Assembly: GCF_000383615.1 (NCBI RefSeq)
Contig: NZ_KB911590.1
Span: forward strand, 62,001 to 126,000
Direction of reading: 5' to 3'
DNA: 64,000 bases
Source of the DNA: Streptomyces canus 299MFChir4.1
GTDB taxonomy: Bacteria > Actinomycetota > Actinomycetes > Streptomycetales > Streptomycetaceae
The translations under genes were made by a program, and so were the position numbers. Each line of letters opens with the position of its first letter. Within the stretch, counting starts at the first letter, position 1. A model generated the notes under the pieces. The model ran no database searches. It worked only from the letters and a program-made list of their open reading frames with translations, and was not told the DNA's origin. Below are positions 1 through 64,000 of the stretch, piece by piece.

Positions 1-93
1 GTCCTCGTGGTGGTCCGCTTCTGGATCATCCAGGGCATCTGCGTGATCGTCGGCCTGGGTCTCTTCTACGCGGGATGGGCAGCAGAAAAGTGA
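1..93 (+). CDS. mraY: Phospho-N-acetylmuramoyl-pentapeptide-transferase, C-terminal end (partial)
   Basis: Only the last 30 codons are in the window. They encode a hydrophobic helix (RFWIIQGICV, GLGLFYAGW) and then a TGA stop, which matches the final membrane segment of MraY. MraY transfers phospho-MurNAc-pentapeptide to undecaprenyl phosphate to make lipid I at the cytoplasmic membrane. The call rests on this C-terminal pattern and on the position directly upstream of murD, the standard order of the division and cell-wall cluster. The 3' end overlaps the start of murD, so the two are probably co-transcribed and translationally coupled. Confidence 0.85.
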   Translation, partial: VLVVVRFWIIQGICVIVGLGLFYAGWAAEK

Positions 94-1508
94 CCTCCTC
101 GGAGCACCTCGACTGGCAGGGGAAGCACGTCACCGTCGCCGGACTCGGTGTCTCCGGCATCCCGGCGGCCAGGGCGCTGCACGCGCGCGGGGCGCACGTC
201 ACGGTCGTCAACGACGGCGACGACGCACGCGCGCGTGAGCAGGCCGCAGAGTTGGAGGCGCTGGGCATCACCGTGCGCCTCGGCGACGGCGCGACCCTGC
301 CCGAGGGCACCGAACTCGTCGTCACCGCGCCGGGCTGGAAGCCGGACAAGCCGCTCTTCGCAGCGGCCCGTGAGGCCGGTCTGGAGATCTGGGGCGACGT
401 GGAGCTCGCCTGGCGTCTCAGGGGCCCCGACGCGGCCCCCTGGCTCGCGATCACCGGCACCAACGGCAAGACGACCACCACCCAGATGCTGGCGTCGATC
501 CTGAAGGCCGCGGGGCTGCGCACCGCCGCCGTCGGCAACATCGGCGTCTCCCTCCTGGACGCGGTCCTCGGCGACGAGCAGTACGACGTCCTGGCCGTGG
601 AGTTGTCGAGTTATCAGCTCCACTGGGCGCCCTCGCTGCGCGCCCACTCCGCCGCCGTGCTCAATCTCGCCCCCGACCATCTCGACTGGCACGGCTCCAT
701 GGAGGCGTACGCCGCCGACAAGGGCCGCGTCTACGAGGGCAATCGGGTCGCCTGCGTCTACAACGTGGCCGACAAGGCCACCGAGGACCTGGTACGCGAG
801 GCGGACGTGGAGGAGGGCTGCCGGGCGATCGGCTTTACCCTCGGCACCCCCGGACCGTCCCAACTCGGTGTCGTCGAAGGCATCCTGGTCGACCGGGCCT
901 TCGTCGAGGACCGGCACAAGAACGCCCAGGAGCTCGCCGAGGTCTCCGACGTCAACCCGCCCGCCCCGCACAACATCGCCAACGCCCTTGCGGCGGCGGC
1001 CCTCGCACGCGCATTCGGGGTGCCCGCCAGGGCGGTACGGGACGGGCTGCGGGACTTCACCCCGGACGCCCACCGCATCTCCCACGTGGCCGACGTGGAC
1101 GCGGTCGCCTACGTCGACGACTCCAAGGCCACCAACACCCACGCGGCACAAGCCTCGTTGGCGGCCTACGAGTCGATCGTGTGGATCGCCGGCGGGCTCG
1201 CCAAGGGCGCCACCTTCGACGAACTGGTCGCCAAGTCGGCAAAGCGACTTCGCGGTGTCGTGCTCATCGGCCAGGACCGCGCCCTGATCCGTGAAGCCCT
1301 CGCGCGACACGCCCCGGAAGTACCCGTGGTGGACCTCGACCGGACCGACACTGGGGCGATGCTCGCGGCTGTCCAGGAGGCCTCCCGCCTCGCCGTCGCA
1401 GGGGACACGGTGCTGCTGGCCCCGGCCTGCGCCTCGATGGACATGTTCGCCAACTACAACAAGCGCGGTGACGCGTTCGCGGAGGCGGTTCGCGAACTCG
1501 GCTCCTGA
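75..1508 (+). CDS. murD: UDP-N-acetylmuramoylalanine--D-glutamate ligase
   Basis: MurD adds D-glutamate to UDP-MurNAc-L-Ala in the cytoplasm, the second peptide-ligation step of peptidoglycan precursor synthesis. The 477-residue product has an N-terminal nucleotide-binding fold (VAGLGVSG near residue 21), the Mur-ligase P-loop GTNGKTTTT at about 128-136, and the conserved central HNIANALAAAA and DAHRI motifs. The stop is followed by ftsW after 20 bases. The ATG start at 75 lies inside mraY. A GTG at 90, in frame and overlapping the mraY stop as GTGA, is an equally plausible start, and neither has a strong ribosome-binding site. The family assignment is secure. Confidence 0.96.
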   Translation: MGSRKVTSSEHLDWQGKHVTVAGLGVSGIPAARALHARGAHVTVVNDGDDARAREQAAELEALGITVRLGDGATLPEGTELVVTAPGWKPDKPLFAAAREAGLEIWGDVELAWRLRGPDAAPWLAITGTNGKTTTTQMLASILKAAGLRTAAVGNIGVSLLDAVLGDEQYDVLAVELSSYQLHWAPSLRAHSAAVLNLAPDHLDWHGSMEAYAADKGRVYEGNRVACVYNVADKATEDLVREADVEEGCRAIGFTLGTPGPSQLGVVEGILVDRAFVEDRHKNAQELAEVSDVNPPAPHNIANALAAAALARAFGVPARAVRDGLRDFTPDAHRISHVADVDAVAYVDDSKATNTHAAQASLAAYESIVWIAGGLAKGATFDELVAKSAKRLRGVVLIGQDRALIREALARHAPEVPVVDLDRTDTGAMLAAVQEASRLAVAGDTVLLAPACASMDMFANYNKRGDAFAEAVRELGS

Positions 1509-1528
1509 CCGACGTAGCGGAGGCGTTG

Positions 1529-2890
1529 ATGCCCACCAGCCGAACCGGCAGGCCGCCCGTGCAGCGGGCGGCCCGACGCCCCGCCGTCGCCCGGCCCCTG
1601 TCCGAGAACCCCGTACAACGGCTCTACACGCGCGCGCGAAAGGCCTGGGACCGGCCGCTGACCGCCTACTACCTGATCCTCGGTGGCAGTCTCCTGATCA
1701 CCGTGCTCGGGCTGGTGATGGTCTACTCGGCCTCCCAGGTCACGGCTCTGCAGATGTCGTTGCCGGGATCCTTCTTCTTCCGCAAGCAGTTCCTGGCCGC
1801 CGTCATCGGTGCCGCACTGCTGCTGATCGCTTCCCGGATGCCGGTCAAGCTGCACCGGGCGCTCGCCTACCCGATCCTGGCGGGCGCGGTCTTCCTGATG
1901 GCCCTGGTGCAGGTGCCGGGGATAGGGATGTCGGTCAACGGCAACCAGAACTGGATCTCGCTCGGCGGCTCCTTCCAGATCCAGCCCAGCGAGTTCGGCA
2001 AGCTCGCCCTCGTGCTGTGGGCGTCCGACCTGCTCGCCCGCAAGCAGGACAAGAAGCTGCTGACCCAGTGGAAGCACATGCTGGTGCCGCTCGTCCCGGT
2101 CACCTTCCTGCTGCTCGGGCTGATCATGCTCGGCGGCGACATGGGCACGGCGATCATCCTGACGGCGATCCTGTTCGGCCTGCTGTGGCTCGCGGGGGCC
2201 CCGACCCGGCTGTTCGTCGGAGTGCTGTCGATCGCCGGGCTGATCGGGATGATCCTCATCAAGACCAGCCCCAACCGCATGGCCCGGCTCGCCTGCATCG
2301 GTGCCACCGAGCCCAGGTCGGGGGGCGCCGACTGCTGGCAGGCCGTGCACGGCATCTACGCCCTGGCCTCCGGCGGAATCTTTGGCTCCGGGCTCGGTGC
2401 CAGTGTGGAGAAATGGGGCCAACTACCCGAAGCCCACACCGACTTCATCTTCGCCGTCACCGGTGAGGAACTGGGCCTTGCGGGGACGCTGTCGGTACTC
2501 GCTCTCTTCGCGGCTCTAGGCTATGCGGGTATCCGCGTGGCCGGACGCACGGAGGACCCCTTCGTGAGGTATGCCGCGGGAGGCGTGACCACCTGGATCA
2601 CCGCTCAGGCAGTGATCAACATCGGTGCGGTGCTCGGTCTGCTGCCGATCGCCGGAGTCCCGCTCCCGCTGTTCTCCTACGGAGGGTCCGCCCTGCTGCC
2701 GACCATGTTCGCCATCGGGCTGCTGATCGCGTTCGCGCGTGACGATCCCGCTGCGCGGGCGGCGCTTTCGATGCGGCAACCCCGCTTTGGTAGAAAGCGG
2801 GCGGGAGGCGCCGTGCCGGCACGGGGGCCTCGGAGATGGAACACGATGAGACGGCGCGCCCCATCGGCGCGTTCGTCCGGAGAGCGGTGA
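1529..2890 (+). CDS. ftsW: FtsW, SEDS-family septal peptidoglycan glycosyltransferase
   Basis: A 453-residue polytopic membrane protein of the SEDS family, which polymerises lipid II at the division septum together with a class B penicillin-binding protein. Visible signatures are LGLVMVYSAS in the first membrane segment, the extended extracytoplasmic loop ending PEAHTDFIFAVTGEELG, and the C-terminal LFSYGGSALLP. The ATG at 1529 is preferred over a TTG three bases earlier because GGAGG at 1519-1523 then has a 5-base spacing. The gene lies between murD and murG, as expected for the dcw cluster. The basic C-terminal tail is of the kind seen in actinobacteria. It could be the paralogue RodA, but the context argues for FtsW. 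Confidence 0.95.
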   Translation: MPTSRTGRPPVQRAARRPAVARPLSENPVQRLYTRARKAWDRPLTAYYLILGGSLLITVLGLVMVYSASQVTALQMSLPGSFFFRKQFLAAVIGAALLLIASRMPVKLHRALAYPILAGAVFLMALVQVPGIGMSVNGNQNWISLGGSFQIQPSEFGKLALVLWASDLLARKQDKKLLTQWKHMLVPLVPVTFLLLGLIMLGGDMGTAIILTAILFGLLWLAGAPTRLFVGVLSIAGLIGMILIKTSPNRMARLACIGATEPRSGGADCWQAVHGIYALASGGIFGSGLGASVEKWGQLPEAHTDFIFAVTGEELGLAGTLSVLALFAALGYAGIRVAGRTEDPFVRYAAGGVTTWITAQAVINIGAVLGLLPIAGVPLPLFSYGGSALLPTMFAIGLLIAFARDDPAARAALSMRQPRFGRKRAGGAVPARGPRRWNTMRRRAPSARSSGER

Positions 2891-2896
2891 ATTTCG

Positions 2897-3991
2897 GTGC
2901 ATGTCGTACTCGCCGGTGGGGGGACCGCCGGCCACATCGAGCCCGCGCTCGCCCTCGCGGACGCCCTGCGCAGGCAGGACCCGACCGTGGGGATCACGGC
3001 CCTGGGCACGGAACGGGGCCTGGAGACCAAGCTCGTCCCACAGCGCGGCTACGAGCTCGCGCTCATCCCGGCCGTCCCGCTGCCCCGTAAGCCGACCCCC
3101 GAGCTGATCACCGTCCCGGGCCGGCTGCGTGGCACGATCAAGGCCACGGAGCAGATCCTGGAGCGCACCAAGGCCGACGCGGTCGTCGGCTTCGGCGGCT
3201 ACGTGGCGCTGCCCGGCTACCTCGCCGCCAAGCGGCTCGGCGTGCCGATCGTGGTCCACGAGGCCAACGCCCGTCCCGGCCTCGCCAACAAGATCGGGTC
3301 CCGGTACGCCGCCCAGGTCGCCGTCGCCACGCCGGACAGCAAGCTGCGCAACTCCCGCTACATCGGCATCCCGCTGCGCCACACCATCGCCACCCTGGAC
3401 CGGGCCGCCGTCCGCCCCGAGGCCCGGCACCTGTTCGGCCTCGACCCGAACCTGCCGACCCTGCTGGTCTCCGGCGGCTCGCAGGGCGCCCGGCGCCTCA
3501 ACGAGGTCGTCCAGCAGGTCGCGCCCCTGCTCCAGCAGGCCGGGATCCAGATCCTGCACGCGGTCGGTCCCAAGAACGAACTGCCGCATGTACAGCAGAT
3601 GCCGGGAATGCCCCCGTACATCCCGGTAAGTTACCTGGACCGGATGGACCTCGCGTACGCCGCGGCCGACATGATGCTCTGCCGCGCGGGCGCGATGACC
3701 GTCGCCGAACTCTCCGCCGTCGGGCTCCCGGCCGCCTACGTCCCGCTGCCCATCGGCAACGGCGAACAGCGGCTGAACGCCCAGCCGGTGGTCAAGGCCG
3801 GCGGCGGACTGCTGGTCGACGACGCGGAACTGACGCCCGAGTGGGTACGGGGCCACGTCCTGCCCGTGCTCGCCGACCCGCACCGGCTGTACGAGATGTC
3901 CCGCTCCGCCGCCGAGTTCGGCCGCCGGGACGCCGACGACCTGCTCGTCGGCATGGTGTACGAGGCGATCGCCTCGCACCGACGCCAGTAG
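2897..3991 (+). CDS. murG: UDP-GlcNAc--MurNAc-pentapeptide-lipid GlcNAc transferase
   Basis: MurG converts lipid I to lipid II on the inner face of the membrane. The 364-residue protein starts with the glycosyltransferase-B loop GGGTAGHIEPALALA at about residues 7-21. It also carries the conserved GFGGYVALPGYLAA and HEANARPGLANK segments, and a C-terminal UDP-sugar-binding region with SGGSQGARRLNE and CRAGAMTVAELSAVGLPA. It begins at a GTG six bases after the ftsW stop, which implies coupled translation. The length and motif order are normal for the family. Confidence 0.97.
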   Translation: MHVVLAGGGTAGHIEPALALADALRRQDPTVGITALGTERGLETKLVPQRGYELALIPAVPLPRKPTPELITVPGRLRGTIKATEQILERTKADAVVGFGGYVALPGYLAAKRLGVPIVVHEANARPGLANKIGSRYAAQVAVATPDSKLRNSRYIGIPLRHTIATLDRAAVRPEARHLFGLDPNLPTLLVSGGSQGARRLNEVVQQVAPLLQQAGIQILHAVGPKNELPHVQQMPGMPPYIPVSYLDRMDLAYAAADMMLCRAGAMTVAELSAVGLPAAYVPLPIGNGEQRLNAQPVVKAGGGLLVDDAELTPEWVRGHVLPVLADPHRLYEMSRSAAEFGRRDADDLLVGMVYEAIASHRRQ

Positions 3992-4010
3992 CCAGGAAGA
4001 GGGAGTGCGC

Positions 4011-4805
4011 GTGGCCGGATCGACGACCGCCGAGCGCGGTGAACGCCAACAGGAGTCGTCCGGCCCGCCTCCCGCCCGGCGGTTGAGGGTGCGTCGGCTT
4101 CGTATGATCATCATCCTTGCCGTGGCGTTCGCGTTTCTCTCCGCGGGTGCCTTCGGGCTGTTGTACGGCTCCCAGTGGTTCCGCGTTGAACGCGTCTCGG
4201 TCTCGGGAACCCTGGTGCTGACTCCGGAACAGGTCCGCGAGGCCGCGGACGTCCCGGTCGGCTCGCCGCTGATTTCCGTCGACACCGACGCGATCGAGGC
4301 ACGACTGCGCCGGAAATTGCCCCGAATTGACTCGGTTGATGTCGCTCGATCCTGGCCGCATGGAATCGGGCTGAAAGTGACTGAGCGTACTCCGGTTCTG
4401 CTTGTCCAAAAGGGCCGAAACTTTGTCGAAGTGGACGACGAAGGTGTCCGATTCGCCACGGTTCCCGTGGCCCCGAAAGGCGTCCCCGCACTGGAATTGG
4501 CGCTCGGCCGGCCGGACACCCGCGCCGCGAGCCTGCGCCGCTTCGGCGAGTCCCGGCTCGTGCGCGAAGCGGTGCGCGTGGCGGGTGACATTCCGATCGA
4601 CGTCGCGCGCGCGACCCGTTCCGTCAAGGTGCGTTCGTACGACGACATCTCGCTGGAGTTGAGGGGCGGGCGCACCGTCGCCTGGGGGAGCGGCGAGAAC
4701 GGCGCCGCCAAGGCCCGTACGCTCACCGCTCTCATGAAAGCCGCCTCCGGTGCGCGGCACTTCGACGTCAGCGTTCCCACCGCCCCCGCGTCATCGGGGA
4801 GTTGA
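4011..4805 (+). CDS. ftsQ: FtsQ/DivIB divisome protein
   Basis: A bitopic membrane protein of 264 residues that links early and late divisome proteins. A basic cytoplasmic tail of about 30 residues precedes one membrane segment (IIILAVAFAFLSAGAFGLLY). A POTRA domain follows, opening with FRVERVSVSG and containing the LPRIDSVDVARSWPHGIGLKV core, and then the FtsQ domain. GTG at 4011 gives the best spacing to the GGAAGAGGGAG sequence; GTG at 4005 is the alternative. The coding sequence between about 4300 and 4480 is noticeably poorer in GC and uses A/T-ending codons (see findings). The gene sits in the usual slot between murG and ftsZ. Confidence 0.93.
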   Translation: MAGSTTAERGERQQESSGPPPARRLRVRRLRMIIILAVAFAFLSAGAFGLLYGSQWFRVERVSVSGTLVLTPEQVREAADVPVGSPLISVDTDAIEARLRRKLPRIDSVDVARSWPHGIGLKVTERTPVLLVQKGRNFVEVDDEGVRFATVPVAPKGVPALELALGRPDTRAASLRRFGESRLVREAVRVAGDIPIDVARATRSVKVRSYDDISLELRGGRTVAWGSGENGAAKARTLTALMKAASGARHFDVSVPTAPASSGS

Positions 4806-5092
4806 CGCACATCAGCGCAGGCCAGCACCCTGGTTGGGCACTGCTACGGCTGATCACATAGGGTGAAAAGAAAAACGGGAGGTTCGGCGTGTTCGTTGAA
4901 CGTGCGCCACTTGTCGACTTAGTGTCCTGTTCAGAAGACTCCAGGGAACAGACACACTGGTAACCCTAAACTTCAGCGTTAGGGTTCGGGTCGGCGCTAC
5001 GGACCGTCCCATTCGGCATCAGTCGACGGATCGCGAGGCAGCACTGCTTCGTCGGTTCGGCGACACGTAACTCGAGGCGAGAGGCCTTCGAC
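4806..5092 (+). promoter_or_regulatory. ftsZ upstream regulatory region
   Basis: This is a 287-base non-coding gap inside an otherwise tightly packed cluster. It contains a perfect inverted repeat, AACCCTAA at 4962-4969 and TTAGGGTT at 4979-4986, separated by 9 bases. A GACAC pentamer lies at 4951-4955. GACAC is the core known for sites of the sporulation regulator WhiA. Developmental control of ftsZ transcription from several promoters is established in Streptomyces; which promoters operate here cannot be read off the sequence. Confidence 0.6.
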
Positions 5093-6289
5093 GTGGCAGC
5101 ACCGCAGAACTACCTCGCAGTCATCAAAGTCATCGGTGTCGGCGGCGGTGGTGTCAATGCCATCAACCGGATGATCGAGGTCGGTCTCAAGGGCGTCGAG
5201 TTCATCGCCATCAACACCGACGCGCAGGCGCTGTTGATGAGCGACGCCGACGTCAAGCTCGACGTCGGCCGCGAACTCACCCGCGGACTCGGCGCCGGCG
5301 CCAACCCGGCCGTCGGCCGCAAGGCGGCCGAGGACCACCGCGAGGAGATCGAGGAGGTCCTCAAGGGGGCCGACATGGTCTTCGTGACGGCCGGTGAAGG
5401 CGGCGGCACCGGCACCGGCGGCGCGCCCGTCGTGGCCAACATCGCCCGCTCGCTGGGCGCCCTCACCATCGGCGTGGTCACCCGCCCGTTCACCTTCGAG
5501 GGCCGGCGCCGCGCCAACCAGGCCGAGGACGGCATCGCGGAACTCCGCGAAGAGGTCGACACCCTCATCGTCATCCCCAACGACCGACTGCTGTCCATCT
5601 CGGACCGCCAGGTCTCGGTCCTCGACGCCTTCAAGTCGGCCGACCAGGTCCTGCTCTCCGGTGTCCAGGGCATCACCGACCTCATCACCACGCCCGGTCT
5701 GATCAACCTCGACTTCGCCGACGTCAAGTCGGTCATGTCCGAGGCCGGTTCGGCGCTCATGGGCATCGGCTCGGCCCGCGGCGACGACCGCGCGGTGGCC
5801 GCGGCCGAGATGGCGATCTCCTCGCCGCTCCTGGAGGCGTCCATCGACGGCGCCCGGGGCGTGCTGCTCTCCATCTCCGGCGGCAGCGACCTCGGTCTGT
5901 TCGAGATCAACGAAGCGGCCCAGCTGGTGAGCGAGGCCGCCCACCCCGAGGCCAACATCATCTTCGGCGCGGTCATCGACGACGCCCTCGGCGACGAGGT
6001 CCGCGTCACCGTGATCGCCGCCGGCTTCGACGGTGGCCAGCCGCCGACCCGCCGCGAGACGGTCATGGGTTCCTCCTCGACCTCGGCCCGCCGCGAGGAG
6101 CCCACTCCGGTACGGCAGACCGAGAGCCGTCCGTCCTTCGGCTCGCTCGGCAGCGTCACGCCGAAGGAGGACCCGGAGCCCGCGCCCGAGCCGGCCGCCG
6201 ACCTCCCGGTCGCCCCGCCCGTCCCGCCGTCCCGGAGCTACTCGGACAGCGCGGCCGAGGAGCTGGACGTGCCGGACTTCCTGAAGTGA
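5093..6289 (+). CDS. ftsZ: Cell division protein FtsZ
   Basis: The tubulin-like GTPase that forms the Z ring, and in Streptomyces the Z ladders of sporulating aerial hyphae. The 398-residue product has the N-terminal nucleotide loop [13 protein letters not shown], the tubulin signature [10 protein letters not shown] at about 103-112, the T7 loop [11 protein letters not shown], and a low-complexity linker. It ends in the conserved tail LDVPDFLK, which binds partners such as SepF. The GTG start has a GAGAGG-like site upstream. The stop overlaps the next start (GTGA), so pgeF is translationally coupled. Confidence 0.98.
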
Positions 6290-7014
6290 TAGGACAGCGC
6301 GACAGCGTGAGCGGCGCGCACTTCGCCTTCACCGACCGGTGGGGCGGGGTGAGCGCCGCTCCGTATGAGGAGCTCAACCTCGGCGGAGCGGTCGGCGACG
6401 ACCCCGAGGCCGTGACGACCAACCGCGAACTGGCCGCCAAGTCGCTCGGTCTCGACCCGGCCCGCGTGGTCTGGATGAACCAGGTGCACGGGGCGGACGT
6501 GGCGGTGGTCTCGGAGCCCTGGGGCAAGCAGCCGGTGCCCCGGGTCGACGCGGTCGTCACCGCCGAACGCGGTCTCGCCCTCGCCGTCCTCACCGCCGAC
6601 TGCACCCCGGTGCTGCTCGCCGACCCGGTCGCCGGGATCGCCGCGGCGGCCCACGCGGGCCGGCCCGGCGTGGTGGCCGGAGTCGTCCCGGCCGCGCTAC
6701 GCGCGATGACCGAACTCGGCGCCGATCCCGCCCGGATCGTCGCCCGCACCGGACCCGCCGTCTGCGGCAGGTGCTACGAAGTGCCCGAGGAGATGCGCGC
6801 CGAGGTCGCCGCCGTCGAACCCGCGGCGCACGCCGAGACGAGTTGGGGCACTCCCGCGGTCGACGTGAGCGCCGGAGTGCACGCGCAGCTCGACCGGCTC
6901 GGGGTGCACGACCGGCGGCAGTCGCCGGTGTGCACGCTGGAGTCGGGCGACCACTTCTCGTATCGCCGCGATCGCGCCACGGGGCGACTCGCGGGATATG
7001 TCTGGCTGGACTGA
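6286..7014 (+). CDS. pgeF: PgeF/YlmD, peptidoglycan editing factor (YfiH family)
   Basis: A 242-residue member of the copper-oxidase-like YfiH/DUF152 family. In E. coli the homologue removes wrongly incorporated L-serine from muropeptide precursors, and in actinobacteria the gene follows ftsZ. The zinc-site motifs are visible: [15 protein letters not shown], and CGRCYEVP. The usual W-R after HAG is replaced here by R-P (AHAGRPGVV). The GTG start overlaps the ftsZ stop. The enzymatic role is inferred from the family and the conserved neighbourhood, not from a Streptomyces-specific motif. Confidence 0.88.
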
Positions 7015-7020
7015 TGGGGC

Positions 7021-7740
7021 ATGACGGACCGTAAGGATGAACTCGCCGCAAATCTGGCGAAGGTGGAGCAGCGCATCGCCGCCGCGTGTGCGGCCGCCGG
7101 GCGGGAGCGCGAAGAGGTGACCCTCATCGTGGTCACCAAGACCTACCCCGCGAGCGATGTGCGGATTCTCTCCGAGCTCGGGGTGCGCCACGTCGCCGAG
7201 AACAAGGACCAGGACGCGGCCCCCAAGGCCGCCGAATGCTCGGATCTGCCCCTTACTTGGCATTTCGTTGGCCAATTGCAGACCAACAAAGTGCGATCTG
7301 TAGTGGGTTACGCGGATCTCGTGCAGTCTGTCGATCGTTCGAAGTTGGTGACGGCTCTCTCCAAGGAGGCCGTGAAGGCCGAGCGCGACGTGGGCTGCCT
7401 GATCCAGGTCGCACTCGACGCCGGTTCGAGCGAGCGAGGGGAGCGGGGTGGTGTGGCGCCGGGCGGAATCGGGGAGTTGGCCGGTCTCGTGGCCCGGGCT
7501 CCGGGACTGCGGCTCGACGGTCTGATGACCGTCGCTCCGCTCACCGGGGAGTACGCGGGGCGCGAACAGGCGGCGTTCGAGCGGTTGATGGATTTGTCGA
7601 CCGACCTGCGCCGGGACCATCCGGCTGCGAACATGGTCTCGGCAGGGATGAGCGCGGACCTCGAACAGGCCGTGGCGGCAGGGGCGACACATGTGCGCGT
7701 CGGCACCGCGGTACTCGGAGTCCGCCCCCGGCTCGGGTAA
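7021..7740 (+). CDS. ylmE: YggS/YlmE family pyridoxal-phosphate homeostasis protein
   Basis: A 239-residue PLP-binding protein with the alanine-racemase-type barrel fold. The PLP lysine lies in LIVVTKTYPASDV at about residues 36-48. The family motifs ENKDQDAAPKA, WHFVGQLQTNK, MTVAPLTGE and MSADLEQAVAAGATHVRVGTAV are all present. It begins six bases after pgeF. Homologues buffer free PLP and affect amino-acid metabolism; the consistent placement between ftsZ and sepF in Gram-positive bacteria is unexplained. It is not an alanine racemase, because the second racemase domain is absent. Confidence 0.92.
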   Translation: MTDRKDELAANLAKVEQRIAAACAAAGREREEVTLIVVTKTYPASDVRILSELGVRHVAENKDQDAAPKAAECSDLPLTWHFVGQLQTNKVRSVVGYADLVQSVDRSKLVTALSKEAVKAERDVGCLIQVALDAGSSERGERGGVAPGGIGELAGLVARAPGLRLDGLMTVAPLTGEYAGREQAAFERLMDLSTDLRRDHPAANMVSAGMSADLEQAVAAGATHVRVGTAVLGVRPRLG

Positions 7741-7774
7741 CGTCGCCAGGAAGTCGGACCACAGCAGAAAATAT

Positions 7775-7807
7775 GGTCATTGCCGCCGAAAGGCGGTCAT
7801 AACGACC
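7775..7807 (+). other. Stem-loop in the sepF leader
   Basis: GGTCATTGCCGCC and GGCGGTCATAACGACC can fold into an imperfect hairpin closed by a GAAA tetraloop. It lies in the 129-base gap between ylmE and sepF. It has no U-tract, so it is more likely an RNA structure or processing site than a terminator. Confidence 0.4.
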
Positions 7808-7869
7808 TCGTGGATGGCGGGCACTTGGCAGTCGTCAGCCGATCCACCACAGAGCGGAGGACTCAGAGA

Positions 7870-8511
7870 ATGGCCGGCGCGATGCGCAAGATGGCGGTCT
7901 ACCTCGGCCTCGTGGAGGACGATGGGTACGACGGCCGCGGTTTCGACCCCGACGACGACTTCGAACCGGAACTCGACCCGGAGCCAGAGCGGGACCGTCG
8001 ACGGCATGAGCCGTCTCATCAGTCACATCAGGCACTTCAGCCTGAAAGGGATGAATCGGTCAGAGTGGTGCAGCCCTCGGTACAGCGCGACCCGGTGCCC
8101 CGATCCTCTTCGCTCGCCGCGGAATCGGTGCGTCCGGCGCGCATCGCGCCCGTGGCATCCATCACACAAGAGCGCGCAAGCCTGGAGAAGAACGCACCGG
8201 TGATCATGCCCAAGGTCGTGTCGGAACGAGAGCCTTACCGGATCACCACACTTCACCCCCGGACCTACAACGAGGCCCGTACCATCGGGGAACACTTCCG
8301 TGAGGGCACCCCGGTGATCATGAATCTGACTGAGATGGATGACACAGACGCCAAGCGACTTGTCGACTTTGCGGCCGGTTTGGTGTTTGGTCTTCACGGC
8401 AGCATCGAGCGGGTGACGCAGAAGGTGTTCCTGTTGTCGCCTGCTAACGTCGATGTCACGGCGGAGGACAAGGCCCGCATCGCAGAGGGCGGGTTCTTCA
8501 ACCAGAGCTGA
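7870..8511 (+). CDS. sepF: SepF, FtsZ membrane anchor
   Basis: A 213-residue SepF protein. It has an N-terminal [17 protein letters not shown] amphipathic segment for membrane binding, an acidic and variable linker, and a C-terminal globular domain at about 110-205. That domain contains [35 protein letters not shown] and [13 protein letters not shown], which mediate polymerisation and FtsZ-tail binding. In actinobacteria lacking FtsA, SepF is the main Z-ring anchor. ATG 7870 is chosen because GGAGG at 7856-7860 precedes it and the amphipathic helix starts there, although the frame is open further upstream. Confidence 0.95.
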
Positions 8512-8562
8512 GAAGCAACAACCGGAACGAAGCACGGAACAGGGGAGAGGGAAAGACAGTCC

Positions 8563-8853
8563 ATGAGCGTGTTCGCACAGGTGATCTACATCGCGCTGAT
8601 GGTGTTCCTCATCGTGCTCATCTTCCGGTTGGTCATGGACTACGTCTTCCAGTTCGCCCGCTCATGGCAACCCGGCAAGGCGATGGTGGTCGTTCTGGAG
8701 GCCACCTACACTGTCACCGATCCACCGTTGAAGCTTCTGCGGCGGTTCATCCCGCCGCTGCGTCTCGGGGGCGTGGCGCTCGACCTGTCCTTCTTCGTGC
8801 TGATGATCATCGTCTACATCCTCATCTCCATCACGGGAAACCTGTCGAGGTGA
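8563..8853 (+). CDS. ylmG: YggT family membrane protein (YlmG)
   Basis: A small membrane protein of 96 residues with two predicted membrane helices, residues about 4-26 and 66-88. They flank a conserved YggT-family segment, TYTVTDPPLKLLRRFIPP. Members sit between sepF and divIVA in actinobacteria and firmicutes and are linked to division or membrane organisation; the molecular function is unknown. A GGGGAGAGGGAAAG ribosome-binding region precedes the ATG. Size and location are typical. Confidence 0.9.
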   Translation: MSVFAQVIYIALMVFLIVLIFRLVMDYVFQFARSWQPGKAMVVVLEATYTVTDPPLKLLRRFIPPLRLGGVALDLSFFVLMIIVYILISITGNLSR

Positions 8854-8905
8854 CTGTGGACGATACGGTCTTGCCGACTGCCGATGACTACGTTGAGGTG
8901 AAGAG

Positions 8906-10129
8906 ATGCCGTTGACCCCCGAGGACGTGCGGAACAAGCAGTTCACGACCGTCCGCCTCCGAGAAGGCTATGACGAGGACGAGGTCGATGCCTTCCTCGA
9001 CGAGGTCGAAGCCGAACTGACCCGCCTGCTGCGCGAGAACGAGGACCTGCGCGCCAAGCTGGCCGCGGCGACGCGTGCTGCTGCCCAGAACCAGCAGAAC
9101 ATGCGCAAGCCTCCGGAGCAGCAGGACCAGCAGCAAGGTGGCATGCCCGGACAGGGAATGCCGCAGCAGGGCATGCGTGGGCCCGGTCCCGGCGCCCCCG
9201 TGCCGGCCGGCATATCCGGTCCGCCGCAGCAGATGGGCGGCCCCATGGGTGGCCCGCCCCAGCTGCCGAGCGGTGCCCCGCAGCTGCCCGCCGGTCCCGG
9301 CGGTGGCCAGGGCGGCCCGCAGGGTCCCGGTCCGATGGGCCAGGGGCCCATGGGTCAGGGCCCGATGGGCCAAGGCCCGATGGGTCAGGGCCAGATGGGT
9401 CAGGGCCAGATGGGTCAGGGTCCGATGGGCCAGGGCACCATGGGCGGTCAGCCGCCCATGCAGCAGCAGATGGGTGGCCCGATGGGCGGCCCCATGGGCG
9501 GTCCGATGGGCGGCCCCGGTCAGGGCCCCGGTGGCGACAGTGCCGCCCGAGTCCTCTCGCTCGCCCAGCAGACCGCCGACCAGGCGATCGCGGAGGCCCG
9601 TTCCGAGGCCAACAAGATCGTCGGCGAGGCGCGTTCGCGTGCCGAGGGTCTCGAGCGTGACGCCCGTGCCAAGGCCGACGCCCTGGAGCGGGACGCGCAG
9701 GAGAAGCACCGCGTCGCGATGGGCTCCCTGGAGTCCGCCCGCGCCACGCTGGAGCGCAAGGTCGAGGACCTGCGCGGCTTCGAGCGCGAGTACCGCACGC
9801 GTCTGAAGTCGTACCTCGAGTCCCAGCTGCGTCAGCTGGAGACCCAGGCCGACGACTCGCTGGCTCCGCCGCGTACCCCGGCGACCGCGTCGCTGCCGCC
9901 GTCCCCGGCGCCGTCGATGGCTCCGGCCGGTGCGAGCGCGCCGTCGTACGGTGGCAACCAGGGCATGGGCGGCGGTCCTTCGGCGGCCGGCCCGTCCTAC
10001 GGTGGCCAGCAGCAGATGTCGCCCGCGATGACCCAGCCGATGGCGCCGGTGCGGCCGCAGGGTCCCGGCCCGATGGGGCAGGCTCCCTCGCCCATGCGTG
10101 GCTTCCTCATCGACGAGGACGACAACTGA
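8906..10129 (+). CDS. divIVA: DivIVA polar growth determinant
   Basis: Essential tip-organising coiled-coil protein (Wag31 family). In Streptomyces it marks hyphal tips and new branches and recruits the polar growth machinery. The 407-residue protein has the N-terminal lipid-binding DivIVA domain ([13 protein letters not shown] through ENEDLRAKL), then a long linker rich in Gly, Met, Pro and Gln at about 60-210. A second coiled coil with alternating charged residues covers about 215-315, and a disordered tail ends in GFLIDEDDN. Seven consecutive 15-base MGQGx repeats occupy 9335-9439, followed by MGGP repeats. It is the last gene of the division cluster and is closed by a strong terminator. 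Confidence 0.96.
9335..9439 (+). repeat. Seven tandem 15-bp repeats inside divIVA
   Basis: Seven adjacent copies of a 15-base unit starting ATGGGYCARGG encode MGQGP/Q/T. Several copies are nearly identical at base level, so unit number may vary by slippage without shifting the frame. A run of 12-base MGGP units follows shortly after. Confidence 0.85.
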
Positions 10130-10165
10130 CGGCCTCTAGTACGCCTCAGGCGTCGGCAGCGTTCA

Positions 10166-10201
10166 GGGCAGGGCCCCGGATTTCGATCCGGGGCCCTGCC
10201 C
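10166..10201 (+). terminator. Terminator after divIVA
   Basis: A perfect 16-bp stem with arms at 10166-10181 and 10186-10201 has a TTCG tetraloop and is followed by TTTT. This is a textbook intrinsic terminator that closes the division cluster. Confidence 0.92.
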
Positions 10202-10237
10202 TTTTACGCGGGTTGATCACGGTGTCGCGGACATGAG

Positions 10238-10282
10238 GAAAGGCCCGGTCCCCCTCGCGTTCGCGGGGGAACCGGGCCTTTC
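10238..10282 (-). terminator. Terminator after ileS
   Basis: A long GC-rich hairpin begins GAAAGGCCCGGT and ends ACCGGGCCTTTC, with 12 perfectly paired bases at the base of the stem and an inner CCCCC/GGGGG extension. It lies just downstream of the ileS stop on the minus strand. Confidence 0.85.
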
Positions 10283-10291
10283 TTCTCGGTC

Positions 10292-13423
<3,132 letters not shown>

Positions 13424-13714
13424 CAGTCTTCCTCCGGCGGATGTGCTGCCTTCCGTCCGGAGGGACGAGAGCCTTGTTCTCTACGCCGGTCTCGGCGCGC
13501 TCCCGCGGTACCACCCTCCTTGGCCCGCCGACACGGGGTGTGCGTCGGTGAGCCCCCTCATTGGGGTCGCGATGCCGGGTCTACGCCCCCCGCTGGGGGT
13601 TTCTTCCGGCGGCTCCGGGGTGATCTTCGCGTCGCGCTCGCCCCCGGGCTTCCACCGTCCCCGGGTCGCTCTGGGCTGCGTACGCCGCTACTCGTCCCCA
13701 TCCACGCTTCTCGC
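13424..13714 (-). promoter_or_regulatory. Isoleucine T-box leader of ileS
   Basis: The minus strand carries a perfect T-box core, AGGGTGGTACCGCG, at 13517-13504, preceded by AAGG. An ATC triplet at 13624-13622, within a predicted stem I, is a candidate isoleucine specifier codon. Between the T-box and the ATG, CCCTCCGG can pair with the GCCGGAGG that contains the ribosome-binding site. This is the arrangement of the translational T-boxes that control ileS in actinobacteria. Uncharged tRNA-Ile would expose the ribosome-binding site. A TACACT -10-like hexamer at 13727-13722 (read on the minus strand) suggests transcription starts near 13714. Confidence 0.9.
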
Positions 13715-13889
13715 TCCGCCCAGTGTACGGCGCCCCGGGGACAGTGGCCGACCGCTTTTCCGGGGCCGGGCGGGGCGGCCGCCGTAGGGCGTCGAGTGAC
13801 CCGAATGGAGCGGCACGGCTGTTCGGATTCCGGGACGGGCGATTGTGCGGATTACCCGGCGGGGAGCTGGGCACAACGCATGCATGCTT

Positions 13890-13913
13890 CCCGCCCCGCA
13901 CGTGCGGGGCGGG
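13890..13913. promoter_or_regulatory. Perfect 24-bp palindrome, possible operator
   Basis: CCCGCCCCGCAC joined directly to GTGCGGGGCGGG forms a gapless palindrome about 100 bp upstream of the H1/DksA gene. It lies in the 284-bp gap between the ileS promoter and that gene. A dimeric-regulator site or a cruciform are both possible. The absence of a T-tract argues against a simple terminator. Confidence 0.45.
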
Positions 13914-14011
13914 CGAATCGGGCGGCGTGCCCCGTTGCCGCGGGACTCAAGTCGATTTATCGTCCCAGCACGATTCGCGTGCAAGATCACAATATGTGAA
14001 GGGGCCGCGGC

Positions 14012-15601
14012 ATGGTGGCGAAGAAGACCGCCGTACAGCAGTCGGCGTCGGGCCGTTCCACCCATGCCCGTGCCTCCGGTGGCGAGGCCAAGGACGCGGG
14101 CGGGAAGAAGAGTGTGCGCGGGGTGGCGTCCGAGGCCGCGTCGTCCGGCAAGGGCGCCGCGACCAAGGCCGTGAAGGCGGTCGGAGCGGCGGCGAAGAGT
14201 GTCGCGAAGAAGGCCACGGCCTCCCGGGGTGCCGGGCGGGAGGAGGCCCAGGCCGGGAGCCCGGAGGCCGAGCCGCCGGTCGGTGGAACGGCGGAGGCCA
14301 CGAAGGGCGTCGGCAAGGCCTCGGTCACGAAGAAGGCGCTGGCGACGAAGAAGGCCCCGGTCACGAAAAAGGCTGCGGTCACGAAAAAGGCTGCGGTCAC
14401 GAAGAAGGCGGTCACGAAGGAGGCCGGGGTCGCCAAGAAGGCGGCCACTGGGAAGGCGGCTACCGGGAAGGGGGTCGCCAAGGCGGCGGTCGGGGAGGCC
14501 GGAGCCACCGGGAAGGCGGGTGCCGGGAAGTCCGGGGCCGCCCCGAAGGCGTCGGTGACCAAGAAGTCCGCGGCCACCGGGAAGGGGGTCGCCAAGGCGG
14601 CGGTCGGGGAGGCCGGAGCGACTGAGAAGGCGGCCGCCGGGAAGTCTGAGGTTGCCGCGAAGGCGTCGGCCAAGAAGAAGTCCGCGGTCGCCAAGAAGGC
14701 AGCCACCGGCAAGGCGGTCGCCAAGGGGGCGGTCGCGGAGGCCGGAGCCGCCGGGAAGGCAGGCGCCGAGAAGTCCGCGGCCGCCGAGAAGGGGTCGGCC
14801 ACGCAGAAGAAGGCGGTCACGAAGAGGGCCGCCGCGAAGAGCACGGCCGCGACCGGGAGTGCGGCCAAGAGCACGGCGGCGCGGAAGAGCGCGGTCGCCA
14901 AAACCGCCGCGCCGAAGGGTGCGGCCAAGAGCACGGCCGCGACGAAGGCCGCGGGGAGGAAGACGGCCGCGAAGGACACCGCGGTCGAGGAGACGGCCGC
15001 CACGGAGGCCGGGGCCCCGCAGGGGGCCGCCGGGCAGGGCACCTCCGGGAAGACGGCGGCCAGGAAGAGCACGGCCAACAAGGCGGGCGCGGCCGAGGCC
15101 GCGAAGCAGACGGGAGCCACGACGGTGGTTGCGAAGAAGACCCCTGGCACGGCCACAGCGGCGAAGAGCGCCCTACCCAACGCGCGTGTCGCCGCGGTGG
15201 AGCCCGGCGAACTCGCGGTGCGCCCGGGTGAGGACCCGTGGACGCCCGAAGAGGTCGCGGAGGCCCGCGCGGAACTGACGGCCGAGGCTCTGCGGCTGCG
15301 CACCGAGATCTCCACGTCCGAGGAGTCCCTGGTGGGGCTCATGCGGGACTCCGGGGACGGCGCGGGCGACGACCAGGCCGACACCGGCACCAAGAACATC
15401 ACGCGCGAGCACGAGATGGCCCTCGCGGCCAACGCGCGCGAGATGCTCCTCCAGACCGAGCGTGCCCTGGGACGGCTCGACGCCGGCACCTACGGCCTGT
15501 GCGAGAACTGCGGCAACCCCATCGGGAAGGCACGTATGCAGGCCTTCCCGCGCGCGACCCTGTGCGTGGAGTGCAAGCAGAAGCAGGAACGCCGGTACTG
15601 A
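14012..15601 (+). CDS. ddbA: Histone H1-like / DksA-TraR zinc-finger fusion DNA-binding protein
   Basis: A 529-residue two-part protein. Residues about 1-385 are almost entirely Lys, Ala, Thr, Val and Gly, with repeated VTKKA, GKAATGK and KSTA units resembling the C-terminal tail of eukaryotic histone H1. Residues about 390-529 form a DksA/TraR domain. It has a helical hairpin, an acidic GDDQADTG tip, and a four-cysteine finger CENCGNPIG...CVECKQK with CX2C-X17-CX2C spacing. A histone-like/DksA bifunctional nucleoid protein called DdbA is known in Streptomyces, and this matches its architecture. The likely roles are DNA compaction and RNA-polymerase modulation. An ATG with GAAGGGG upstream is used. 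The repeats suggest length variation between strains. Confidence 0.85.
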
Positions 15602-15662
15602 GGGACCTTGGAGGCGTGTCGTACCCTCGTCCTCAGTCAGGTACCTAGGTCGAGGGACTCAC

Positions 15663-16238
15663 GTGGCAGAGGCGGAGCGCATCATCGGTACGCCGGATAC
15701 CCCAGAGGCGGCGGGGACCGAGCCGGAGCAGGACCAGGCGGCGCGGCCCAGGGGGAAGCGCCGTATCGCCGTGCTGTTCACGGTGGCCGCCTTCGCGTAC
15801 GCCCTCGACCTGGTCAGCAAGATGATCGTGGTCGCCAGGCTGGAGCACCACGAGCCGATCGAGATCGTCGGGGACTGGCTGAAGTTCGAGGCGATCCGCA
15901 ACGCGGGCGCGGCCTTCGGCTTCGGTGAGGCCTTCACCGTGATCTTCACGGTGATCGCGGCCGCGGTGATCGTGGTCATCGCCCGGCTCGCCCGCAAGCT
16001 CTACAGCCTGCCCTGGGCGATCGCGCTCGGGCTGCTGCTGGGCGGCGCGCTCGGCAACCTCACCGACCGGCTCTTCCGTTCGCCCGGCGTCTTCGAGGGG
16101 GCGGTCGTCGACTTCATCGCGCCCAAGCACTTCGCCGTCTTCAACCTCGCCGACTCGGCGATCGTGTGCGGCGGCATCCTGATCGTGCTGCTGTCCTTCA
16201 AGGGCCTCGACCCGGACGGCACCGTCCACAAGGACTGA
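15663..16238 (+). CDS. lspA: Lipoprotein signal peptidase (SPase II)
   Basis: A 191-residue aspartic membrane peptidase that removes the signal peptide of diacylated prolipoproteins after Lgt. It has four membrane segments. The conserved motifs are [14 protein letters not shown], the first catalytic aspartate region [12 protein letters not shown], and the second, [13 protein letters not shown] hydrophilic N-terminal extension of about 35 residues is typical of streptomycetes. GTG 15663 follows a GAGGGA site. The reading frame is open further upstream, but that part overlaps the preceding gene and has no start signal. Confidence 0.95.
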
Positions 16239-16284
16239 GCCCCGGTTTTCCACAGGCTCGGTCGGGGCTGTCTCACCCGTCCGG

Positions 16285-16290
16285 CATACT
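16285..16290 (+). promoter_or_regulatory. Likely leaderless promoter of the pseudouridine synthase gene
   Basis: A CATACT -10-like hexamer ends six bases before the GTG start, and no Shine-Dalgarno sequence is present. This spacing predicts that transcription begins at or next to the start codon. Confidence 0.45.
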
Positions 16291-16296
16291 CGACGG

Positions 16297-17241
16297 GTGA
16301 GCACCATTCCCGAGATCCGTACCCTGCCCGTGCCCGACGGCCTGGAGGGCGAGCGCGTCGACGCCGCCATCTCCCGCATGTTCGGCTTCTCCCGGACCAA
16401 GGCGGCCGAGCTCGCCGCCTCGGGGAAGGTCATGGTCGACGGGTCGGTGGTCGGGAAGTCCGAGCGGGTGCACGGCGGGGCCTGGCTGGAGGTCGAGATG
16501 CCACAGGCGGCCGCGCCCGTGCAGATCGTCGCCGAGCCGGTCGAGGGCATGGAGATCGTCCATGACGACGACGACGTGGTCGTCATCGTCAAGCCGGTCG
16601 GCGTGGCCGCGCACCCGTCGCCGGGCTGGACCGGGACGACCGTGATCGGCGGGCTCGCCGCCGCCGGGTACCGCATCTCCACCTCCGGTGCCGCCGAGCG
16701 CCAGGGCATCGTGCACCGGCTCGACGTGGGCACCTCGGGACTGATGGTCGTGGCCAAGTCCGAGCGGGCGTACACCTCGCTCAAGCGGCAGTTCAAGGAG
16801 CGCACGGTCGACAAGCGGTACCACACGCTCGTCCAGGGCCACCCGGACCCGACCAGCGGCACCATCGACGCGCCCATCGGCCGGCACCCCCAGCACGACT
16901 ACAAGTGGGCGGTCACCGCCGAGGGCAAGCCGTCCGTGACGCACTACGACCTCATCGAGGCGTTCCGCGCGGCCTCCCTGCTCGACGTGAAGCTGGAGAC
17001 CGGGCGCACCCACCAGATCCGCGTCCACATGGCGGCCCACCGCCACCCGTGCGTCGGCGACCTGACATACGGCGCCGACCCGACGCTCGCCAAGCGGCTC
17101 CGGCTGACCCGGCAGTGGCTGCACGCCGTGCGGCTCGGCTTCGAGCACCCGGGGGACGGGGAGTGGGCGGAGTTCGCGAGCGACTATCCCGAGGATCTCC
17201 AGCAGGCCCTGGACCTGGTGCGTGAGGAGACCTACGGGTGA
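16297..17241 (+). CDS. RluA/RluD family ribosomal pseudouridine synthase
   Basis: A 314-residue enzyme that isomerises uridines in rRNA. An N-terminal S4 RNA-binding domain ([27 protein letters not shown]) precedes the catalytic domain. That domain holds the signature [16 protein letters not shown] with the catalytic aspartate, and the later [13 protein letters not shown] motif. The location next to lspA and the S4 domain point to the RluD branch (helix 69 of 23S rRNA), though substrate sites cannot be proven from sequence. The GTG start has a -10-like CATACT six bases upstream, so the mRNA may be leaderless. The stop overlaps the next start. Confidence 0.92.
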
Positions 17242-17708
17242 GCACACCCGCGTACGACGTGCGGGTCGCCGAGGACCCCGCCGACCGTGAGGCCTGCTTC
17301 ACGGTCCGCAAGGAGGTCTTCGTCGGCGAGCAGGGCGTGCCCGAGGACATCGAGTACGACGCCTACGACGCCGGGGCGCTGCACGTGCTGGCCGTACGGG
17401 AGGACGGGGTGCCGCTCGGGACCGGGCGGCTGCTGTTCGGTGACGCGGCGGCCGGGAAGACCGGCGGTGACGCGTCGGTGGGCTCGCTGGGGCGGCTCGC
17501 CGTGACCCCGCAGGCGCGCGGGCTCGGGGTGGGTGCCGCGCTCGTACGGGCCGTCGAGGAGGCGGCACGCGCGCGTGGGTTGACGGCGGTGGACCTGCAC
17601 GCCCAGACGCACGCGCTGGGGTTCTACGAGCGGCTGGGGTACGTGGCCTACGGTCCGGAGTTCCCGGACGCGGGGATGCCGCACCGGGCCATGCGGCGGG
17701 TTCTCTGA
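17238..17708 (+). CDS. GNAT family N-acetyltransferase
   Basis: A 156-residue GCN5-related acetyltransferase. The acetyl-CoA-binding segment is [28 protein letters not shown] at about 89-116. The N-terminal half ([19 protein letters not shown]) resembles the ElaA/YjcF subgroup. The substrate is unknown. The GTG start overlaps the stop of the pseudouridine synthase gene, so the two are coupled. Nothing in the context points to a particular substrate. Confidence 0.88.
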
Positions 17709-17800
17709 GGGTCGGCGGGAGCGGCGGTCGGGAGGGTTCGGGCGTTTTGCGGGCAGACTGAAGTGACCGATGTTCTGTCGATCTGCCCGGAGTTCTGACC

Positions 17801-19375
17801 GTGGATCAGTTGGCCCTGTTGTTCATGTTGTTGTTGGGGGCTCTGATCAGCGTCCCGGTGGGGGACCGTTTCGGGTTGCCGGCGCCGGTGCTGATGACCC
17901 TGCTCGGCATAGTGCTCGCGGTGCTGGACTTCGTACCGAATGTCGACATCCCGCCGGACCTGATCCTGCCCATCCTGTTGCCGCCCCTGCTCTACGCGGC
18001 GGTGCGGCGCACTTCCTGGCGCCAGTTCGCGGCCAACAAACGGCCGATCTTCCTGCTCGCCGTCGCGCTCGTGTTCGTGACGACCCTGTGCGTCGCCGCC
18101 GTCGCGCACGCGATCGTGCCGGGGCTGCCGATCGCCGCCGCCCTCGCGCTCGGCGCGCTGGTCGCGCCGCCCGACCCGGTCGCCGCGACCGCCGTCGCGG
18201 GCCAGCTGGGGCTGCCCCGCAGGCTGGTGTCCATCCTGGAGGGCGAGGGCCTGTTCAACGACGTGACGGCGATCGTGCTCTACCACGTGGCCGTCGCCGC
18301 GGCCGTCAGCGGCTCGTTCACGGCCGGGGAGGCCGTGTTCGAGTTCGTGCTCTCCGCGGTGGTCGCCGTCGCCGTGGGGCTCGCGCTGGGCTGGGGTGCC
18401 AACAAGCTGATGGACCTCCTGGGCGACGCCACCCTCCAGATCGGGCTGACGGTGCTCGTGCCGTACGCCTCCTATGTGCTCGCCGAGGAACTGCACGGCT
18501 CCGGTGTGCTCGCCGTGCTGACCACGGCCCTGTTCCTTGCCGAGCACGGCACCGACGCCGACGACGTGATGACCCGGCTGGCGGGGCACACCTTCTGGGA
18601 CATCGTCGACACGCTCGTCACCGGTGTGGCCTTCGGGCTGATCGGGCTCGAACTGCACAACGCGATCCGGACCGCGTCCGGCCGCTGGGGCGAGATGCTC
18701 GGCTGGGCCGCGGCGATCGTGGCCGTGGTCGTCCTCGTACGGCTGGCGTGGCTGATGCCGGCCACCTGGCTCACCAAGCGGATGCACGCCAAGCGGGACT
18801 ACAGTGAGGAGATCCCGACCAGTTGGCGGGAGACCGTCATCATGTGGTGGTCCGGGATGCGGGGCGTGGCGTCGGTCGCGCTGGCCCTGGCCATTCCGCT
18901 GAAGACCGACTCGGGGGCGGGCTTTCCCGACCGGGACGAGATCATCTTCATCGCGTTCGGGGTGATCATGGCCACGCTGGTGCTCCAGGGGCTGACCCTG
19001 CCGTGGCTGGTGAAGCGGCTGGGGGTGGAGGCCGACACCGAGCGGGAGAAGGAGTTCGAGAAGGTCCTCGCCGTCCGGGCGGCGAAGGCGGCCAAGCAGC
19101 GGCTGCGGGAGATCGAGAACGTGGAGGAGCTGCCGGAGGACCTGTCCGAGCAGATGCTGCGGCGGGCGTTCGAGATCGGCGTGCGGATCCATCCCGAGAC
19201 GGGGGACGAGGAGCGGCGCGAGGCCAGGCGGCGGCTCAAGCGGGCGCGGCGGATCCACGGCGAGATGCTGAGCGCGGCGCGGCACGAGGTGCTGGCGGCG
19301 CGGAGCGAACCGGGGGCCGACCCCGAGGTCGTGGACCGGGTGCTGCGGCACCTGGACGTCCGCAGTCTGCGGTGA
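17801..19375 (+). CDS. CPA1 family Na+/H+ antiporter
   Basis: A 524-residue transporter with about 12 membrane helices in the first 400 residues and a charged cytoplasmic tail of about 120 residues. The ion-translocation motifs of the CPA1 family are present: ALVAPPDPVAATAV (helix 5 Asp-Pro-Val) and EGEGLFNDVTAIVLYH. SGMRGVASVALALAIP lies in the later helix. It is expected to exchange cytoplasmic sodium or potassium for protons. The GTG start is preceded only by a weak purine stretch. It is followed after 20 bases by an SDR gene. K+ versus Na+ specificity is not determinable here. Confidence 0.92.
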   Translation: MDQLALLFMLLLGALISVPVGDRFGLPAPVLMTLLGIVLAVLDFVPNVDIPPDLILPILLPPLLYAAVRRTSWRQFAANKRPIFLLAVALVFVTTLCVAAVAHAIVPGLPIAAALALGALVAPPDPVAATAVAGQLGLPRRLVSILEGEGLFNDVTAIVLYHVAVAAAVSGSFTAGEAVFEFVLSAVVAVAVGLALGWGANKLMDLLGDATLQIGLTVLVPYASYVLAEELHGSGVLAVLTTALFLAEHGTDADDVMTRLAGHTFWDIVDTLVTGVAFGLIGLELHNAIRTASGRWGEMLGWAAAIVAVVVLVRLAWLMPATWLTKRMHAKRDYSEEIPTSWRETVIMWWSGMRGVASVALALAIPLKTDSGAGFPDRDEIIFIAFGVIMATLVLQGLTLPWLVKRLGVEADTEREKEFEKVLAVRAAKAAKQRLREIENVEELPEDLSEQMLRRAFEIGVRIHPETGDEERREARRRLKRARRIHGEMLSAARHEVLAARSEPGADPEVVDRVLRHLDVRSLR

Positions 19376-19383
19376 GCTTTTTG

Positions 19384-19389
19384 TAGGCT
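19384..19389 (+). promoter_or_regulatory. Possible leaderless promoter of the SDR gene
   Basis: TAGGCT ends six bases before the ATG at 19396. The 20-base gap after the antiporter gene has no ribosome-binding site, so a leaderless start is the simplest reading. Confidence 0.35.
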
Positions 19390-19395
19390 GCGGTT

Positions 19396-20136
19396 ATGGC
19401 TCGCAACGTGGTAATCAGCGGTGGCGGTACGGGAATCGGGCTCGCGGCGGCGCAGGTGTTCGCCGCGGAAGGGGACCAGGTGCTGCTGCTCGGGCGGCGC
19501 GCCGAGGTGCTGGAGAAGGCCGGGGTGCCCGGGGCGCTGACGTACGCCGCCGATCTCGCCGACGTCGACCAGGTGCGCGGTGTCGTCGGCTTCGTGGAGC
19601 GTGAGTTCGGGGCCGTGGACGTGCTGATCCACAGTGCCGGGGGCACCGGGCAGCTCGAACCGTCCGTCGACGTCTCCGACCCGCTCGACGCCGTCGCCCA
19701 CAACTGGACCGTGAACTTCCGGCTCAATCTGCTGACCGCGGCGCTGCTCACCGAAGGTCTGAAGGACCGGCTCGCCTCACCGGGCGGCCGGGTGCTGTTC
19801 GTCAGCTCCATCGCCGCCTACCGGGGGTCCGGGAGCGGGGCGTACGGGGCGGCGAAGGCGGGGCTGCATCCGTACGCCCATGATCTGGCCCGGGAGTTGG
19901 GGCCGCGGGGGATCACGGCGAACGTGGTGGCGCCGGGGTATGTCGAGGACACGGAGTTCTTCGGCGAGGCGATCGACCCGGCCAGGCGCGAACGGCTCAT
20001 CGGTGACACGTCGACGGGGCGGGCGGGGACGCCGGGGGATGTCGCCGCCACGTTGCACTGGCTGGCGTCGTCCGGGGCCGGGCATGTGACGTCGCAGATC
20101 GTGCAGGTCAATGGCGGGGCTGAGCGCGGGAGGTGA
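19396..20136 (+). CDS. Short-chain dehydrogenase/reductase (SDR)
   Basis: A 246-residue NAD(P)-dependent oxidoreductase of the classical SDR type. The cofactor loop is ISGGGTGIGLAAA (GxxxGxG) at about residues 7-19. The cofactor-stabilising segment is LIHSAGG, the catalytic serine is in VSSIAAYRG, and the YxxxK pair is in YGAAKAG. The C-terminal ITSQIVQVNGG-type motif (VTSQIVQVNGGAERG) is also present. The substrate is unknown; similarity to FabG-like enzymes is general. The ATG has no ribosome-binding site, and a -10-like TAGGCT lies six bases upstream. Confidence 0.9.
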   Translation: MARNVVISGGGTGIGLAAAQVFAAEGDQVLLLGRRAEVLEKAGVPGALTYAADLADVDQVRGVVGFVEREFGAVDVLIHSAGGTGQLEPSVDVSDPLDAVAHNWTVNFRLNLLTAALLTEGLKDRLASPGGRVLFVSSIAAYRGSGSGAYGAAKAGLHPYAHDLARELGPRGITANVVAPGYVEDTEFFGEAIDPARRERLIGDTSTGRAGTPGDVAATLHWLASSGAGHVTSQIVQVNGGAERGR

Positions 20137-20170
20137 CGGGGGGTCGGTGGCCGTCGACGGACCGTGGGCG

Positions 20171-20239
20171 GGTGCGGGTCCGTCGTGGCCGGTCGCGCCC
20201 GCGCGGCGGTGCCGCGTATTGATACGGCCCCGCGCCCCT
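20171..20239 (+). repeat. Intergenic GC-rich repeat, copy A
   Basis: About 69 bases beginning GGTGCGGGTCCGTCGTGGCC and ending CGCGCCCCT. It is closely matched by copy B at 20284-20353 and, inverted, by a copy at 52296-52360. It is non-coding and resembles the dispersed intergenic elements common in Streptomyces. Confidence 0.8.
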
Positions 20240-20283
20240 GGGTGGGTGCGGCTGACACGGCGTGGTGCCGGGACGAGTCGGGA

Positions 20284-20353
20284 GGTGCGGGTCCGTCGTG
20301 GCTGGTCGCGCCTGCGCGGCGGTGCCGCATATCGACACAGCCCCGTGCCCCTT
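20284..20353 (+). repeat. Intergenic GC-rich repeat, copy B
   Basis: A direct repeat of copy A with about a dozen differences. The two copies start 113 bases apart, between the SDR gene and the convergent MscS gene. Confidence 0.8.
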
Positions 20354-20363
20354 AGCGGGTGCG

Positions 20364-20558
20364 GCCGCGCGGAACCACGAAGGACCCTCCGCCGCGCGGC
20401 GCCACCACACACCGTTTGCCGCGCGGTGCCACCGCGGACTGTTTGCCGTGCGGTGCCACCACGGATCGTTTGCCGCGCGGTGCCACGACGGCCCTCTGCC
20501 GCGCTGTGACAGGGCGGGGGCGGGCCTTCTGCCGTGCGACGCCCCCCCCGGGCCGTCC
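20364..20558. repeat. 27-bp tandem repeats in the SDR-mscS gap
   Basis: Units beginning GCCGCGCGG(T/C)GCCAC start at 20364, 20391, 20418 and 20445 (27 bases each). A 26-base unit at 20472 and degenerate 33- and 28-base units follow. With the two larger repeats, this fills the 451-bp gap. The frame is open on both strands through the units, but I see no credible gene there. Confidence 0.8.
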
Positions 20559-20587
20559 GCCGTTGCGCGGCCCGCGTCTACGCCGTG

Positions 20588-21718
20588 TCAGCCGCGGCCC
20601 GTTCGAGGGGGCTCCTGGGATCCGCCGACGGTGACGCCGTCGGAGTCGTGGCCGTTGCGACGGTCGCCGTTCCGATGGAACCCCGGTGCCAGCGTGGCGT
20701 CCGCCGTGTTGACCCGGGGCAGGGCGTACGGGTGGTTGTCGGTGAGCCAGCGGAGCATCTGTTCGCGGACCGTGACCCGTACCGTCCAGATGTCGTCGGC
20801 GTCCTTGGCGGTCACCAGGGCACGCACCTGCATGGTGTTCGGAGTGGTGTCGGTGACGGCGAGGCCGTAGTCGCGGCCGTCCCAGGCGGGGCACTCGCGC
20901 AGGATGTCCCGCAGCCGCTCACGCATCAGCTCCACCGGGGCCGTGTGATCGACGTGCCAGTAGACGATGCCGGTCATCTGCGGGGTGCCGCGCGACCAGT
21001 TCTCGAACGGCTTCGAAGTGAAGTACGACACCGGCATGGTGAGCCGGCGCTCGTCCCAGGTCCGTACCGTCAGGAAGGTCAGCGTGATCTCCTCGACGGT
21101 GCCCCACTCGCCGTCCACCACCACGGTGTCGCCGATGCGCACCATGTCGCCGAAGGCGATCTGCAGCCCGGCGAACATGTTGCTGAGCGTCGACTGGGCG
21201 GCCACACCGGCGACGATGCCGAGGATTCCGGCCGAGGCCAGCAGCGAGGCACCGGCCGCGCGCATCGCCGGGAACGTCAGCAGCATCGCGGCCGCCGCCA
21301 CCACTCCGACGACCGCGGCGACCACCCTCATGATCAGCGTGACCTGGGTGCGTACCCGCCGGACCCGGGCGGCGTCGTGGTGGGCGCGGGCATAGCGGGT
21401 GTACGTCGTCTCCACTATGGCGGCGGCGATCCGGATCACCAGCCAGGCGGTCGCCCCGATGAGGATCAGGGTCAGCGCCTGCCCGATGCCGGCGCTGTGC
21501 CGCTGCGCCAGCCGCGCCTCGTCGTACGCCCCTCTCAGCATCGCCGCGCACAGCACGAGCATGTAGGGGATGCGGCCTCGGCGCAGCAGACCCCACAGCG
21601 GGGTCTCGCTGTGGCGGTCGTCGGCCTTGCGCAGCAGTAGGTCGGTGGCCCAGCCGATCACGAGAGTGAGCAGCACCGAGCCGCCGACCACGATCAGTGG
21701 GCGGAGTACGTTCTCCAT
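20588..21718 (-). CDS. MscS family mechanosensitive ion channel
   Basis: A 376-residue membrane protein with four to five N-terminal helices. The MscS pore helix and beta domain follow: ASLLASAGILGIVAGVAAQSTLSNMFAGLQIAF, then MVRIGDTVVVDGEWGTVEEITLTFLTVRTWDERRL. It should open under membrane tension to release solutes on osmotic downshock. The ATG at 21718 (MENVLRPL) is preferred; an in-frame ATG at 21739 would add seven residues without a better ribosome-binding site. The C-terminal tail is Gly/Arg-rich. The 27-bp repeats begin about 30 bp past its stop. Confidence 0.9.
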   Translation of the reverse strand: MENVLRPLIVVGGSVLLTLVIGWATDLLLRKADDRHSETPLWGLLRRGRIPYMLVLCAAMLRGAYDEARLAQRHSAGIGQALTLILIGATAWLVIRIAAAIVETTYTRYARAHHDAARVRRVRTQVTLIMRVVAAVVGVVAAAAMLLTFPAMRAAGASLLASAGILGIVAGVAAQSTLSNMFAGLQIAFGDMVRIGDTVVVDGEWGTVEEITLTFLTVRTWDERRLTMPVSYFTSKPFENWSRGTPQMTGIVYWHVDHTAPVELMRERLRDILRECPAWDGRDYGLAVTDTTPNTMQVRALVTAKDADDIWTVRVTVREQMLRWLTDNHPYALPRVNTADATLAPGFHRNGDRRNGHDSDGVTVGGSQEPPRTGRG

Positions 21719-21837
21719 GACCCCGAACCTAACCAGCATGGGGGACGCATGAACATGTGACTTCCGCCGCGAAGTGGGTACGGCCGCCGTCGTGCCCGTG
21801 GATCGGCACTGTCGGTGCAGGCTGGCACCATGGCCTC

Positions 21838-22407
21838 ATGAACATCATGCTCTTTCACTCGACCTACGGCCTCAGGCCCGCCGTCCGTCAGGCCGCCGAG
21901 CGGCTGCGGGAGGCCGGGCACGAGGTCTGGACGCCGGACCTCTTCGAGGGGCGCACGTTCGAGACGGTCGAGGAGGGCATGGCCTTCAACGAGGAGATCG
22001 GCAAGGACGAACTGCTCAAGCGGGCGGTCCTGGCCGCCGCGCCCTACTCCGAGCGCGGCCTCGTCTACGCGGGGTTCTCCCTCGGCGCCTCGATCGCGCA
22101 GACCCTCGCCCTCGGCGACGAGAAGGCCCGCGGCCTGCTGCTCCTGCACGGCACGTCCGACATCGCGCCGAACGCGACCGCCGACGAACTGCCGGTCCAG
22201 CTGCACGTGGCCGAACCCGACCCCTTCGAGACCGACGACTGGCTGAGCGCCTGGTATCTCCAGATGGGCCGCACCGGCGCCGACGTCGAGGTCTACCGGT
22301 ACGCCGGGGCCGGCCACCTCTACACCGACCCCGGCCTGCCGGACTACGACGAGGAGGCCGCCGAGGCCACCTGGCGGGTGGCCCTCGGCTTCCTCGACAG
22401 CCTCTAG
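21838..22407 (+). CDS. Dienelactone hydrolase family protein
   Basis: A 189-residue alpha/beta hydrolase of the dienelactone-hydrolase type. The nucleophile elbow is YAGFSLGAS at about 79-87, where serine replaces the cysteine of classical dienelactone hydrolases. The other triad residues are plausibly Asp in VAEPDPF and His in YAGAGHLYTD. The substrate is unknown, and the serine suggests a general esterase rather than a chlorocatechol-pathway enzyme. The ATG start lies 6 bases after a CACCAT element with no ribosome-binding site. It is divergent from the mscS gene. Confidence 0.85.
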   Translation: MNIMLFHSTYGLRPAVRQAAERLREAGHEVWTPDLFEGRTFETVEEGMAFNEEIGKDELLKRAVLAAAPYSERGLVYAGFSLGASIAQTLALGDEKARGLLLLHGTSDIAPNATADELPVQLHVAEPDPFETDDWLSAWYLQMGRTGADVEVYRYAGAGHLYTDPGLPDYDEEAAEATWRVALGFLDSL

Positions 22408-22425
22408 AGAGCCTCTGGAGCTGCT

Positions 22426-24081
22426 TTAGGCCGGCGTGTACGTCCGCTCGACCTTCTGCGTGCCGGTCCGCGTGCGGTACGAACGCGCCCAGGACGAGGT
22501 CGCGTTCGCCTTCGTCTTGTCGGACAGCACGTAGTAGTCCATCTGCGCCCGGTCGGCGGTGATGTCCAGGACGCCGTAGCCGTGGCGGTCGGTGTCGACC
22601 CAGTGGACGTGCCGGTTGGCGACCTGGATGACCGGGGCCGCGAGCGCGGTGACCGTGCCCTCGGGGACCTTCAGGATGTCGTCGAGGTTGTCCGAGCTCA
22701 CCGAGGTGACGACGAACTCCGTGGCGGCCGAGGCCGACAGCGGGTAGGTACCGGCGTCCACCGGGACGTCGTTGGCCCACGCCATGTGGATGTCACCGGT
22801 CAGGAAGACGGTGTTGCGGATGGCGTTGGAGCGCAGGTGGGCGAGGAGTTCACGGCGGTCGTCCGTGTAGCCGTCCCACTGGTCGGTGTTGAGGGCTAGG
22901 CCCTCCTTCGGCAGGCCCAGCAGCTCGGCGAGCGGCCTGAGCAGGTCGGCGGAGAGCGAGCCGATCGCGAACGGCGAGATCATCACGGAGTTGCCGACCA
23001 GCCGCCAGGTGGTGTCACTCGCCTTCAGACCGGCCTTCAGCCAGTCCAGCTGGGCGCGGCCCGTGATCGTGCGGTCCGGGTCGTCGACCGAACCGTTGCC
23101 CACGGCGGCCTGCTGCGAGCGGAAGGACCGCAGGTCGAGCAGCGAGAGGTCGGCGAGCTTGCCGAAGCGCAGCCGGCGGTAGGTGGTGCCCGCGAGCGCG
23201 GGGCGGACCGGCATCCACTCGAAGTAGGCCTGCTTGGCGGCGGCCTGACGAGCCGACCAGGCGCCTTCCGCCCCCTCGGTGTGGTTCTCGGCGCCGCCCG
23301 ACCAGGCGTCGTTGGCGAACTCGTGGTCGTCCCAGATCGCCACGACCGGGGCGACCGCGTGCAGGGCCTGGAGGTCCGGGTCGGTCTTGTACTTGCCGTG
23401 CCGGATCCGGTAGTCGGCGAGGGTGAGTATCTCGTGGGTCGGCGCGTGCTGCCGTACGACGGTGTCGCGGGTGCCGTACTCGCCGGTGCCGTACTCGTAG
23501 ATGTAGTCGCCCAGATGCAGCCAGGCGTCCAGGTCGCCGCGGGCCGCGAGGTGGCGGTAGGACGAGAAGTAGCCGGCCTCCCAGTTGGCGCAGGAGACCA
23601 CGCCGAAGCGGAGGTTGGTGACGGCCGCGTCCGCCGCCGGCGCGGTGCGGGTGCGCGCCGCCGGGGAGTCGGTGCCGCCCGCCGAGAAGCGGAACCAGTA
23701 GTCGGTCGCGGGGGCCAGGCCGCGCACGTCCGCCTTGACCGTGTGGTCGGAGGCGGCGGTCGCGGTGACGGAACCCCTGGCGACGACGGTCGTGAAGGCC
23801 TTGTCCCTGGCGACGACCCAGCCGACCTCGGTGTCCGGACCGAGCCCGGAACCGGGTACGGCCTCGGCGGTCGGGGTCACCCGGGTCCACAGCAGGATGC
23901 CGTCCGGGAGCGGGTCGCCGGAGGCCACACCGTGCAGGAAGGCGGGGGCCTCGACCGCGCCGGCCGGCCATGCGGCGGCGAGCGGGGCGGCCAGGACAGC
24001 AGTGGCCGCCGCGGCTTTGACGACCGTACGGCGGCGTGGGGACAGGGAGTTGCTGTCGGCTGATCTCTGTCTACTAGTCAC
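22426..24081 (-). CDS. phoD: Secreted alkaline phosphatase PhoD
   Basis: A 551-residue exported phosphodiesterase/phosphatase that liberates phosphate outside the cell using iron and calcium. The N-terminus is a Tat signal, [20 protein letters not shown], with the twin arginines near residues 16-18 and a likely cleavage site after AWPAGA. Metal-site motifs of the PhoD family follow: [34 protein letters not shown] and [12 protein letters not shown]. The GTG start at 24081 places the Tat motif correctly. A PHO-box-like 11-mer lies just upstream, in agreement with the known PhoP control of phoD in Streptomyces. Confidence 0.93.
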
Positions 24082-24099
24082 GGCCGATCAGGTTACTGA

Positions 24100-24110
24100 T
24101 CGGTATGAAC
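24100..24110 (-). promoter_or_regulatory. PHO-box-like site upstream of phoD
   Basis: GTTCATACCGA on the minus strand matches the Streptomyces PhoP direct-repeat unit (consensus about GTTCACCCGG) and lies 19 bases before the phoD start. The neighbouring second unit is poor, so the call is tentative. Confidence 0.4.
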
Positions 24111-24112
24111 GA

Positions 24113-24144
24113 GAGCGGGCGAACTCATGAAAGTTCGCCCGCTC
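24113..24144 (-). terminator. Terminator after the first DsbA-like gene
   Basis: Perfect 13-bp arms, GAGCGGGCGAACT and its complement, surround a 6-base loop. It sits between the end of the DsbA-like gene and the start of phoD, both on the minus strand. Confidence 0.75.
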
Positions 24145-24165
24145 TTTGCCTGAAGAGTGCGGGGA

Positions 24166-24981
24166 TCAGCCCTTCAGGGCCGCTTCGAGTGCCGTGTTGA
24201 AGTCGGCGACCGTCATCGGCGCGCTCTTGCCGTCGGAACCGGTCAGCGTCTTGCCGTCCATCTTCAGGGTCGGGGTGCCGGTCACGCCGTCCTTGTTGAA
24301 CTTCTCGGACATGACCAGGGCCCACTTGTCGTAGGTGCCGTTCTTCACGGCGTCCTGGAAGGTCTTGTTGTCCTTCAGCTCCGGGACGGTCTGCGCGATC
24401 TTGATGAGATAGGAGTCGTCCTTGAACTTGTCGGGGCCGCTCTCGTCGGGGTGCCACTTCGTGGAGTACATCGCGGTCTTGTACTTCAGGAACGCGTCGG
24501 TGCTGACGTTCAGCGCGGCGCCGAGGGCGCTGAGGCCGTTCTTGGAGCCCTCGCCGCCGAGGTTGCCGTCGAGGAAGGTGGCGCCGACGTACTGGAGCTT
24601 GAACTTGCCGTCCTCGACGTCCTTGTCGACGGTCGAGCCCACGGTCTGCTCGAACTGCGCGCACACGGGGCAGCGCGGGTCCTCGTACATGACCAGGGTC
24701 TTCTTGGCGGTGCTCTTGCCGATGACGACCGTCGTGCCGTTGGCGCCCGTGCTGTTGGCCGGCTTGACGAGCTTGTCGTCCTTGGCCGCCTCCCAGTAGC
24801 CGGGCTTGTTGCCCTGCACGACCGCGTAGCTGATGCCGCCGGCTATCGCCAGGACGCCGACTATGGAGCCGATGACGATGAGCTGACGCTTCATCTTGTC
24901 GCGCTTGGCCTGGCGCTCGCGCTCCTGCCGCAGCCGCTCGCGGGCGGCGGTCTTCGCGGCCTGGCTGTTCCGCTTGCTCAT
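24166..24981 (-). CDS. Membrane-anchored DsbA-like thioredoxin-fold protein
   Basis: A 271-residue protein. It has a highly charged cytoplasmic N-terminus (RERLRQERERQAKRDKMKRQ), one membrane helix (LIVIGSIVGVLAIAGGISYAVV), and an extracytoplasmic thioredoxin-like domain. The redox pair is in YEDPRCPVCAQFE, and a cis-proline TGTPT lies near the end. It probably oxidises or isomerises disulfides of exported proteins. ATG 24981 (MSKRNSQ) has a GGAG upstream; an earlier in-frame ATG at 25011 is less likely. A second protein with the same layout is encoded at 54636. The upstream gene encodes a membrane protein that may work with it. Confidence 0.88.
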   Translation of the reverse strand: MSKRNSQAAKTAARERLRQERERQAKRDKMKRQLIVIGSIVGVLAIAGGISYAVVQGNKPGYWEAAKDDKLVKPANSTGANGTTVVIGKSTAKKTLVMYEDPRCPVCAQFEQTVGSTVDKDVEDGKFKLQYVGATFLDGNLGGEGSKNGLSALGAALNVSTDAFLKYKTAMYSTKWHPDESGPDKFKDDSYLIKIAQTVPELKDNKTFQDAVKNGTYDKWALVMSEKFNKDGVTGTPTLKMDGKTLTGSDGKSAPMTVADFNTALEAALKG

Positions 24982-25077
24982 GGTGGTGTTCTCCATCGAG
25001 GGGACGCGCACACGTCGTGTGCGGGGATACGTAGGTCGGGACTGGTGGTGCGCGGACGCTGTGCGAGCGGGAGAGGC

Positions 25078-25770
25078 TCAGGCGACAGCGGGCGAGCACG
25101 GCGGTCCACGCCGTCCCAGGGAGTGCACGAGGAACTCGTCGAGCACGACGGCCTTACGGCGGCCGGGGCGCACCGGGCGGGCCGGTTCCGGCGCCGACCG
25201 CACGGTCAGCGCGGCGGCCGCGAGGAGCAGCGGCCGGAAGGTCGTGGCGGCCACGGCCCGCAGCAGCTGGGCCAGGGCCCGCTCGCCGCGGCGCAGCCAG
25301 GCGGCCGCGAGGAGGCCGACGCAGACGTGGGCGCCCAGCAGCAGCCAGGCGGTCTGCGGGTCTGCGTGAGCGAGCAGCCCGCCGAGCCGGCCGGGGTCGG
25401 TGCCGGTCATCCGGGCCAGCGGCGAGCCGACGCTGGTGCCGTCACCGCAGAACACGTCCCAGCCGACCGAGCGCAGCGGGCCCGCCACCGGGCCGCCCGC
25501 GGCGCCGTAGCAGACGTGCTGGCCGGTGGTGAAGACGGTGTCGGCGGCGAGCTCCAGCGGGATCAGCACGACGGCGATCCGCCCGAAGCCGCGCTCCCGG
25601 CCGGCCAGCGCGTAGGTGAGCGCGAACACGGCGACGGCGACCACCGCCACCGTGTTGAGCGGCAGGGGAGCCCGGGACAGCAGCACGTGCGACGCGGTGC
25701 TGAGCGTCACGACGAGAGCCGTGAACAGCGCCGCGCGGAGCGCTCGTAGCTGGGTCCCGGATATGTCCAT
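25078..25770 (-). CDS. Predicted multi-pass membrane protein of unknown function
   Basis: A 230-residue protein with four to five hydrophobic segments (for example LFTALVVTLSTASHVLL, NTVAVVAVAVFALTYAL and LLLGAHVCVGLLAAAWL). Two cysteines lie in a predicted outside loop (GQHVCYGA and WDVFCGD), and the tail is basic. I do not recognise a family. It is followed on the same strand, after 96 bases, by the DsbA-like gene. The paired cysteines would suit a redox partner, but this is only context. The long charged tail after the last helix is probably cytoplasmic. Confidence 0.7.
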   Translation of the reverse strand: MDISGTQLRALRAALFTALVVTLSTASHVLLSRAPLPLNTVAVVAVAVFALTYALAGRERGFGRIAVVLIPLELAADTVFTTGQHVCYGAAGGPVAGPLRSVGWDVFCGDGTSVGSPLARMTGTDPGRLGGLLAHADPQTAWLLLGAHVCVGLLAAAWLRRGERALAQLLRAVAATTFRPLLLAAAALTVRSAPEPARPVRPGRRKAVVLDEFLVHSLGRRGPPCSPAVA

Positions 25771-25861
25771 AGCGTGGAGAGTGTGTCACGCGGGCCTGTA
25801 AGGGACCCCTAAAGAGTCCCTGTGAGCGGCCCTATCGTTATCGACAGCGGTACGGGGCCGG

Positions 25862-27187
25862 TCACAGGCCGGGGATGCGGCCGTTGCGGAACAGGTCCAC
25901 GAAGGTCTGGTGGTCGGCACGCGCGCGGGCGCCGTAGCTGTGCGCGAAGTCGACCAGGAGGCCCGCGAAGCCGTCCTCGTCGGCCGCGATCGCCGCGTCG
26001 ATGGCCCGCTCGGTGGAGAAGGGGACCAGGGACTCGCCCGAGGTGTCGTCCGCCGCCGCGTGCATGGTGGCCGTGGCCCGGCCGAGGTCGGCGACGACGC
26101 CCGCGATCTCCTCCGGGTCGTCGATGTCGCCCCAGTCCAGGTCCACGGCGTACGGCGAGATCTCGGCGACCAGCTGGCCCGCGCCGCCCAGCTCGGTCCA
26201 GCCCAGCCACGGGTCGGCGTGCTGCTGGAGGGCGCGCTGGGAGATCACCGTGCGGTGGCCCTCGTGCTGGAAGTAGTCGCGGATCGCCGGGTCGGTGATG
26301 TGGCGGGACACGGCCGGGGTCTGGGCCTGCTTGATGTAGATCACGACGTCGTTCTCCAGGGCGTCGGTGTGCCCTTCGAGCAGGATGTTGTACGACGGCA
26401 GCCCGGCCGATCCGATGCCGATGCCGCGGCGGCCGACGACGTCCTTGACGCGGTAGGAGTCCGGGCGGGCCAGGGAGGCCTCCGGGAGGGTCTCCAGATA
26501 GCCGTCGAAGGCCGCGAGCACCTTGTAGCGGGTGGCGGCGTCCAGCTCGATGGAGCCGCCGCCCGGCGCGAAGCGGCGCTCGAAGTCACGGATCTCCGTC
26601 ATCGACTCCAGGAGGCCGAAGCGGGTCAGGGAGCGGGCGTCGCGCAGCGCGTCCAGGAGCGGGCCCTGGGCGGTGTCCAGGGTGAAGGGCGGCACCTCGT
26701 CGCTCTTGGCGCCGGTGGCCAGGGCGTGGATCCGCTCGCGGTACGCGCCCGCGTACACCTCCACCAGCTCGGTGATCTGCTCGTCGCCCAGCGCCTTGGC
26801 GTACCCGATCAGCGCGACGGAGGCGGCGAAGCGCTTGAGGTCCCAGGTGAACGGGCCGACATAGGCCTCGTCGAAGTCGTTGACGTTGAAGATCAGCCGG
26901 CCGTTGGCGTCCAGGTACGTGCCGAAGTTCTCCGCGTGCAGGTCGCCGTGGATCCACACGCGCGAGGTGCGCTCGTCCAGGTACGGGCCACCCCTCTTCT
27001 CGGCGTCCAGGTCGTGGTAGAAGAGGCACGCCGTACCCCGGTAGAACGCGAACGCCGAGGCCGCCATCTTCCGGAACTTCACGCGGAACGCGGCCGGATC
27101 GGCGGCCAGGAGCTCGCCGAAGGCGGTGTCGAAGACAGCGAGAATCTCCTCGCCGCGGTGCTCGTCGTTGAGCTGCGGTACCGACAT
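25862..27187 (-). CDS. DUF2252 family protein (kinase-like fold)
   Basis: A 441-residue DUF2252 protein. It carries motifs like those of aminoglycoside-phosphotransferase/kinase folds: VWIHGDLHAENFGTYLD at about 78-94 and the metal-binding LIFNVNDFDEAYVGPFTWDLKR at about 98-119. RRGIGIGSAGLPSYNILLEG and YDYFQHEGHRTV-type segments are also characteristic. Family members are common in actinobacteria, but no substrate is established. The ATG start (MSVPQLND) is preceded by GGAGGCACC. It is monocistronic and divergent from dnaE. Phosphotransfer activity is inferred only. Confidence 0.82.
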   Translation of the reverse strand: MSVPQLNDEHRGEEILAVFDTAFGELLAADPAAFRVKFRKMAASAFAFYRGTACLFYHDLDAEKRGGPYLDERTSRVWIHGDLHAENFGTYLDANGRLIFNVNDFDEAYVGPFTWDLKRFAASVALIGYAKALGDEQITELVEVYAGAYRERIHALATGAKSDEVPPFTLDTAQGPLLDALRDARSLTRFGLLESMTEIRDFERRFAPGGGSIELDAATRYKVLAAFDGYLETLPEASLARPDSYRVKDVVGRRGIGIGSAGLPSYNILLEGHTDALENDVVIYIKQAQTPAVSRHITDPAIRDYFQHEGHRTVISQRALQQHADPWLGWTELGGAGQLVAEISPYAVDLDWGDIDDPEEIAGVVADLGRATATMHAAADDTSGESLVPFSTERAIDAAIAADEDGFAGLLVDFAHSYGARARADHQTFVDLFRNGRIPGL

Positions 27188-27390
27188 CGCGGGGTGCCTC
27201 CAGGTACATGTGTACGACAGCGTTTCTGTCGTCTCTCCAACGGGCGGGTCCCGGCGAAAGTGCCCGCGACCCTCGTTGTGAAGGTACGCGGGGCGGCCCC
27301 CTGAGTGTCAGTGCCGAGGCATAGACTTCGACGCTGTCCCCCGCACTGTCCGCCCGCCTGTCGTCGAGTGTTTTCCATGGAGGCCACGCC

Positions 27391-30300
27391 GTGTCAAAGC
27401 CGCCGTTCACGCACCTGCACGTCCACACCCAGTACTCCCTGCTGGACGGTGCCGCGCGGCTCAAGGACATGTTCAACGCGTGCAACGAGATGGGCATGAC
27501 CCACATCGCCATGTCCGACCACGGCAACCTGCACGGGGCGTACGACTTCTTCCACACCGCGAAGAAGGCCGGGGTCACCCCGATCATCGGGATCGAGGCG
27601 TATGTGGCGCCGGAGTCCCGGCGCAACAAGCGCAAGATCCAGTGGGGCCAGCCGCACCAGAAGCGGGACGACGTCTCCGGTTCCGGTGGCTACACCCACA
27701 AGACGATGTGGGCCGTGAACAAGACCGGCCTGCACAACCTCTTCAAGCTCTCCTCCGACGCGTACGCCGAGGGCTGGCTGCAGAAGTGGCCCCGGATGGA
27801 CAAGGAGACGATCTCCCAGTGGTCCGAGGGGATCGTCGCCTCCACCGGCTGCCCCTCAGGTGAACTCCAGACCCGGCTGCGCCTCGGCCAGTACGACGAG
27901 GCCCTGAAGGCCGCCGCCGACTACCAGGACATCTTCGGCAAGGACCGGTACTTCCTGGAGCTGATGGACCACGGCATCGAGATCGAGCACCGGGTCCGCG
28001 ACGGCCTCCTGGAGATCGGCAAGAAGCTCGGCATCCCCCCGCTGGTCACCAACGACTCGCACTACACGTACGCGCACGAGGCGACCGCCCACGACGCCCT
28101 GCTGTGCATCCAGACCGGCAAGAACCTCTCCGACCCCGACCGCTTCCGTTTCGACGGCACCGGCTACTACCTGAAGTCGACCGACGAGATGTACGCCGTC
28201 GACTCCTCGGACGCCTGGCAGGAGGGCTGCGCCAACACCCTCCTGATCGCCGAGATGGTCGACACCACCGGCATGTTCGAGGCCAAGAACCTCATGCCGA
28301 AGTTCGACATCCCCGAGGGCTACACCGAGGTCACCTGGTTCAAGGAGGAGGTGCGGCGCGGCATGGAGCGCCGCTTCCCGGGCGGCGTCCCCGACGATCG
28401 CCAGAAGCAGGCGGACTACGAGATGGACGTCATCATCCAGATGGGGTTCCCGGGCTACTTCCTCGTGGTCGCCGACTTCATCATGTGGGCCAAGAACAAC
28501 GGCATCGCGGTCGGCCCCGGCCGAGGCTCCGCGGCCGGTTCGATCGTCGCCTACGCCATGGGCATCACCGACCTCGACCCGATCCCGCACGGCCTGATCT
28601 TCGAGCGGTTCCTCAACCCCGAGCGCGTCTCCATGCCCGATGTCGACATCGACTTCGACGAGCGTCGGCGCGTCGAGGTGATCCGGTACGTGACGGAGAA
28701 GTACGGCGCCGACAAGGTCGCCATGATCGGCACCTACGGCAAGATCAAGGCCAAGAACGCGATCAAGGACTCCGCGCGCGTGCTGGGTTACCCGTACGCG
28801 ATGGGCGACCGCCTCACCAAGGCCATGCCCGCCGACGTCCTCGGCAAGGGCATCGACCTCGACGGCATCACCAACCCCTCGCACCCGCGCTACAGCGAGG
28901 CCGGCGAGATCAGGTCGATGTACGAGAACGAACCGGACGTGAAGAAGGTCATCGACACCGCCAAGGGCGTCGAGGGCCTGGTCCGGCAGATGGGTGTGCA
29001 CGCGGCCGGCGTGATCATGTCCAGCGAGCCCATCGTCGACCACGCCCCGATCTGGGTACGGCACACCGACGGCGTGACGATCACGCAGTGGGACTACCCG
29101 CAGTGCGAGTCGCTCGGCCTGCTGAAGATGGACTTCCTGGGCCTGCGCAACCTCACGATCATGGACGACGCCATCAAGATGGTGAAGGCCAACAAGGGCA
29201 TCGACCTGGAGATGCTCGCCCTCCCGCTGGACGACCCCAAGACCTTCGAACTGCTCTGCCGCGGTGACACCCTCGGTGTCTTCCAGTTCGACGGCGGCCC
29301 CATGCGCTCGCTGCTCCGCCAGATGCAGCCCGACAACTTCGAGGACATCTCCGCCGTCTCGGCCCTCTACCGGCCGGGCCCGATGGGCATGAACTCGCAC
29401 ATCAACTACGCGGAACGCAAGAACGGCCGCCAGGAGATCACGCCGATCCACAAGGAGCTGGAGGAGCCGCTCCAAGAGGTCCTCGCGGTCACCTACGGCC
29501 TGATCGTTTACCAGGAGCAGGTGCAGAAGGCCGCCCAGATCATCGCCGGGTACTCCCTCGGCGAGGCCGACATCCTCCGCCGCGTGATGGGCAAGAAGAA
29601 GCCCGACGAACTGGCGAAGAACTTCACCATCTTCCAGGCCGGCGCCCAGAAGAACGGCTACAGCGACGAGGCGATCCAGGCCCTGTGGGACGTACTGGTC
29701 CCCTTCGCCGGCTACGCCTTCAACAAGGCCCACTCCGCCGCGTACGGACTGGTCTCCTACTGGACCGCGTACCTCAAGGCCAACTACCCGGCCGAGTACA
29801 TGGCCGCGCTGCTCACCTCCGTCAAGGACGACAAGGACAAGTCGGCGGTCTACCTCAACGAGTGCCGGCGCATGAAGATCAAGGTGCTCCCGCCGAACGT
29901 CAACGAGTCGGAGCACAACTTCGCCGCCCAGGGCGACGACGTCATCCTCTTCGGGCTCGAAGCCGTGCGCAACGTCGGTACCAACGTGGTCGAGTCGATC
30001 ATCCGCAGCCGCAAGGCCAAGGGGAAGTACGCCTCCTTCCCCGACTACCTCGACAAGGTCGAGGCGGTCGCCTGCAACAAGCGCACCACGGAGTCGCTGA
30101 TCAAGGCGGGCGCGTTCGACACCATGGGGCACACCCGCAAGGGCCTCACCGCGCACTTCGACTCGATGATCGACAACGTGGTCGCGGTCAAGCGCAAGGA
30201 GGCCGAGGGCCAGTTCGACCTCTTCGGCGGGATGGGCGAGGCGGACGCCAGTGAGCCCGGCTTCGGACTCGACGTGGAGTTCACCACCGACGAGTGGGAC

Positions 30301-30930
30301 AAGACCTATCTGCTCGCCCAGGAGCGGGAGATGCTCGGTCTGTATGTCTCCGACCACCCGCTCTTCGGCCTGGAGCACGTGCTGTCCGACAAGGCCGACG
30401 CGGGCATCGCCCAACTCACCGGCGGTGAGCACGCCGACGGCGCGGTCGTCACCATCGGCGGCATCATCTCGGGCCTCCAGCGCAAGATGACCAAGCAGGG
30501 CAACGCCTGGGCGATCGCCACCGTCGAGGACCTCGCCGGCTCCATCGAGTGCATGTTCTTCCCGGCGACGTACCAGCTGGTGTCGACCCAACTCGTCGAG
30601 GACGCCGTGGTGTTCGTCAAGGGCCGCCTCGACAAGCGCGAGGACGTGCCCCGGCTGGTGGCGATGGAGCTCCAGGTCCCCGACCTGTCCAACGCCGGTA
30701 CCAACGCGCCCGTGACCCTCACCATCCCGGCGCTGAAGGTCACCCCGCCGATGGTCAGCAGGCTCGGTGAGATCCTCAGCCATCACAAGGGGGAGAGCGA
30801 GGTCCGCATCAGGCTCCAGGGGCCCAGCAAGACCACGGTCCTCAGGCTGGACCGGCACCGGGTGAAGCCGGACCCGGCGCTCTTCGGCGACCTGAAGGTG
30901 CTGCTCGGACCGTCCTGCCTGGCGGGCTGA
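27391..30930 (+). CDS. dnaE: DNA polymerase III alpha subunit
   Basis: A 1179-residue replicative polymerase of the DnaE1 type. The N-terminal PHP domain begins [16 protein letters not shown] at residues 5-20. The catalytic aspartates are visible in [13 protein letters not shown] (about 417-423) and in KMDFLGLRN (about 581). [10 protein letters not shown] and [26 protein letters not shown] are conserved. An OB fold follows near [18 protein letters not shown]. The GTG start is preceded by GGAGG, and a TAGACT -10-like element lies at 27322-27327. The full PHP metal motif suggests possible intrinsic proofreading, as in mycobacterial DnaE1. The terminator follows at 30955. Confidence 0.97.
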   Translation: [1179 protein letters not shown]

Positions 30931-30954
30931 GCGAGCCGGGCGGCACCGGCCATG

Positions 30955-30990
30955 CAGAGGGGCGCACTCCTGACGGGGTGCGCCCCTCTG
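30955..30990. terminator. Bidirectional terminator between dnaE and the 54-residue gene
   Basis: Perfect 13-bp arms, CAGAGGGGCGCAC and GTGCGCCCCTCTG, have a 10-base loop. It lies between two convergent genes and could stop transcription from both sides. Confidence 0.85.
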
Positions 30991-31023
30991 TGTGCTGGGT
31001 CTCAACAACCCTTTATGCAGATG

Positions 31024-31188
31024 TCAGTTGTGGCCGAAGCTTTTCTGCCGCCCCTTGCGGGCCACGTCGCCGGGGGTCACCTGCGGGGCATGCTGCTCGG
31101 TCGGCGTCTCCATCGAGGAGTGCTGGGGCTCCTGCCCGGCACGCTCGGTCTGCGACGGCTTTCGGTTCTGCTTCTTGTTCTTGGCCAT
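31024..31188 (-). CDS. Small basic hydrophilic protein, 54 residues
   Basis: The ATG at 31188 is preceded by GGAGGCAACACC, a strong ribosome-binding site with good spacing. It opens a 54-codon frame beginning MAKNKKQNRKPSQTERAGQE and ending GRQKSFGHN. The product has a lysine-rich N-terminus, many Gln, Ser and Thr residues, no hydrophobic segment and no cysteine. It is probably disordered and could bind nucleic acid. I do not recognise a named family. It is convergent with dnaE and shares its terminator. The well-formed start signal and terminator support a real gene despite its size. Confidence 0.75.
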   Translation of the reverse strand: MAKNKKQNRKPSQTERAGQEPQHSSMETPTEQHAPQVTPGDVARKGRQKSFGHN

Positions 31189-31409
31189 GGTGTTGCCTCC
31201 TGTGGGGATCTAGGGGCCAGGGCCGGGACCAGATTCACATAGGCTGACAACAGGCGCATTTCGGATAATTACCGTCTGTGACAGGGGATGTCGCCGGGCA
31301 ATGCCCCGAAACGCCACGCCGAAGATCGAGTTCCGGCCGTTAACCCTCGCGTGGTCGGGCAGACTCGAAGGAAGCCCGAAGCAAACCTCCCGGAAAGAGG
31401 GTGGATCGC

Positions 31410-32630
31410 GTGGACCGCTGCATCGTCCTGGTGGACGCCGGGTATCTGCTGGGGGCCGCCGCCAGTCTCCTTGCCGGGGAGCCCTCCCGTTCCCGTATCA
31501 CCGTCGATCACGCCGCCCTCGTGCAGGGGCTGCGCGACCGGGCCGAGTCCGACACCGAACGGCCCCTGCTGCGCATCTACTGGTTCGACGGCGCCCCCGA
31601 CCGCGTCCCGCAGCCCGAGCACCGCAGACTGCGGGTGATGCCCCGGGTCACCGTCCGGCTCGGCGCCCTGACCCGCAGCGACGGACGCTGGGCCCAGAAG
31701 GGCGTGGACGCCGCCATGCACGCCGAGCTCACCGAGCTGGCCCGCAACCGCGCCTGCTCCGACATCGTGCTCGTCACCGGCGACGGGGACCTGCTGCCGG
31801 GCATGATGGCAGCCAAGGAGCACGGGGTCGCCGTACACCTGTGGGCCGTGCAGGCCGCCGACGGGGACTACAACCAGTCGGAGGACCTGGTCGCCGAGGC
31901 GGACGAGCGGCGGGTGCTGGACCGCGCGTGGATCACCAAGGCCGTCCGCGCGAAGGAGCTCGGCGGGATCTGCGCGCCGCAGCCCGTGCCGCGGCCCGAG
32001 ATCGCCGCGATCCTGTCGGCGCCGCTGCCCGAGTCCGCGCTCTCGCAGGCGCCCGAGCGGCCCGCGGAGGAGAGCGAGCACGCCCCGGCGGCCGCCTCGG
32101 AGAACGGCACGCAGGAGCGGGTGCCGGCGCCGAAGGGCGTACCGACGCCCAAGGACCTCGCCGCGCTGCGGGCCCACGGTGCCCAGCAGCCCGCCCAGCA
32201 CCCCGCGAGCGCCACTCTGCGCTGGTCCTCCGACAAGGGCTGGGTCGACCGGCCCAGTGGTGCCGCCGAGCCGCCGGAGGTCGCCTCCATGCCGACGCTC
32301 GCGCAGCTGACCACGGCGGAGCAGCGGTGGGCCGACCGGGAGGAGGACATCACCACGGTCGGCGGCGACCCCTTCGAGGTGGGCCAGGTCTTCGCGCGGC
32401 GCTGGATGGAGCGGCTCGGTGACCAGGCGCATCTGCAGCGGCTGTCCGGGATGTACCCGCGGGTGCCGCACCGGATCGACGGGGAACTGCTCCGGTACGC
32501 GGCCCGGTTCGGGCTGCTCGCGCACAAGGACGACCAGATCGACGAGCACGACCGTTATGCGATCCGGGCCGGCTTCTGGCGGGAGATCGATGTGCGGACG
32601 GCCGCGGAGCACGCTCCCGCCGGGGAGTGA
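31410..32630 (+). CDS. NYN domain (PIN-like) ribonuclease-type protein
   Basis: A 406-residue protein with an N-terminal NYN/PIN-like nuclease domain of the MARF1/LabA type. It begins CIVLVDAGYLLGAA (first acidic residue), continues through RIYWFDGAP, KGVDAAMHAEL and IVLVTGDGDLLPGMMAAKEHGV (last acidic pair), and ends near residue 190. A proline-rich linker of about 110 residues leads to a C-terminal domain (RLSGMYPRVPHRIDGELLRYAARFGLLAHK) that looks like a small winged-helix fold. GTG 31410 has an AAAGAGGG site. An RNA-cleaving role is inferred from the fold. It stands alone, upstream of an ABC exporter. Confidence 0.82.
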   Translation: MDRCIVLVDAGYLLGAAASLLAGEPSRSRITVDHAALVQGLRDRAESDTERPLLRIYWFDGAPDRVPQPEHRRLRVMPRVTVRLGALTRSDGRWAQKGVDAAMHAELTELARNRACSDIVLVTGDGDLLPGMMAAKEHGVAVHLWAVQAADGDYNQSEDLVAEADERRVLDRAWITKAVRAKELGGICAPQPVPRPEIAAILSAPLPESALSQAPERPAEESEHAPAAASENGTQERVPAPKGVPTPKDLAALRAHGAQQPAQHPASATLRWSSDKGWVDRPSGAAEPPEVASMPTLAQLTTAEQRWADREEDITTVGGDPFEVGQVFARRWMERLGDQAHLQRLSGMYPRVPHRIDGELLRYAARFGLLAHKDDQIDEHDRYAIRAGFWREIDVRTAAEHAPAGE

Positions 32631-32677
32631 AACGGCACATACACCGCCCCAAGGGCGAGCAAAGCTCCCCGACCCCG

Positions 32678-32683
32678 TAGTCT
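32678..32683 (+). promoter_or_regulatory. Possible leaderless promoter of the ABC exporter
   Basis: TAGTCT ends eight bases before the GTG start of the ATPase gene, and no Shine-Dalgarno sequence is seen. Confidence 0.35.
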
Positions 32684-32691
32684 CGTCCTTT

Positions 32692-33711
32692 GTGAGTACG
32701 CGCGCTGCACCGGCACTTCGACACCGTGGTGATGTCGTGTGTGCGGTGCGCGGACTGACCAAGACCTATCCCGCGGTGCGCGGGCGGCGCGGGACGCCGG
32801 CGACGCCCGAGGTACGGGCCACCGACGACGTACGGCTGGACATCCGCCGCGGTGAGATCTTCGGGCTGCTCGGGCCGAACGGCGCCGGGAAGACCACGCT
32901 CGTACGGCAGCTCACCGGTCTGATGCGGCCCGACCGCGGCAGCGTGGAGATCCTCGGGCACGACATCGTGCGCCACCCGGACCGGGCCTCGCGGATCCTC
33001 GCCTACCTCGGTCAGGAGTCCACCGCCCTCGACGAGCTCACCGTCTCCCTCGCCGCCGAGACCACCGGTCGGCTGCGCGGCCTGGAGGCCAGGAAGGCGC
33101 GGGCCGAGCGGGACGCCGTACTCGACGAGCTGGGGCTCACGCCGATCGCCGGGCGGCCGCTGAAGAAGCTGTCCGGCGGGCAGCGGCGGCTCGCCTGCTT
33201 CGCGTCGGCGCTCGTGGGGGAGCGGCCGCTGCTCGTGCTCGACGAGCCGACCACCGCGATGGACCCCGTGGCGCGGCGCGCGGTGTGGTCCGCCGTGGAC
33301 CGGCGGCGGGCCGAACGCGGCACGACCGTGCTGCTCGTCACCCACAACGTCATCGAGGCGGAGACGGTCCTGGACCGGGTCGCCGTCCTCGACCAGGGCC
33401 GGGTGATCGCCTGCGACACACCCACCGGCCTCAAGCAACAGGTGGCGGGCGAGGTCCGCGTCGACCTCGTGTGGCGCGAGGCGGCCCCGCTGCACGTGCC
33501 CGAGGTCGCCGCGCTCCTGGACCGGGCCGTGGCCGCCGGACGCCGCTGGACGCTGCGGCTCGCCCCCGAGGAGGCGCGCGCGGTCGTCGCCACCGTCACC
33601 GGCGGGGCCGCGTTCGCCGCGCTGGACGACTTCACGCTCGCCACGCCCAGCCTGGAGGACGTGTACCTCGCGTTGGGCGGGGCCGCGCAGCAGGGACTGG
33701 TGAAGGCTTGA
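32692..33711 (+). CDS. ABC transporter ATP-binding protein
   Basis: A 339-residue ATPase of the DrrA/NatA-like exporter type. It has Walker A GPNGAGKTT, Q-loop LGQES, signature LSGGQRR, Walker B LLVLDEPTT and H-loop LVTHN. A C-terminal extension of about 100 residues ends near SLEDVYLALGG, which is typical of this subfamily. With the permease gene that follows after 73 bases it should form an exporter for a drug, lipid or similar molecule; the substrate is not evident. A TAGTCT -10-like hexamer eight bases before the GTG suggests a leaderless start. Confidence 0.92.
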   Translation: MSTRAAPALRHRGDVVCAVRGLTKTYPAVRGRRGTPATPEVRATDDVRLDIRRGEIFGLLGPNGAGKTTLVRQLTGLMRPDRGSVEILGHDIVRHPDRASRILAYLGQESTALDELTVSLAAETTGRLRGLEARKARAERDAVLDELGLTPIAGRPLKKLSGGQRRLACFASALVGERPLLVLDEPTTAMDPVARRAVWSAVDRRRAERGTTVLLVTHNVIEAETVLDRVAVLDQGRVIACDTPTGLKQQVAGEVRVDLVWREAAPLHVPEVAALLDRAVAAGRRWTLRLAPEEARAVVATVTGGAAFAALDDFTLATPSLEDVYLALGGAAQQGLVKA

Positions 33712-33784
33712 GCACTTTGAGTACGCGGACGGCCCTGTCCGTACGTCACAGGGCGAGTGCCGGAGCGAAGAGGAGCTGAGCCAC

Positions 33785-34609
33785 GTGAGTGTCGTACCCG
33801 CCGAGGCTCTGCAAGGTGGCGCGCCGGCCGTCGAGGAGACGGGCCGGGGCGCGGCCGCCGAGCTCGGGCCGCGCGCGCGGCTGTGGCCGTCGCTGGCGGC
33901 CGTGTACCGGGCGCAGCTGTCCCGCGCGCGGGTCGCCCGCATCCCGCTGCTGTTCGTGGCGACCTTCCAGTCGATCGGGATCATGATCCTGATGCGGGGG
34001 GTCGTGGACGGCGGGGACGAGGCGCAGTCCGTGGTCGCCGGGGCGTCCGTGCTGGTCGTGGCCTTCGTCGCGCTCAATCTGCTCGCGCAGTACTTCGGGC
34101 AGCTGCGGGCCAGCGGAGGGCTCGACCACTACGCCACCCTGCCGGTGCCGCCCGCCGCAGTGGTGCTCGGCGCCGCGGGCGCGTACGCCTCCTTCACCGT
34201 GCCCGGGACCGTGGTGACCGCCGTTTTCGGGTGTGTGCTGTTCGGGCTGCCGCTGGCGCACCTGTGGGTGCTGGTGGCGGTCATTCCGCTGGCGGGAGCC
34301 GCTCTGGCGGGCCTCGGTGCGGCCCTCGGACTGCTCGCGCCCCGGCCCGAGCTGGCCACCCTGCTGGGACAGCTCGGGATGTCCGCCGCGCTGCTGCTCG
34401 GGGTGCTGCCCGCCGACCGGATGCCCGAGGTGGTGCGGTTCGCCCGGGACCTGCTGCCGTCGACCTACGGCGTCGAGGCCTTCGCCCGGACCTTCGGGCC
34501 GCATCCCGACTGGGCCTTCGTGCTCGGCGACCTCGCCGTGTGCGGGTGCGTGGGAGTGGTCTCGCTGGCCGTCGCCACCTGGGCCTATCGCCGGGCGGCC
34601 GTCCGGTGA
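33785..34609 (+). CDS. ABC transporter permease (ABC-2 type)
   Basis: A 274-residue permease with six hydrophobic segments, beginning near RIPLLFVATFQSIGIMIL and ending LAVCGCVGVVSLAVATWAY. The layout is that of ABC-2 exporters. A polar N-terminal tail of about 45 residues precedes the first helix. The GTG start has AGAGGAG upstream. It pairs with the ATPase gene just before it. The 73-base gap between them contains no terminator, so they form one operon. The substrate is unknown; no resistance or biosynthetic genes are adjacent. Confidence 0.88.
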   Translation: MSVVPAEALQGGAPAVEETGRGAAAELGPRARLWPSLAAVYRAQLSRARVARIPLLFVATFQSIGIMILMRGVVDGGDEAQSVVAGASVLVVAFVALNLLAQYFGQLRASGGLDHYATLPVPPAAVVLGAAGAYASFTVPGTVVTAVFGCVLFGLPLAHLWVLVAVIPLAGAALAGLGAALGLLAPRPELATLLGQLGMSAALLLGVLPADRMPEVVRFARDLLPSTYGVEAFARTFGPHPDWAFVLGDLAVCGCVGVVSLAVATWAYRRAAVR

Positions 34610-34643
34610 CGCGCCGCACAGGCGGGCCTGGCACGATGTCAGG

Positions 34644-35336
34644 GTGACCGCTCCGTTGACGCCTCCTCCGCCGCCGCACGAACCGTCCTCGCACGAACCG
34701 TCCTCGCACGATGCCTGGCAGGCCCCCGGTGCCGCCTACGCGGCTCCTGCCGAACCCCGGTACGGGCACGGCGGGCCCGGGATGAAGACCGAGCTGCTGG
34801 AAGGCACGGTGATCATGGTCGCCGTGGCGCTCGCCGGAGCGCTGCTCGGGGTGCTGTGGTGGTGGCTGGCTCCGCATGTGCCGCTGGTCGGGGACGTGGA
34901 CGAGCGGGGGAACTGGGTCGTCTATCTCAAGGACACCGAGGGGGAGCAGGCGGTCGGGGTGGACGGGACGCTCACCCTGCTGGCCCTGGCCTTCGGTTTC
35001 GTGAGCGCGCTCGCCGTGTTCCTGTGGCGGCGGCGGGGCGGGGTGCCGCTGGTCGTGGGGCTGGCCGTCGGGGGAGTGCTGGGATCCCTGCTCGCCTGGC
35101 GGGTGGGGACGTGGCTCGGGCCCACGTCCGACGTGATCGCCCATGCGAAGGCCGTGGGCAAGGGCGTCACGTTCTCCGCGCCGCTGAAGCTGGGGGCGAA
35201 GGGGGCGTTGCTCGCCTGGTCCTTCGCCGGCCTCGTCGTGCATCTGGGGCTCACGGCGCTGTTCGGGCCCCGGGATCCCGAGTCGGCGTACGGGGCCGCG
35301 GCCCCGGGGGACGGGTACGGAACGCCCGCGCAGTAG
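34644..35336 (+). CDS. DUF2567 family membrane protein
   Basis: A 230-residue protein. It has a disordered N-terminus of about 45 residues containing HEPSSHEPSSHDA (a 15-base tandem repeat) and four membrane helices. The first is in TVIMVAVALAGALLGVLWWWLAP, and the soluble loop GDVDERGNWVVYLKDTEGEQAVGVDG follows it. These features match the actinobacterial DUF2567 family, whose role is unknown. The GTG start has a CACGAT element six bases upstream and no ribosome-binding site, so it may be leaderless. It is convergent with the bL37-like gene and separated from it by a terminator. Confidence 0.78.
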   Translation: MTAPLTPPPPPHEPSSHEPSSHDAWQAPGAAYAAPAEPRYGHGGPGMKTELLEGTVIMVAVALAGALLGVLWWWLAPHVPLVGDVDERGNWVVYLKDTEGEQAVGVDGTLTLLALAFGFVSALAVFLWRRRGGVPLVVGLAVGGVLGSLLAWRVGTWLGPTSDVIAHAKAVGKGVTFSAPLKLGAKGALLAWSFAGLVVHLGLTALFGPRDPESAYGAAAPGDGYGTPAQ

Positions 35337-35348
35337 GGGCTCCGAAGG

Positions 35349-35377
35349 GGCCCCGTCCTCGAAGGCGGGACGGGGCC
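35349..35377. terminator. Bidirectional terminator after the DUF2567 gene
   Basis: 10-bp arms GGCCCCGTCC and GGACGGGGCC have a 9-base loop. It lies between convergent genes and serves either strand. Confidence 0.75.
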
Positions 35378-35403
35378 GAATGACCTGGGCCGGAGTCGGC
35401 CCC

Positions 35404-35478
35404 CTACGCCGGGCGGCTGCCGTGGTTCGAGCGGCCCTTCTTCGTGCGCCACCTGCGCTTGCGCGTTCTCTTCGACAT
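35404..35478 (-). CDS. Probable ribosomal protein bL37 (24 residues)
   Basis: A 24-codon frame reads MSKRTRKRRWRTKKGRS and ends NHGSRPA. Half of the residues are Lys or Arg. The size, the MxKRxRK start and the NHGxRP ending match the 24-residue bL37 protein found in mycobacterial 50S ribosomes. The ATG has AGAAGGGG just upstream. It lies between a terminator and the ybaK gene. The call rests on recalled family features rather than an alignment run, and the gene is short enough to be missed by most gene callers. Confidence 0.75.
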   Translation of the reverse strand: MSKRTRKRRWRTKKGRSNHGSRPA

Positions 35479-35519
35479 ACCCCTTCTGCTTAGTCCAGGA
35501 AGGGGCCCTCGTCGAGGGG

Positions 35520-36020
35520 TCACGCGCGGGCGATGGGCGCCAGGACCGCGTTCGTGAGATCGGCCAGGTCCTTCGGCGCGAGTTCCACCTCCAGGCCCCG
35601 GCGGCCCGCCGAGACACAGATCGTGTCGTGGGCGGAGGCGGACGCGTCCAGGACCGTGGGCAGCTTCTTGCGCTGGCCCAGCGGGGAGATGCCGCCCCGG
35701 ACATAGCCCGTGGTGCGTTCCGCGAGGGTCGGGTCGGCCATCGCCGCCCGCTTGCCGCCCGCGGCCGTCGCCAGGGCCTTCAGGTCCAGGGAGCCCGCCA
35801 CCGGGACCACCGCCACCGTCAGCGCGCCGTCCACGTCCGCCACCAGCGTCTTGAAGACGCGCTCCGGGGAGACTCCCATCGCCTCGGCCGCCTCCTCGCC
35901 GTAGGAGGGATGGGCGGGGTCGTGGTCGTAGGCGTGCACGGTGAAGGAAACGCCCGCGGTGGTCAGGGCCACGGTCGCGGGGGTGCCGCCCTGCTGCTGC
36001 TTCTTCGACTTCTTCGCCAT
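35520..36020 (-). CDS. ybaK: YbaK/EbsC-type aminoacyl-tRNA deacylase
   Basis: A 166-residue YbaK-domain protein expected to hydrolyse misacylated tRNA, classically Cys-tRNA-Pro. Family features are HPSYGEEAAEAMGVSPERVFKTLVADVDG, the substrate-pocket lysine region KALATAAGGKRAAMAD, and GYVRGGISPLGQRKKLPTVLD with the GGISP loop. The N-terminus starts MAKKSKKQQQ. It is separated from the Lon-domain gene by 16 bases and lies on the same strand. The trans-editing role is well established for the family; the exact tRNA substrate is not visible. Confidence 0.92.
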   Translation of the reverse strand: MAKKSKKQQQGGTPATVALTTAGVSFTVHAYDHDPAHPSYGEEAAEAMGVSPERVFKTLVADVDGALTVAVVPVAGSLDLKALATAAGGKRAAMADPTLAERTTGYVRGGISPLGQRKKLPTVLDASASAHDTICVSAGRRGLEVELAPKDLADLTNAVLAPIARA

Positions 36021-36036
36021 CTGACGGGTTCCGGCC

Positions 36037-36777
36037 TCAGTTCAGACTCGTCGGGCCGCGCGTCAGTTCCGACGCCGGCAACGACGGCAGATTACGGATG
36101 ATCGCCGTCTCCGCGCGCAGGATTTTCAGTTCGTCGCGCAGCCGGGACGCGGTGTCGGGGGCCTGGAGCAGGCGCTGCTTGGTGGGGATGTCGAGCATCA
36201 CCGCGGCCGCCACCAGGTACGAGACCACCGAGGGTTCGTCCGGGAGGTCCGCGCCGGACGACAGGGAGCGTTCCCTCGCTCCCGCCAGGCGCTTCTGGTA
36301 CTGGCGGAATGCCCGCAGTACGCCCTCCGCCAGGGGCCCGGACTCGTCGCCCGGCTCCTCCGGCAGCTCTTCCAGTTCGGCCGTCAGATAGGGGCCCGAG
36401 GCGTCGACGGACAGCAGCCGGACCCGGGTCGTGCCCGTCGCCAGGACCTCGAAGGTGCCGTCGGGCCGTTCCCGGATCGTCGCCGCGTCCGCGACACAGC
36501 CGACCGAGTGGAACGCCTGGACAGGGTCGTCGCCGAAGCCGGCCCCGGGGCCGCTGTCGGGCACGGCCGTCCGGTCCGGCAGGCCGGGGGCGCTGGGCGC
36601 CACCTCGTGGCCGTCCCGGATCGCCACGACGGCGAACCGGCGCGGTTCCTCCTCGGGCGTCTTCAGCAGTTCGCGCATCATGGCGCGATAGCGCTCCTCG
36701 AAGACGTTGAGAGGAAGCACGAGCCCCGGGAACAGCACAGAGTTCAGGGGGAAGAGCGGGAGCCGCACGGTGGTCAC
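36037..36777 (-). CDS. Lon N-terminal (LAN) domain protein
   Basis: A 246-residue protein consisting of a Lon substrate-binding domain alone, without ATPase or protease domains. It opens RLPLFPLNSVLFPGLVLPLNVFEERYRAMM and continues with FAVVAIRDGHEV, TGTTRVRLLSVD and YLVAAAVMLDIPTKQRLLQAPDTASRLRDELKIL. Such stand-alone proteins are widespread in actinobacteria, and their role is unclear. The GTG at 36777 starts the conserved VTTVRLPLFPL; the frame is open far upstream but only as antisense of the neighbouring gene. It is 12 bases from the helical-repeat gene, so co-transcription is likely. Confidence 0.88.
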   Translation of the reverse strand: MTTVRLPLFPLNSVLFPGLVLPLNVFEERYRAMMRELLKTPEEEPRRFAVVAIRDGHEVAPSAPGLPDRTAVPDSGPGAGFGDDPVQAFHSVGCVADAATIRERPDGTFEVLATGTTRVRLLSVDASGPYLTAELEELPEEPGDESGPLAEGVLRAFRQYQKRLAGARERSLSSGADLPDEPSVVSYLVAAAVMLDIPTKQRLLQAPDTASRLRDELKILRAETAIIRNLPSLPASELTRGPTSLN

Positions 36778-36788
36778 GGCGCCAAAGC

Positions 36789-37799
36789 CTAATGGCCCGC
36801 GGAGCGGACTCGTCCCCCGTGCCCACTTCGTGGATGGATCAGGGCGTGCCGCCGGACCTCCTCCCGGACCTCCAGGAAGCGGCCCAGCGGGTCCTCGGCC
36901 TCCCGGCCCCACGGGAACGAGGTCGCGTACGGGCCGAGCATGCGCAGCTGCTCCAGGGCGTCCTGCCAGCGGCCCAGACGCACCAGCACGTAGACCAGCT
37001 TGTTGCGGATCTCGGCGGGCCAGGGGTCGGCCGGCGCGAACGTGGCGGACAGCTCGATCGCCCGGTCGGCTGCCGCGTCCAGCCGCTCGCGCGGCACCGC
37101 GTCGGAGCCCGCCTCGGTCAGACACGCGAGGGCGGCCCGCGCGGGCAGCGCCTGGATCAGGGAGCCGGGCGGGGCGTCCTGAGCGGCCCGGTCGGCGAAG
37201 TCGAAGCACTCGCGGTGCGAGCCGCGCCAGGACGTCGCCAGATAGCGCAGGGCGGCGACATGGCAGCCGTAGTGCAGCGGGGCGCGCCTGAGGGCCGCCT
37301 CCCACAGTTCCCCGAAGTAGGTGTGCCCGGCCTGGGAGCCGCGTGCGTGGTCCAGGGCGATCCGCCACGGCACCGGGTCCCGGTCCTCGCCGCGCGCCGC
37401 GGCCGTGATCAGCGGGCTCACCTCGCGCAGCAGCTCCGCGCGGGCCGGCGAGTCCCACACCCGGTCCACCGCGAGCTGGGCGCCGAGCAGCAGCTGGTCC
37501 GGGTCGTGCGGGGCTTCGGCGCGCCAGGCGTCGTACCACTCGGGGCGGGAGCGGGCGAACGCGGAGAGCCGCCGGACGTACCGGTCGCGCAGTTCCCAGG
37601 CGGCGCTCTCGCGGGTCATGCGGAGCAGCTCGGCCGCTCGCCCGTGCGTGCCCTGACCGGCGGCGACCAGCGCGGGTCCGAGCCGGTCGTCAGGCGCGTC
37701 GAGCAGCACCTCGTCGTCGGCGGACAGTCCGCCGGTGAGGTACGGGGGCATCCGCGTCGCACGGATGAAGGGGGGCAGCAGAGCCATGGTGTCGACCAT
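36789..37799 (-). CDS. Helical-repeat (TPR-like) protein of unknown function
   Basis: A 336-residue, Ala/Arg-rich, soluble protein. Helical pairs resemble degenerate tetratricopeptide repeats (LWEAALRRAPLHYGCHVAALRYLATSW, AADRAIELSATFAPADPWPAEIRNKLVYVLVRLGRWQDALEQL). Repeat scaffolds usually mediate protein binding, and no catalytic motif is visible. The chosen ATG at 37799 (MVDTMALLPPF) has a poor ribosome-binding site, and an ATG four codons later is a possible alternative. It is directly upstream of the Lon-domain gene. I do not recognise a specific family. Confidence 0.7.
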   Translation of the reverse strand: MVDTMALLPPFIRATRMPPYLTGGLSADDEVLLDAPDDRLGPALVAAGQGTHGRAAELLRMTRESAAWELRDRYVRRLSAFARSRPEWYDAWRAEAPHDPDQLLLGAQLAVDRVWDSPARAELLREVSPLITAAARGEDRDPVPWRIALDHARGSQAGHTYFGELWEAALRRAPLHYGCHVAALRYLATSWRGSHRECFDFADRAAQDAPPGSLIQALPARAALACLTEAGSDAVPRERLDAAADRAIELSATFAPADPWPAEIRNKLVYVLVRLGRWQDALEQLRMLGPYATSFPWGREAEDPLGRFLEVREEVRRHALIHPRSGHGGRVRSAGH

Positions 37800-37962
37800 T
37801 GAAAGTCCGACGGCGAAGGCTGCGCCAGTGCGAACGTGCAATTCATGGAAAGTTGTACGCCGCGGGGTCAAGGGACCTTAAAAAGGTGACCGTTGAACAA
37901 CTCTCTGACCTGCTGTCTCACCGGTCCCACCCGGTGCCCTGCCGAATTCTTCACAGGGCCCG

Positions 37963-39540
37963 TCAGCTCCGCCGCAGCAGCCTCGTGGCCCCCGCCGCCA
38001 CGGTGGTCGCCAGGACCCAGCCGAGGAGGACCATCGCCGCCGCCAACCACTGCCAGCCGCCGCGCAACTGCCAGAAACCGACCTGCCCCAGGTCGATCAC
38101 CGGAAGCAGCAGGTCGAGGGCGAACAGGGCGGGATTCCAGGCGGGATGGTCGCCGCCCTTGAGCGGCGGATGGCTCGCGTGTGCGAACGCCACGGAGCTC
38201 GCCGCCCACAGCACCGCCATCCATACGGCGGCCCGCCCCGGCCGGTACCCGTAGGCGACCGTCCAATCCTGCACGTACCCCCACAGCTTGGCGGCCGGCG
38301 GCAGGCTCTCGCGGCGCCGGCGCTGCTTGGCGAGCAGCACCTCGCGCGCGTCCTCGTCCTCGCCGCCGGCCCGCAGCACGGCGGCGAGCCTCTCGTACGG
38401 CTCCGGGTTGTACTCGGCGGTCGCGGCCGCCACCCACTCCAGCCGCTCTGCGAGCGGGAAGGGGCCGTGGGGCACGAGGTTCTCGTAGGCGAAGCCGCCC
38501 ATGTGCAGATTGCCGGGCCCCGGCCAGGCGCTCGCCCGGTCCACGAGGTTGCCCACGCGCGCGCCCGACAGCACCACCTTGCCGCGCTGCGGCTTCTCGC
38601 CGAGGAAGCGCAGCTCGGGCGCCTGGATGCGGCGCAGCGACAGCTCCTGCTCGTCGGTGAAGACGAAGCGGGCCCGCTCCAGGTCCACGGCGTCCCCGAA
38701 CCGCCCGTCGTCCAGCCGCACCCCGCCCTGGCACTCGAAGCGCTGGATGCGCGTCCCGCGCGCGGGGGTCGCCCCGCTCAGCATGGAGGCGCCGACGCCC
38801 GCGGGCGTCAGGTACAGCGTGCGCTCCACGGTCAGCTGCGGGGCGTTCAGCGCGAGCCGGGTGTACGGGTTGGTCAGCCGGGCGCCGCGCAGGCTCAGCG
38901 AGACGCCGATCGTCGCGCTGCGCAGGCTCAGCTCGCCGTGCGACTCCAGGAGCTCGGCCTGGAGGTCCTGGCCCACGGTCATGCCGTCGGCGGCGATGGA
39001 GCGGCCGCTGCGGTCGCGGTAGACGATCGCCTGGTTCATCAGCAGGTCCGTGCCGATGTGCGCGTCGGTCAGCCGTACGCCGTTGTGGAACCGGCAGCGC
39101 GGAAGATGCAGATCGCCCTCCGTGTGCACCCGGGCGGCCTCCAGGCGCGGCACCGAGCAGTTCACGAACCGCGCGGTGGTGAAACGGGCCTCCGGCAGCA
39201 GGATCTCCCGCTCGAAGCGGCAGCTCTTCAACTCCATGTACGGCACCACGGTGCCGCCCGCGAGGTCCAGGGTGCCGCTGATCTGCACGCCGGTGAGCTT
39301 CAGGGACGACACCCGGCCCGCGAGCGCGGGCGGACCGTCCAGGAGCAGCCAGCACACGATCCGGGCGCGGACCGTCCGCTCGGGGCCCCAGGGGTGTCCG
39401 CCGTGCGGATCGTCGACGACGGTGTCGCCGCTGCTCAGGTCGTACGTGGTGCCGTTGCGGAAGGCCTGCCACATGCCGGCCTCGGCGGCGGTCAGATCGT
39501 CCGGCAGGTCTCCGCTCCGGATGCCGGCCCCCTCGGTCAC
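37963..39540 (-). CDS. Beta-helix (pentapeptide-like) protein with C-terminal membrane helices
   Basis: A 525-residue protein. About 330 residues consist of regularly spaced hydrophobic repeats (LKLTGVQISGTLDLAGG, LPEARFTTARFVNCSV, LRSATIGVSLSLRGARLTN), which suggests a right-handed beta-helix of the pentapeptide type. A linker with YNPEPYERLAAVLRAGGEDEDAREVLLAKQRR follows. Then come two to three membrane helices, including VWMAVLWAASSVAFAH and AAAMVLLGWVLATTVAA. GTG 39540 is chosen because AAGGAGCTGGAAGA precedes it; an ATG at 39651 would add 37 residues. The function is unknown; some homologues are labelled oxidoreductases without support. It is divergent from hisD. Confidence 0.72.
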   Translation of the reverse strand: MTEGAGIRSGDLPDDLTAAEAGMWQAFRNGTTYDLSSGDTVVDDPHGGHPWGPERTVRARIVCWLLLDGPPALAGRVSSLKLTGVQISGTLDLAGGTVVPYMELKSCRFEREILLPEARFTTARFVNCSVPRLEAARVHTEGDLHLPRCRFHNGVRLTDAHIGTDLLMNQAIVYRDRSGRSIAADGMTVGQDLQAELLESHGELSLRSATIGVSLSLRGARLTNPYTRLALNAPQLTVERTLYLTPAGVGASMLSGATPARGTRIQRFECQGGVRLDDGRFGDAVDLERARFVFTDEQELSLRRIQAPELRFLGEKPQRGKVVLSGARVGNLVDRASAWPGPGNLHMGGFAYENLVPHGPFPLAERLEWVAAATAEYNPEPYERLAAVLRAGGEDEDAREVLLAKQRRRRESLPPAAKLWGYVQDWTVAYGYRPGRAAVWMAVLWAASSVAFAHASHPPLKGGDHPAWNPALFALDLLLPVIDLGQVGFWQLRGGWQWLAAAMVLLGWVLATTVAAGATRLLRRS

Positions 39541-39621
39541 GGTTCTTCCAGCTCCTTGCGGCTCGTGAGATTCGTACAACCGTTCATGCCCGTTGAGTAA
39601 CGCCCCGAACGCTAGACGTGA

Positions 39622-42775
<3,154 letters not shown>

Positions 42776-42779
<4 letters not shown>

Positions 42780-42940
42780 CCGGCCTGTCGACCCTCCTGA
42801 TCGTCGTCGGCCTCTTCCTGGCCGGCGGCATCTACTCCTTCGTCAAGCAGCAGATGCCCAAGGGCCTCATCGTGCTGCTCTCCATCGCCGCCGCCCTGTG
42901 TCTCGTCGCCGGTGTCGTGAGGCTGGAGGTGTGGAATTGA
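42776..42940 (+). CDS. Small two-helix membrane protein within the his operon
   Basis: A 54-residue frame starts at a GTG overlapping the hisB stop and ends overlapping the hisH start. The product has two hydrophobic helices, [19 protein letters not shown] and [18 protein letters not shown], separated by KQQMPKG. It also has a short RLEVWN tail. The overlaps at both ends show that it belongs to the operon and is translated in sequence with hisB and hisH. I know of no role for it in histidine synthesis. It may be a membrane tether or an unrelated passenger. It is too short for many gene callers. Confidence 0.8.
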
Positions 42941-43584
42941 GCGCTCCGACTTCGAAGAAGGTCGTCGTCTTCGACTACGGCTTCGGCAATGTGAGGTCAG
43001 CCGAGCGCGCCCTCGCGCGCGCGGGGGCCGAGGTCGAGATAACGCGCGACTACGACAGGGCCATGAACGCCGACGGCCTGCTGGTGCCGGGCGTCGGCGC
43101 CTTCGCCGCCTGCATGAAGGGCCTGCACGAGGCTCGCGGTGACTGGATCATCGACCGCCGGCTGTCCGGCGGGCGCCCGGTCATGGGCATCTGCGTCGGC
43201 ATGCAGATCCTCTTCGCGCGCGGCATCGAGCACGGCGTGCAGACCGAGGGCCTCGACGAGTGGCCCGGCTCGGTCGAGCCGCTGAAGGCCGACATCGTGC
43301 CCCACATGGGCTGGAACACCGTCGACGCACCGGCCGGCTCCCAGCTGTTCGCCGGCCTGGACGCCGACGCCCGCTTCTACTTCGTGCACTCCTACGCCGT
43401 CCACGACTGGTCCCTGGAGACGCACAACCCGTCGATGCAGGCGCCGCGCGTGACCTGGTCGACACACGGCAAGCCCTTCGTGGCCGCCGTGGAGAACGGC
43501 GCCCTGTGGGCCACGCAGTTCCACCCCGAGAAGTCCGGCGACGCCGGTGCGCAGCTGCTGAAGAACTGGATCGGAACCCTGTGA
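42937..43584 (+). CDS. hisH: Imidazole glycerol phosphate synthase, glutaminase subunit
   Basis: A 215-residue class I glutamine amidotransferase that supplies ammonia to HisF. The nucleophile is in [14 protein letters not shown], and the His-Glu pair is in [23 protein letters not shown] is the N-terminal family motif. The TTG at 42937 is the best start. GGAGG at 42925-42929 then has a 7-base spacing, whereas the in-frame GTG at 42931 would sit one base from it. It overlaps the small membrane gene and is followed directly by priA. HisF is two genes further on. Confidence 0.95.
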
Positions 43585-44321
43585 TGCCCTCGAAGCACTC
43601 CCGGCTCGAACTCCTGCCCGCCGTCGACGTGCGCGACGGCCAGGCCGTCCGCCTCGTGCACGGCGAGTCCGGGACCGAGACCTCGTACGGCTCCCCCCTG
43701 GAGGCGGCCCTGTCCTGGCAGCGGGCGGGCGCCGAGTGGCTGCACCTGGTCGACCTGGACGCGGCGTTCGGCACCGGCGACAACCGGGAGCTGGTCCGGC
43801 AGGTCACCGAGGCCATGGACATCAAGGTGGAGCTGTCCGGCGGCATCCGCGACGACGCCTCGCTGGCCGCCGCCCTCGCCACCGGCTGCACCCGGGTGAA
43901 CCTGGGTACGGCCGCGCTGGAGAGCCCGGAGTGGGTCGCCAAGGTCATCGCCGAGCACGGCGACAAGATCGCGGTGGGTCTCGACGTACGCGGGACGACC
44001 CTCAAGGGCCGCGGCTGGACCAGCGAGGGCGGCGACCTCTACGAGGCGCTGGAGCGGCTCGACAAGGAGGGCTGCGCCCGGTACGTCGTCACCGACATCG
44101 CCAAGGACGGCACGCTCCAGGGTCCCAACCTGGAGCTGCTGCGCAACGTCTGCGCCGCGACCGACCGCCCGGTCGTGGCCTCCGGCGGGGTGTCCTCGCT
44201 GGACGACCTGCGGGCCATCGCCGAACTGGTCCCGCTCGGTGTCGAGGGCTCCATCGTCGGGAAGGCGCTGTACGCGAAGGCGTTCACCCTGGAAGAGGCT
44301 TTGGAGGCGGTGGCTCAGTGA
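43584..44321 (+). CDS. priA: PriA, dual HisA/TrpF isomerase
   Basis: A 245-residue TIM barrel. In actinobacteria PriA performs both the HisA reaction (ProFAR isomerisation) and the TrpF reaction (phosphoribosylanthranilate isomerisation). Catalytic aspartates are visible in [11 protein letters not shown] and [15 protein letters not shown]. The phosphate-binding segments are [10 protein letters not shown] and [13 protein letters not shown]. No separate trpF lies beside trpE, trpC, trpB and trpA in this window, which fits the dual role. ATG 43584 overlaps the hisH stop by one base; the in-frame GTG at 43581 is an alternative. The stop overlaps the RidA-family gene. Confidence 0.95.
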
Positions 44322-44716
44322 GCGATCTGCGACGCGTCACGACCGGTGCGCCCTGGGAGGACACCTTCGGGTACTCCCGGGCGGTGGAACTGCCGAACGG
44401 CCTGGTGCTGGTCTCCGGCTGCACCTCGGTGGTGGACGGTGAGATCGTCGCGGGCGATCCCTACGAGCAGACCGTCAACTCCTTCAACGTCGCGTTCGCG
44501 GCACTGAAGGAGCTGGGGCTCGGCCGGGACGACGTGGTGCGCACGCGCCTGTACATCACCCACGCCCGGGACGTCGAGGAGGTCGGACGCGCTCACAAGG
44601 AGCTGTTCGACGCCGTCCGGCCCGCCGCATCCATGATCATCGTCTCCGGCTTCGTGGACCCCAGCCTGGTCGTCGAGGTCGAGGTGGAGGCGTTCCGAGG
44701 AGACACCGCAGCATGA
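44318..44716 (+). CDS. RidA family protein (Rid/YjgF)
   Basis: A 132-residue Rid-superfamily protein. RidA enzymes hydrolyse reactive enamine or imine intermediates made by PLP enzymes. Typical segments are [54 protein letters not shown] and [25 protein letters not shown]. The arginine needed for deaminase activity in the canonical RidA is not obvious at the usual place (the segment reads SGFVDPS), so this may be a non-canonical member. It overlaps both priA and hisF and is part of the his operon. Confidence 0.88.
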
Positions 44717-45468
44717 CCCTCGCCGTACGAGTCATCCCCTGCCTGGACGTGGACAACGGCCGGGTCGTCAAGGGCGTCAACTTCCAGAACCTGCGCGACG
44801 CGGGCGACCCCGTCGAGATGGCCAAGGTCTACGACGCCGAGGGCGCCGACGAGCTGACGTTCCTGGACATCACCGCCTCGTCGGGCAACCGCGAGACGAC
44901 GTACGACGTGGTGCGCCGCACCGCCGAGCAGGTGTTCATCCCGCTCACGGTCGGCGGCGGTGTCCGCACGGCCGAGGACGTCGACAAGCTGCTGCGGGCC
45001 GGCGCGGACAAGGTGGGCGTGAACACCGCGGCCATCGCCCGCCCCGACCTGATCCGCGAGATCGCCGAGCGGTTCGGCCGGCAGGTGCTGGTGCTGTCGG
45101 TGGACGCGCGGCGCACCGCGTCGGGTTCCTTCGAGGTGACCACGCACGGCGGCCGCCAGGGCACCGGCATCGACGCCGTCGAGTGGGCGCACCGGGCCGC
45201 CGAGCTGGGCGCCGGTGAGATCCTGCTCAACTCGATGGACGCGGACGGCACCAAGGACGGCTACGACCTGGAGATGATCGTGGCCGTCCGCAAGCACGTG
45301 ACGGTGCCGCTGATCGCCTCCGGCGGCGCGGGGAAGCTGGACCACTTCCCGCCGGCCATCGGGGCGGGCGCGGACGCGGTGCTGGCGGCCTCGGTGTTCC
45401 ACTTCGGCGATCTGCGGATCGGCGAGGTGAAGGAGACGCTGCGGGGGGCGGGGCATCCCGTTCGCTGA
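44713..45468 (+). CDS. hisF: Imidazole glycerol phosphate synthase, cyclase subunit
   Basis: A 251-residue TIM barrel that makes imidazole glycerol phosphate and AICAR using ammonia from HisH. The first catalytic aspartate is in [16 protein letters not shown] and the second in [11 protein letters not shown]. Phosphate-binding loops are [12 protein letters not shown] and [12 protein letters not shown]. The ATG start overlaps the RidA-family stop. It is the last gene of the his operon here; hisI lies about 2.2 kb downstream, and hisG/hisE are not in the window. Confidence 0.97.
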
Positions 45469-45521
45469 ACGGCGTCCCCCGCGAACAAGTCCACGTCACG
45501 GCTTTCCGCGGTGACGAACAG

Positions 45522-45662
45522 GTGGGCCCCGACCTGGAGTCCCTGTACCGCCGCTACCTCGACGAGCGGCCCACTTGGAGCGCTGAGTGGAACGGGGCCG
45601 CCTCGGACAGCGAGCGCGAGAACGTCGCGCTGCACAAGTACGGCTTCCCGTTCCGGGTCTGA
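45522..45662 (+). pseudogene. C-terminal gene fragment after hisF
   Basis: A frame ending at 45662 encodes VTAFRGDEQVGPDLESLYRR, then RPTWSAEWNGAASDSERENV and ALHKYGFPFRV. This is a protein-like composition with Streptomyces codon use that reads like the C-terminal end of a longer protein. The frame is open upstream but only as a shadow of hisF, and the only in-frame start, GTG 45522, lacks a ribosome-binding site. It may be a remnant of a gene lost between hisF and the MFS gene. A genuine small protein of about 46 residues is possible. Confidence 0.45.
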
Positions 45663-45719
45663 TCCCCGCTGATCCGTTCCGCCGCCGACTCCCGCTCCGC
45701 GTCCGAGAGGGTCCCACCC

Positions 45720-46961
45720 GTGACCGCCACCGCCGCCACGCCCACGGCCGACGTCGTCGACATCCCCGCCCACCGCGACGGCAACGTCCTGCGCTGGCTC
45801 GCCGCCTACACCGCCTCGATGACCGGCGACAGCGTCTACTACATCGCCCTGTCCTGGGCGGCCGTCCAGTCCGGCACGCCCGCGCAGGCAGGCGTGGTGA
45901 TGTCGGTCAGCGCGCTGCCGCGGGCAGTGCTGATGCTCGGCGGAGGAGTGATCGCCGACCGGCTGGGCCCGCGCAGAGTCGTCATCGGCAGTGACGCGGT
46001 GCGCTGCGCGGCCGTGCTCGCGGTGGCGGCGCTGCTGTTCCTCACCAGCCCCGGCCTGTGGCCGCTGGCTCTGCTGGGCCTCGTCTTCGGGACCGTCGAC
46101 GCCGTGTTCATGCCGGCCGTGGGAGCCCTCCCCGCGCGCGTGACGAGCCGCGGGCAGCTCGCGCGCGTGCAGGGCATGCGAGGGCTCGGCATCCGCTTCG
46201 CGAGCGTCGTCGGCGGCCCGCTCGGCGGACTCGCGGTGGCGGCCGGGGGAGCGAAGGCCGCGTTCGTCCTAGCCGGAGTGCTGATCGCGATATCCGTGCC
46301 GCTGCTGGTCGCCGTCCGGACACGGGACCTGCCCGCCGACGACACCAAGGCCGCCGGCACCGCCTGGCACGACCTGCGCGCCGGACTGCGGTACATCCGC
46401 CGCCACCGCGTCCTCGCCCCGCTGATGCTGGCCATCGCCCGCGGCGACCTCGGCTTCGTCGGGCCGCTCAACGTCGGGCTGACCCTGCTGGCCGACGAGC
46501 GCGGCTGGGGTGCCTCCGGAATGGGCTGGGTGCTCGGCGGGTTCGGGACCGGTGCCGCCTCGCTGCTGCTCGCCGTACGCGGGCGCGTGCCACACGCCGG
46601 GCACGTGATGCCGTACGCCTGTCTCTGCGGGGCGGTCGCCATCGGCGCCCTGGCCTTCGTCCCGGGGGTCGTCGCGGCGGCCGGGGTCGCCCTGCTGATC
46701 GGACTGCTCGCCGGGCTCAGCGGCGCGCTGTGCGGGGCGCTGCTCCAGACCCAGTCCGACCCCGCCTGCCTGGGCCGGGTGACCGCCGTGTCCTCACTCG
46801 TCAGCCTCGGCTTCGCGCCGCTCAGCATGCCGCTCTCGGCCGTCGCGATCGGCGCCTGGGGCACCGGACCGGTCTTCGTGACCAGCGCGGCGGTGTGCGG
46901 GCTCGGCGGGGTGGTCGCGCTGTGCGCACCGAACCTGCGCCGCGCCGAGCTCCCCGCCTGA
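45720..46961 (+). CDS. MFS transporter
   Basis: A 413-residue major facilitator superfamily protein with 12 predicted helices. The inter-helix 2-3 motif GGGVIADRLGPRRVVIGSD matches the MFS signature. Sequence features resemble the DHA3/enterobactin-exporter-like efflux group (ALSWAAVQSGTPAQAGVVMSVSALPRAVLML). The GTG start has GAGAGGG upstream. The substrate is unknown. It sits between the his operon and the TIGR03085-like gene on the opposite strand, and neither neighbour suggests a function. Confidence 0.9.
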   Translation: MTATAATPTADVVDIPAHRDGNVLRWLAAYTASMTGDSVYYIALSWAAVQSGTPAQAGVVMSVSALPRAVLMLGGGVIADRLGPRRVVIGSDAVRCAAVLAVAALLFLTSPGLWPLALLGLVFGTVDAVFMPAVGALPARVTSRGQLARVQGMRGLGIRFASVVGGPLGGLAVAAGGAKAAFVLAGVLIAISVPLLVAVRTRDLPADDTKAAGTAWHDLRAGLRYIRRHRVLAPLMLAIARGDLGFVGPLNVGLTLLADERGWGASGMGWVLGGFGTGAASLLLAVRGRVPHAGHVMPYACLCGAVAIGALAFVPGVVAAAGVALLIGLLAGLSGALCGALLQTQSDPACLGRVTAVSSLVSLGFAPLSMPLSAVAIGAWGTGPVFVTSAAVCGLGGVVALCAPNLRRAELPA

Positions 46962-46965
46962 CCCG

Positions 46966-47601
46966 TCAGATCCCGAGCTCCTTCGCCTCGTGCAGCTTGG
47001 CGATCGCCTCCTTGTCGCCGTCCAGCTCCACCTTGGCCGCGCTCTGCCGCCCGTACAGGAACAGCAGCAGCTCCGACGGCTCACCGGTCGCCGTCACGAC
47101 CGGAGTGCCCCGGTGCGCGACCGCCGTCTGGCCGTCCGGGCGGCGCAGCACCAGACCGGTGGGGACCCCACGGCCCATCAGCCGGGCGGTGCGCTCCAGA
47201 CGGGACCACAGGGTGTCCTGGAAGACCGGGTCCAGCTCGCGGGGCGTCCAGTCGGGGCGGGCCCGGCGGACGTCCTCCGTGTGGACGTAGAACTCCACCG
47301 TGTTCGACAGCTCCTCGACCTGCTTGAGCTGGAACGGCGAGAAGCGCGGCGGGCCGGTGCGGATCAGCTGGATCAGCTCTTCGTAGGGCTTCTCGGAGAA
47401 CTCGGTCATCACCCGGTCCAGACGGGACGCGAGCTGCTTGATCAGCAGACCGCCGGCGGCGTCGGGACGGCGCTCGCGCACCACCACGTGCGCCGCGAGA
47501 TCCCGGGTGAGCCAGCCCTGGCACAGAGTGGGGGCCTCGGGACCCTCGGCCTCCAACAGGTCGGCGAGGAGAAGTCGTTCACGCTTGGCGAAAGTCGACA
47601 T
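46966..47601 (-). CDS. TIGR03085-type DinB-like/maleylpyruvate-isomerase-family protein
   Basis: A 211-residue protein of the actinobacterial TIGR03085 family, related to the metal-binding DinB/mycothiol-dependent isomerase fold. The opening [40 protein letters not shown] contains the first candidate metal histidine. [19 protein letters not shown] contains the second. These folds often use mycothiol in actinobacteria; no specific reaction is established here. It is convergent with the MFS gene, with only four bases between stops. The ATG start at 47601 is the natural N-terminus. Confidence 0.8.
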
Positions 47602-47671
47602 GCAGTCAGCCTACGACCGCCTCCCCGGTCCGCACAGTGGACACCCCACGGTCACTGTCAGTGGCGCGCGG

Positions 47672-47677
47672 CACAAT
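47672..47677 (+). promoter_or_regulatory. Likely leaderless promoter of hisI
   Basis: CACAAT ends seven bases before the hisI ATG, and there is no ribosome-binding site. This is consistent with hisI being transcribed separately from the main his operon. Confidence 0.45.
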
Positions 47678-47684
47678 GGCACCC

Positions 47685-48083
47685 ATGACCAGCACGCCCC
47701 TGCCCAGCAGCAGCCTCGACCCCGAGATCGCCGCGCGCCTCAAGCGCAGCGCCGACGGCCTCGTCCCCGCCATCGCCCAGCAGTACGACACCGGTGAGGT
47801 GCTCATGCTCGGCTGGATGGACGACGAGGCGCTGCACCGCACGCTGACCACCGGCCGCTGCACCTACTGGTCGCGCAGCCGCCGGGAGTACTGGGTCAAG
47901 GGCGACACCTCCGGCCACTTCCAGTGGGTCAAGTCCGTCGCCCTGGACTGCGACGCCGACACCGTGCTGGTCAAGGTCGACCAGGTGGGCGCCGCCTGCC
48001 ACACCGGCGCGAGGACCTGCTTCGACGAGGACGTGCTCCTCAAGGACGGCGCTGATTCCGGTCCCGCCGCCTCGGATCAGTAA
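47685..48083 (+). CDS. hisI: Phosphoribosyl-AMP cyclohydrolase
   Basis: A 132-residue monofunctional HisI that opens the adenine ring of phosphoribosyl-AMP. The family core is visible: [41 protein letters not shown], the metal-binding [27 protein letters not shown]. The phosphoribosyl-ATP pyrophosphatase (HisE) domain is absent. It is separated from the main his operon and immediately precedes trpE (11 bases). The ATG lacks a ribosome-binding site but has a CACAAT element seven bases upstream. Confidence 0.96.
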
Positions 48084-48094
48084 GGTCAGCCGCC

Positions 48095-49573
48095 ATGGAC
48101 CTCGAGACCTTCCGCAAGCTGGCCACCGACCGCCGTGTCATCCCCGTCACGCGCAAGCTCCTGGCCGACGGCGACACCCCGGTCGCCCTCTACCGCAAGC
48201 TCGCCGCCGAGCGCCCCGGCACCTTCCTGCTGGAGTCCGCGGAGAACGGCCGCTCGTGGTCCCGCTACTCCTTCGTGGGCGTGCGCTCGGCCGCGACCCT
48301 GACCGCGCGGGACGGACAGGCGCACTGGCTCGGCACCTCGCCGGTCGGCGTCCCCGTCGAGGGCGACCCGCTGGCCGCCCTGCGCGCCACCATCGAGGCC
48401 CTGCACACCCCGCACCAGGAGGGCCTGCCGCCCTTCACCGGCGGCATGGTCGGCTACCTCGGCTACGACATCGTCCGCCGGCTGGAGAAGATCGGGCCCG
48501 GCGAGCGCGACGACCTGAAGCTCCCCGAGCTGACCATGCTCCTGACCAGCGACCTCGCCGTCATGGACCACTGGGAGGGCTCGGTCCTGCTGATCGCCAA
48601 CGCGATCAACCACAACGACCTCGACACCGGTGTCGACGAGGCCCACGCGGACGCGGTGGCCCGACTGGACGCCATGGAGGCGGACCTGTCCCGCGCGGTG
48701 GCCCAGCCCCCGGCGGTCCTCCCGCCCTCCGAGCTGCCCGAGTACTCCGCGCTCTGGGGCGGCCCCGACTTCCAGGAGGCCGTCGAGGACATCAAGGAGC
48801 GCATCCGGGCCGGCGAGGCCTTCCAGGTCGTCCCCTCGCAGCGCTTCGAGACACCGTGCACGGCAAGCGCGCTGGACGTCTACCGGGTCCTGAGGGCCAC
48901 GAACCCCTCCCCGTACATGTACCTGTTCCGCTTCGACGGCTTCGACGTCGTGGGCTCGTCCCCCGAGGCCCTGGTCAAGGTCGAGGACGGGCACGCCATG
49001 GTGCACCCCATCGCCGGCACCCGGTGGCGCGGGGCGACTCCGCAGGAGGACCAGGCCCTCGCCGACGAACTGCTCGCCGACCCCAAGGAGCGCGCCGAGC
49101 ACCTGATGCTGGTGGACCTCGGCCGCAACGACCTGGGGCGCGTCTGCGAGCCGGGCTCGGTCGAGGTGGTCGACTTCATGTCCGTCGAGCGGTACTCCCA
49201 CGTGATGCACATCGTCTCCACGGTCACCGGCAAGGTCGCGCCGGGCCGTACCGCCTTCGACGTCCTGACCGCCTGCTTCCCCGCGGGCACCCTCTCCGGC
49301 GCCCCCAAGCCCCGCGCGATGCAGATCATCGACGAACTGGAGCCGTCCCGGCGCGGGTTGTACGGTGGCTGCGTCGGCTACCTCGACTTCGCGGGCGACT
49401 CCGACACCGCGATCGCCATCCGCACGGCCCTCCTGCGCGACGGCACGGCCTACGTCCAGGCCGGTGCCGGCATCGTCGCCGACTCCGACCCGGTCGCCGA
49501 GGACACGGAGTGCCGCAACAAGGCCGCGGCCGTCCTGCGGGCGGTGCACACCGCGAACCGGCTCGGCAAGTAG
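48095..49573 (+). CDS. trpE: Anthranilate synthase component I
   Basis: A 492-residue chorismate-utilising enzyme making anthranilate with a glutaminase partner (not in this window). The feedback-inhibition region [19 protein letters not shown] near residue 48 suggests tryptophan sensitivity. Chorismate-binding motifs are [55 protein letters not shown], and [12 protein letters not shown]. The ATG is 11 bases after hisI with a weak AAGG site, so it could share the hisI transcript. No leader peptide rich in Trp codons is seen before it. Confidence 0.96.
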
Positions 49574-49653
49574 GGGGCTTCGGCGCCGAATGGGGCGCTT
49601 CTCACGGGGCCCCGGGTGCCCGTTCGCCCGGGGTTCGGGTGATAGTGGGGTAC

Positions 49654-50283
49654 GTGACTGCTGTACCGCATCCCCGTTCCGAAGCCGCCGGACCCGCCAG
49701 GGCCGGACGTCTGAGTCTCGCCGTCGCCCTGCTGGGCGGCGCGCTCGGCGCCGCCGTGGCGCTGCTGGCCACCCGTCAGCAGTGGGCGGAGGGCACCGCG
49801 ACCGTGGCGGGCGGCGCCTTCCCGCTGACCGCCAAGGGCAGTGACGTCACGGGCGTCCCCGCGGCCCTGGCCATAGTGGGCCTCGCCGCGCTCGTCGCCG
49901 TCTTCGCCGTCCGCAAGGCGGGCCGTCTCCTGGTCGCCGGGGTGCTCGCGCTCTCCGGCGCGGGAATCGCCGCCGCGGCGCTGGTCGGGGCGAGCGATTC
50001 GTCCGCGCTGGACGAGCAGGCGGCGAAGGCCTCCGGCGACACCTCGGCGACGGTCGCCTCGCTGTCGCACACCGCCTGGCCGTACGTCGCCGTGGTGGGC
50101 GGCGCGCTGATTCTGCTCGCCGGGCTGCTCGCGCTGCGGTACGGACGGCTGTGGCCCGCGATGTCCGGACGGTACGAGCGGGACGGGGCGCCCCGTGTCC
50201 GTCGTAAGGCCGTGGTGGATCCCGATCGGCCCGAGGACATCTGGAAGGCACTCGATCGCGGGGAAGACCCGACTGGGGCGTAG
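49654..50283 (+). CDS. TIGR02234-type trp-cluster membrane protein
   Basis: A 209-residue protein with four predicted membrane helices and a cytoplasmic tail ending DIWKALDRGEDPTGA. Both the organisation and the location match the actinobacterial family TIGR02234, found beside trp genes. RQQWAEG in the first extracytoplasmic loop is typical. The function is unknown. The GTG has a GATAGT hexamer seven bases before it and no ribosome-binding site. The 80-base gap after trpE contains a modest CCCCGGG/CCCGGGG hairpin. Confidence 0.85.
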   Translation: MTAVPHPRSEAAGPARAGRLSLAVALLGGALGAAVALLATRQQWAEGTATVAGGAFPLTAKGSDVTGVPAALAIVGLAALVAVFAVRKAGRLLVAGVLALSGAGIAAAALVGASDSSALDEQAAKASGDTSATVASLSHTAWPYVAVVGGALILLAGLLALRYGRLWPAMSGRYERDGAPRVRRKAVVDPDRPEDIWKALDRGEDPTGA

Positions 50284-50391
50284 CGGTGGGGGGCGCGTCG
50301 GGTGCCCCCCGGACACGTCGTTCCCCCGCGTACGGAACAATGGCCTTCGAGCGTTCGGCTCAGTCACGTACTCAGCACCTAGGAGCAAGCA

Positions 50392-50640
50392 ATGGCGGGC
50401 AGCAGCCACGGTCACACCCCGGCCGCCTGGACCGGTGTCACTATCGCCTTCATCGGTTTCTGTGTCGCGGGCGCCTTCATGGTGATGGCCCAGCCGGCGG
50501 GCTTCTGGGCCGGTATGGCGATCGTGGTCCTCGGCGGGGTCGTCGGCTGGATCATGAGCGCCATGGGGATGGGCATGCCCAAGGACACCCACAAGCCGCT
50601 CGCCACCTCGCGGCCCGAGTCGGCGGACGCCAAGAGCTGA
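50392..50640 (+). CDS. HGxxPAAW-motif small membrane protein
   Basis: An 82-residue protein starting MAGSSHGHTPAAW, the name-giving motif of a small actinobacterial family. Two membrane helices follow (VTIAFIGFCVAGAFMVMA and FWAGMAIVVLGGVVGWIMSAMG) and then a polar tail. A clear AGGAGCAAGC ribosome-binding site precedes the ATG. It is positioned between the TIGR02234 gene and a DUF2752 gene in the trp cluster. No function is established for the family. The terminator-like hairpin at 50657 follows it. Confidence 0.85.
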   Translation: MAGSSHGHTPAAWTGVTIAFIGFCVAGAFMVMAQPAGFWAGMAIVVLGGVVGWIMSAMGMGMPKDTHKPLATSRPESADAKS

Positions 50641-50656
50641 CACACGCACCTCGTGA

Positions 50657-50691
50657 AGGGGCGGCCCGGCGAAACTGCCGGGGCCGCCCCT
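50657..50691 (+). terminator. Terminator after the HGxxPAAW gene
   Basis: AGGGGCGGCCCGGC and GCCGGGGCCGCCCCT pair with a single bulged G across a 6-base loop. The hairpin begins 16 bases after the stop. Confidence 0.7.
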
Positions 50692-50719
50692 CACGCGTTC
50701 GACGGGAGGGCGGGGGACA

Positions 50720-51160
50720 ATGCCGGACGTGAACGCAGAAACGCAGCGCGTGCTGCCCCGGACCGGCCTGGCGGGACGTCTCGCCGTCCCGGGCGGCATC
50801 CTCGCGGCCGTCGCCGGGGCCTTCGCGTATGTGGGGACCGTGGACCCCAACCAGCCCGGCCACTACCCGGTCTGCCCGCTCTACCGGATCACCGGCCTCT
50901 ACTGCCCCGGCTGCGGCGGACTGCGCAGCGCGCACGCCTTCATCCACGGGGACTTCCTGGCAGCGCTCCAGGACAACGCGCCGGCCGTGCTGGGCTATCT
51001 GGGCTTCGCCGTGCTGTGGACCGTCTGGGTGGTCCGCGCGGCCCGCGGCCGGCCGCTGAAGCTCGGTCTGGGGCCGGTGCACCTGTGGACGGCGGGGACA
51101 TTGCTGCTGGTCTTCACAGTTGTCCGGAACCTGCCCTTCGGTGGCTGGCTTCATCCTTGA
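50720..51160 (+). CDS. DUF2752 membrane protein
   Basis: A 146-residue protein with three membrane helices and the DUF2752 motif CPGCGGLRSAHAFIHGDFLAALQDN, preceded by YPVCPLYRITGLY. The cysteine-rich loop (CPLY...CPGCGG) may bind metal or be redox-active; this is inference. It begins at an ATG with GGGAGG-type purines upstream and follows a terminator, so it probably has its own promoter. It lies 138 bases before trpC, and homologues often sit near trp genes in actinobacteria. Confidence 0.85.
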   Translation: MPDVNAETQRVLPRTGLAGRLAVPGGILAAVAGAFAYVGTVDPNQPGHYPVCPLYRITGLYCPGCGGLRSAHAFIHGDFLAALQDNAPAVLGYLGFAVLWTVWVVRAARGRPLKLGLGPVHLWTAGTLLLVFTVVRNLPFGGWLHP

Positions 51161-51298
51161 TCAACTGGCGAATGTCCAGGTAGTGGGACCGGCGTCAACC
51201 GGATGCGAGGGCTACGCCCTCCTGCGGATACCATCGCAGTGACCACCTGTTTTCATCGGTCGCTGGAACTGTCAACCGTCTGGAAGGGGGCCGCTCGC

Positions 51299-52108
51299 GT
51301 GAGTGTGCTCGACGAGATCATCGACGGAGTCCGTGCCGACCTCGCGGAACGGCAGGCGCGCGTCAGCCTCGACGAGCTCAAGGAACGCGCGGCGAAGGCT
51401 CCCGCGGCCAAGGACGGCGTGGCCGCACTGCGCGGCGACGGCGTCAAGGTCATCTGCGAGGTCAAGCGCTCCAGCCCCTCCAAGGGCGCGCTGGCCGCGA
51501 TCGCCGACCCGGCGGGCCTCGCCGCCGACTACGAGGCGGGCGGCGCGGCCGTCATCTCCGTCCTCACCGAACAGCGCCGCTTCGGCGGCTCGCTGGCCGA
51601 CCTGGAGGCCGTCCGCGCGCGCGTGGACATCCCGGTCCTGCGCAAGGACTTCATCGTCACGTCGTACCAGCTCTGGGAGGCCCGTGCCTACGGCGCCGAC
51701 CTCGCGCTGCTCATTGTCGCGGCCCTGGAGCAGCCCGCCCTGGAGTCCCTGATCGAGCGCGCCGAGTCCATCGGGCTCACCCCGCTCGTCGAGGTGCACG
51801 ACGAGGACGAGGTCGAGCGCGCGGTGGACGCCGGAGCGAAGATCATCGGCGTCAACGCGCGTAATCTCAAGACCCTTGAGGTCGACCGCGGCACGTTCGA
51901 GCGCGTCGCCCCCGAGATCCCCGCCCACCTGGTCAAGATCGCCGAGTCCGGCGTCCGCGGCCCGCACGACCTGATCGCCTACGCCAACGCCGGCGCCGAC
52001 GCGGTCCTGGTGGGCGAGTCCCTGGTCACCGGCAAGGACCCGAAGACGGCGGTCGCGGACCTGGTGGCGGCGGGCGAGCATCCCGCACTTCGGCACGGGC
52101 GCGGCTGA
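51299..52108 (+). CDS. trpC: Indole-3-glycerol phosphate synthase
   Basis: A 269-residue TIM barrel that closes the indole ring from the PRA isomerisation product supplied by PriA. Conserved segments are [13 protein letters not shown] with the catalytic lysine, [46 protein letters not shown] and [31 protein letters not shown] 51299 has GGAAGGGGG at an 8-9-base spacing; the frame is open about 96 bases further upstream without signals. TACCAT at 51228-51233 is a possible -10 element. trpM follows. Confidence 0.96.
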
Positions 52109-52116
52109 TCACCGGT

Positions 52117-52122
52117 TAGAGT
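52117..52122 (+). promoter_or_regulatory. Possible leaderless promoter of trpM
   Basis: TAGAGT ends seven bases before the trpM ATG, and there is no ribosome-binding site. This is an internal promoter candidate in the trpCMBA cluster. Confidence 0.4.
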
Positions 52123-52129
52123 TGGCCCG

Positions 52130-52297
52130 ATGACTGTCACCATGACCACCGCGGACCGGCACGCGCGCCTCGCGCGCGGTTGCCGTCCCCGCGGCTGCCG
52201 CGCCCCGGCCCGCCGGGTGCACGGTCGCCGGGTGCGGTACGTCATCGGTGACGAACCTGGGCAGGTAAACGGTCGTCGATGGCAGCGCGCCCTTTAG
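52130..52297 (+). CDS. trpM: TrpM-like small protein of the trp operon
   Basis: A 55-residue frame between trpC and trpB, with the sequence ARGCRPRGCRAPARRVHGRR, then VRYVIGDEPGQVNGRRW, near its end. It is Arg-rich with two cysteines. Location, size and this core match TrpM, a small protein reported to modulate tryptophan biosynthesis and development in Streptomyces. The ATG lacks a ribosome-binding site but has TAGAGT seven bases upstream. The TAG stop lies in the loop of a hairpin that begins the inverted dispersed repeat, so the last few residues may derive from that element. Confidence 0.75.
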   Translation: MTVTMTTADRHARLARGCRPRGCRAPARRVHGRRVRYVIGDEPGQVNGRRWQRAL

Positions 52298-52304
52298 GGG
52301 CGCG
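52286..52304 (+). other. Hairpin overlapping the trpM stop
   Basis: CGCGCCC at 52286-52292 pairs with GGGCGCG at 52298-52304 around the loop TTTAG, which contains the trpM stop codon. It forms one end of the dispersed repeat and could attenuate transcription into trpB. Confidence 0.6.
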
Positions 52305-52360
52305 GGGCTGTATTCGATGTGCGGCTACCGCCGCGCGAGCGCGACAAGCCACGGGCGGCC
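52296..52360 (-). repeat. Intergenic GC-rich repeat, copy C (inverted)
   Basis: AGGGGCGCGGGGCTGTATTC through AAGCCACGGGCGG is the reverse complement, with differences, of the repeats at 20171 and 20284. It fills about half of the trpM-trpB gap. Confidence 0.75.
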
Positions 52361-52429
52361 GTCAGCCGTCTTACACACCCCGCTCCCACGGCGATTAGGT
52401 ATTTCCCAGACTCACCGTGAGGTTCAGCC

Positions 52430-53716
52430 ATGCCCAGCGAGTTCTTCATCCCCGACCCCGAGGGTCAAGTCCCCAGCGCCGAAGGCTACTTCGGCGCCTA
52501 TGGCGGCAAGTTCATCCCGGAGGCCCTCGTCGCCGCCGTGGACGAGGTCGCCGTCGAGTACGACAAGGCCAAGCACGACCCCGAGTTCGCCCGTGAGCTC
52601 GACGACCTGCTCGTGAACTACACGGGCCGCCCCTCCGCGCTCACCGAGGTGCCGAGGTTCGCCGAGCACGCCGGTGGCGCCACGGTCTTCCTGAAGCGGG
52701 AAGACCTCAACCACACCGGCTCCCACAAGATCAACAACGTGCTCGGCCAGGCCCTGCTGACCAAGCGCATGGGCAAGACCCGGGTGATCGCGGAGACCGG
52801 CGCCGGCCAGCACGGCGTCGCCACGGCCACCGCCTGCGCGCTCTTCGGCCTCGAGTGCACCATCTACATGGGCGAGATCGACACCCAGCGCCAGGCCCTC
52901 AACGTGGCCCGGATGCGCATGCTCGGCGCCGAGGTCATCGCCGTGAAGTCCGGCAGCCGCACGCTGAAGGACGCCATCAACGAGGCCTTCCGCGACTGGG
53001 TCGCCAACGTCGACCGCACCCACTACCTGTTCGGCACGGTCGCGGGACCGCACCCCTTCCCGGCCATGGTCCGCGACTTCCACCGGGTCATCGGCGTCGA
53101 GGCCCGCCGCCAGCTCCTGGAGCGCGCAGGACGGCTGCCCGACGCGGCCATCGCCTGCGTCGGCGGCGGCTCCAACGCCATCGGCCTGTTCCACGCCTTC
53201 ATCCCGGACACCGGCGTACGCCTCATCGGCTGCGAGCCCGCCGGGCACGGGGTGGAGACCGGCGAGCACGCGGCGACCCTCACCGCGGGCGAGCCCGGCA
53301 TCCTGCACGGCTCCCGCTCCTATGTCCTCCAGGACGAGGAGGGCCAGATCACCGAGCCGTACTCCATCTCGGCCGGTCTGGACTACCCGGGCATCGGCCC
53401 CGAGCACTCCTACCTCAAGGACTCCGGCCGCGGCGAGTACCGCGCGGTCACCGACGACGCGGCCATGCAGGCGCTGCGCCTGCTGTCGCGCACCGAGGGC
53501 ATCATCCCGGCCATCGAGAGCGCCCACGCACTGGCCGGCGCCCTGGAGGTCGGCAGGGAACTCGGCAAGGACGGGCTGATCGTCGTCAACCTGTCCGGGC
53601 GCGGTGACAAGGACATGGACACGGCCGCACGCTACTTCGGCCTGTACGAGACCGACGCGGCCGTCGCAGCGGACGAGGCCGGCACCGGCGCGGAGATCGA
53701 GGGGGACGCGAAGTGA
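52430..53716 (+). CDS. trpB: Tryptophan synthase beta chain
   Basis: A 428-residue PLP enzyme joining indole and serine. The PLP lysine lies in [14 protein letters not shown], and the phosphate-binding loop is [10 protein letters not shown]. The TrpB1-type motifs [10 protein letters not shown]-like ([21 protein letters not shown]) and GRGDKDM near the C-terminus are present. The ATG has GTGAGG upstream. A TAGGTAT element about 28 bases before the start could be a -10 box, in addition to read-through from trpC/trpM. The stop overlaps the trpA GTG. Confidence 0.97.
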
Positions 53717-54531
53717 GCGGGAACATTCAACTGCTGTCCGACACCCTCGCCGCTGCCAGGGCCGAGGGCCGGTCCGCGCTCATCGCCTACCTCCCGGCCG
53801 GGTTCCCGACCGTGGACGGCGGCATCGAGGCGATCAAGGCCGCCTTCGAGGGCGGCGCGGACGTCGTCGAGGTCGGTCTGCCGCACAGCGACCCCGTCCT
53901 CGACGGCCCCGTCATCCAGACCGCCGACGACATCGCCCTGCGCGGTGGCGTCAAGATCGCCGACGTCATGCGGACGGTCAAGGAGACCTACGAGGCCACC
54001 GGGAAGCCGGTGCTCGTCATGACGTACTGGAACCCCATCGACCGCTACGGCGTCGAGCGCTTCACCGCCGAACTCGCCGAGGCGGGCGGCGCGGGCTGCA
54101 TCCTGCCCGACCTGCCCGTGCAGGAGTCGGCCCTGTGGAGGCAGCACGCCGAGAAGCAGGGGCTCGCCACGGTCTTCGTGGTCGCGCCCAGCAGCAAGGC
54201 CGCGCGGCTCGCCGAGATCACCGCGGCCGGCAGCGGGTTCGTGTACGCCGCCTCACTGATGGGCGTCACGGGCACGCGTGAGTCGGTCGGGGCGCAGGCC
54301 CAGGACCTGGTCGAGCGCACCCGGGCCGCCGGGGCCGGTCTGCCCGTCTGCGTCGGGCTCGGTGTCTCCAACGCCCGACAGGCCGCCGAGGTGGCCGGCT
54401 TCGCCGACGGCGTGATCGTCGGCTCGGCCTTCGTGAAGCGGATGCTGGACGCACCGGACGACAAGGCCGGCATCGAGGGCGTCCGCGCCCTCGCGGGCGA
54501 GCTGGCGAAGGGCGTGCGCCGACAGGCGTAG
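53713..54531 (+). CDS. trpA: Tryptophan synthase alpha chain
   Basis: A 272-residue TIM barrel that cleaves indole-3-glycerol phosphate and channels indole to TrpB. Catalytic residues are visible as Glu in [11 protein letters not shown] and Asp in [35 protein letters not shown] and [28 protein letters not shown] are typical. The GTG start overlaps the trpB stop by four bases, so expression of the two subunits is coupled. Two hairpins follow within 90 bases and end the trp cluster. Confidence 0.97.
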
Positions 54532-54543
54532 GCCCGCCGTACG

Positions 54544-54562
54544 CCCGTCACGGCGTGACGGG
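54544..54562 (+). other. Short palindrome after trpA
   Basis: CCCGTCACG and CGTGACGGG flank a single G, 13 bases past the trpA stop. It could be a small stem or a regulator site. Confidence 0.4.
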
Positions 54563-54596
54563 AGATCCGCTCACTCGAACGGGTGGACCTGGGGCC

Positions 54597-54619
54597 GGGG
54601 AGGCGCGGTGCGCCTCCCC
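54597..54619 (+). terminator. Probable terminator of the trp cluster
   Basis: 10-bp arms GGGGAGGCGC and GCGCCTCCCC with a 3-base loop, followed by GGTTCGTTCT. It lies between trpA and the second DsbA-like gene and ends only 16 bases before that gene's start. Confidence 0.65.
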
Positions 54620-54635
54620 GGTTCGTTCTGCGGGT

Positions 54636-55418
54636 GTGAGCGAGAAGAACCGTGAGGGAAAGCGCACCGCCCGGGAGCGGCTGGCGGAGGAGCGCGCGAA
54701 GCAGAAGTCCGCGGAGAAGCGGCGCCGGGTGCTGATCGTGGGCGCGAGTGTGGTGTGCGTCCTCGGGCTCGCGGCGGTGATCGGCGTCGTCGCGGCCAAC
54801 GCAGGCAAGGACAAGGACAAGGACAAGGACTCCGCGGGCCCGGTCGTGGCGCCCTCGGGGGCCAAGGGCCAGGACAGTCTCGCCATCCCGGTCGGCAAGG
54901 AGGGCGCCAGGTCGACGCTGGTCGTCTGGGAGGACTTCCGCTGCCCGGCCTGCAAGGCCTTCGAGACGGCGTACCGCCCGACCGTCCACGAGCTCACCGG
55001 ATCCGGGAAGCTCAAGGTCGAGTACCACCTGGCGACGATCATCGACGGCAACATGGGCGGCACCGGCTCCCGCAACGCGGCCAACGCGGCGGCCTGCGCC
55101 CAGGACGCCGGGAAGTTCCCGGGGTACCACGACGTGCTGTACGAGAACCAGCCCGACGAGACCAGCGACGACTACGCCGAGAACGAGAAGCTGCTCGACC
55201 TGGCGAAGAAGGTCGACGGCCTCGACACGCCCGCGTTCCGCACCTGTGTCGAGAAGGGCACCCACAACAGCTGGGTGGAGAAATCCGCGGCCGCCTTCCG
55301 CAACGGCGGCTTCTCCGGCACCCCGACCGTGCTGCTCGACGGCAAGAACATCTACCAGGACCGCACGATGACCCCGGCGAAGCTGAAGCAGCAGGTGGAG
55401 GCCGCCAACAAGGGGTGA
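54636..55418 (+). CDS. Second membrane-anchored DsbA-like thioredoxin-fold protein
   Basis: A 260-residue protein with the same plan as the one at 24166-24981. A charged cytoplasmic head (KNREGKRTARERLAEERAKQ) precedes one helix (VLIVGASVVCVLGLAAVIGVVAA), a KDKDKDKD linker, and an extracytoplasmic DsbA-like domain. The redox motif is FRCPACKAFE and the cis-proline loop is FSGTPTVLLDG. It probably acts on disulfides of exported proteins or lipoproteins. GTG 54636 (VSEKN) lies just after the trp-cluster hairpin. It is followed by lgt after 103 bases. Confidence 0.88.
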   Translation: MSEKNREGKRTARERLAEERAKQKSAEKRRRVLIVGASVVCVLGLAAVIGVVAANAGKDKDKDKDSAGPVVAPSGAKGQDSLAIPVGKEGARSTLVVWEDFRCPACKAFETAYRPTVHELTGSGKLKVEYHLATIIDGNMGGTGSRNAANAAACAQDAGKFPGYHDVLYENQPDETSDDYAENEKLLDLAKKVDGLDTPAFRTCVEKGTHNSWVEKSAAAFRNGGFSGTPTVLLDGKNIYQDRTMTPAKLKQQVEAANKG

Positions 55419-55419
55419 C

Positions 55420-55455
55420 GGCGGGTAAGGCGGCGGCCGCCTTCTCTCACCCGCC
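55420..55455 (+). terminator. Hairpin after the second DsbA-like gene
   Basis: An outer pair GGCGGGT/ACCCGCC encloses an inner AAGGCGGC/GCCGCCTT stem directly after the stop. It is a compound stem-loop likely to terminate transcription before lgt. Confidence 0.65.
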
Positions 55456-55521
55456 TGTTATGGACCCGTTGCCGGGCCGCCTGCCGTGGGCCCGGCCCGG
55501 CAGGGTAGCGTCGACCCTGCC

Positions 55522-56472
55522 ATGGAACTTGCCTACATTCCCAGCCCGTCGCGCGGGGTGATCCACCTCGGTCCCATCCCGCTGCGTGGCTATGCGTTCT
55601 GCATCATCATCGGCGTCTTCGTTGCCGTCTGGCTCGGCAACAAGCGCTGGATCGCCCGGGGCGGGCGGGCCGGCACGGTGGCCGACATCGCGGTCTGGGC
55701 CGTGCCGTTCGGACTGCTCGGCGGCCGCCTCTACCACGTGATCACGGACTACGAGCTGTACTTCAGCGAGGGCCGTGACTGGGTGGACGCCTTCAAGGTC
55801 TGGGAGGGCGGCCTCGGCATCTGGGGCGCGATCGCGCTCGGTGCGGTGGGCGCCTGGATCGGCTGCCGCCGCCGGGGCATCCCGCTGCCGGCCTACGCCG
55901 ACGCCATCGCCCCCGGTATCGCCCTCGCGCAGGCCATCGGACGCTGGGGCAACTGGTTCAACCAGGAGCTGTACGGCAAGCCGACCGACCTGCCGTGGGC
56001 CCTGCACATCACGTCCTCCACGGACGGCCGGGTACCGGGCTACTACCACCCGACCTTCCTCTACGAGTCGCTGTGGTGCATCGGTGTCGCGCTCCTCGTC
56101 ATCTGGGCCGACCGCCGCTTCACGCTCGGACACGGACGGGCGTTCGCGCTGTACGTCGCCGCGTACTGCACGGGGCGCGGCTGGATCGAGTACATGCGCA
56201 TCGATGACGCCCACCACATCCTCGGACTCCGGCTCAACGTCTGGACCGCGATCATCGTGTTCCTGCTCGCGGTGACATACATCGTGGTGTCGGCGGACAA
56301 GCGACCCGGACGCGAGGAAACCGTCGAGCCTGGTGCCACCGACGACGAGACCGAGTCCGGCCGCGAGACCGAGCCCGGGGACGCTGCCGAGAGCGACGAG
56401 AAGACCGGGCCCGCCGCCGAGACCGACACCGCCGAGGTGTCCGACGAGGCCGGGTCGGCGAAGAAGACCTGA
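55522..56472 (+). CDS. lgt: Phosphatidylglycerol--prolipoprotein diacylglyceryl transferase
   Basis: A 316-residue membrane enzyme that lipidates the lipobox cysteine of prolipoproteins, acting before LspA (encoded at 15663). It has seven helices. The Lgt signature is GRWGNWFNQELYG at about residues 137-149, preceded by the conserved GGLGIWGAIALG. The later YEYMRID-like segment reads WIEYMRIDD. A C-terminal acidic, disordered tail of about 60 residues (TDDETESGRETEPGD) follows the last helix and is typical of streptomycetes. ATG 55522 is the natural start; the frame is open for 36 bases upstream. Confidence 0.96.
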   Translation: MELAYIPSPSRGVIHLGPIPLRGYAFCIIIGVFVAVWLGNKRWIARGGRAGTVADIAVWAVPFGLLGGRLYHVITDYELYFSEGRDWVDAFKVWEGGLGIWGAIALGAVGAWIGCRRRGIPLPAYADAIAPGIALAQAIGRWGNWFNQELYGKPTDLPWALHITSSTDGRVPGYYHPTFLYESLWCIGVALLVIWADRRFTLGHGRAFALYVAAYCTGRGWIEYMRIDDAHHILGLRLNVWTAIIVFLLAVTYIVVSADKRPGREETVEPGATDDETESGRETEPGDAAESDEKTGPAAETDTAEVSDEAGSAKKT

Positions 56473-56490
56473 CGGCCGGTCGTACGTAGC

Positions 56491-56522
56491 GGAGGGCGCC
56501 CCGAGCTGTCGGGGCGCCCTCC
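56491..56522. terminator. Bidirectional terminator between lgt and the CitE-like gene
   Basis: Perfect 14-bp arms GGAGGGCGCCCCGA and TCGGGGCGCCCTCC enclose the loop GCTG. It sits between convergent transcripts. Confidence 0.9.
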
Positions 56523-56529
56523 TCGTATG

Positions 56530-57363
56530 TCAGGCGCGCTCGGCGAGGGAGAGGGTCCGGTGCGCCTGGGTCACCACCGCCGCGTCGATGAACGTACCGT
56601 CCGCGAGGGCCTGGGCTCCCTGGTGGGCCTCCGCCGCCTTGAGGATCGTTTCCGCCTGCTCGATCTCCTCCGCCGTGGGGAGGAACGCGCGCTCGATCAC
56701 CGGGAGTTGGCGGGGATGGACGGCTGCCCGGCCCAGGAAGCCCAGAGCACGGCCATGGGCGCAGGACGTCCGCAGGCCCTCCAGGTCCCGGGTGTCGGGG
56801 TGGACCGACTGGGACGGGGGAGGAAGCGCCGCCGCTCGCGCCGCCACGACCACCCGGGAGCGGGACCAGTCCAGGCCCCGGTCGTGTCGGACGCCCAGGT
56901 CGGCGCGTAGGTCGGCCTCGCCGAGGGCGATGCCCCGCAGACTCGGGTGGGCGGTGGCGATGGCGTGGGCACGCTCGATGCCCAGGGCTGATTCCAGGAG
57001 GGCGTACAGGGGTGGGGCGCCGCCTCCTTCGGTCCGGGCCGTCCTCCGCGCGACGCGGGTGATCTGGGCGGGGGAGGTGACCTTGGGCAGGCGGAGACCG
57101 CAGACGCCAGGGAGCGGGGCGAGCGCTGCCAGGTCCGCTGCCGCCAGGGGGCCGTCGAGGGCGTTCACCCGGACGTGGACCGGGACCGGCTGGGGGTCGC
57201 TGAGACGTTCGGCGGTCGCCTCACGGGCGTACCGCTTGCGGTCGGGGGCGACCGCGTCCTCCAGGTCGACGACCACGACGTCGGCGCCGGCCACGAGGGC
57301 CTTGGTGACGGTCTCCGGGCGGTCGCCGGGGACGTAGAGCCAGGTCAGAGGGTACGGCCTCAC
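56530..57363 (-). CDS. HpcH/HpaI aldolase / citrate lyase beta-like protein (CitE family)
   Basis: A 277-residue TIM barrel. Motifs are LTWLYVPGDRPETVTKALVAGADVVVVDLEDAVAPDRK near the N-terminus, the Mg-binding glutamate in ALLESALGIERAHAIA, and the aspartate in GIALGEADLRADLG. Members cleave or form CoA thioesters such as malyl- or citramalyl-CoA, and stand-alone CitE-like proteins lack the CitDF partners. The GTG start overlaps the stop of the CoA-transferase gene by four bases, so the pair may act on one CoA thioester. It is the last gene of the operon. Confidence 0.88.
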   Translation of the reverse strand: MRPYPLTWLYVPGDRPETVTKALVAGADVVVVDLEDAVAPDRKRYAREATAERLSDPQPVPVHVRVNALDGPLAAADLAALAPLPGVCGLRLPKVTSPAQITRVARRTARTEGGGAPPLYALLESALGIERAHAIATAHPSLRGIALGEADLRADLGVRHDRGLDWSRSRVVVAARAAALPPPSQSVHPDTRDLEGLRTSCAHGRALGFLGRAAVHPRQLPVIERAFLPTAEEIEQAETILKAAEAHQGAQALADGTFIDAAVVTQAHRTLSLAERA

Positions 57364-58550
57364 AGGGCGCCCTCCGTGCGCAGGGCCGTCAACTCGGCCT
57401 CGGTCAGGCCCAGTTCCCGCAGGATCTCGTCCGTGTCCGCACCGTGCGGGCGGCCCGCCCAGCGGATCGCGCCCGGCGTCGAGGAGAGCCGGAAGAGGAC
57501 GTTCTGCATGCGCAGGGGGCCGAGGTCCGGGTCGTCGACGGTGGTGACGGTGTCGAGCGCCTGGTACTGCGGGTCGGCCAGCACGTCCCGGACGTCCTGG
57601 ATCGGGGCGACCGCCGCCTCCGCCTTCTCGAAGGCCGCGAGGACGTCGGCGCGGCTGCGTCGGGCGATCCAGGAGCCGACCGCCGCGTCGAGGACGTCGG
57701 CGTGGGCGGCCCGCTCGGCGCCCGTCGCGAACCACGGTTCGTCGATCAGCTCCGGGCGCCCCACCAGGTGCATCACGCGTTCCGCGATCGACTGGGCCGA
57801 GGTGGAGACGGCGACCCAGGTCCCGTCGGCCGTGCGGTAGGTGTTGCGCGGGGCGTTGTTGGCGGAGCGGTTGCCGGTGCGCTCCTGGACGTGACCGAGT
57901 TGGTCGTACCAGGTCGGCTGGGGGCCGAGGACCGTCAGGATCGGCTCGATGAGCGCCATGTCGACGACCTGGCCCTCGCCCGTGCGGTCCCGGGCCGCGA
58001 GCGCCGTCATCACCGCGTACGCCGTGGCCAGGCCCGCGATCGAGTCGGCCAGGCCGAAGGGCGGCAGGACCGGGGGCGCGTCGGGTTCGCCGGTGATCGC
58101 CGCGAAGCCGCTCATCGCCTCGGCGAGGGTGCCGAAGCCGGGGCGGTGGGCGTAGGGGCCGAACTGGCCGAAGCCGGTGACGCGGGTGAGGACCAGGCGG
58201 GGGTTGACGGCGGACAGCTCGGACCAGCCGAGGTCCCACTTCTCCAGGGTGCCGGGGCGGAAGTTCTCGACGACCACGTCCGCTGAGGCGGCCAGCCTGA
58301 GGAAGGTGGTCCGGCCGCCCGGCTTGGACAGGTCCAGGGTGATCGTGCGCTTGTTGCGGCCCAGGACCTTCCACCACAGGCCGATGCCGTCCTTCGAGGG
58401 GCCGTGGCCGCGGGAGGGGTCCGGTTTCGTGGGGTGCTCGATCTTGACGACCTCCGCGCCGAAGTCGCCGAGCAGGGTGGCGGCGAGAGGGCCGGCGAAG
58501 AGGGTGGCCGTGTCGAGCACGCGCAGGCCTTGGAGGGGGGTCTCGGTCAT
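57360..58550 (-). CDS. CaiB/BaiF family (class III) CoA-transferase
   Basis: A 396-residue family III CoA-transferase. It has RVLDTATLFAGPLAATLLGDFGAEVVKIEHP at the N-terminus, GRNKRTITLDL and DVVVENFRPGTLEKW. The catalytic aspartate is expected in GLADSIAGLATAYAVMTALAARDRTGEGQVVDMALIE. The family moves CoA between carboxylic acids; the substrate is not visible. The ATG overlaps the ribokinase stop, and the stop overlaps the CitE-like start, so it is firmly in the operon. Confidence 0.9.
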   Translation of the reverse strand: MTETPLQGLRVLDTATLFAGPLAATLLGDFGAEVVKIEHPTKPDPSRGHGPSKDGIGLWWKVLGRNKRTITLDLSKPGGRTTFLRLAASADVVVENFRPGTLEKWDLGWSELSAVNPRLVLTRVTGFGQFGPYAHRPGFGTLAEAMSGFAAITGEPDAPPVLPPFGLADSIAGLATAYAVMTALAARDRTGEGQVVDMALIEPILTVLGPQPTWYDQLGHVQERTGNRSANNAPRNTYRTADGTWVAVSTSAQSIAERVMHLVGRPELIDEPWFATGAERAAHADVLDAAVGSWIARRSRADVLAAFEKAEAAVAPIQDVRDVLADPQYQALDTVTTVDDPDLGPLRMQNVLFRLSSTPGAIRWAGRPHGADTDEILRELGLTEAELTALRTEGAL

Positions 58551-59440
58551 GACGGGTACCGGGCCTCGATCTCGGAGCGGTAGGGCATGGACGCCGAGGC
58601 GCCTTCCCGCTGGACGGACAGCGCGGCCGCCGCGGCGGCCCAGGTCATGGCCTCACGCATCGGCCGTTCCTCACCGAGGGCGACGGCGAGCGCGCCCACG
58701 AAGGTGTCGCCCGCCCCCGTGGAGTCCACCGCGGTGACCCGCGGGGCGGGGACGGCGAGGGGTTCGGCGTCCCGGGTCAGATACAGGCTGCCGGCCGCGC
58801 CCAGGGTGATCACCACGCGCGGGACCCGGTCGAGGAGGGCGGCACCAGCGGCGAACGGGTCGGCGAGGCCGGTGAGAGTGGCCGCCTCGTGCTCGTTGGG
58901 GACCAACAGGTCGGTGGCGTCGAGGAGTTCGGGCGGCAGGTCCTGGACCGGGGCGGGGGTGAGGATCGTACGGACACCGTGGGCGCGGGCCGTCTGCGCG
59001 CCCGCGAGGACCGCTGCCAGGGGGATCTCCAACTGGAGGAGCAGGGCGTCGGCGGAGGCGATCAGGCCCTCGTCGCCGGGGACGAGGTGGTCGACGGTGC
59101 CGTTCGCGCCGGGGATGACGACGATGGCGTTGCCGCCCTCGTCGTCCACGACGATGTGCGCGGTGCCGGAAGGGCCCTCGACGGTGCGCAGGTGGTCGGT
59201 GGTGACGCCGGAGTGTTCCAGGGTGGAGCGCAGCCGGGTGCCGAAGCCGTCGTTGCCGACCGCGCCGATGATCGAGACGGTGGCGCCGGAGCGGGCCGCG
59301 GCGACGGCCTGGTTGGCGCCCTTGCCGCCGGGGATCGTGCGGAACTCCCTGCCGGTGACGGTCTCTCCGCGCCGGGGTGCCTTGTCGACGTAGACGACCA
59401 GGTCCATGTTCGTGCTGCCGAGCACGGCGATGTGGGTCAT
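58547..59440 (-). CDS. rbsK: Ribokinase (PfkB family)
   Basis: A 297-residue sugar kinase. PfkB signature 1 is REFRTIPGGKGANQAVAAARSG at about 32-53, and signature 2 with the catalytic aspartate is VDSTGAGDTFVGALAVAL. GSTNMDLVVYVDKAPRRGET is the typical ribokinase opening. It would make ribose 5-phosphate from ribose. The stop overlaps the CoA-transferase start (ATGA). The start overlaps the stop of the last ADP-ribosylglycohydrolase, which suggests the hydrolases feed it with ribose; that link is inferred. No ribose ABC transporter is adjacent in the window. Confidence 0.92.
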   Translation of the reverse strand: MTHIAVLGSTNMDLVVYVDKAPRRGETVTGREFRTIPGGKGANQAVAAARSGATVSIIGAVGNDGFGTRLRSTLEHSGVTTDHLRTVEGPSGTAHIVVDDEGGNAIVVIPGANGTVDHLVPGDEGLIASADALLLQLEIPLAAVLAGAQTARAHGVRTILTPAPVQDLPPELLDATDLLVPNEHEAATLTGLADPFAAGAALLDRVPRVVITLGAAGSLYLTRDAEPLAVPAPRVTAVDSTGAGDTFVGALAVALGEERPMREAMTWAAAAAALSVQREGASASMPYRSEIEARYPS

Positions 59441-60795
59441 GGGCGAGCAGTCTCCCGGTGGGTGAGGTGGGCCAGGGTGTCGAAGCCCGTGCCGTTGAAG
59501 TCGGCGACGGAGGTGGCCAGGCGGTTCTTCAGGGGGGTGGTCCAGCGGTCGGGGAGGTTTTCCGGGGCGCCGCAGCGGAGGCCGGCGATGCTTCCCGCTG
59601 TCGCGCCGTTGGAGTCGGTGTCCCAGCCGCCGCTGACCGCCTTGCAGAGGGAACCGGTGAAGTCGCCGTTCGCGTGGGTGAGGGCGGCGGCGATCAGCGC
59701 GGTGTTGGGGACGGCGTGGACCCAGTGGTGGGTCGCGCCGTGGGTGGCGTGGAGTTCGTCCACGACCGTGTCGAAGTCGTCGTGTGTCTCGGCCAGTTGG
59801 ACGGCGTGGGTGATGGCCCTGGTGAGGCGGGAGTTCGGGGGGATCACGCTGAGGCCGGTGCGCAGGCAGGTGTGGATGTCGGGGGTCGCCGCCGCCTGGG
59901 CGATCACGGCGGCCGTGAACATCGCCGCGTAGACGCCGTTCGCCGTGTGGGTGAGGGTGGCGTCCCGGTGGGCCTGTTCGGCTGCGGCCGCGGGGTCGCC
60001 GGGGTTGGTCCAGCCGTGGACGTCCGCGCGGATCAGGGCACCGATCCACTCGCGGAAGGGGTTGCGGTGGCGGGCCGTTCGGGGAGGCTCCAGGCCCTGG
60101 AGGAGGTTGCGGTAGGCGATGCGTTCGGCGGTGAAGGTGCGGCCGGCGGGGAGTTCGTCGAGCCAGAGCTTCGCCACGTCCGTGGTGGTGAAGTGCTTGC
60201 CGTGGCGCTGGAGCAACAGGAGGTTCAGCAAGGGGTAGTTGAGGTCGTCGTCCTCGGGCATGCCGTCGATGTTCTCGGCGAGGGAGGTCGCCGCGGAGCG
60301 GCGGTTCCAGGGATGGGCGGCGAGGAGTTCGGCGGGGACGCCCTTGGCCGTGAAGTAGGTGTTCAGGGGCCAGTTGCCGGTGGATCGGGCGAGTGCGCGG
60401 ATGGCTTCGAGGGGGAGTTTCTCCACGGGTTTGCCCAGGAGGCAGCCCACGGCCCGGCCCAGCCAGGCCGCCTCCAGGCGGGCCTCGGTGAGGGGGGCCG
60501 TGGCGGTGGGCGCCGGCCATGCACGGCAGCGGGCCTTGATCCTCGCGAGGTCGGTGGGTTCGTCTTCCGCCCACGCGCTCGGTAGATCCGCGAGTTCGTC
60601 CAGCAGGTCCTCCGCGAGCTGCCGCAGATACCGGGACGTGGGCTCCGCCGAGGCGCCCGCTCGGGTCGGCGCCTGTCCGCCTCCGGCCGCTCGCCATCGC
60701 GCCGCGATCGCCGACGGCTCCCTGCCGTCCTGGGCCGCCTGGCGGAGCTCGTGGCCGATCAGGTCCTCCGGTTGCACCCAGGTCAGTCGGAGCAT
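59437..60795 (-). CDS. ADP-ribosylglycohydrolase family protein, copy 1 (long form)
   Basis: A 452-residue member with an N-terminal extension of about 130 residues (MLRLTWVQPEDLIGHELRQA onward) before the hydrolase domain. That domain opens LEAAWLGRAVGCLLGKPVEKLP. The first metal motif reads MPEDDDLNYPLLN instead of the usual TDDT. The second is intact, GGWDTDSNGATAGSIAGL. The family removes ADP-ribose or hydrolyses related N- and O-glycosidic bonds using two magnesium ions. The start overlaps the stop of copy 2 by 13 bases, and the stop overlaps the ribokinase start. The partial divergence in motif 1 suggests an altered substrate. Confidence 0.87.
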   Translation of the reverse strand: MLRLTWVQPEDLIGHELRQAAQDGREPSAIAARWRAAGGGQAPTRAGASAEPTSRYLRQLAEDLLDELADLPSAWAEDEPTDLARIKARCRAWPAPTATAPLTEARLEAAWLGRAVGCLLGKPVEKLPLEAIRALARSTGNWPLNTYFTAKGVPAELLAAHPWNRRSAATSLAENIDGMPEDDDLNYPLLNLLLLQRHGKHFTTTDVAKLWLDELPAGRTFTAERIAYRNLLQGLEPPRTARHRNPFREWIGALIRADVHGWTNPGDPAAAAEQAHRDATLTHTANGVYAAMFTAAVIAQAAATPDIHTCLRTGLSVIPPNSRLTRAITHAVQLAETHDDFDTVVDELHATHGATHHWVHAVPNTALIAAALTHANGDFTGSLCKAVSGGWDTDSNGATAGSIAGLRCGAPENLPDRWTTPLKNRLATSVADFNGTGFDTLAHLTHRETARP

Positions 60796-61949
60796 CTCGG
60801 GCCTCCGAGTTCCGCGAAGGCCGCCTCGTGGGCCCTGCGGCGGGCCACGTTCTTCTCGAAGATGTCCCGGGTCACGGCGGTCAGCGTCGTCGCCGGTTCC
60901 CACAGGTCCAGACGGCTCGCCTCCGAGACCGTTTTCGACCAGTCGTCCGGGACCGGGAAGCCCATTGCGCCCGACAGGGCGCCCGCCATCGTGGCGATCG
61001 AGTCGCAGTCCCTGCCGTAGTTCACCGCGCCGAGAACGGCCTGCCGGTAGTCGCCCCCGGCCACCACCAACATCCCGAGCGCGACGGGAAGTTCCTCGAT
61101 CGCGTGGAGGCGGGAGGGGCGGCGTGCGCCGAGGGAGGGGGCGCGGTAGTCGGGGCCGACCGTGTCGTAGGGAGCCACGGCGTCCCGCAGGGGTCGTAGG
61201 GCCGACTCGAAGTCCGTGTGGCGGGCGGCCACTTCGCAGACCTGCTCGATCGCCGTACGGGTGCCGTCCTTCGCCAGCGACAGACAGGCCGTCACCACGG
61301 AGTCCGGTGTCGCTCCCGGTGCGGCCGCCGCCGCCACCGCCGCCGCGAAGACTCCCGCCGCCTCCCGGCCGTACGACGACTGGTGGGCGCCCGCGATGTC
61401 CAGGGCCTCGGCGTAGGCGGCCCGCGGGTCGGCCGCGTTGACCAGGCCGACCGGGGCCATGTACATCGCCGCGCCACAGTTGACGATGTTGCCCACTCCT
61501 GCCTCGCGGGGGTCGATGTGGCCGTAGTGGAGGCGTGTGACCAGCCACTTCTCCGCGAGGAAGATGCGGTGCAGGGGGAGGGCCTCCGCCTCCAGTTCCG
61601 GGATCCAGCGCGGGTTCGTCATCAGGTCGGGGACCAGGTGGTCGGCGATCGCGTAGGCGTCGAGATGGTCTTTGACCCGGTCGTAGACGCGGATCAGCGC
61701 GTGGGTCATCAAGGTGTCGTCGGTGACGTGGCCGTCGCCCTTGTGGTACGGGGCGATGGGGCGGGCGGTGCGCCAGGCGTCGCCGTTCCAGGGGCCGACG
61801 ATGCCGTGGACGCGGCCTGCGTGGCGTTCGAGGATCTGGTCGGGGGAGTAGCCCTCGACGGGGCCGCCGAGGGCGTCGCCCACCGCCGCGCCCACGAGGG
61901 CTCCGGCGATCCGGTCCTCAAGGCTGCTTTCTGTGTTTTTGGGCGTCAT
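60783..61949 (-). CDS. ADP-ribosylglycohydrolase family protein, copy 2
   Basis: A 388-residue protein with the standard layout. The N-terminal RIAGALVGAAVGDALGGPVEG is followed by the first metal motif GHVTDDTLMTHALIR and NCGAAMYMAPVG. The second metal motif is NYGRDCDSIATMAGALSGA. All canonical acidic residues are visible, so it should be catalytically competent. The ATG at 61949 is 12 bases after a GGAGG; an in-frame ATG at 61961 abuts that site and is less likely. It starts 9 bases after the copy 3 stop. Confidence 0.9.
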   Translation of the reverse strand: MTPKNTESSLEDRIAGALVGAAVGDALGGPVEGYSPDQILERHAGRVHGIVGPWNGDAWRTARPIAPYHKGDGHVTDDTLMTHALIRVYDRVKDHLDAYAIADHLVPDLMTNPRWIPELEAEALPLHRIFLAEKWLVTRLHYGHIDPREAGVGNIVNCGAAMYMAPVGLVNAADPRAAYAEALDIAGAHQSSYGREAAGVFAAAVAAAAAPGATPDSVVTACLSLAKDGTRTAIEQVCEVAARHTDFESALRPLRDAVAPYDTVGPDYRAPSLGARRPSRLHAIEELPVALGMLVVAGGDYRQAVLGAVNYGRDCDSIATMAGALSGAMGFPVPDDWSKTVSEASRLDLWEPATTLTAVTRDIFEKNVARRRAHEAAFAELGGPRCSD

Positions 61950-61957
61950 GCCCGGAA

Positions 61958-63199
61958 TCATCCTCCTGGGAGAGGCGGTTGTGCGGCTTCCAGGAGTTCG
62001 GCGAGTTCCACGAGGTCCGTGCCGGTGAGACGGGGGAGGGCGCAGCCGGAGAGGGTGCGGCAGGTGTCCCGCCAGGTGGCGGGGATCGCGCCGGCCCCGC
62101 CGAGTGCGCCGGTCAGGGCACCCACCAGGGCCGGGGCCGAGTCGGCGACCCGGGAGAGACAGGCTGCCGCGGGGATCGCCTCGGCGATGCGGCCCTGCGC
62201 CGCGGTGGCCAGGGCGAGGGCCACGGGGACGGTTTCGGCGGCCGCGATGCCGTAGCTGTAGACGTGGTCGACGATCTCGTGTTCCAGGGCGGGGATCAGG
62301 GCGAAGGCGGGGCCGGCGGTCCGGGCCAGGTACAGGGCGTGACGGGCGTTGCGGCCGATCTCCGTCTCCTCGGGGAGTTCGGTGAGGGCGGCTGTCACAC
62401 AGGCTTCGACGGGGGCGCCGGTCAGCGCCAGGGAGACGGCCGAGGCCATCGCCCTCGCTCCGTGCACCCCGTCTCCGTCCTGGGTGTAACGGGCGTCGAA
62501 CTCGGCGAGGTCCGCGGCGAGTCGGGGGTCGCCGGGGTGGGAGACGGCGAGGACGCAGGCCCTGACGCAGGCCGCGTCGTCGAAGTAGTGGGGGTTGTCG
62601 TGGCCGGTGGCGGGTGGGCGCAGGCCGGTGGCGAGGTTGCCCAGTCCCGCTCTCACGGAGATGCGGGCGCGGAGGGGGAGGACGGCGGACTCGATCTCGG
62701 GGGCGCGGTCCGCCGCGGCGGCCACTTCGGCGGCGAGGGCGTTCCACGCGAGGTCGATGGCGGCTCTCGTACGGCGGTGTCGCGTCCGGTCGCCCAGGGC
62801 GGTGTCGTCGCCTGCCCTGAGGAGGGCCTCCGCGGTGAAGGCCGCCCATTCGGCGTCGTCGGAGGGGCCGAGGCGGAGGGGTTCGGGGGGTTGGTTCAGG
62901 GCGATGGGGACGGGGAGGGTGGTGGTGGCGTTCTGTTCGGCGAAGGTGTCCAGTTCGCGGGTGAGGCGGCGGGTCCACTCGGGCATGCGGGCGGCTCTGT
63001 GGCGGGCCGCGGGCCAGCCGGCGGCGTCGCCTGCGGCCAGGCCCAGGAGGAGGCCGGTGACCCTTTGACCGGCCTCGGCTTCGCCTTCGGCCCTTGTGTT
63101 CCCCCCCGCACTACCTGTGCACCTTTCGTCGTCGGGTGCCGGTGGCCCCCCTGGGGCGATTTCGCCGTCGGCGGCCGCGGGTTCGAGCGGCCTTTGCAT
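61958..63199 (-). CDS. ADP-ribosylglycohydrolase family protein, copy 3 (degenerate metal site)
   Basis: A 413-residue paralogue with an N-terminal region of about 45 residues before VTGLLLGLAAGDAAGWPAARH. The first acidic motif reads LGPSDDAEWAAFTAEALL. At the second site, where family members have DxD(S/T), it reads SRVADSAPALVGALTGALGG, so the first aspartate is replaced. Magnesium binding may therefore be impaired and the protein may be a non-catalytic partner or bind a different ligand. The ATG at 63199 lacks a strong ribosome-binding site; an internal start near the conserved GLLLG is possible. It is 35 bases downstream of copy 4. Confidence 0.82.
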   Translation of the reverse strand: MQRPLEPAAADGEIAPGGPPAPDDERCTGSAGGNTRAEGEAEAGQRVTGLLLGLAAGDAAGWPAARHRAARMPEWTRRLTRELDTFAEQNATTTLPVPIALNQPPEPLRLGPSDDAEWAAFTAEALLRAGDDTALGDRTRHRRTRAAIDLAWNALAAEVAAAADRAPEIESAVLPLRARISVRAGLGNLATGLRPPATGHDNPHYFDDAACVRACVLAVSHPGDPRLAADLAEFDARYTQDGDGVHGARAMASAVSLALTGAPVEACVTAALTELPEETEIGRNARHALYLARTAGPAFALIPALEHEIVDHVYSYGIAAAETVPVALALATAAQGRIAEAIPAAACLSRVADSAPALVGALTGALGGAGAIPATWRDTCRTLSGCALPRLTGTDLVELAELLEAAQPPLPGG

Positions 63200-63234
63200 G
63201 CCCGACGTGGTCTCGCCCCACGGCCCCGGCGGCC

Positions 63235-64000
63235 TCACCGGTCCGTCCCCGAGTCGGTGCCCGCCGCCAGGGTGAAGGCGTCCGGGGCGGGTGGGGGCCA
63301 CTCCTGGGCGAGACCGGTCGTGCCCCACTTGCCGTCCTCGCCCGCCACCAGCAACTCCGCCACGTCCAGCACGTGATGGCCCGCCATGGAGGGCAGGCAG
63401 CTGCCTCTCGCCGGGCCGATCGCCGCGGCCCACTCGGCCGGGATCGCCGAGACGCCCCTGGTCGCCCCGGCCAGCGCCCCCGCCACCGCCGCCGTCGTGT
63501 CCGCGTCTCTCCCCATGTTCACCGCGGTCAGGACCGCCTCGCGGAAGTCGCCGTCCGCCGCCGCGTACGCGCCGAAGGCCAGGGCCACCGCCTCCGGGGC
63601 CAGGTCGGTCCACGGATAGCCGCCGATGACGACGGCGGAGCGGACCGCGCGCTCGCCTCTGTGGGCCACTGCCACGGCGCGGCGCAGGGAGCGGGCCGTC
63701 CAGCTGTCGTCCGGGATCACCGCCAGCGCCGAGGCGACGACGGTGATCGTCGGGGCACCGGCCATCGCCGCGGCCACTCCCGCGGCGACCGCCTGGCCGC
63801 CGTAGATGCCCTCGCCGTCGTGGCTCACCGAACCGTCGACGGCCACCAGGCGGGCCGCCTCTGCGGGGCGGCCCGCCGCGAAGACGCCGAAGGGAGCCGC
63901 CCGCATGGCCAGGCCGTCGCTCCAGGCGTGGCGGTGCTGGGCCGAGATGGGGGCGGCAAGGCCGCGGCGGAGGTTCTCCAGCGTGCCGCGTTCGCTGAAG
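63235..64000 (-). CDS. ADP-ribosylglycohydrolase family protein, copy 4 (partial)
   Basis: The frame is open from the window edge to the stop at 63235 and gives 254 residues of the C-terminal part. It opens with ERGTLENLRRGLAAPISAQHRHAWSDGLAMRAAPFGVFAAGRP and later has the intact second metal motif NMGRDADTTAAVAGALAGATRG. SHDGEGIYGGQAVAAGVAAAMAG is also typical. The N-terminus and the first metal motif lie outside the window. It is upstream in the operon of copies 3, 2 and 1, and further genes may precede it. Confidence 0.87.
   Translation of the reverse strand, partial: FSERGTLENLRRGLAAPISAQHRHAWSDGLAMRAAPFGVFAAGRPAEAARLVAVDGSVSHDGEGIYGGQAVAAGVAAAMAGAPTITVVASALAVIPDDSWTARSLRRAVAVAHRGERAVRSAVVIGGYPWTDLAPEAVALAFGAYAAADGDFREAVLTAVNMGRDADTTAAVAGALAGATRGVSAIPAEWAAAIGPARGSCLPSMAGHHVLDVAELLVAGEDGKWGTTGLAQEWPPPAPDAFTLAAGTDSGTDR

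Follow-up and report, generated by a model that had tools for sequence, protein, structure and literature searches.

The ADP-ribosylglycohydrolase (ARH) fold takes its name from action on ADP-ribosylated targets, and its DraG/ARH3 ADP-ribosylhydrolases share with the locus reported here the protein family and the metal motifs of two of its members, ARH1 and ARH3. The locus differs from them in scoring far below the DraG cut-off and in a genomic setting that looks catabolic. The E. coli yegTUV operon (regulator GgaR/YegW) also places an ARH gene beside sugar kinase and transporter genes. PMC10819704 describes yegT, yegU and yegV as each without clear function, notes that YegT is predicted to be a nucleoside symporter, and links the operon to ADP-glucose and glycogen. 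Unlike the operon described here, yegTUV has a single ARH gene, one transporter gene, a GntR regulator and no acid-processing module.

LacI-controlled CUT1 sugar operons offer a further parallel, with a LacI regulator, two permeases, an SBP_bac_1 binding protein, hydrolases and a kinase, although in our system ARH-fold proteins replace the usual glycoside hydrolases and an acid module is added. That module recalls citramalate degradation by CoA-transferase and citramalyl-CoA lyase or by CmlA/CmlB (PDB 9erq, 9evf), through its CaiB and CitE families and, in Firmicutes, AtuA/DUF4387; here, in contrast to known citramalate degradation, it comes together with a sugar importer and hydrolases of the ARH type. 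A citramalate activation and cleavage pathway is named in PMC4682846. Titles and abstract openings of the open-licence literature yielded no description of this gene set, and we read a catabolic operon of this composition, common to soil bacteria of several phyla, as undescribed.

Architecture of the locus

The window is the whole 64,000-nucleotide stretch of Streptomyces canus 299MFChir4.1 analysed here (contig NZ_KB911590.1, positions 62,001 to 126,000). Minus-strand positions 56530-64332 carry seven open reading frames, all open in this strain: four ARH genes, a ribokinase (RK), CaiB and CitE. All four ARH products exceed the Pfam cut-off for ADP_ribosyl_GH (PF03747, 26.2 bits): ARH1 (63235-64332, ATG start; 63235..64000 within the window) with 204 bits, ARH2 (61958..63238 from a GTG, or to 63199 from an ATG) with 123, ARH3 (60783..61961) with 164 and ARH4 (59437..60795) with 184. 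They are followed by the PfkB-family ribokinase (58547..59440; TIGR02152, 318 bits), a family III (CaiB-type) CoA-transferase (57360..58550; CoA_transf_3, PF02515, 416 bits) and a CitE-like C-C lyase (56530..57363; HpcH_HpaI, PF03328, 124 bits). ARH1 overruns the window end at 64000, reaching 64332, and corresponds to positions 8235-9332 of locus L011.

Gene calls and Pfam assignments agree with the earlier note, which had described seven linked minus-strand genes comprising four divergent ARH paralogues, RK, CaiB and CitE. Neighbouring genes overlap by 4 to 13 bases when the longer starts are taken, the 35-base gap of the earlier note deriving from the shorter ATG start of ARH2 at 63199. The unit is bounded at one end by the convergent lgt gene, which lies outside it (55486..56472, plus strand; PF01790, 220 bits), and opposite its start by a VIT1-family gene in divergent orientation, with gltB beyond it. 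A transporter or regulator had been sought upstream of position 64000; none lies directly upstream of ARH1 in the window strain. A conserved palindrome is found there; it resembles the iron-box consensus and looks like an iron box belonging to the VIT gene rather than an operator of this operon.

Conservation and importer linkage

Loci whose sequence on one or the other side of ARH3 fell short of 6 kb were left out of the locus tallies, which set aside 3 of 41 same-genus loci, 3 of 21 from other actinobacteria (one for want of ARH3), 12 of 49 alphaproteobacterial, none of 3 betaproteobacterial and 4 of 33 Firmicutes/Clostridia loci. The counts were made by tblastn; ORF lists of lower-G+C loci were drawn up from longest ORFs, so that single lists may be off. 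Outside the genus, 20 of the 25 genomes with matches entered the locus comparison.

Gene order ARH1-2-3-4-(RK)-CaiB-CitE is kept in 37 of the 38 same-genus loci with full flanks; RK is present in 32 and missing from 6. Across 61 genomes, ARH2, ARH3, CaiB and CitE occur all together in 40, are all absent from 16 and are partly present in 5, which together with the shared order supports the earlier proposal of one functional unit. Separate occurrence of the genes, which would speak against that proposal, is seen clearly only in genome G012, where the genes are spread over four places, yet all seven are retained. In G010, G017, G032 and G046 the search recovered an incomplete set of the four genes, part of the shortfall perhaps being due to assembly gaps.

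Only 4 of the 38 same-genus loci carry a LacI gene, two CUT1-type permease genes and a solute-binding protein (SBP_bac_1) gene ahead of ARH1, one of them (L047) at the same VIT-lgt site as the window. In other actinobacteria (two families plus Nonomuraea) these importer and regulator genes precede ARH1 in 18/18 full-flank loci, of which 17 contain CaiB and CitE and 18 contain RK. One actinobacterial locus, L071, has distant relatives of ARH1, ARH2 and the importer with CaiB-CitE nearby, and lacks ARH3, ARH4 and the kinase. At this site the importer and LacI part has apparently been lost from the window strain; elsewhere in its genome lies an unlinked related importer, whose binding protein is 61% identical to that of L047. 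Of the 41 cluster-bearing genomes, 30 have a first permease of this type (at least 69% identity; 3 of them have the linked copy only), as do 10 of the 20 genomes that lack the cluster.

The ARH paralogues

The paralogues are divergent over their aligned parts, ARH2 being 34% identical to ARH1 and 29% identical to ARH4. The genome has ten ADP_ribosyl_GH matches, nine above cut-off, and since four of these nine lie within 4.7 kb at this locus, a chance grouping is very unlikely. Sequence motifs were compared with TDDx ... DxD[TS], the motif of the active ARH metal site. ARH1 retains GTDDTE and GRD(A/S)DT in 59/59 orthologues. For ARH3, TDDT is kept in 58/58 actinobacterial rows with letters at that position and in 86/86 other rows; its Asp pairs are likewise intact in 58/58 actinobacterial rows with letters and in 86/86 others, the last Asp in 85/86. 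ARH4 keeps its Asp pairs in 57/57 orthologues, the first Thr of the motif being replaced by Glu in 56/57. In ARH2, DDAE and ADS are retained, and V, L or T stands in the place of the leading Asp of the C-terminal DxD in 53/53 orthologues. The predicted active metal site motif is thus present in ARH1, ARH3 and ARH4 and not in ARH2.

Phylogenetic inference placed ARH3 in one clade with the ARHa proteins of Proteobacteria and Firmicutes (support 100/100), and ARH4 with the ARHb proteins of other phyla (100/100). ARH3, the paralogue kept across phyla, is the predicted core hydrolase of the system. Scores against the DraG equivalog model (TIGR02662, cut-off 337) are 78.6 bits for ARH1, 39.5 for ARH3 and 22 for ARH4, with none listed for ARH2; against Tri1 (cut-off 490) ARH1 reaches 54.4 bits, and ARH3 is also far below. 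A second ARH4-like gene elsewhere in the genome adjoins Nudix and sirtuin genes.

Kinase and acid module

The window kinase exceeds the TIGR02152 equivalog cut-off (299.65 bits) as the only protein of its genome to do so, the next-best match scoring 288.8, and is a predicted ribokinase. Kinases from 7 of 10 other operons also pass, one of them narrowly (299.9). These scores point to ribose as the sugar, in keeping with the ribose product that the earlier note had suggested.

CaiB retains Asp169, presumably catalytic, in 57/57 orthologues. All named CaiB equivalogs in NCBIfam (succinate-glutarate, mesaconate, formyl-CoA, carnitine) score it under their cut-offs, the best at 248 against 750. The best NCBIfam match of CitE is the RipC_Ccl citramalyl-CoA lyase (NF038242; 159 bits, cut-off 375), and citrate lyase beta (TIGR01588) gives 146.5 bits against an equivalog cut-off of 443.4. 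Although under the NF038242 cut-off, the window CitE may work like RipC/Ccl. The CaiB and CitE families serve in citramalate activation and cleavage, and we propose that CaiB is a citramalate CoA-transferase and CitE a citramalyl-CoA lyase; as CitE falls below the RipC/Ccl cut-off and CaiB below every equivalog cut-off, citramalate specificity in actinobacteria is assigned by analogy. No recognised mesaconase or hydratase gene recurs in the operon blocks on inspection by eye.

Related operons in other phyla

ARH3 orthologues extend to Proteobacteria and Firmicutes, where most are accompanied by an importer of this kind and by an ARH4 relative. Among 37 full-flank alphaproteobacterial-type loci, importer and LacI are present in 37, ARHb in 36, CaiB with CitE in 28 and CaiB alone in 5; the acid module is missing from 4, and the kinase from 36. 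The CitE of Ensifer is only 30% identical to that of the window, and the C-terminal part of its ARHb matched nothing in Pfam at E 1e-8 and nothing convincingly in the PDB. Actinobacterial and alphaproteobacterial operon CaiB proteins fall in separate groups (100/100), the former with non-operon paralogues. This split, set against the single ARH3 clade, suggests that CaiB was recruited separately to the same task, although the tree could also reflect duplication out of the operon.

The 29 full-flank Firmicutes/Clostridia loci all contain the importer and ARHb; 26 contain RK, none contains CaiB, and 28 carry AtuA and DUF4387 in place of CaiB and CitE, leaving one locus without an acid module. 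The AtuA profile matches the "Citramalate lyase, subunit A" (CmlA) of PDB 9erq/9evf with 561 bits, and the predicted AtuA model aligns to 9evf_A with Z 44.7 and 47% identity across 449 residues; DUF4387 matches "subunit B" (9erq_B, CmlB) with 88 bits. AtuA and DUF4387, which belong to the Firmicutes operons and not to the window, are close full-length relatives of the solved CmlA and CmlB, which makes citramalate the probable acid. The earlier suggestion that CaiB and CitE handle an acid moiety is in this way narrowed to the citramalate type. The division between CaiB with CitE and AtuA with DUF4387 follows phyla, indicating few events.

Discussion

From the observed gene set, order, conservation, families, motifs and CmlA/CmlB match we infer a single pathway, along with its sugar, its acid, the bond between them and the substrate, a ribosyl or similar citramalate conjugate. 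The reading we prefer, to which we give about even credence, is a catabolic operon whose substrate, taken up from outside, would join a pentose (most likely ribose) to a citramalate-type hydroxy acid. Where the operon is complete, a CUT1 ABC importer under LacI control would take up the conjugate, and ARH3 with ARH4/ARHb, joined in actinobacteria by ARH1 and ARH2, would hydrolyse the glycosidic bond or bonds by means of the metal site. Ribokinase would convert the freed ribose to ribose-5-phosphate, CaiB would move CoA onto the released citramalate, and the CitE-like lyase would split citramalyl-CoA into pyruvate and acetyl-CoA, the final part being carried out in Firmicutes by citramalate lyase (CmlA/CmlB). 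We know of no common natural ribosyl-citramalate. Also speaking against this reading are the loci that lack the kinase or the acid module, the composition of L071, the scores of CitE and CaiB under their cut-offs, the low identity of Ensifer CitE, the transporter of the betaproteobacterial loci and the permease in genomes that lack the cluster.

It is possible, if rather unlikely, that the sugar is not ribose, the ARH proteins cutting another glycoside of a citramalate-type acid (another pentofuranoside or a hexoside) and the kinase acting on another sugar or being accessory. The near-universal lack of the kinase in alphaproteobacterial loci fits this, as does an additional protein, combining a weak amylase-like barrel with an FGE domain, that is encoded in 11 of the 18 loci of other actinobacteria and in 2 of the 37 alphaproteobacterial ones; its model is of low confidence (pLDDT 63.8), and its fold matches, an FGE domain and amylase-type barrels at low TM-scores, identified no sugar. 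The betaproteobacterial loci, all three lacking the acid module, pair ARH3 with an MFS transporter above the gluP (glucose/galactose) cut-off, a hint that the substrate is neutral and resembles a sugar. Yet the D-ribokinase equivalog cut-off is passed by the window kinase and most others, and kinase-free loci could draw on a general ribokinase encoded elsewhere.

Salvage of nucleosides, one of the routes raised in the earlier note, or of other ribosides appears unlikely. Here the ARH proteins would free ribose from N-ribosides for phosphorylation by the kinase, with CaiB and CitE taking an acid unrelated to citramalate or one derived from the base. The ribokinase score fits this route, and in E. 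coli yegU (ARH) and yegV (sugar kinase) adjoin the transporter gene yegT. However, YegU falls outside the ARH1-4 groups in a tree whose long branches make its placement unsure, the importer belongs to the CUT1 class of sugar transporters, and the citramalate-type acid modules of actinobacteria, alphaproteobacteria and Firmicutes are left unexplained.

A partial remnant in the window strain, or a substrate made inside the cell, would account for the absence of importer and regulator from the site and for their rarity in same-genus loci. We regard this as improbable: all seven frames are open with conserved motifs, which disfavours a remnant, a related importer persists unlinked in the genome, and dispersal in G012 has cost none of the seven genes. 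Reversal of ADP-ribosylation or turnover of ADP-ribose, in which ARH proteins would de-ribosylate proteins or nucleic acids and RK would salvage the ribose, is consistent with PF03747 membership and the metal motifs of ARH1 and ARH3 and is nonetheless very improbable, given the distance of ARH1 and ARH3 from the DraG and Tri1 cut-offs, the linkage of sugar importer and LacI in relatives, the location of the Nudix and sirtuin genes beside a separate ARH4-like gene rather than this cluster, and the fact that no ADP-ribosyltransferase, Nudix or nucleotidase gene was seen by eye among the unlabelled genes recurring in 145 blocks (singletons left out). The same holds for the ADP-ribose salvage that the earlier note had named as a possibility.

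A broader version of the pentose-citramalate reading, which we advance tentatively, would make the ARH fold a class of catabolic glycosidases and have several phyla live on a widespread conjugate of citramalate with ribose or a like pentose through dedicated ABC import, the acid part having been added more than once, by way of citramalate-cleaving enzymes that differ in their chemistry. If true, this would predict a metabolite of pentose and citramalate that to our knowledge has not been described before. It would also mean that many soil bacteria employ ARH-fold proteins in catabolism, and cautions that not every bacterial ARH gene denotes ADP-ribosylation signalling.

Gene cluster at the edge of the window

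The 10.5 Mb genome of Streptomyces canus 299MFChir4.1 carries seven minus-strand genes at 56530-64332, a stretch that runs past the edge of the window. Pfam assigns all four ADP-ribosylglycohydrolase-fold paralogues (ARH1, ARH2, ARH3 and ARH4) to PF03747, the kinase to the PfkB family and the CoA-transferase (CaiB) to family III, and also recognizes the CitE-like protein (CitE); adjacent genes overlap by 4 to 13 bases if the longer starts are taken. The unit is closed at both ends, downstream by the convergent lgt and upstream, where the earlier note had proposed looking beyond position 64000 for a transporter or regulator, by a divergent VIT1-family gene (VIT) together with gltB, LacI and importer genes being missing. 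Genome-wide, ADP_ribosyl_GH gives 10 matches, 9 above the cut-off and 4 of those in this cluster, and the kinase is the sole match above the ribokinase cut-off (runner-up 288.8 vs 299.65).

Just past window position 64332, the ARH1/VIT intergenic region (9333-9617 of L011, the neighbourhood including ARH1) contains a palindrome, CCAAAGCTAACTTTGG, with one mismatch, and a GCTAACCTGC element, both kept in many of 15 aligned genomes. These elements resemble iron boxes.

Conservation within the genus

Among 61 same-genus genomes, counting that of the window, 41 have an ARH2 orthologue (at least 69% identity). When ARH3, CitE and CaiB were searched in the same 61 genomes, all four genes were present in 40, none in 16 and only some in five: ARH2 and ARH3 in G001, where the contig ends, ARH3 and CaiB in G010, a CitE fragment in G017, and CaiB with CitE in G032 and G046. 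The comparison covered 41 loci (the window and the neighbourhoods of 40 further ARH2 matches), 38 of them with full flanks, defined as at least 6 kb either side of ARH3. ARH1, ARH4, CaiB and CitE surround ARH2-ARH3 in identical order in 37 of these 38, bearing out the conservation check suggested earlier, and the kinase is present in 32. The sole exception is genome G012 (L032, L161, L162), with the cluster dispersed to four places on a single main contig: CaiB-CitE lie at 4.05 Mb, ARH1 next to VIT at 7.16 Mb, ARH2-ARH3 at 8.84 Mb, and the ARH4-kinase pair at about 8.88 Mb. The operon is thus split, with all seven genes nevertheless retained.

Importer and regulator in other actinobacteria

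Across 296 genomes of the class, ARH2 relatives turned up in two further families, and 21 loci were compared (20 of 25 from these families and one from Nonomuraea). Upstream of ARH1 and on the same strand, these relatives carry LacI, two permeases and an extracellular binding protein, which are missing in the window. In L065, one such locus, Pfam and NCBIfam identify CUT1-type permeases, an SBP_bac_1 protein and a LacI-family regulator whose top scores are RbsR/CcpA-like and below every cut-off. The set occurs in all 18 full-flank loci (three of the 21 were set aside), and in only 4 of the 38 full-flank same-genus loci. One locus of these families, L071, is atypical, with distant forms of ARH1, ARH2 and the importer genes, CaiB and CitE some kilobases off, and no ARH3, ARH4 or kinase found at the locus. 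Since relatives possess the LacI and importer genes, and L047 has them between VIT and ARH1, exactly at the window's site, the window's strain has most likely lost them there; their gain in L047 is the less probable alternative.

Elsewhere in the window's genome, L163 (G000:C6, 9727-15042) encodes two permeases and a binding protein, the latter with 61% identity to its counterpart in L047. This set lacks LacI, ATPase or hydrolase and lies near a UDPGT-type glycosyltransferase gene (Pfam); by eye, similar sets in L164 and L165 have neighbours resembling those of L163. Of the 41 genomes with the cluster, 30 have a first permease of this kind (at least 69% identity; 27 an unlinked copy, three a linked copy only), as do 10 of the 20 lacking the cluster, so that the link between this importer type and the cluster is loose. 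Genome G023 encodes a permease (C1:6183635-6184561) that shares 81% identity with the linked importer's first permease, with no ARH2, ARH3, CaiB or CitE orthologue found.

Related operons in other phyla

Searching plasmid records with ARH3 (tblastn) returned rhizobial relatives at ~44%. Ensifer sp. PDNC004 and Sinorhizobium sp. B11 encode LacI, two permeases, a binding protein, ARH3, ARHb (the ARH4 counterpart), ATPase, CoA-transferase and CoA ester lyase as one row, and Pseudochrobactrum only LacI, the importer with its ATPase and ARH3. Identities between Ensifer and the window are 43% for ARH3, 45% for CaiB and 30% for CitE. A one-genome-per-species scan, not a census because relatives were ranked by their match to an alphaproteobacterial sequence and the best 80 of 579 retained, yielded Alphaproteobacteria, Burkholderiaceae, Paenibacillus and other Bacilli, Clostridia and one planctomycete MAG.

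Among the matches listed, the 37 full-flank alpha-type loci (of 49, the planctomycete MAG being among those set aside) comprise importer and LacI in 37, ARHb in 36, CaiB with CitE in 28, CaiB alone in five and a kinase in one. The 29 full-flank Firmicutes/Clostridia loci (of 33) listed contain the importer and ARHb in all 29, AtuA with a DUF4387 protein in 28, a kinase in 26 and CaiB in none. All three beta loci listed have full flanks and combine LacI, ARH3 and an MFS transporter (above the gluP cut-off in L120), with a kinase in one and no acid module found in any. Among the unlabelled families in the 145 blocks surrounding ARH3, none recurred in more than eight loci.

A ~650-residue protein encoded in L055-L061, L063, L064, L068, L069, L099 and L100 combines a weakly amylase-like barrel at its N-terminus with an FGE-sulfatase domain at its C-terminus (Pfam on L057). 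In one actinobacterial family its gene lies inside the operon, and in two alphaproteobacteria it comes after the operon.

Orthology and active sites of the ARH paralogues

A maximum-likelihood tree built from 63 ARH proteins unites ARH3 and its counterpart ARHa of other phyla in a single clade (100/100), and ARH4 and ARHb in another (100/100), the latter together with one other ARH of the window's genome. ARH1 and ARH2 pair as sisters, less strongly supported (93/81); E. coli YegU and four other ARHs of the window's genome fall outside on long branches, joins that may be false. The core common to the phyla is thus importer, ARH3 and ARH4/ARHb, ARH1 and ARH2 having been added mostly in actinobacteria.

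Both metal motifs are kept in ARH1 (59/59) and actinobacterial ARH3 (58/58 rows with letters there), and the last Asp is missing in 1 of 86 non-actinobacterial ARH3 proteins. ARH4 retains both Asp pairs (57/57), with the first Thr replaced by Glu in 56. In all 53 ARH2 sequences the second motif no longer has its first Asp, with DDAE and ADS retained. This looks like a fixed change rather than decay, and ARH2 may act as a partner subunit or perform a different chemistry.

Proteobacterial ARHb (L073, 13223-15322, and relatives) reaches ~700 residues through an extra C-terminal half with no Pfam match found and, by eye, the appearance of a LamG-type beta sandwich. A lone ARH4-like gene in the window's genome (L160, 6416-8853; G000:C6, about 293.4-295.9 kb) lies beside NUDIX and SIR2 (sirtuin) genes of the same strand. 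This context, in contrast to that of the operon, suggests ADP-ribose or NAD metabolism.

The acid module

AtuA of the Firmicutes operons, a member of the family formerly named DUF1446, matches citramalate lyase subunit A (PDB 9erq/9evf) with 561 bits, a structural Z of 44.7 (3.7 A over 449 residues, 47% identity) and a Foldseek E of 9.8e-58. The DUF4387 protein of L134, one of these operons, matches subunit B with 88 bits; entry 9evf is titled 'Citramalate lyase - ADP - pyruvate complex'. According to PMC4682846, the CoA route for citramalate consists of a CoA-transferase and citramalyl-CoA lyase, and a DUF1446 gene lies downstream of methylaspartate ammonia-lyase, the fate of citramalate being called unclear. 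PMC4847356 lists AtuA of terpene breakdown as an acetate-releasing lyase, among enzymes characterised or tentatively identified. The two interchangeable modules (CaiB with CitE; AtuA with DUF4387) thus both come from enzyme groups able to cleave citramalate.

The catalytic Asp169 of CaiB is kept in 57/57. Since the window's CitE and CaiB fall below all specific cut-offs, another beta-hydroxy acid, such as malate, is possible in actinobacteria. In a CaiB tree with a small sample of paralogues, actinobacterial operon copies group with non-operon paralogues, separately from alpha operon copies (100/100); the CitE tree, similarly sampled, points the same way with lower support (94/94). We read this as the acid-module genes having been recruited separately for one task in actinobacterial and alpha operons, an alternative being that copies were duplicated out of the operon.

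Non-operon CaiB paralogues of the genus (L166, 8358-12694; L167; L168) accompany cyclase-family and MmgE/PrpD genes (by Pfam in L166, by eye in the others), and that of L166 also adjoins a CitE paralogue; these loci perhaps represent another dicarboxylic acid pathway.

The sugar

Enzymes of the ARH fold are known to cleave bonds to ribose C1. The window's kinase passes the D-ribokinase cut-off, as do 7 of 10 further kinases tested, one of them by a small margin, and the importer is of a sugar type. Counted against ribose are the hexose-type family of the beta-locus transporter and the missing kinase in 36 of 37 alpha loci among the matches listed, where a general kinase elsewhere in the genome would do.

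Discussion

The gene cluster described in the earlier note is confirmed and proves more general, with relatives in several phyla; of the pathway proposed there, a single unit, ribose and an acid survive. That the cluster is one unit is very probable. We give about even chances to ribose plus citramalate as products, and a lower probability to the exact pentose-citramalate conjugate. The nearest known system, E. coli yegTUV, has no clear function itself according to PMC10819704. Titles and abstract openings of the open-licence literature yielded no description of the operon. Our best reading is that the cluster represents a so far undescribed operon for the catabolism of a pentose-citramalate conjugate.
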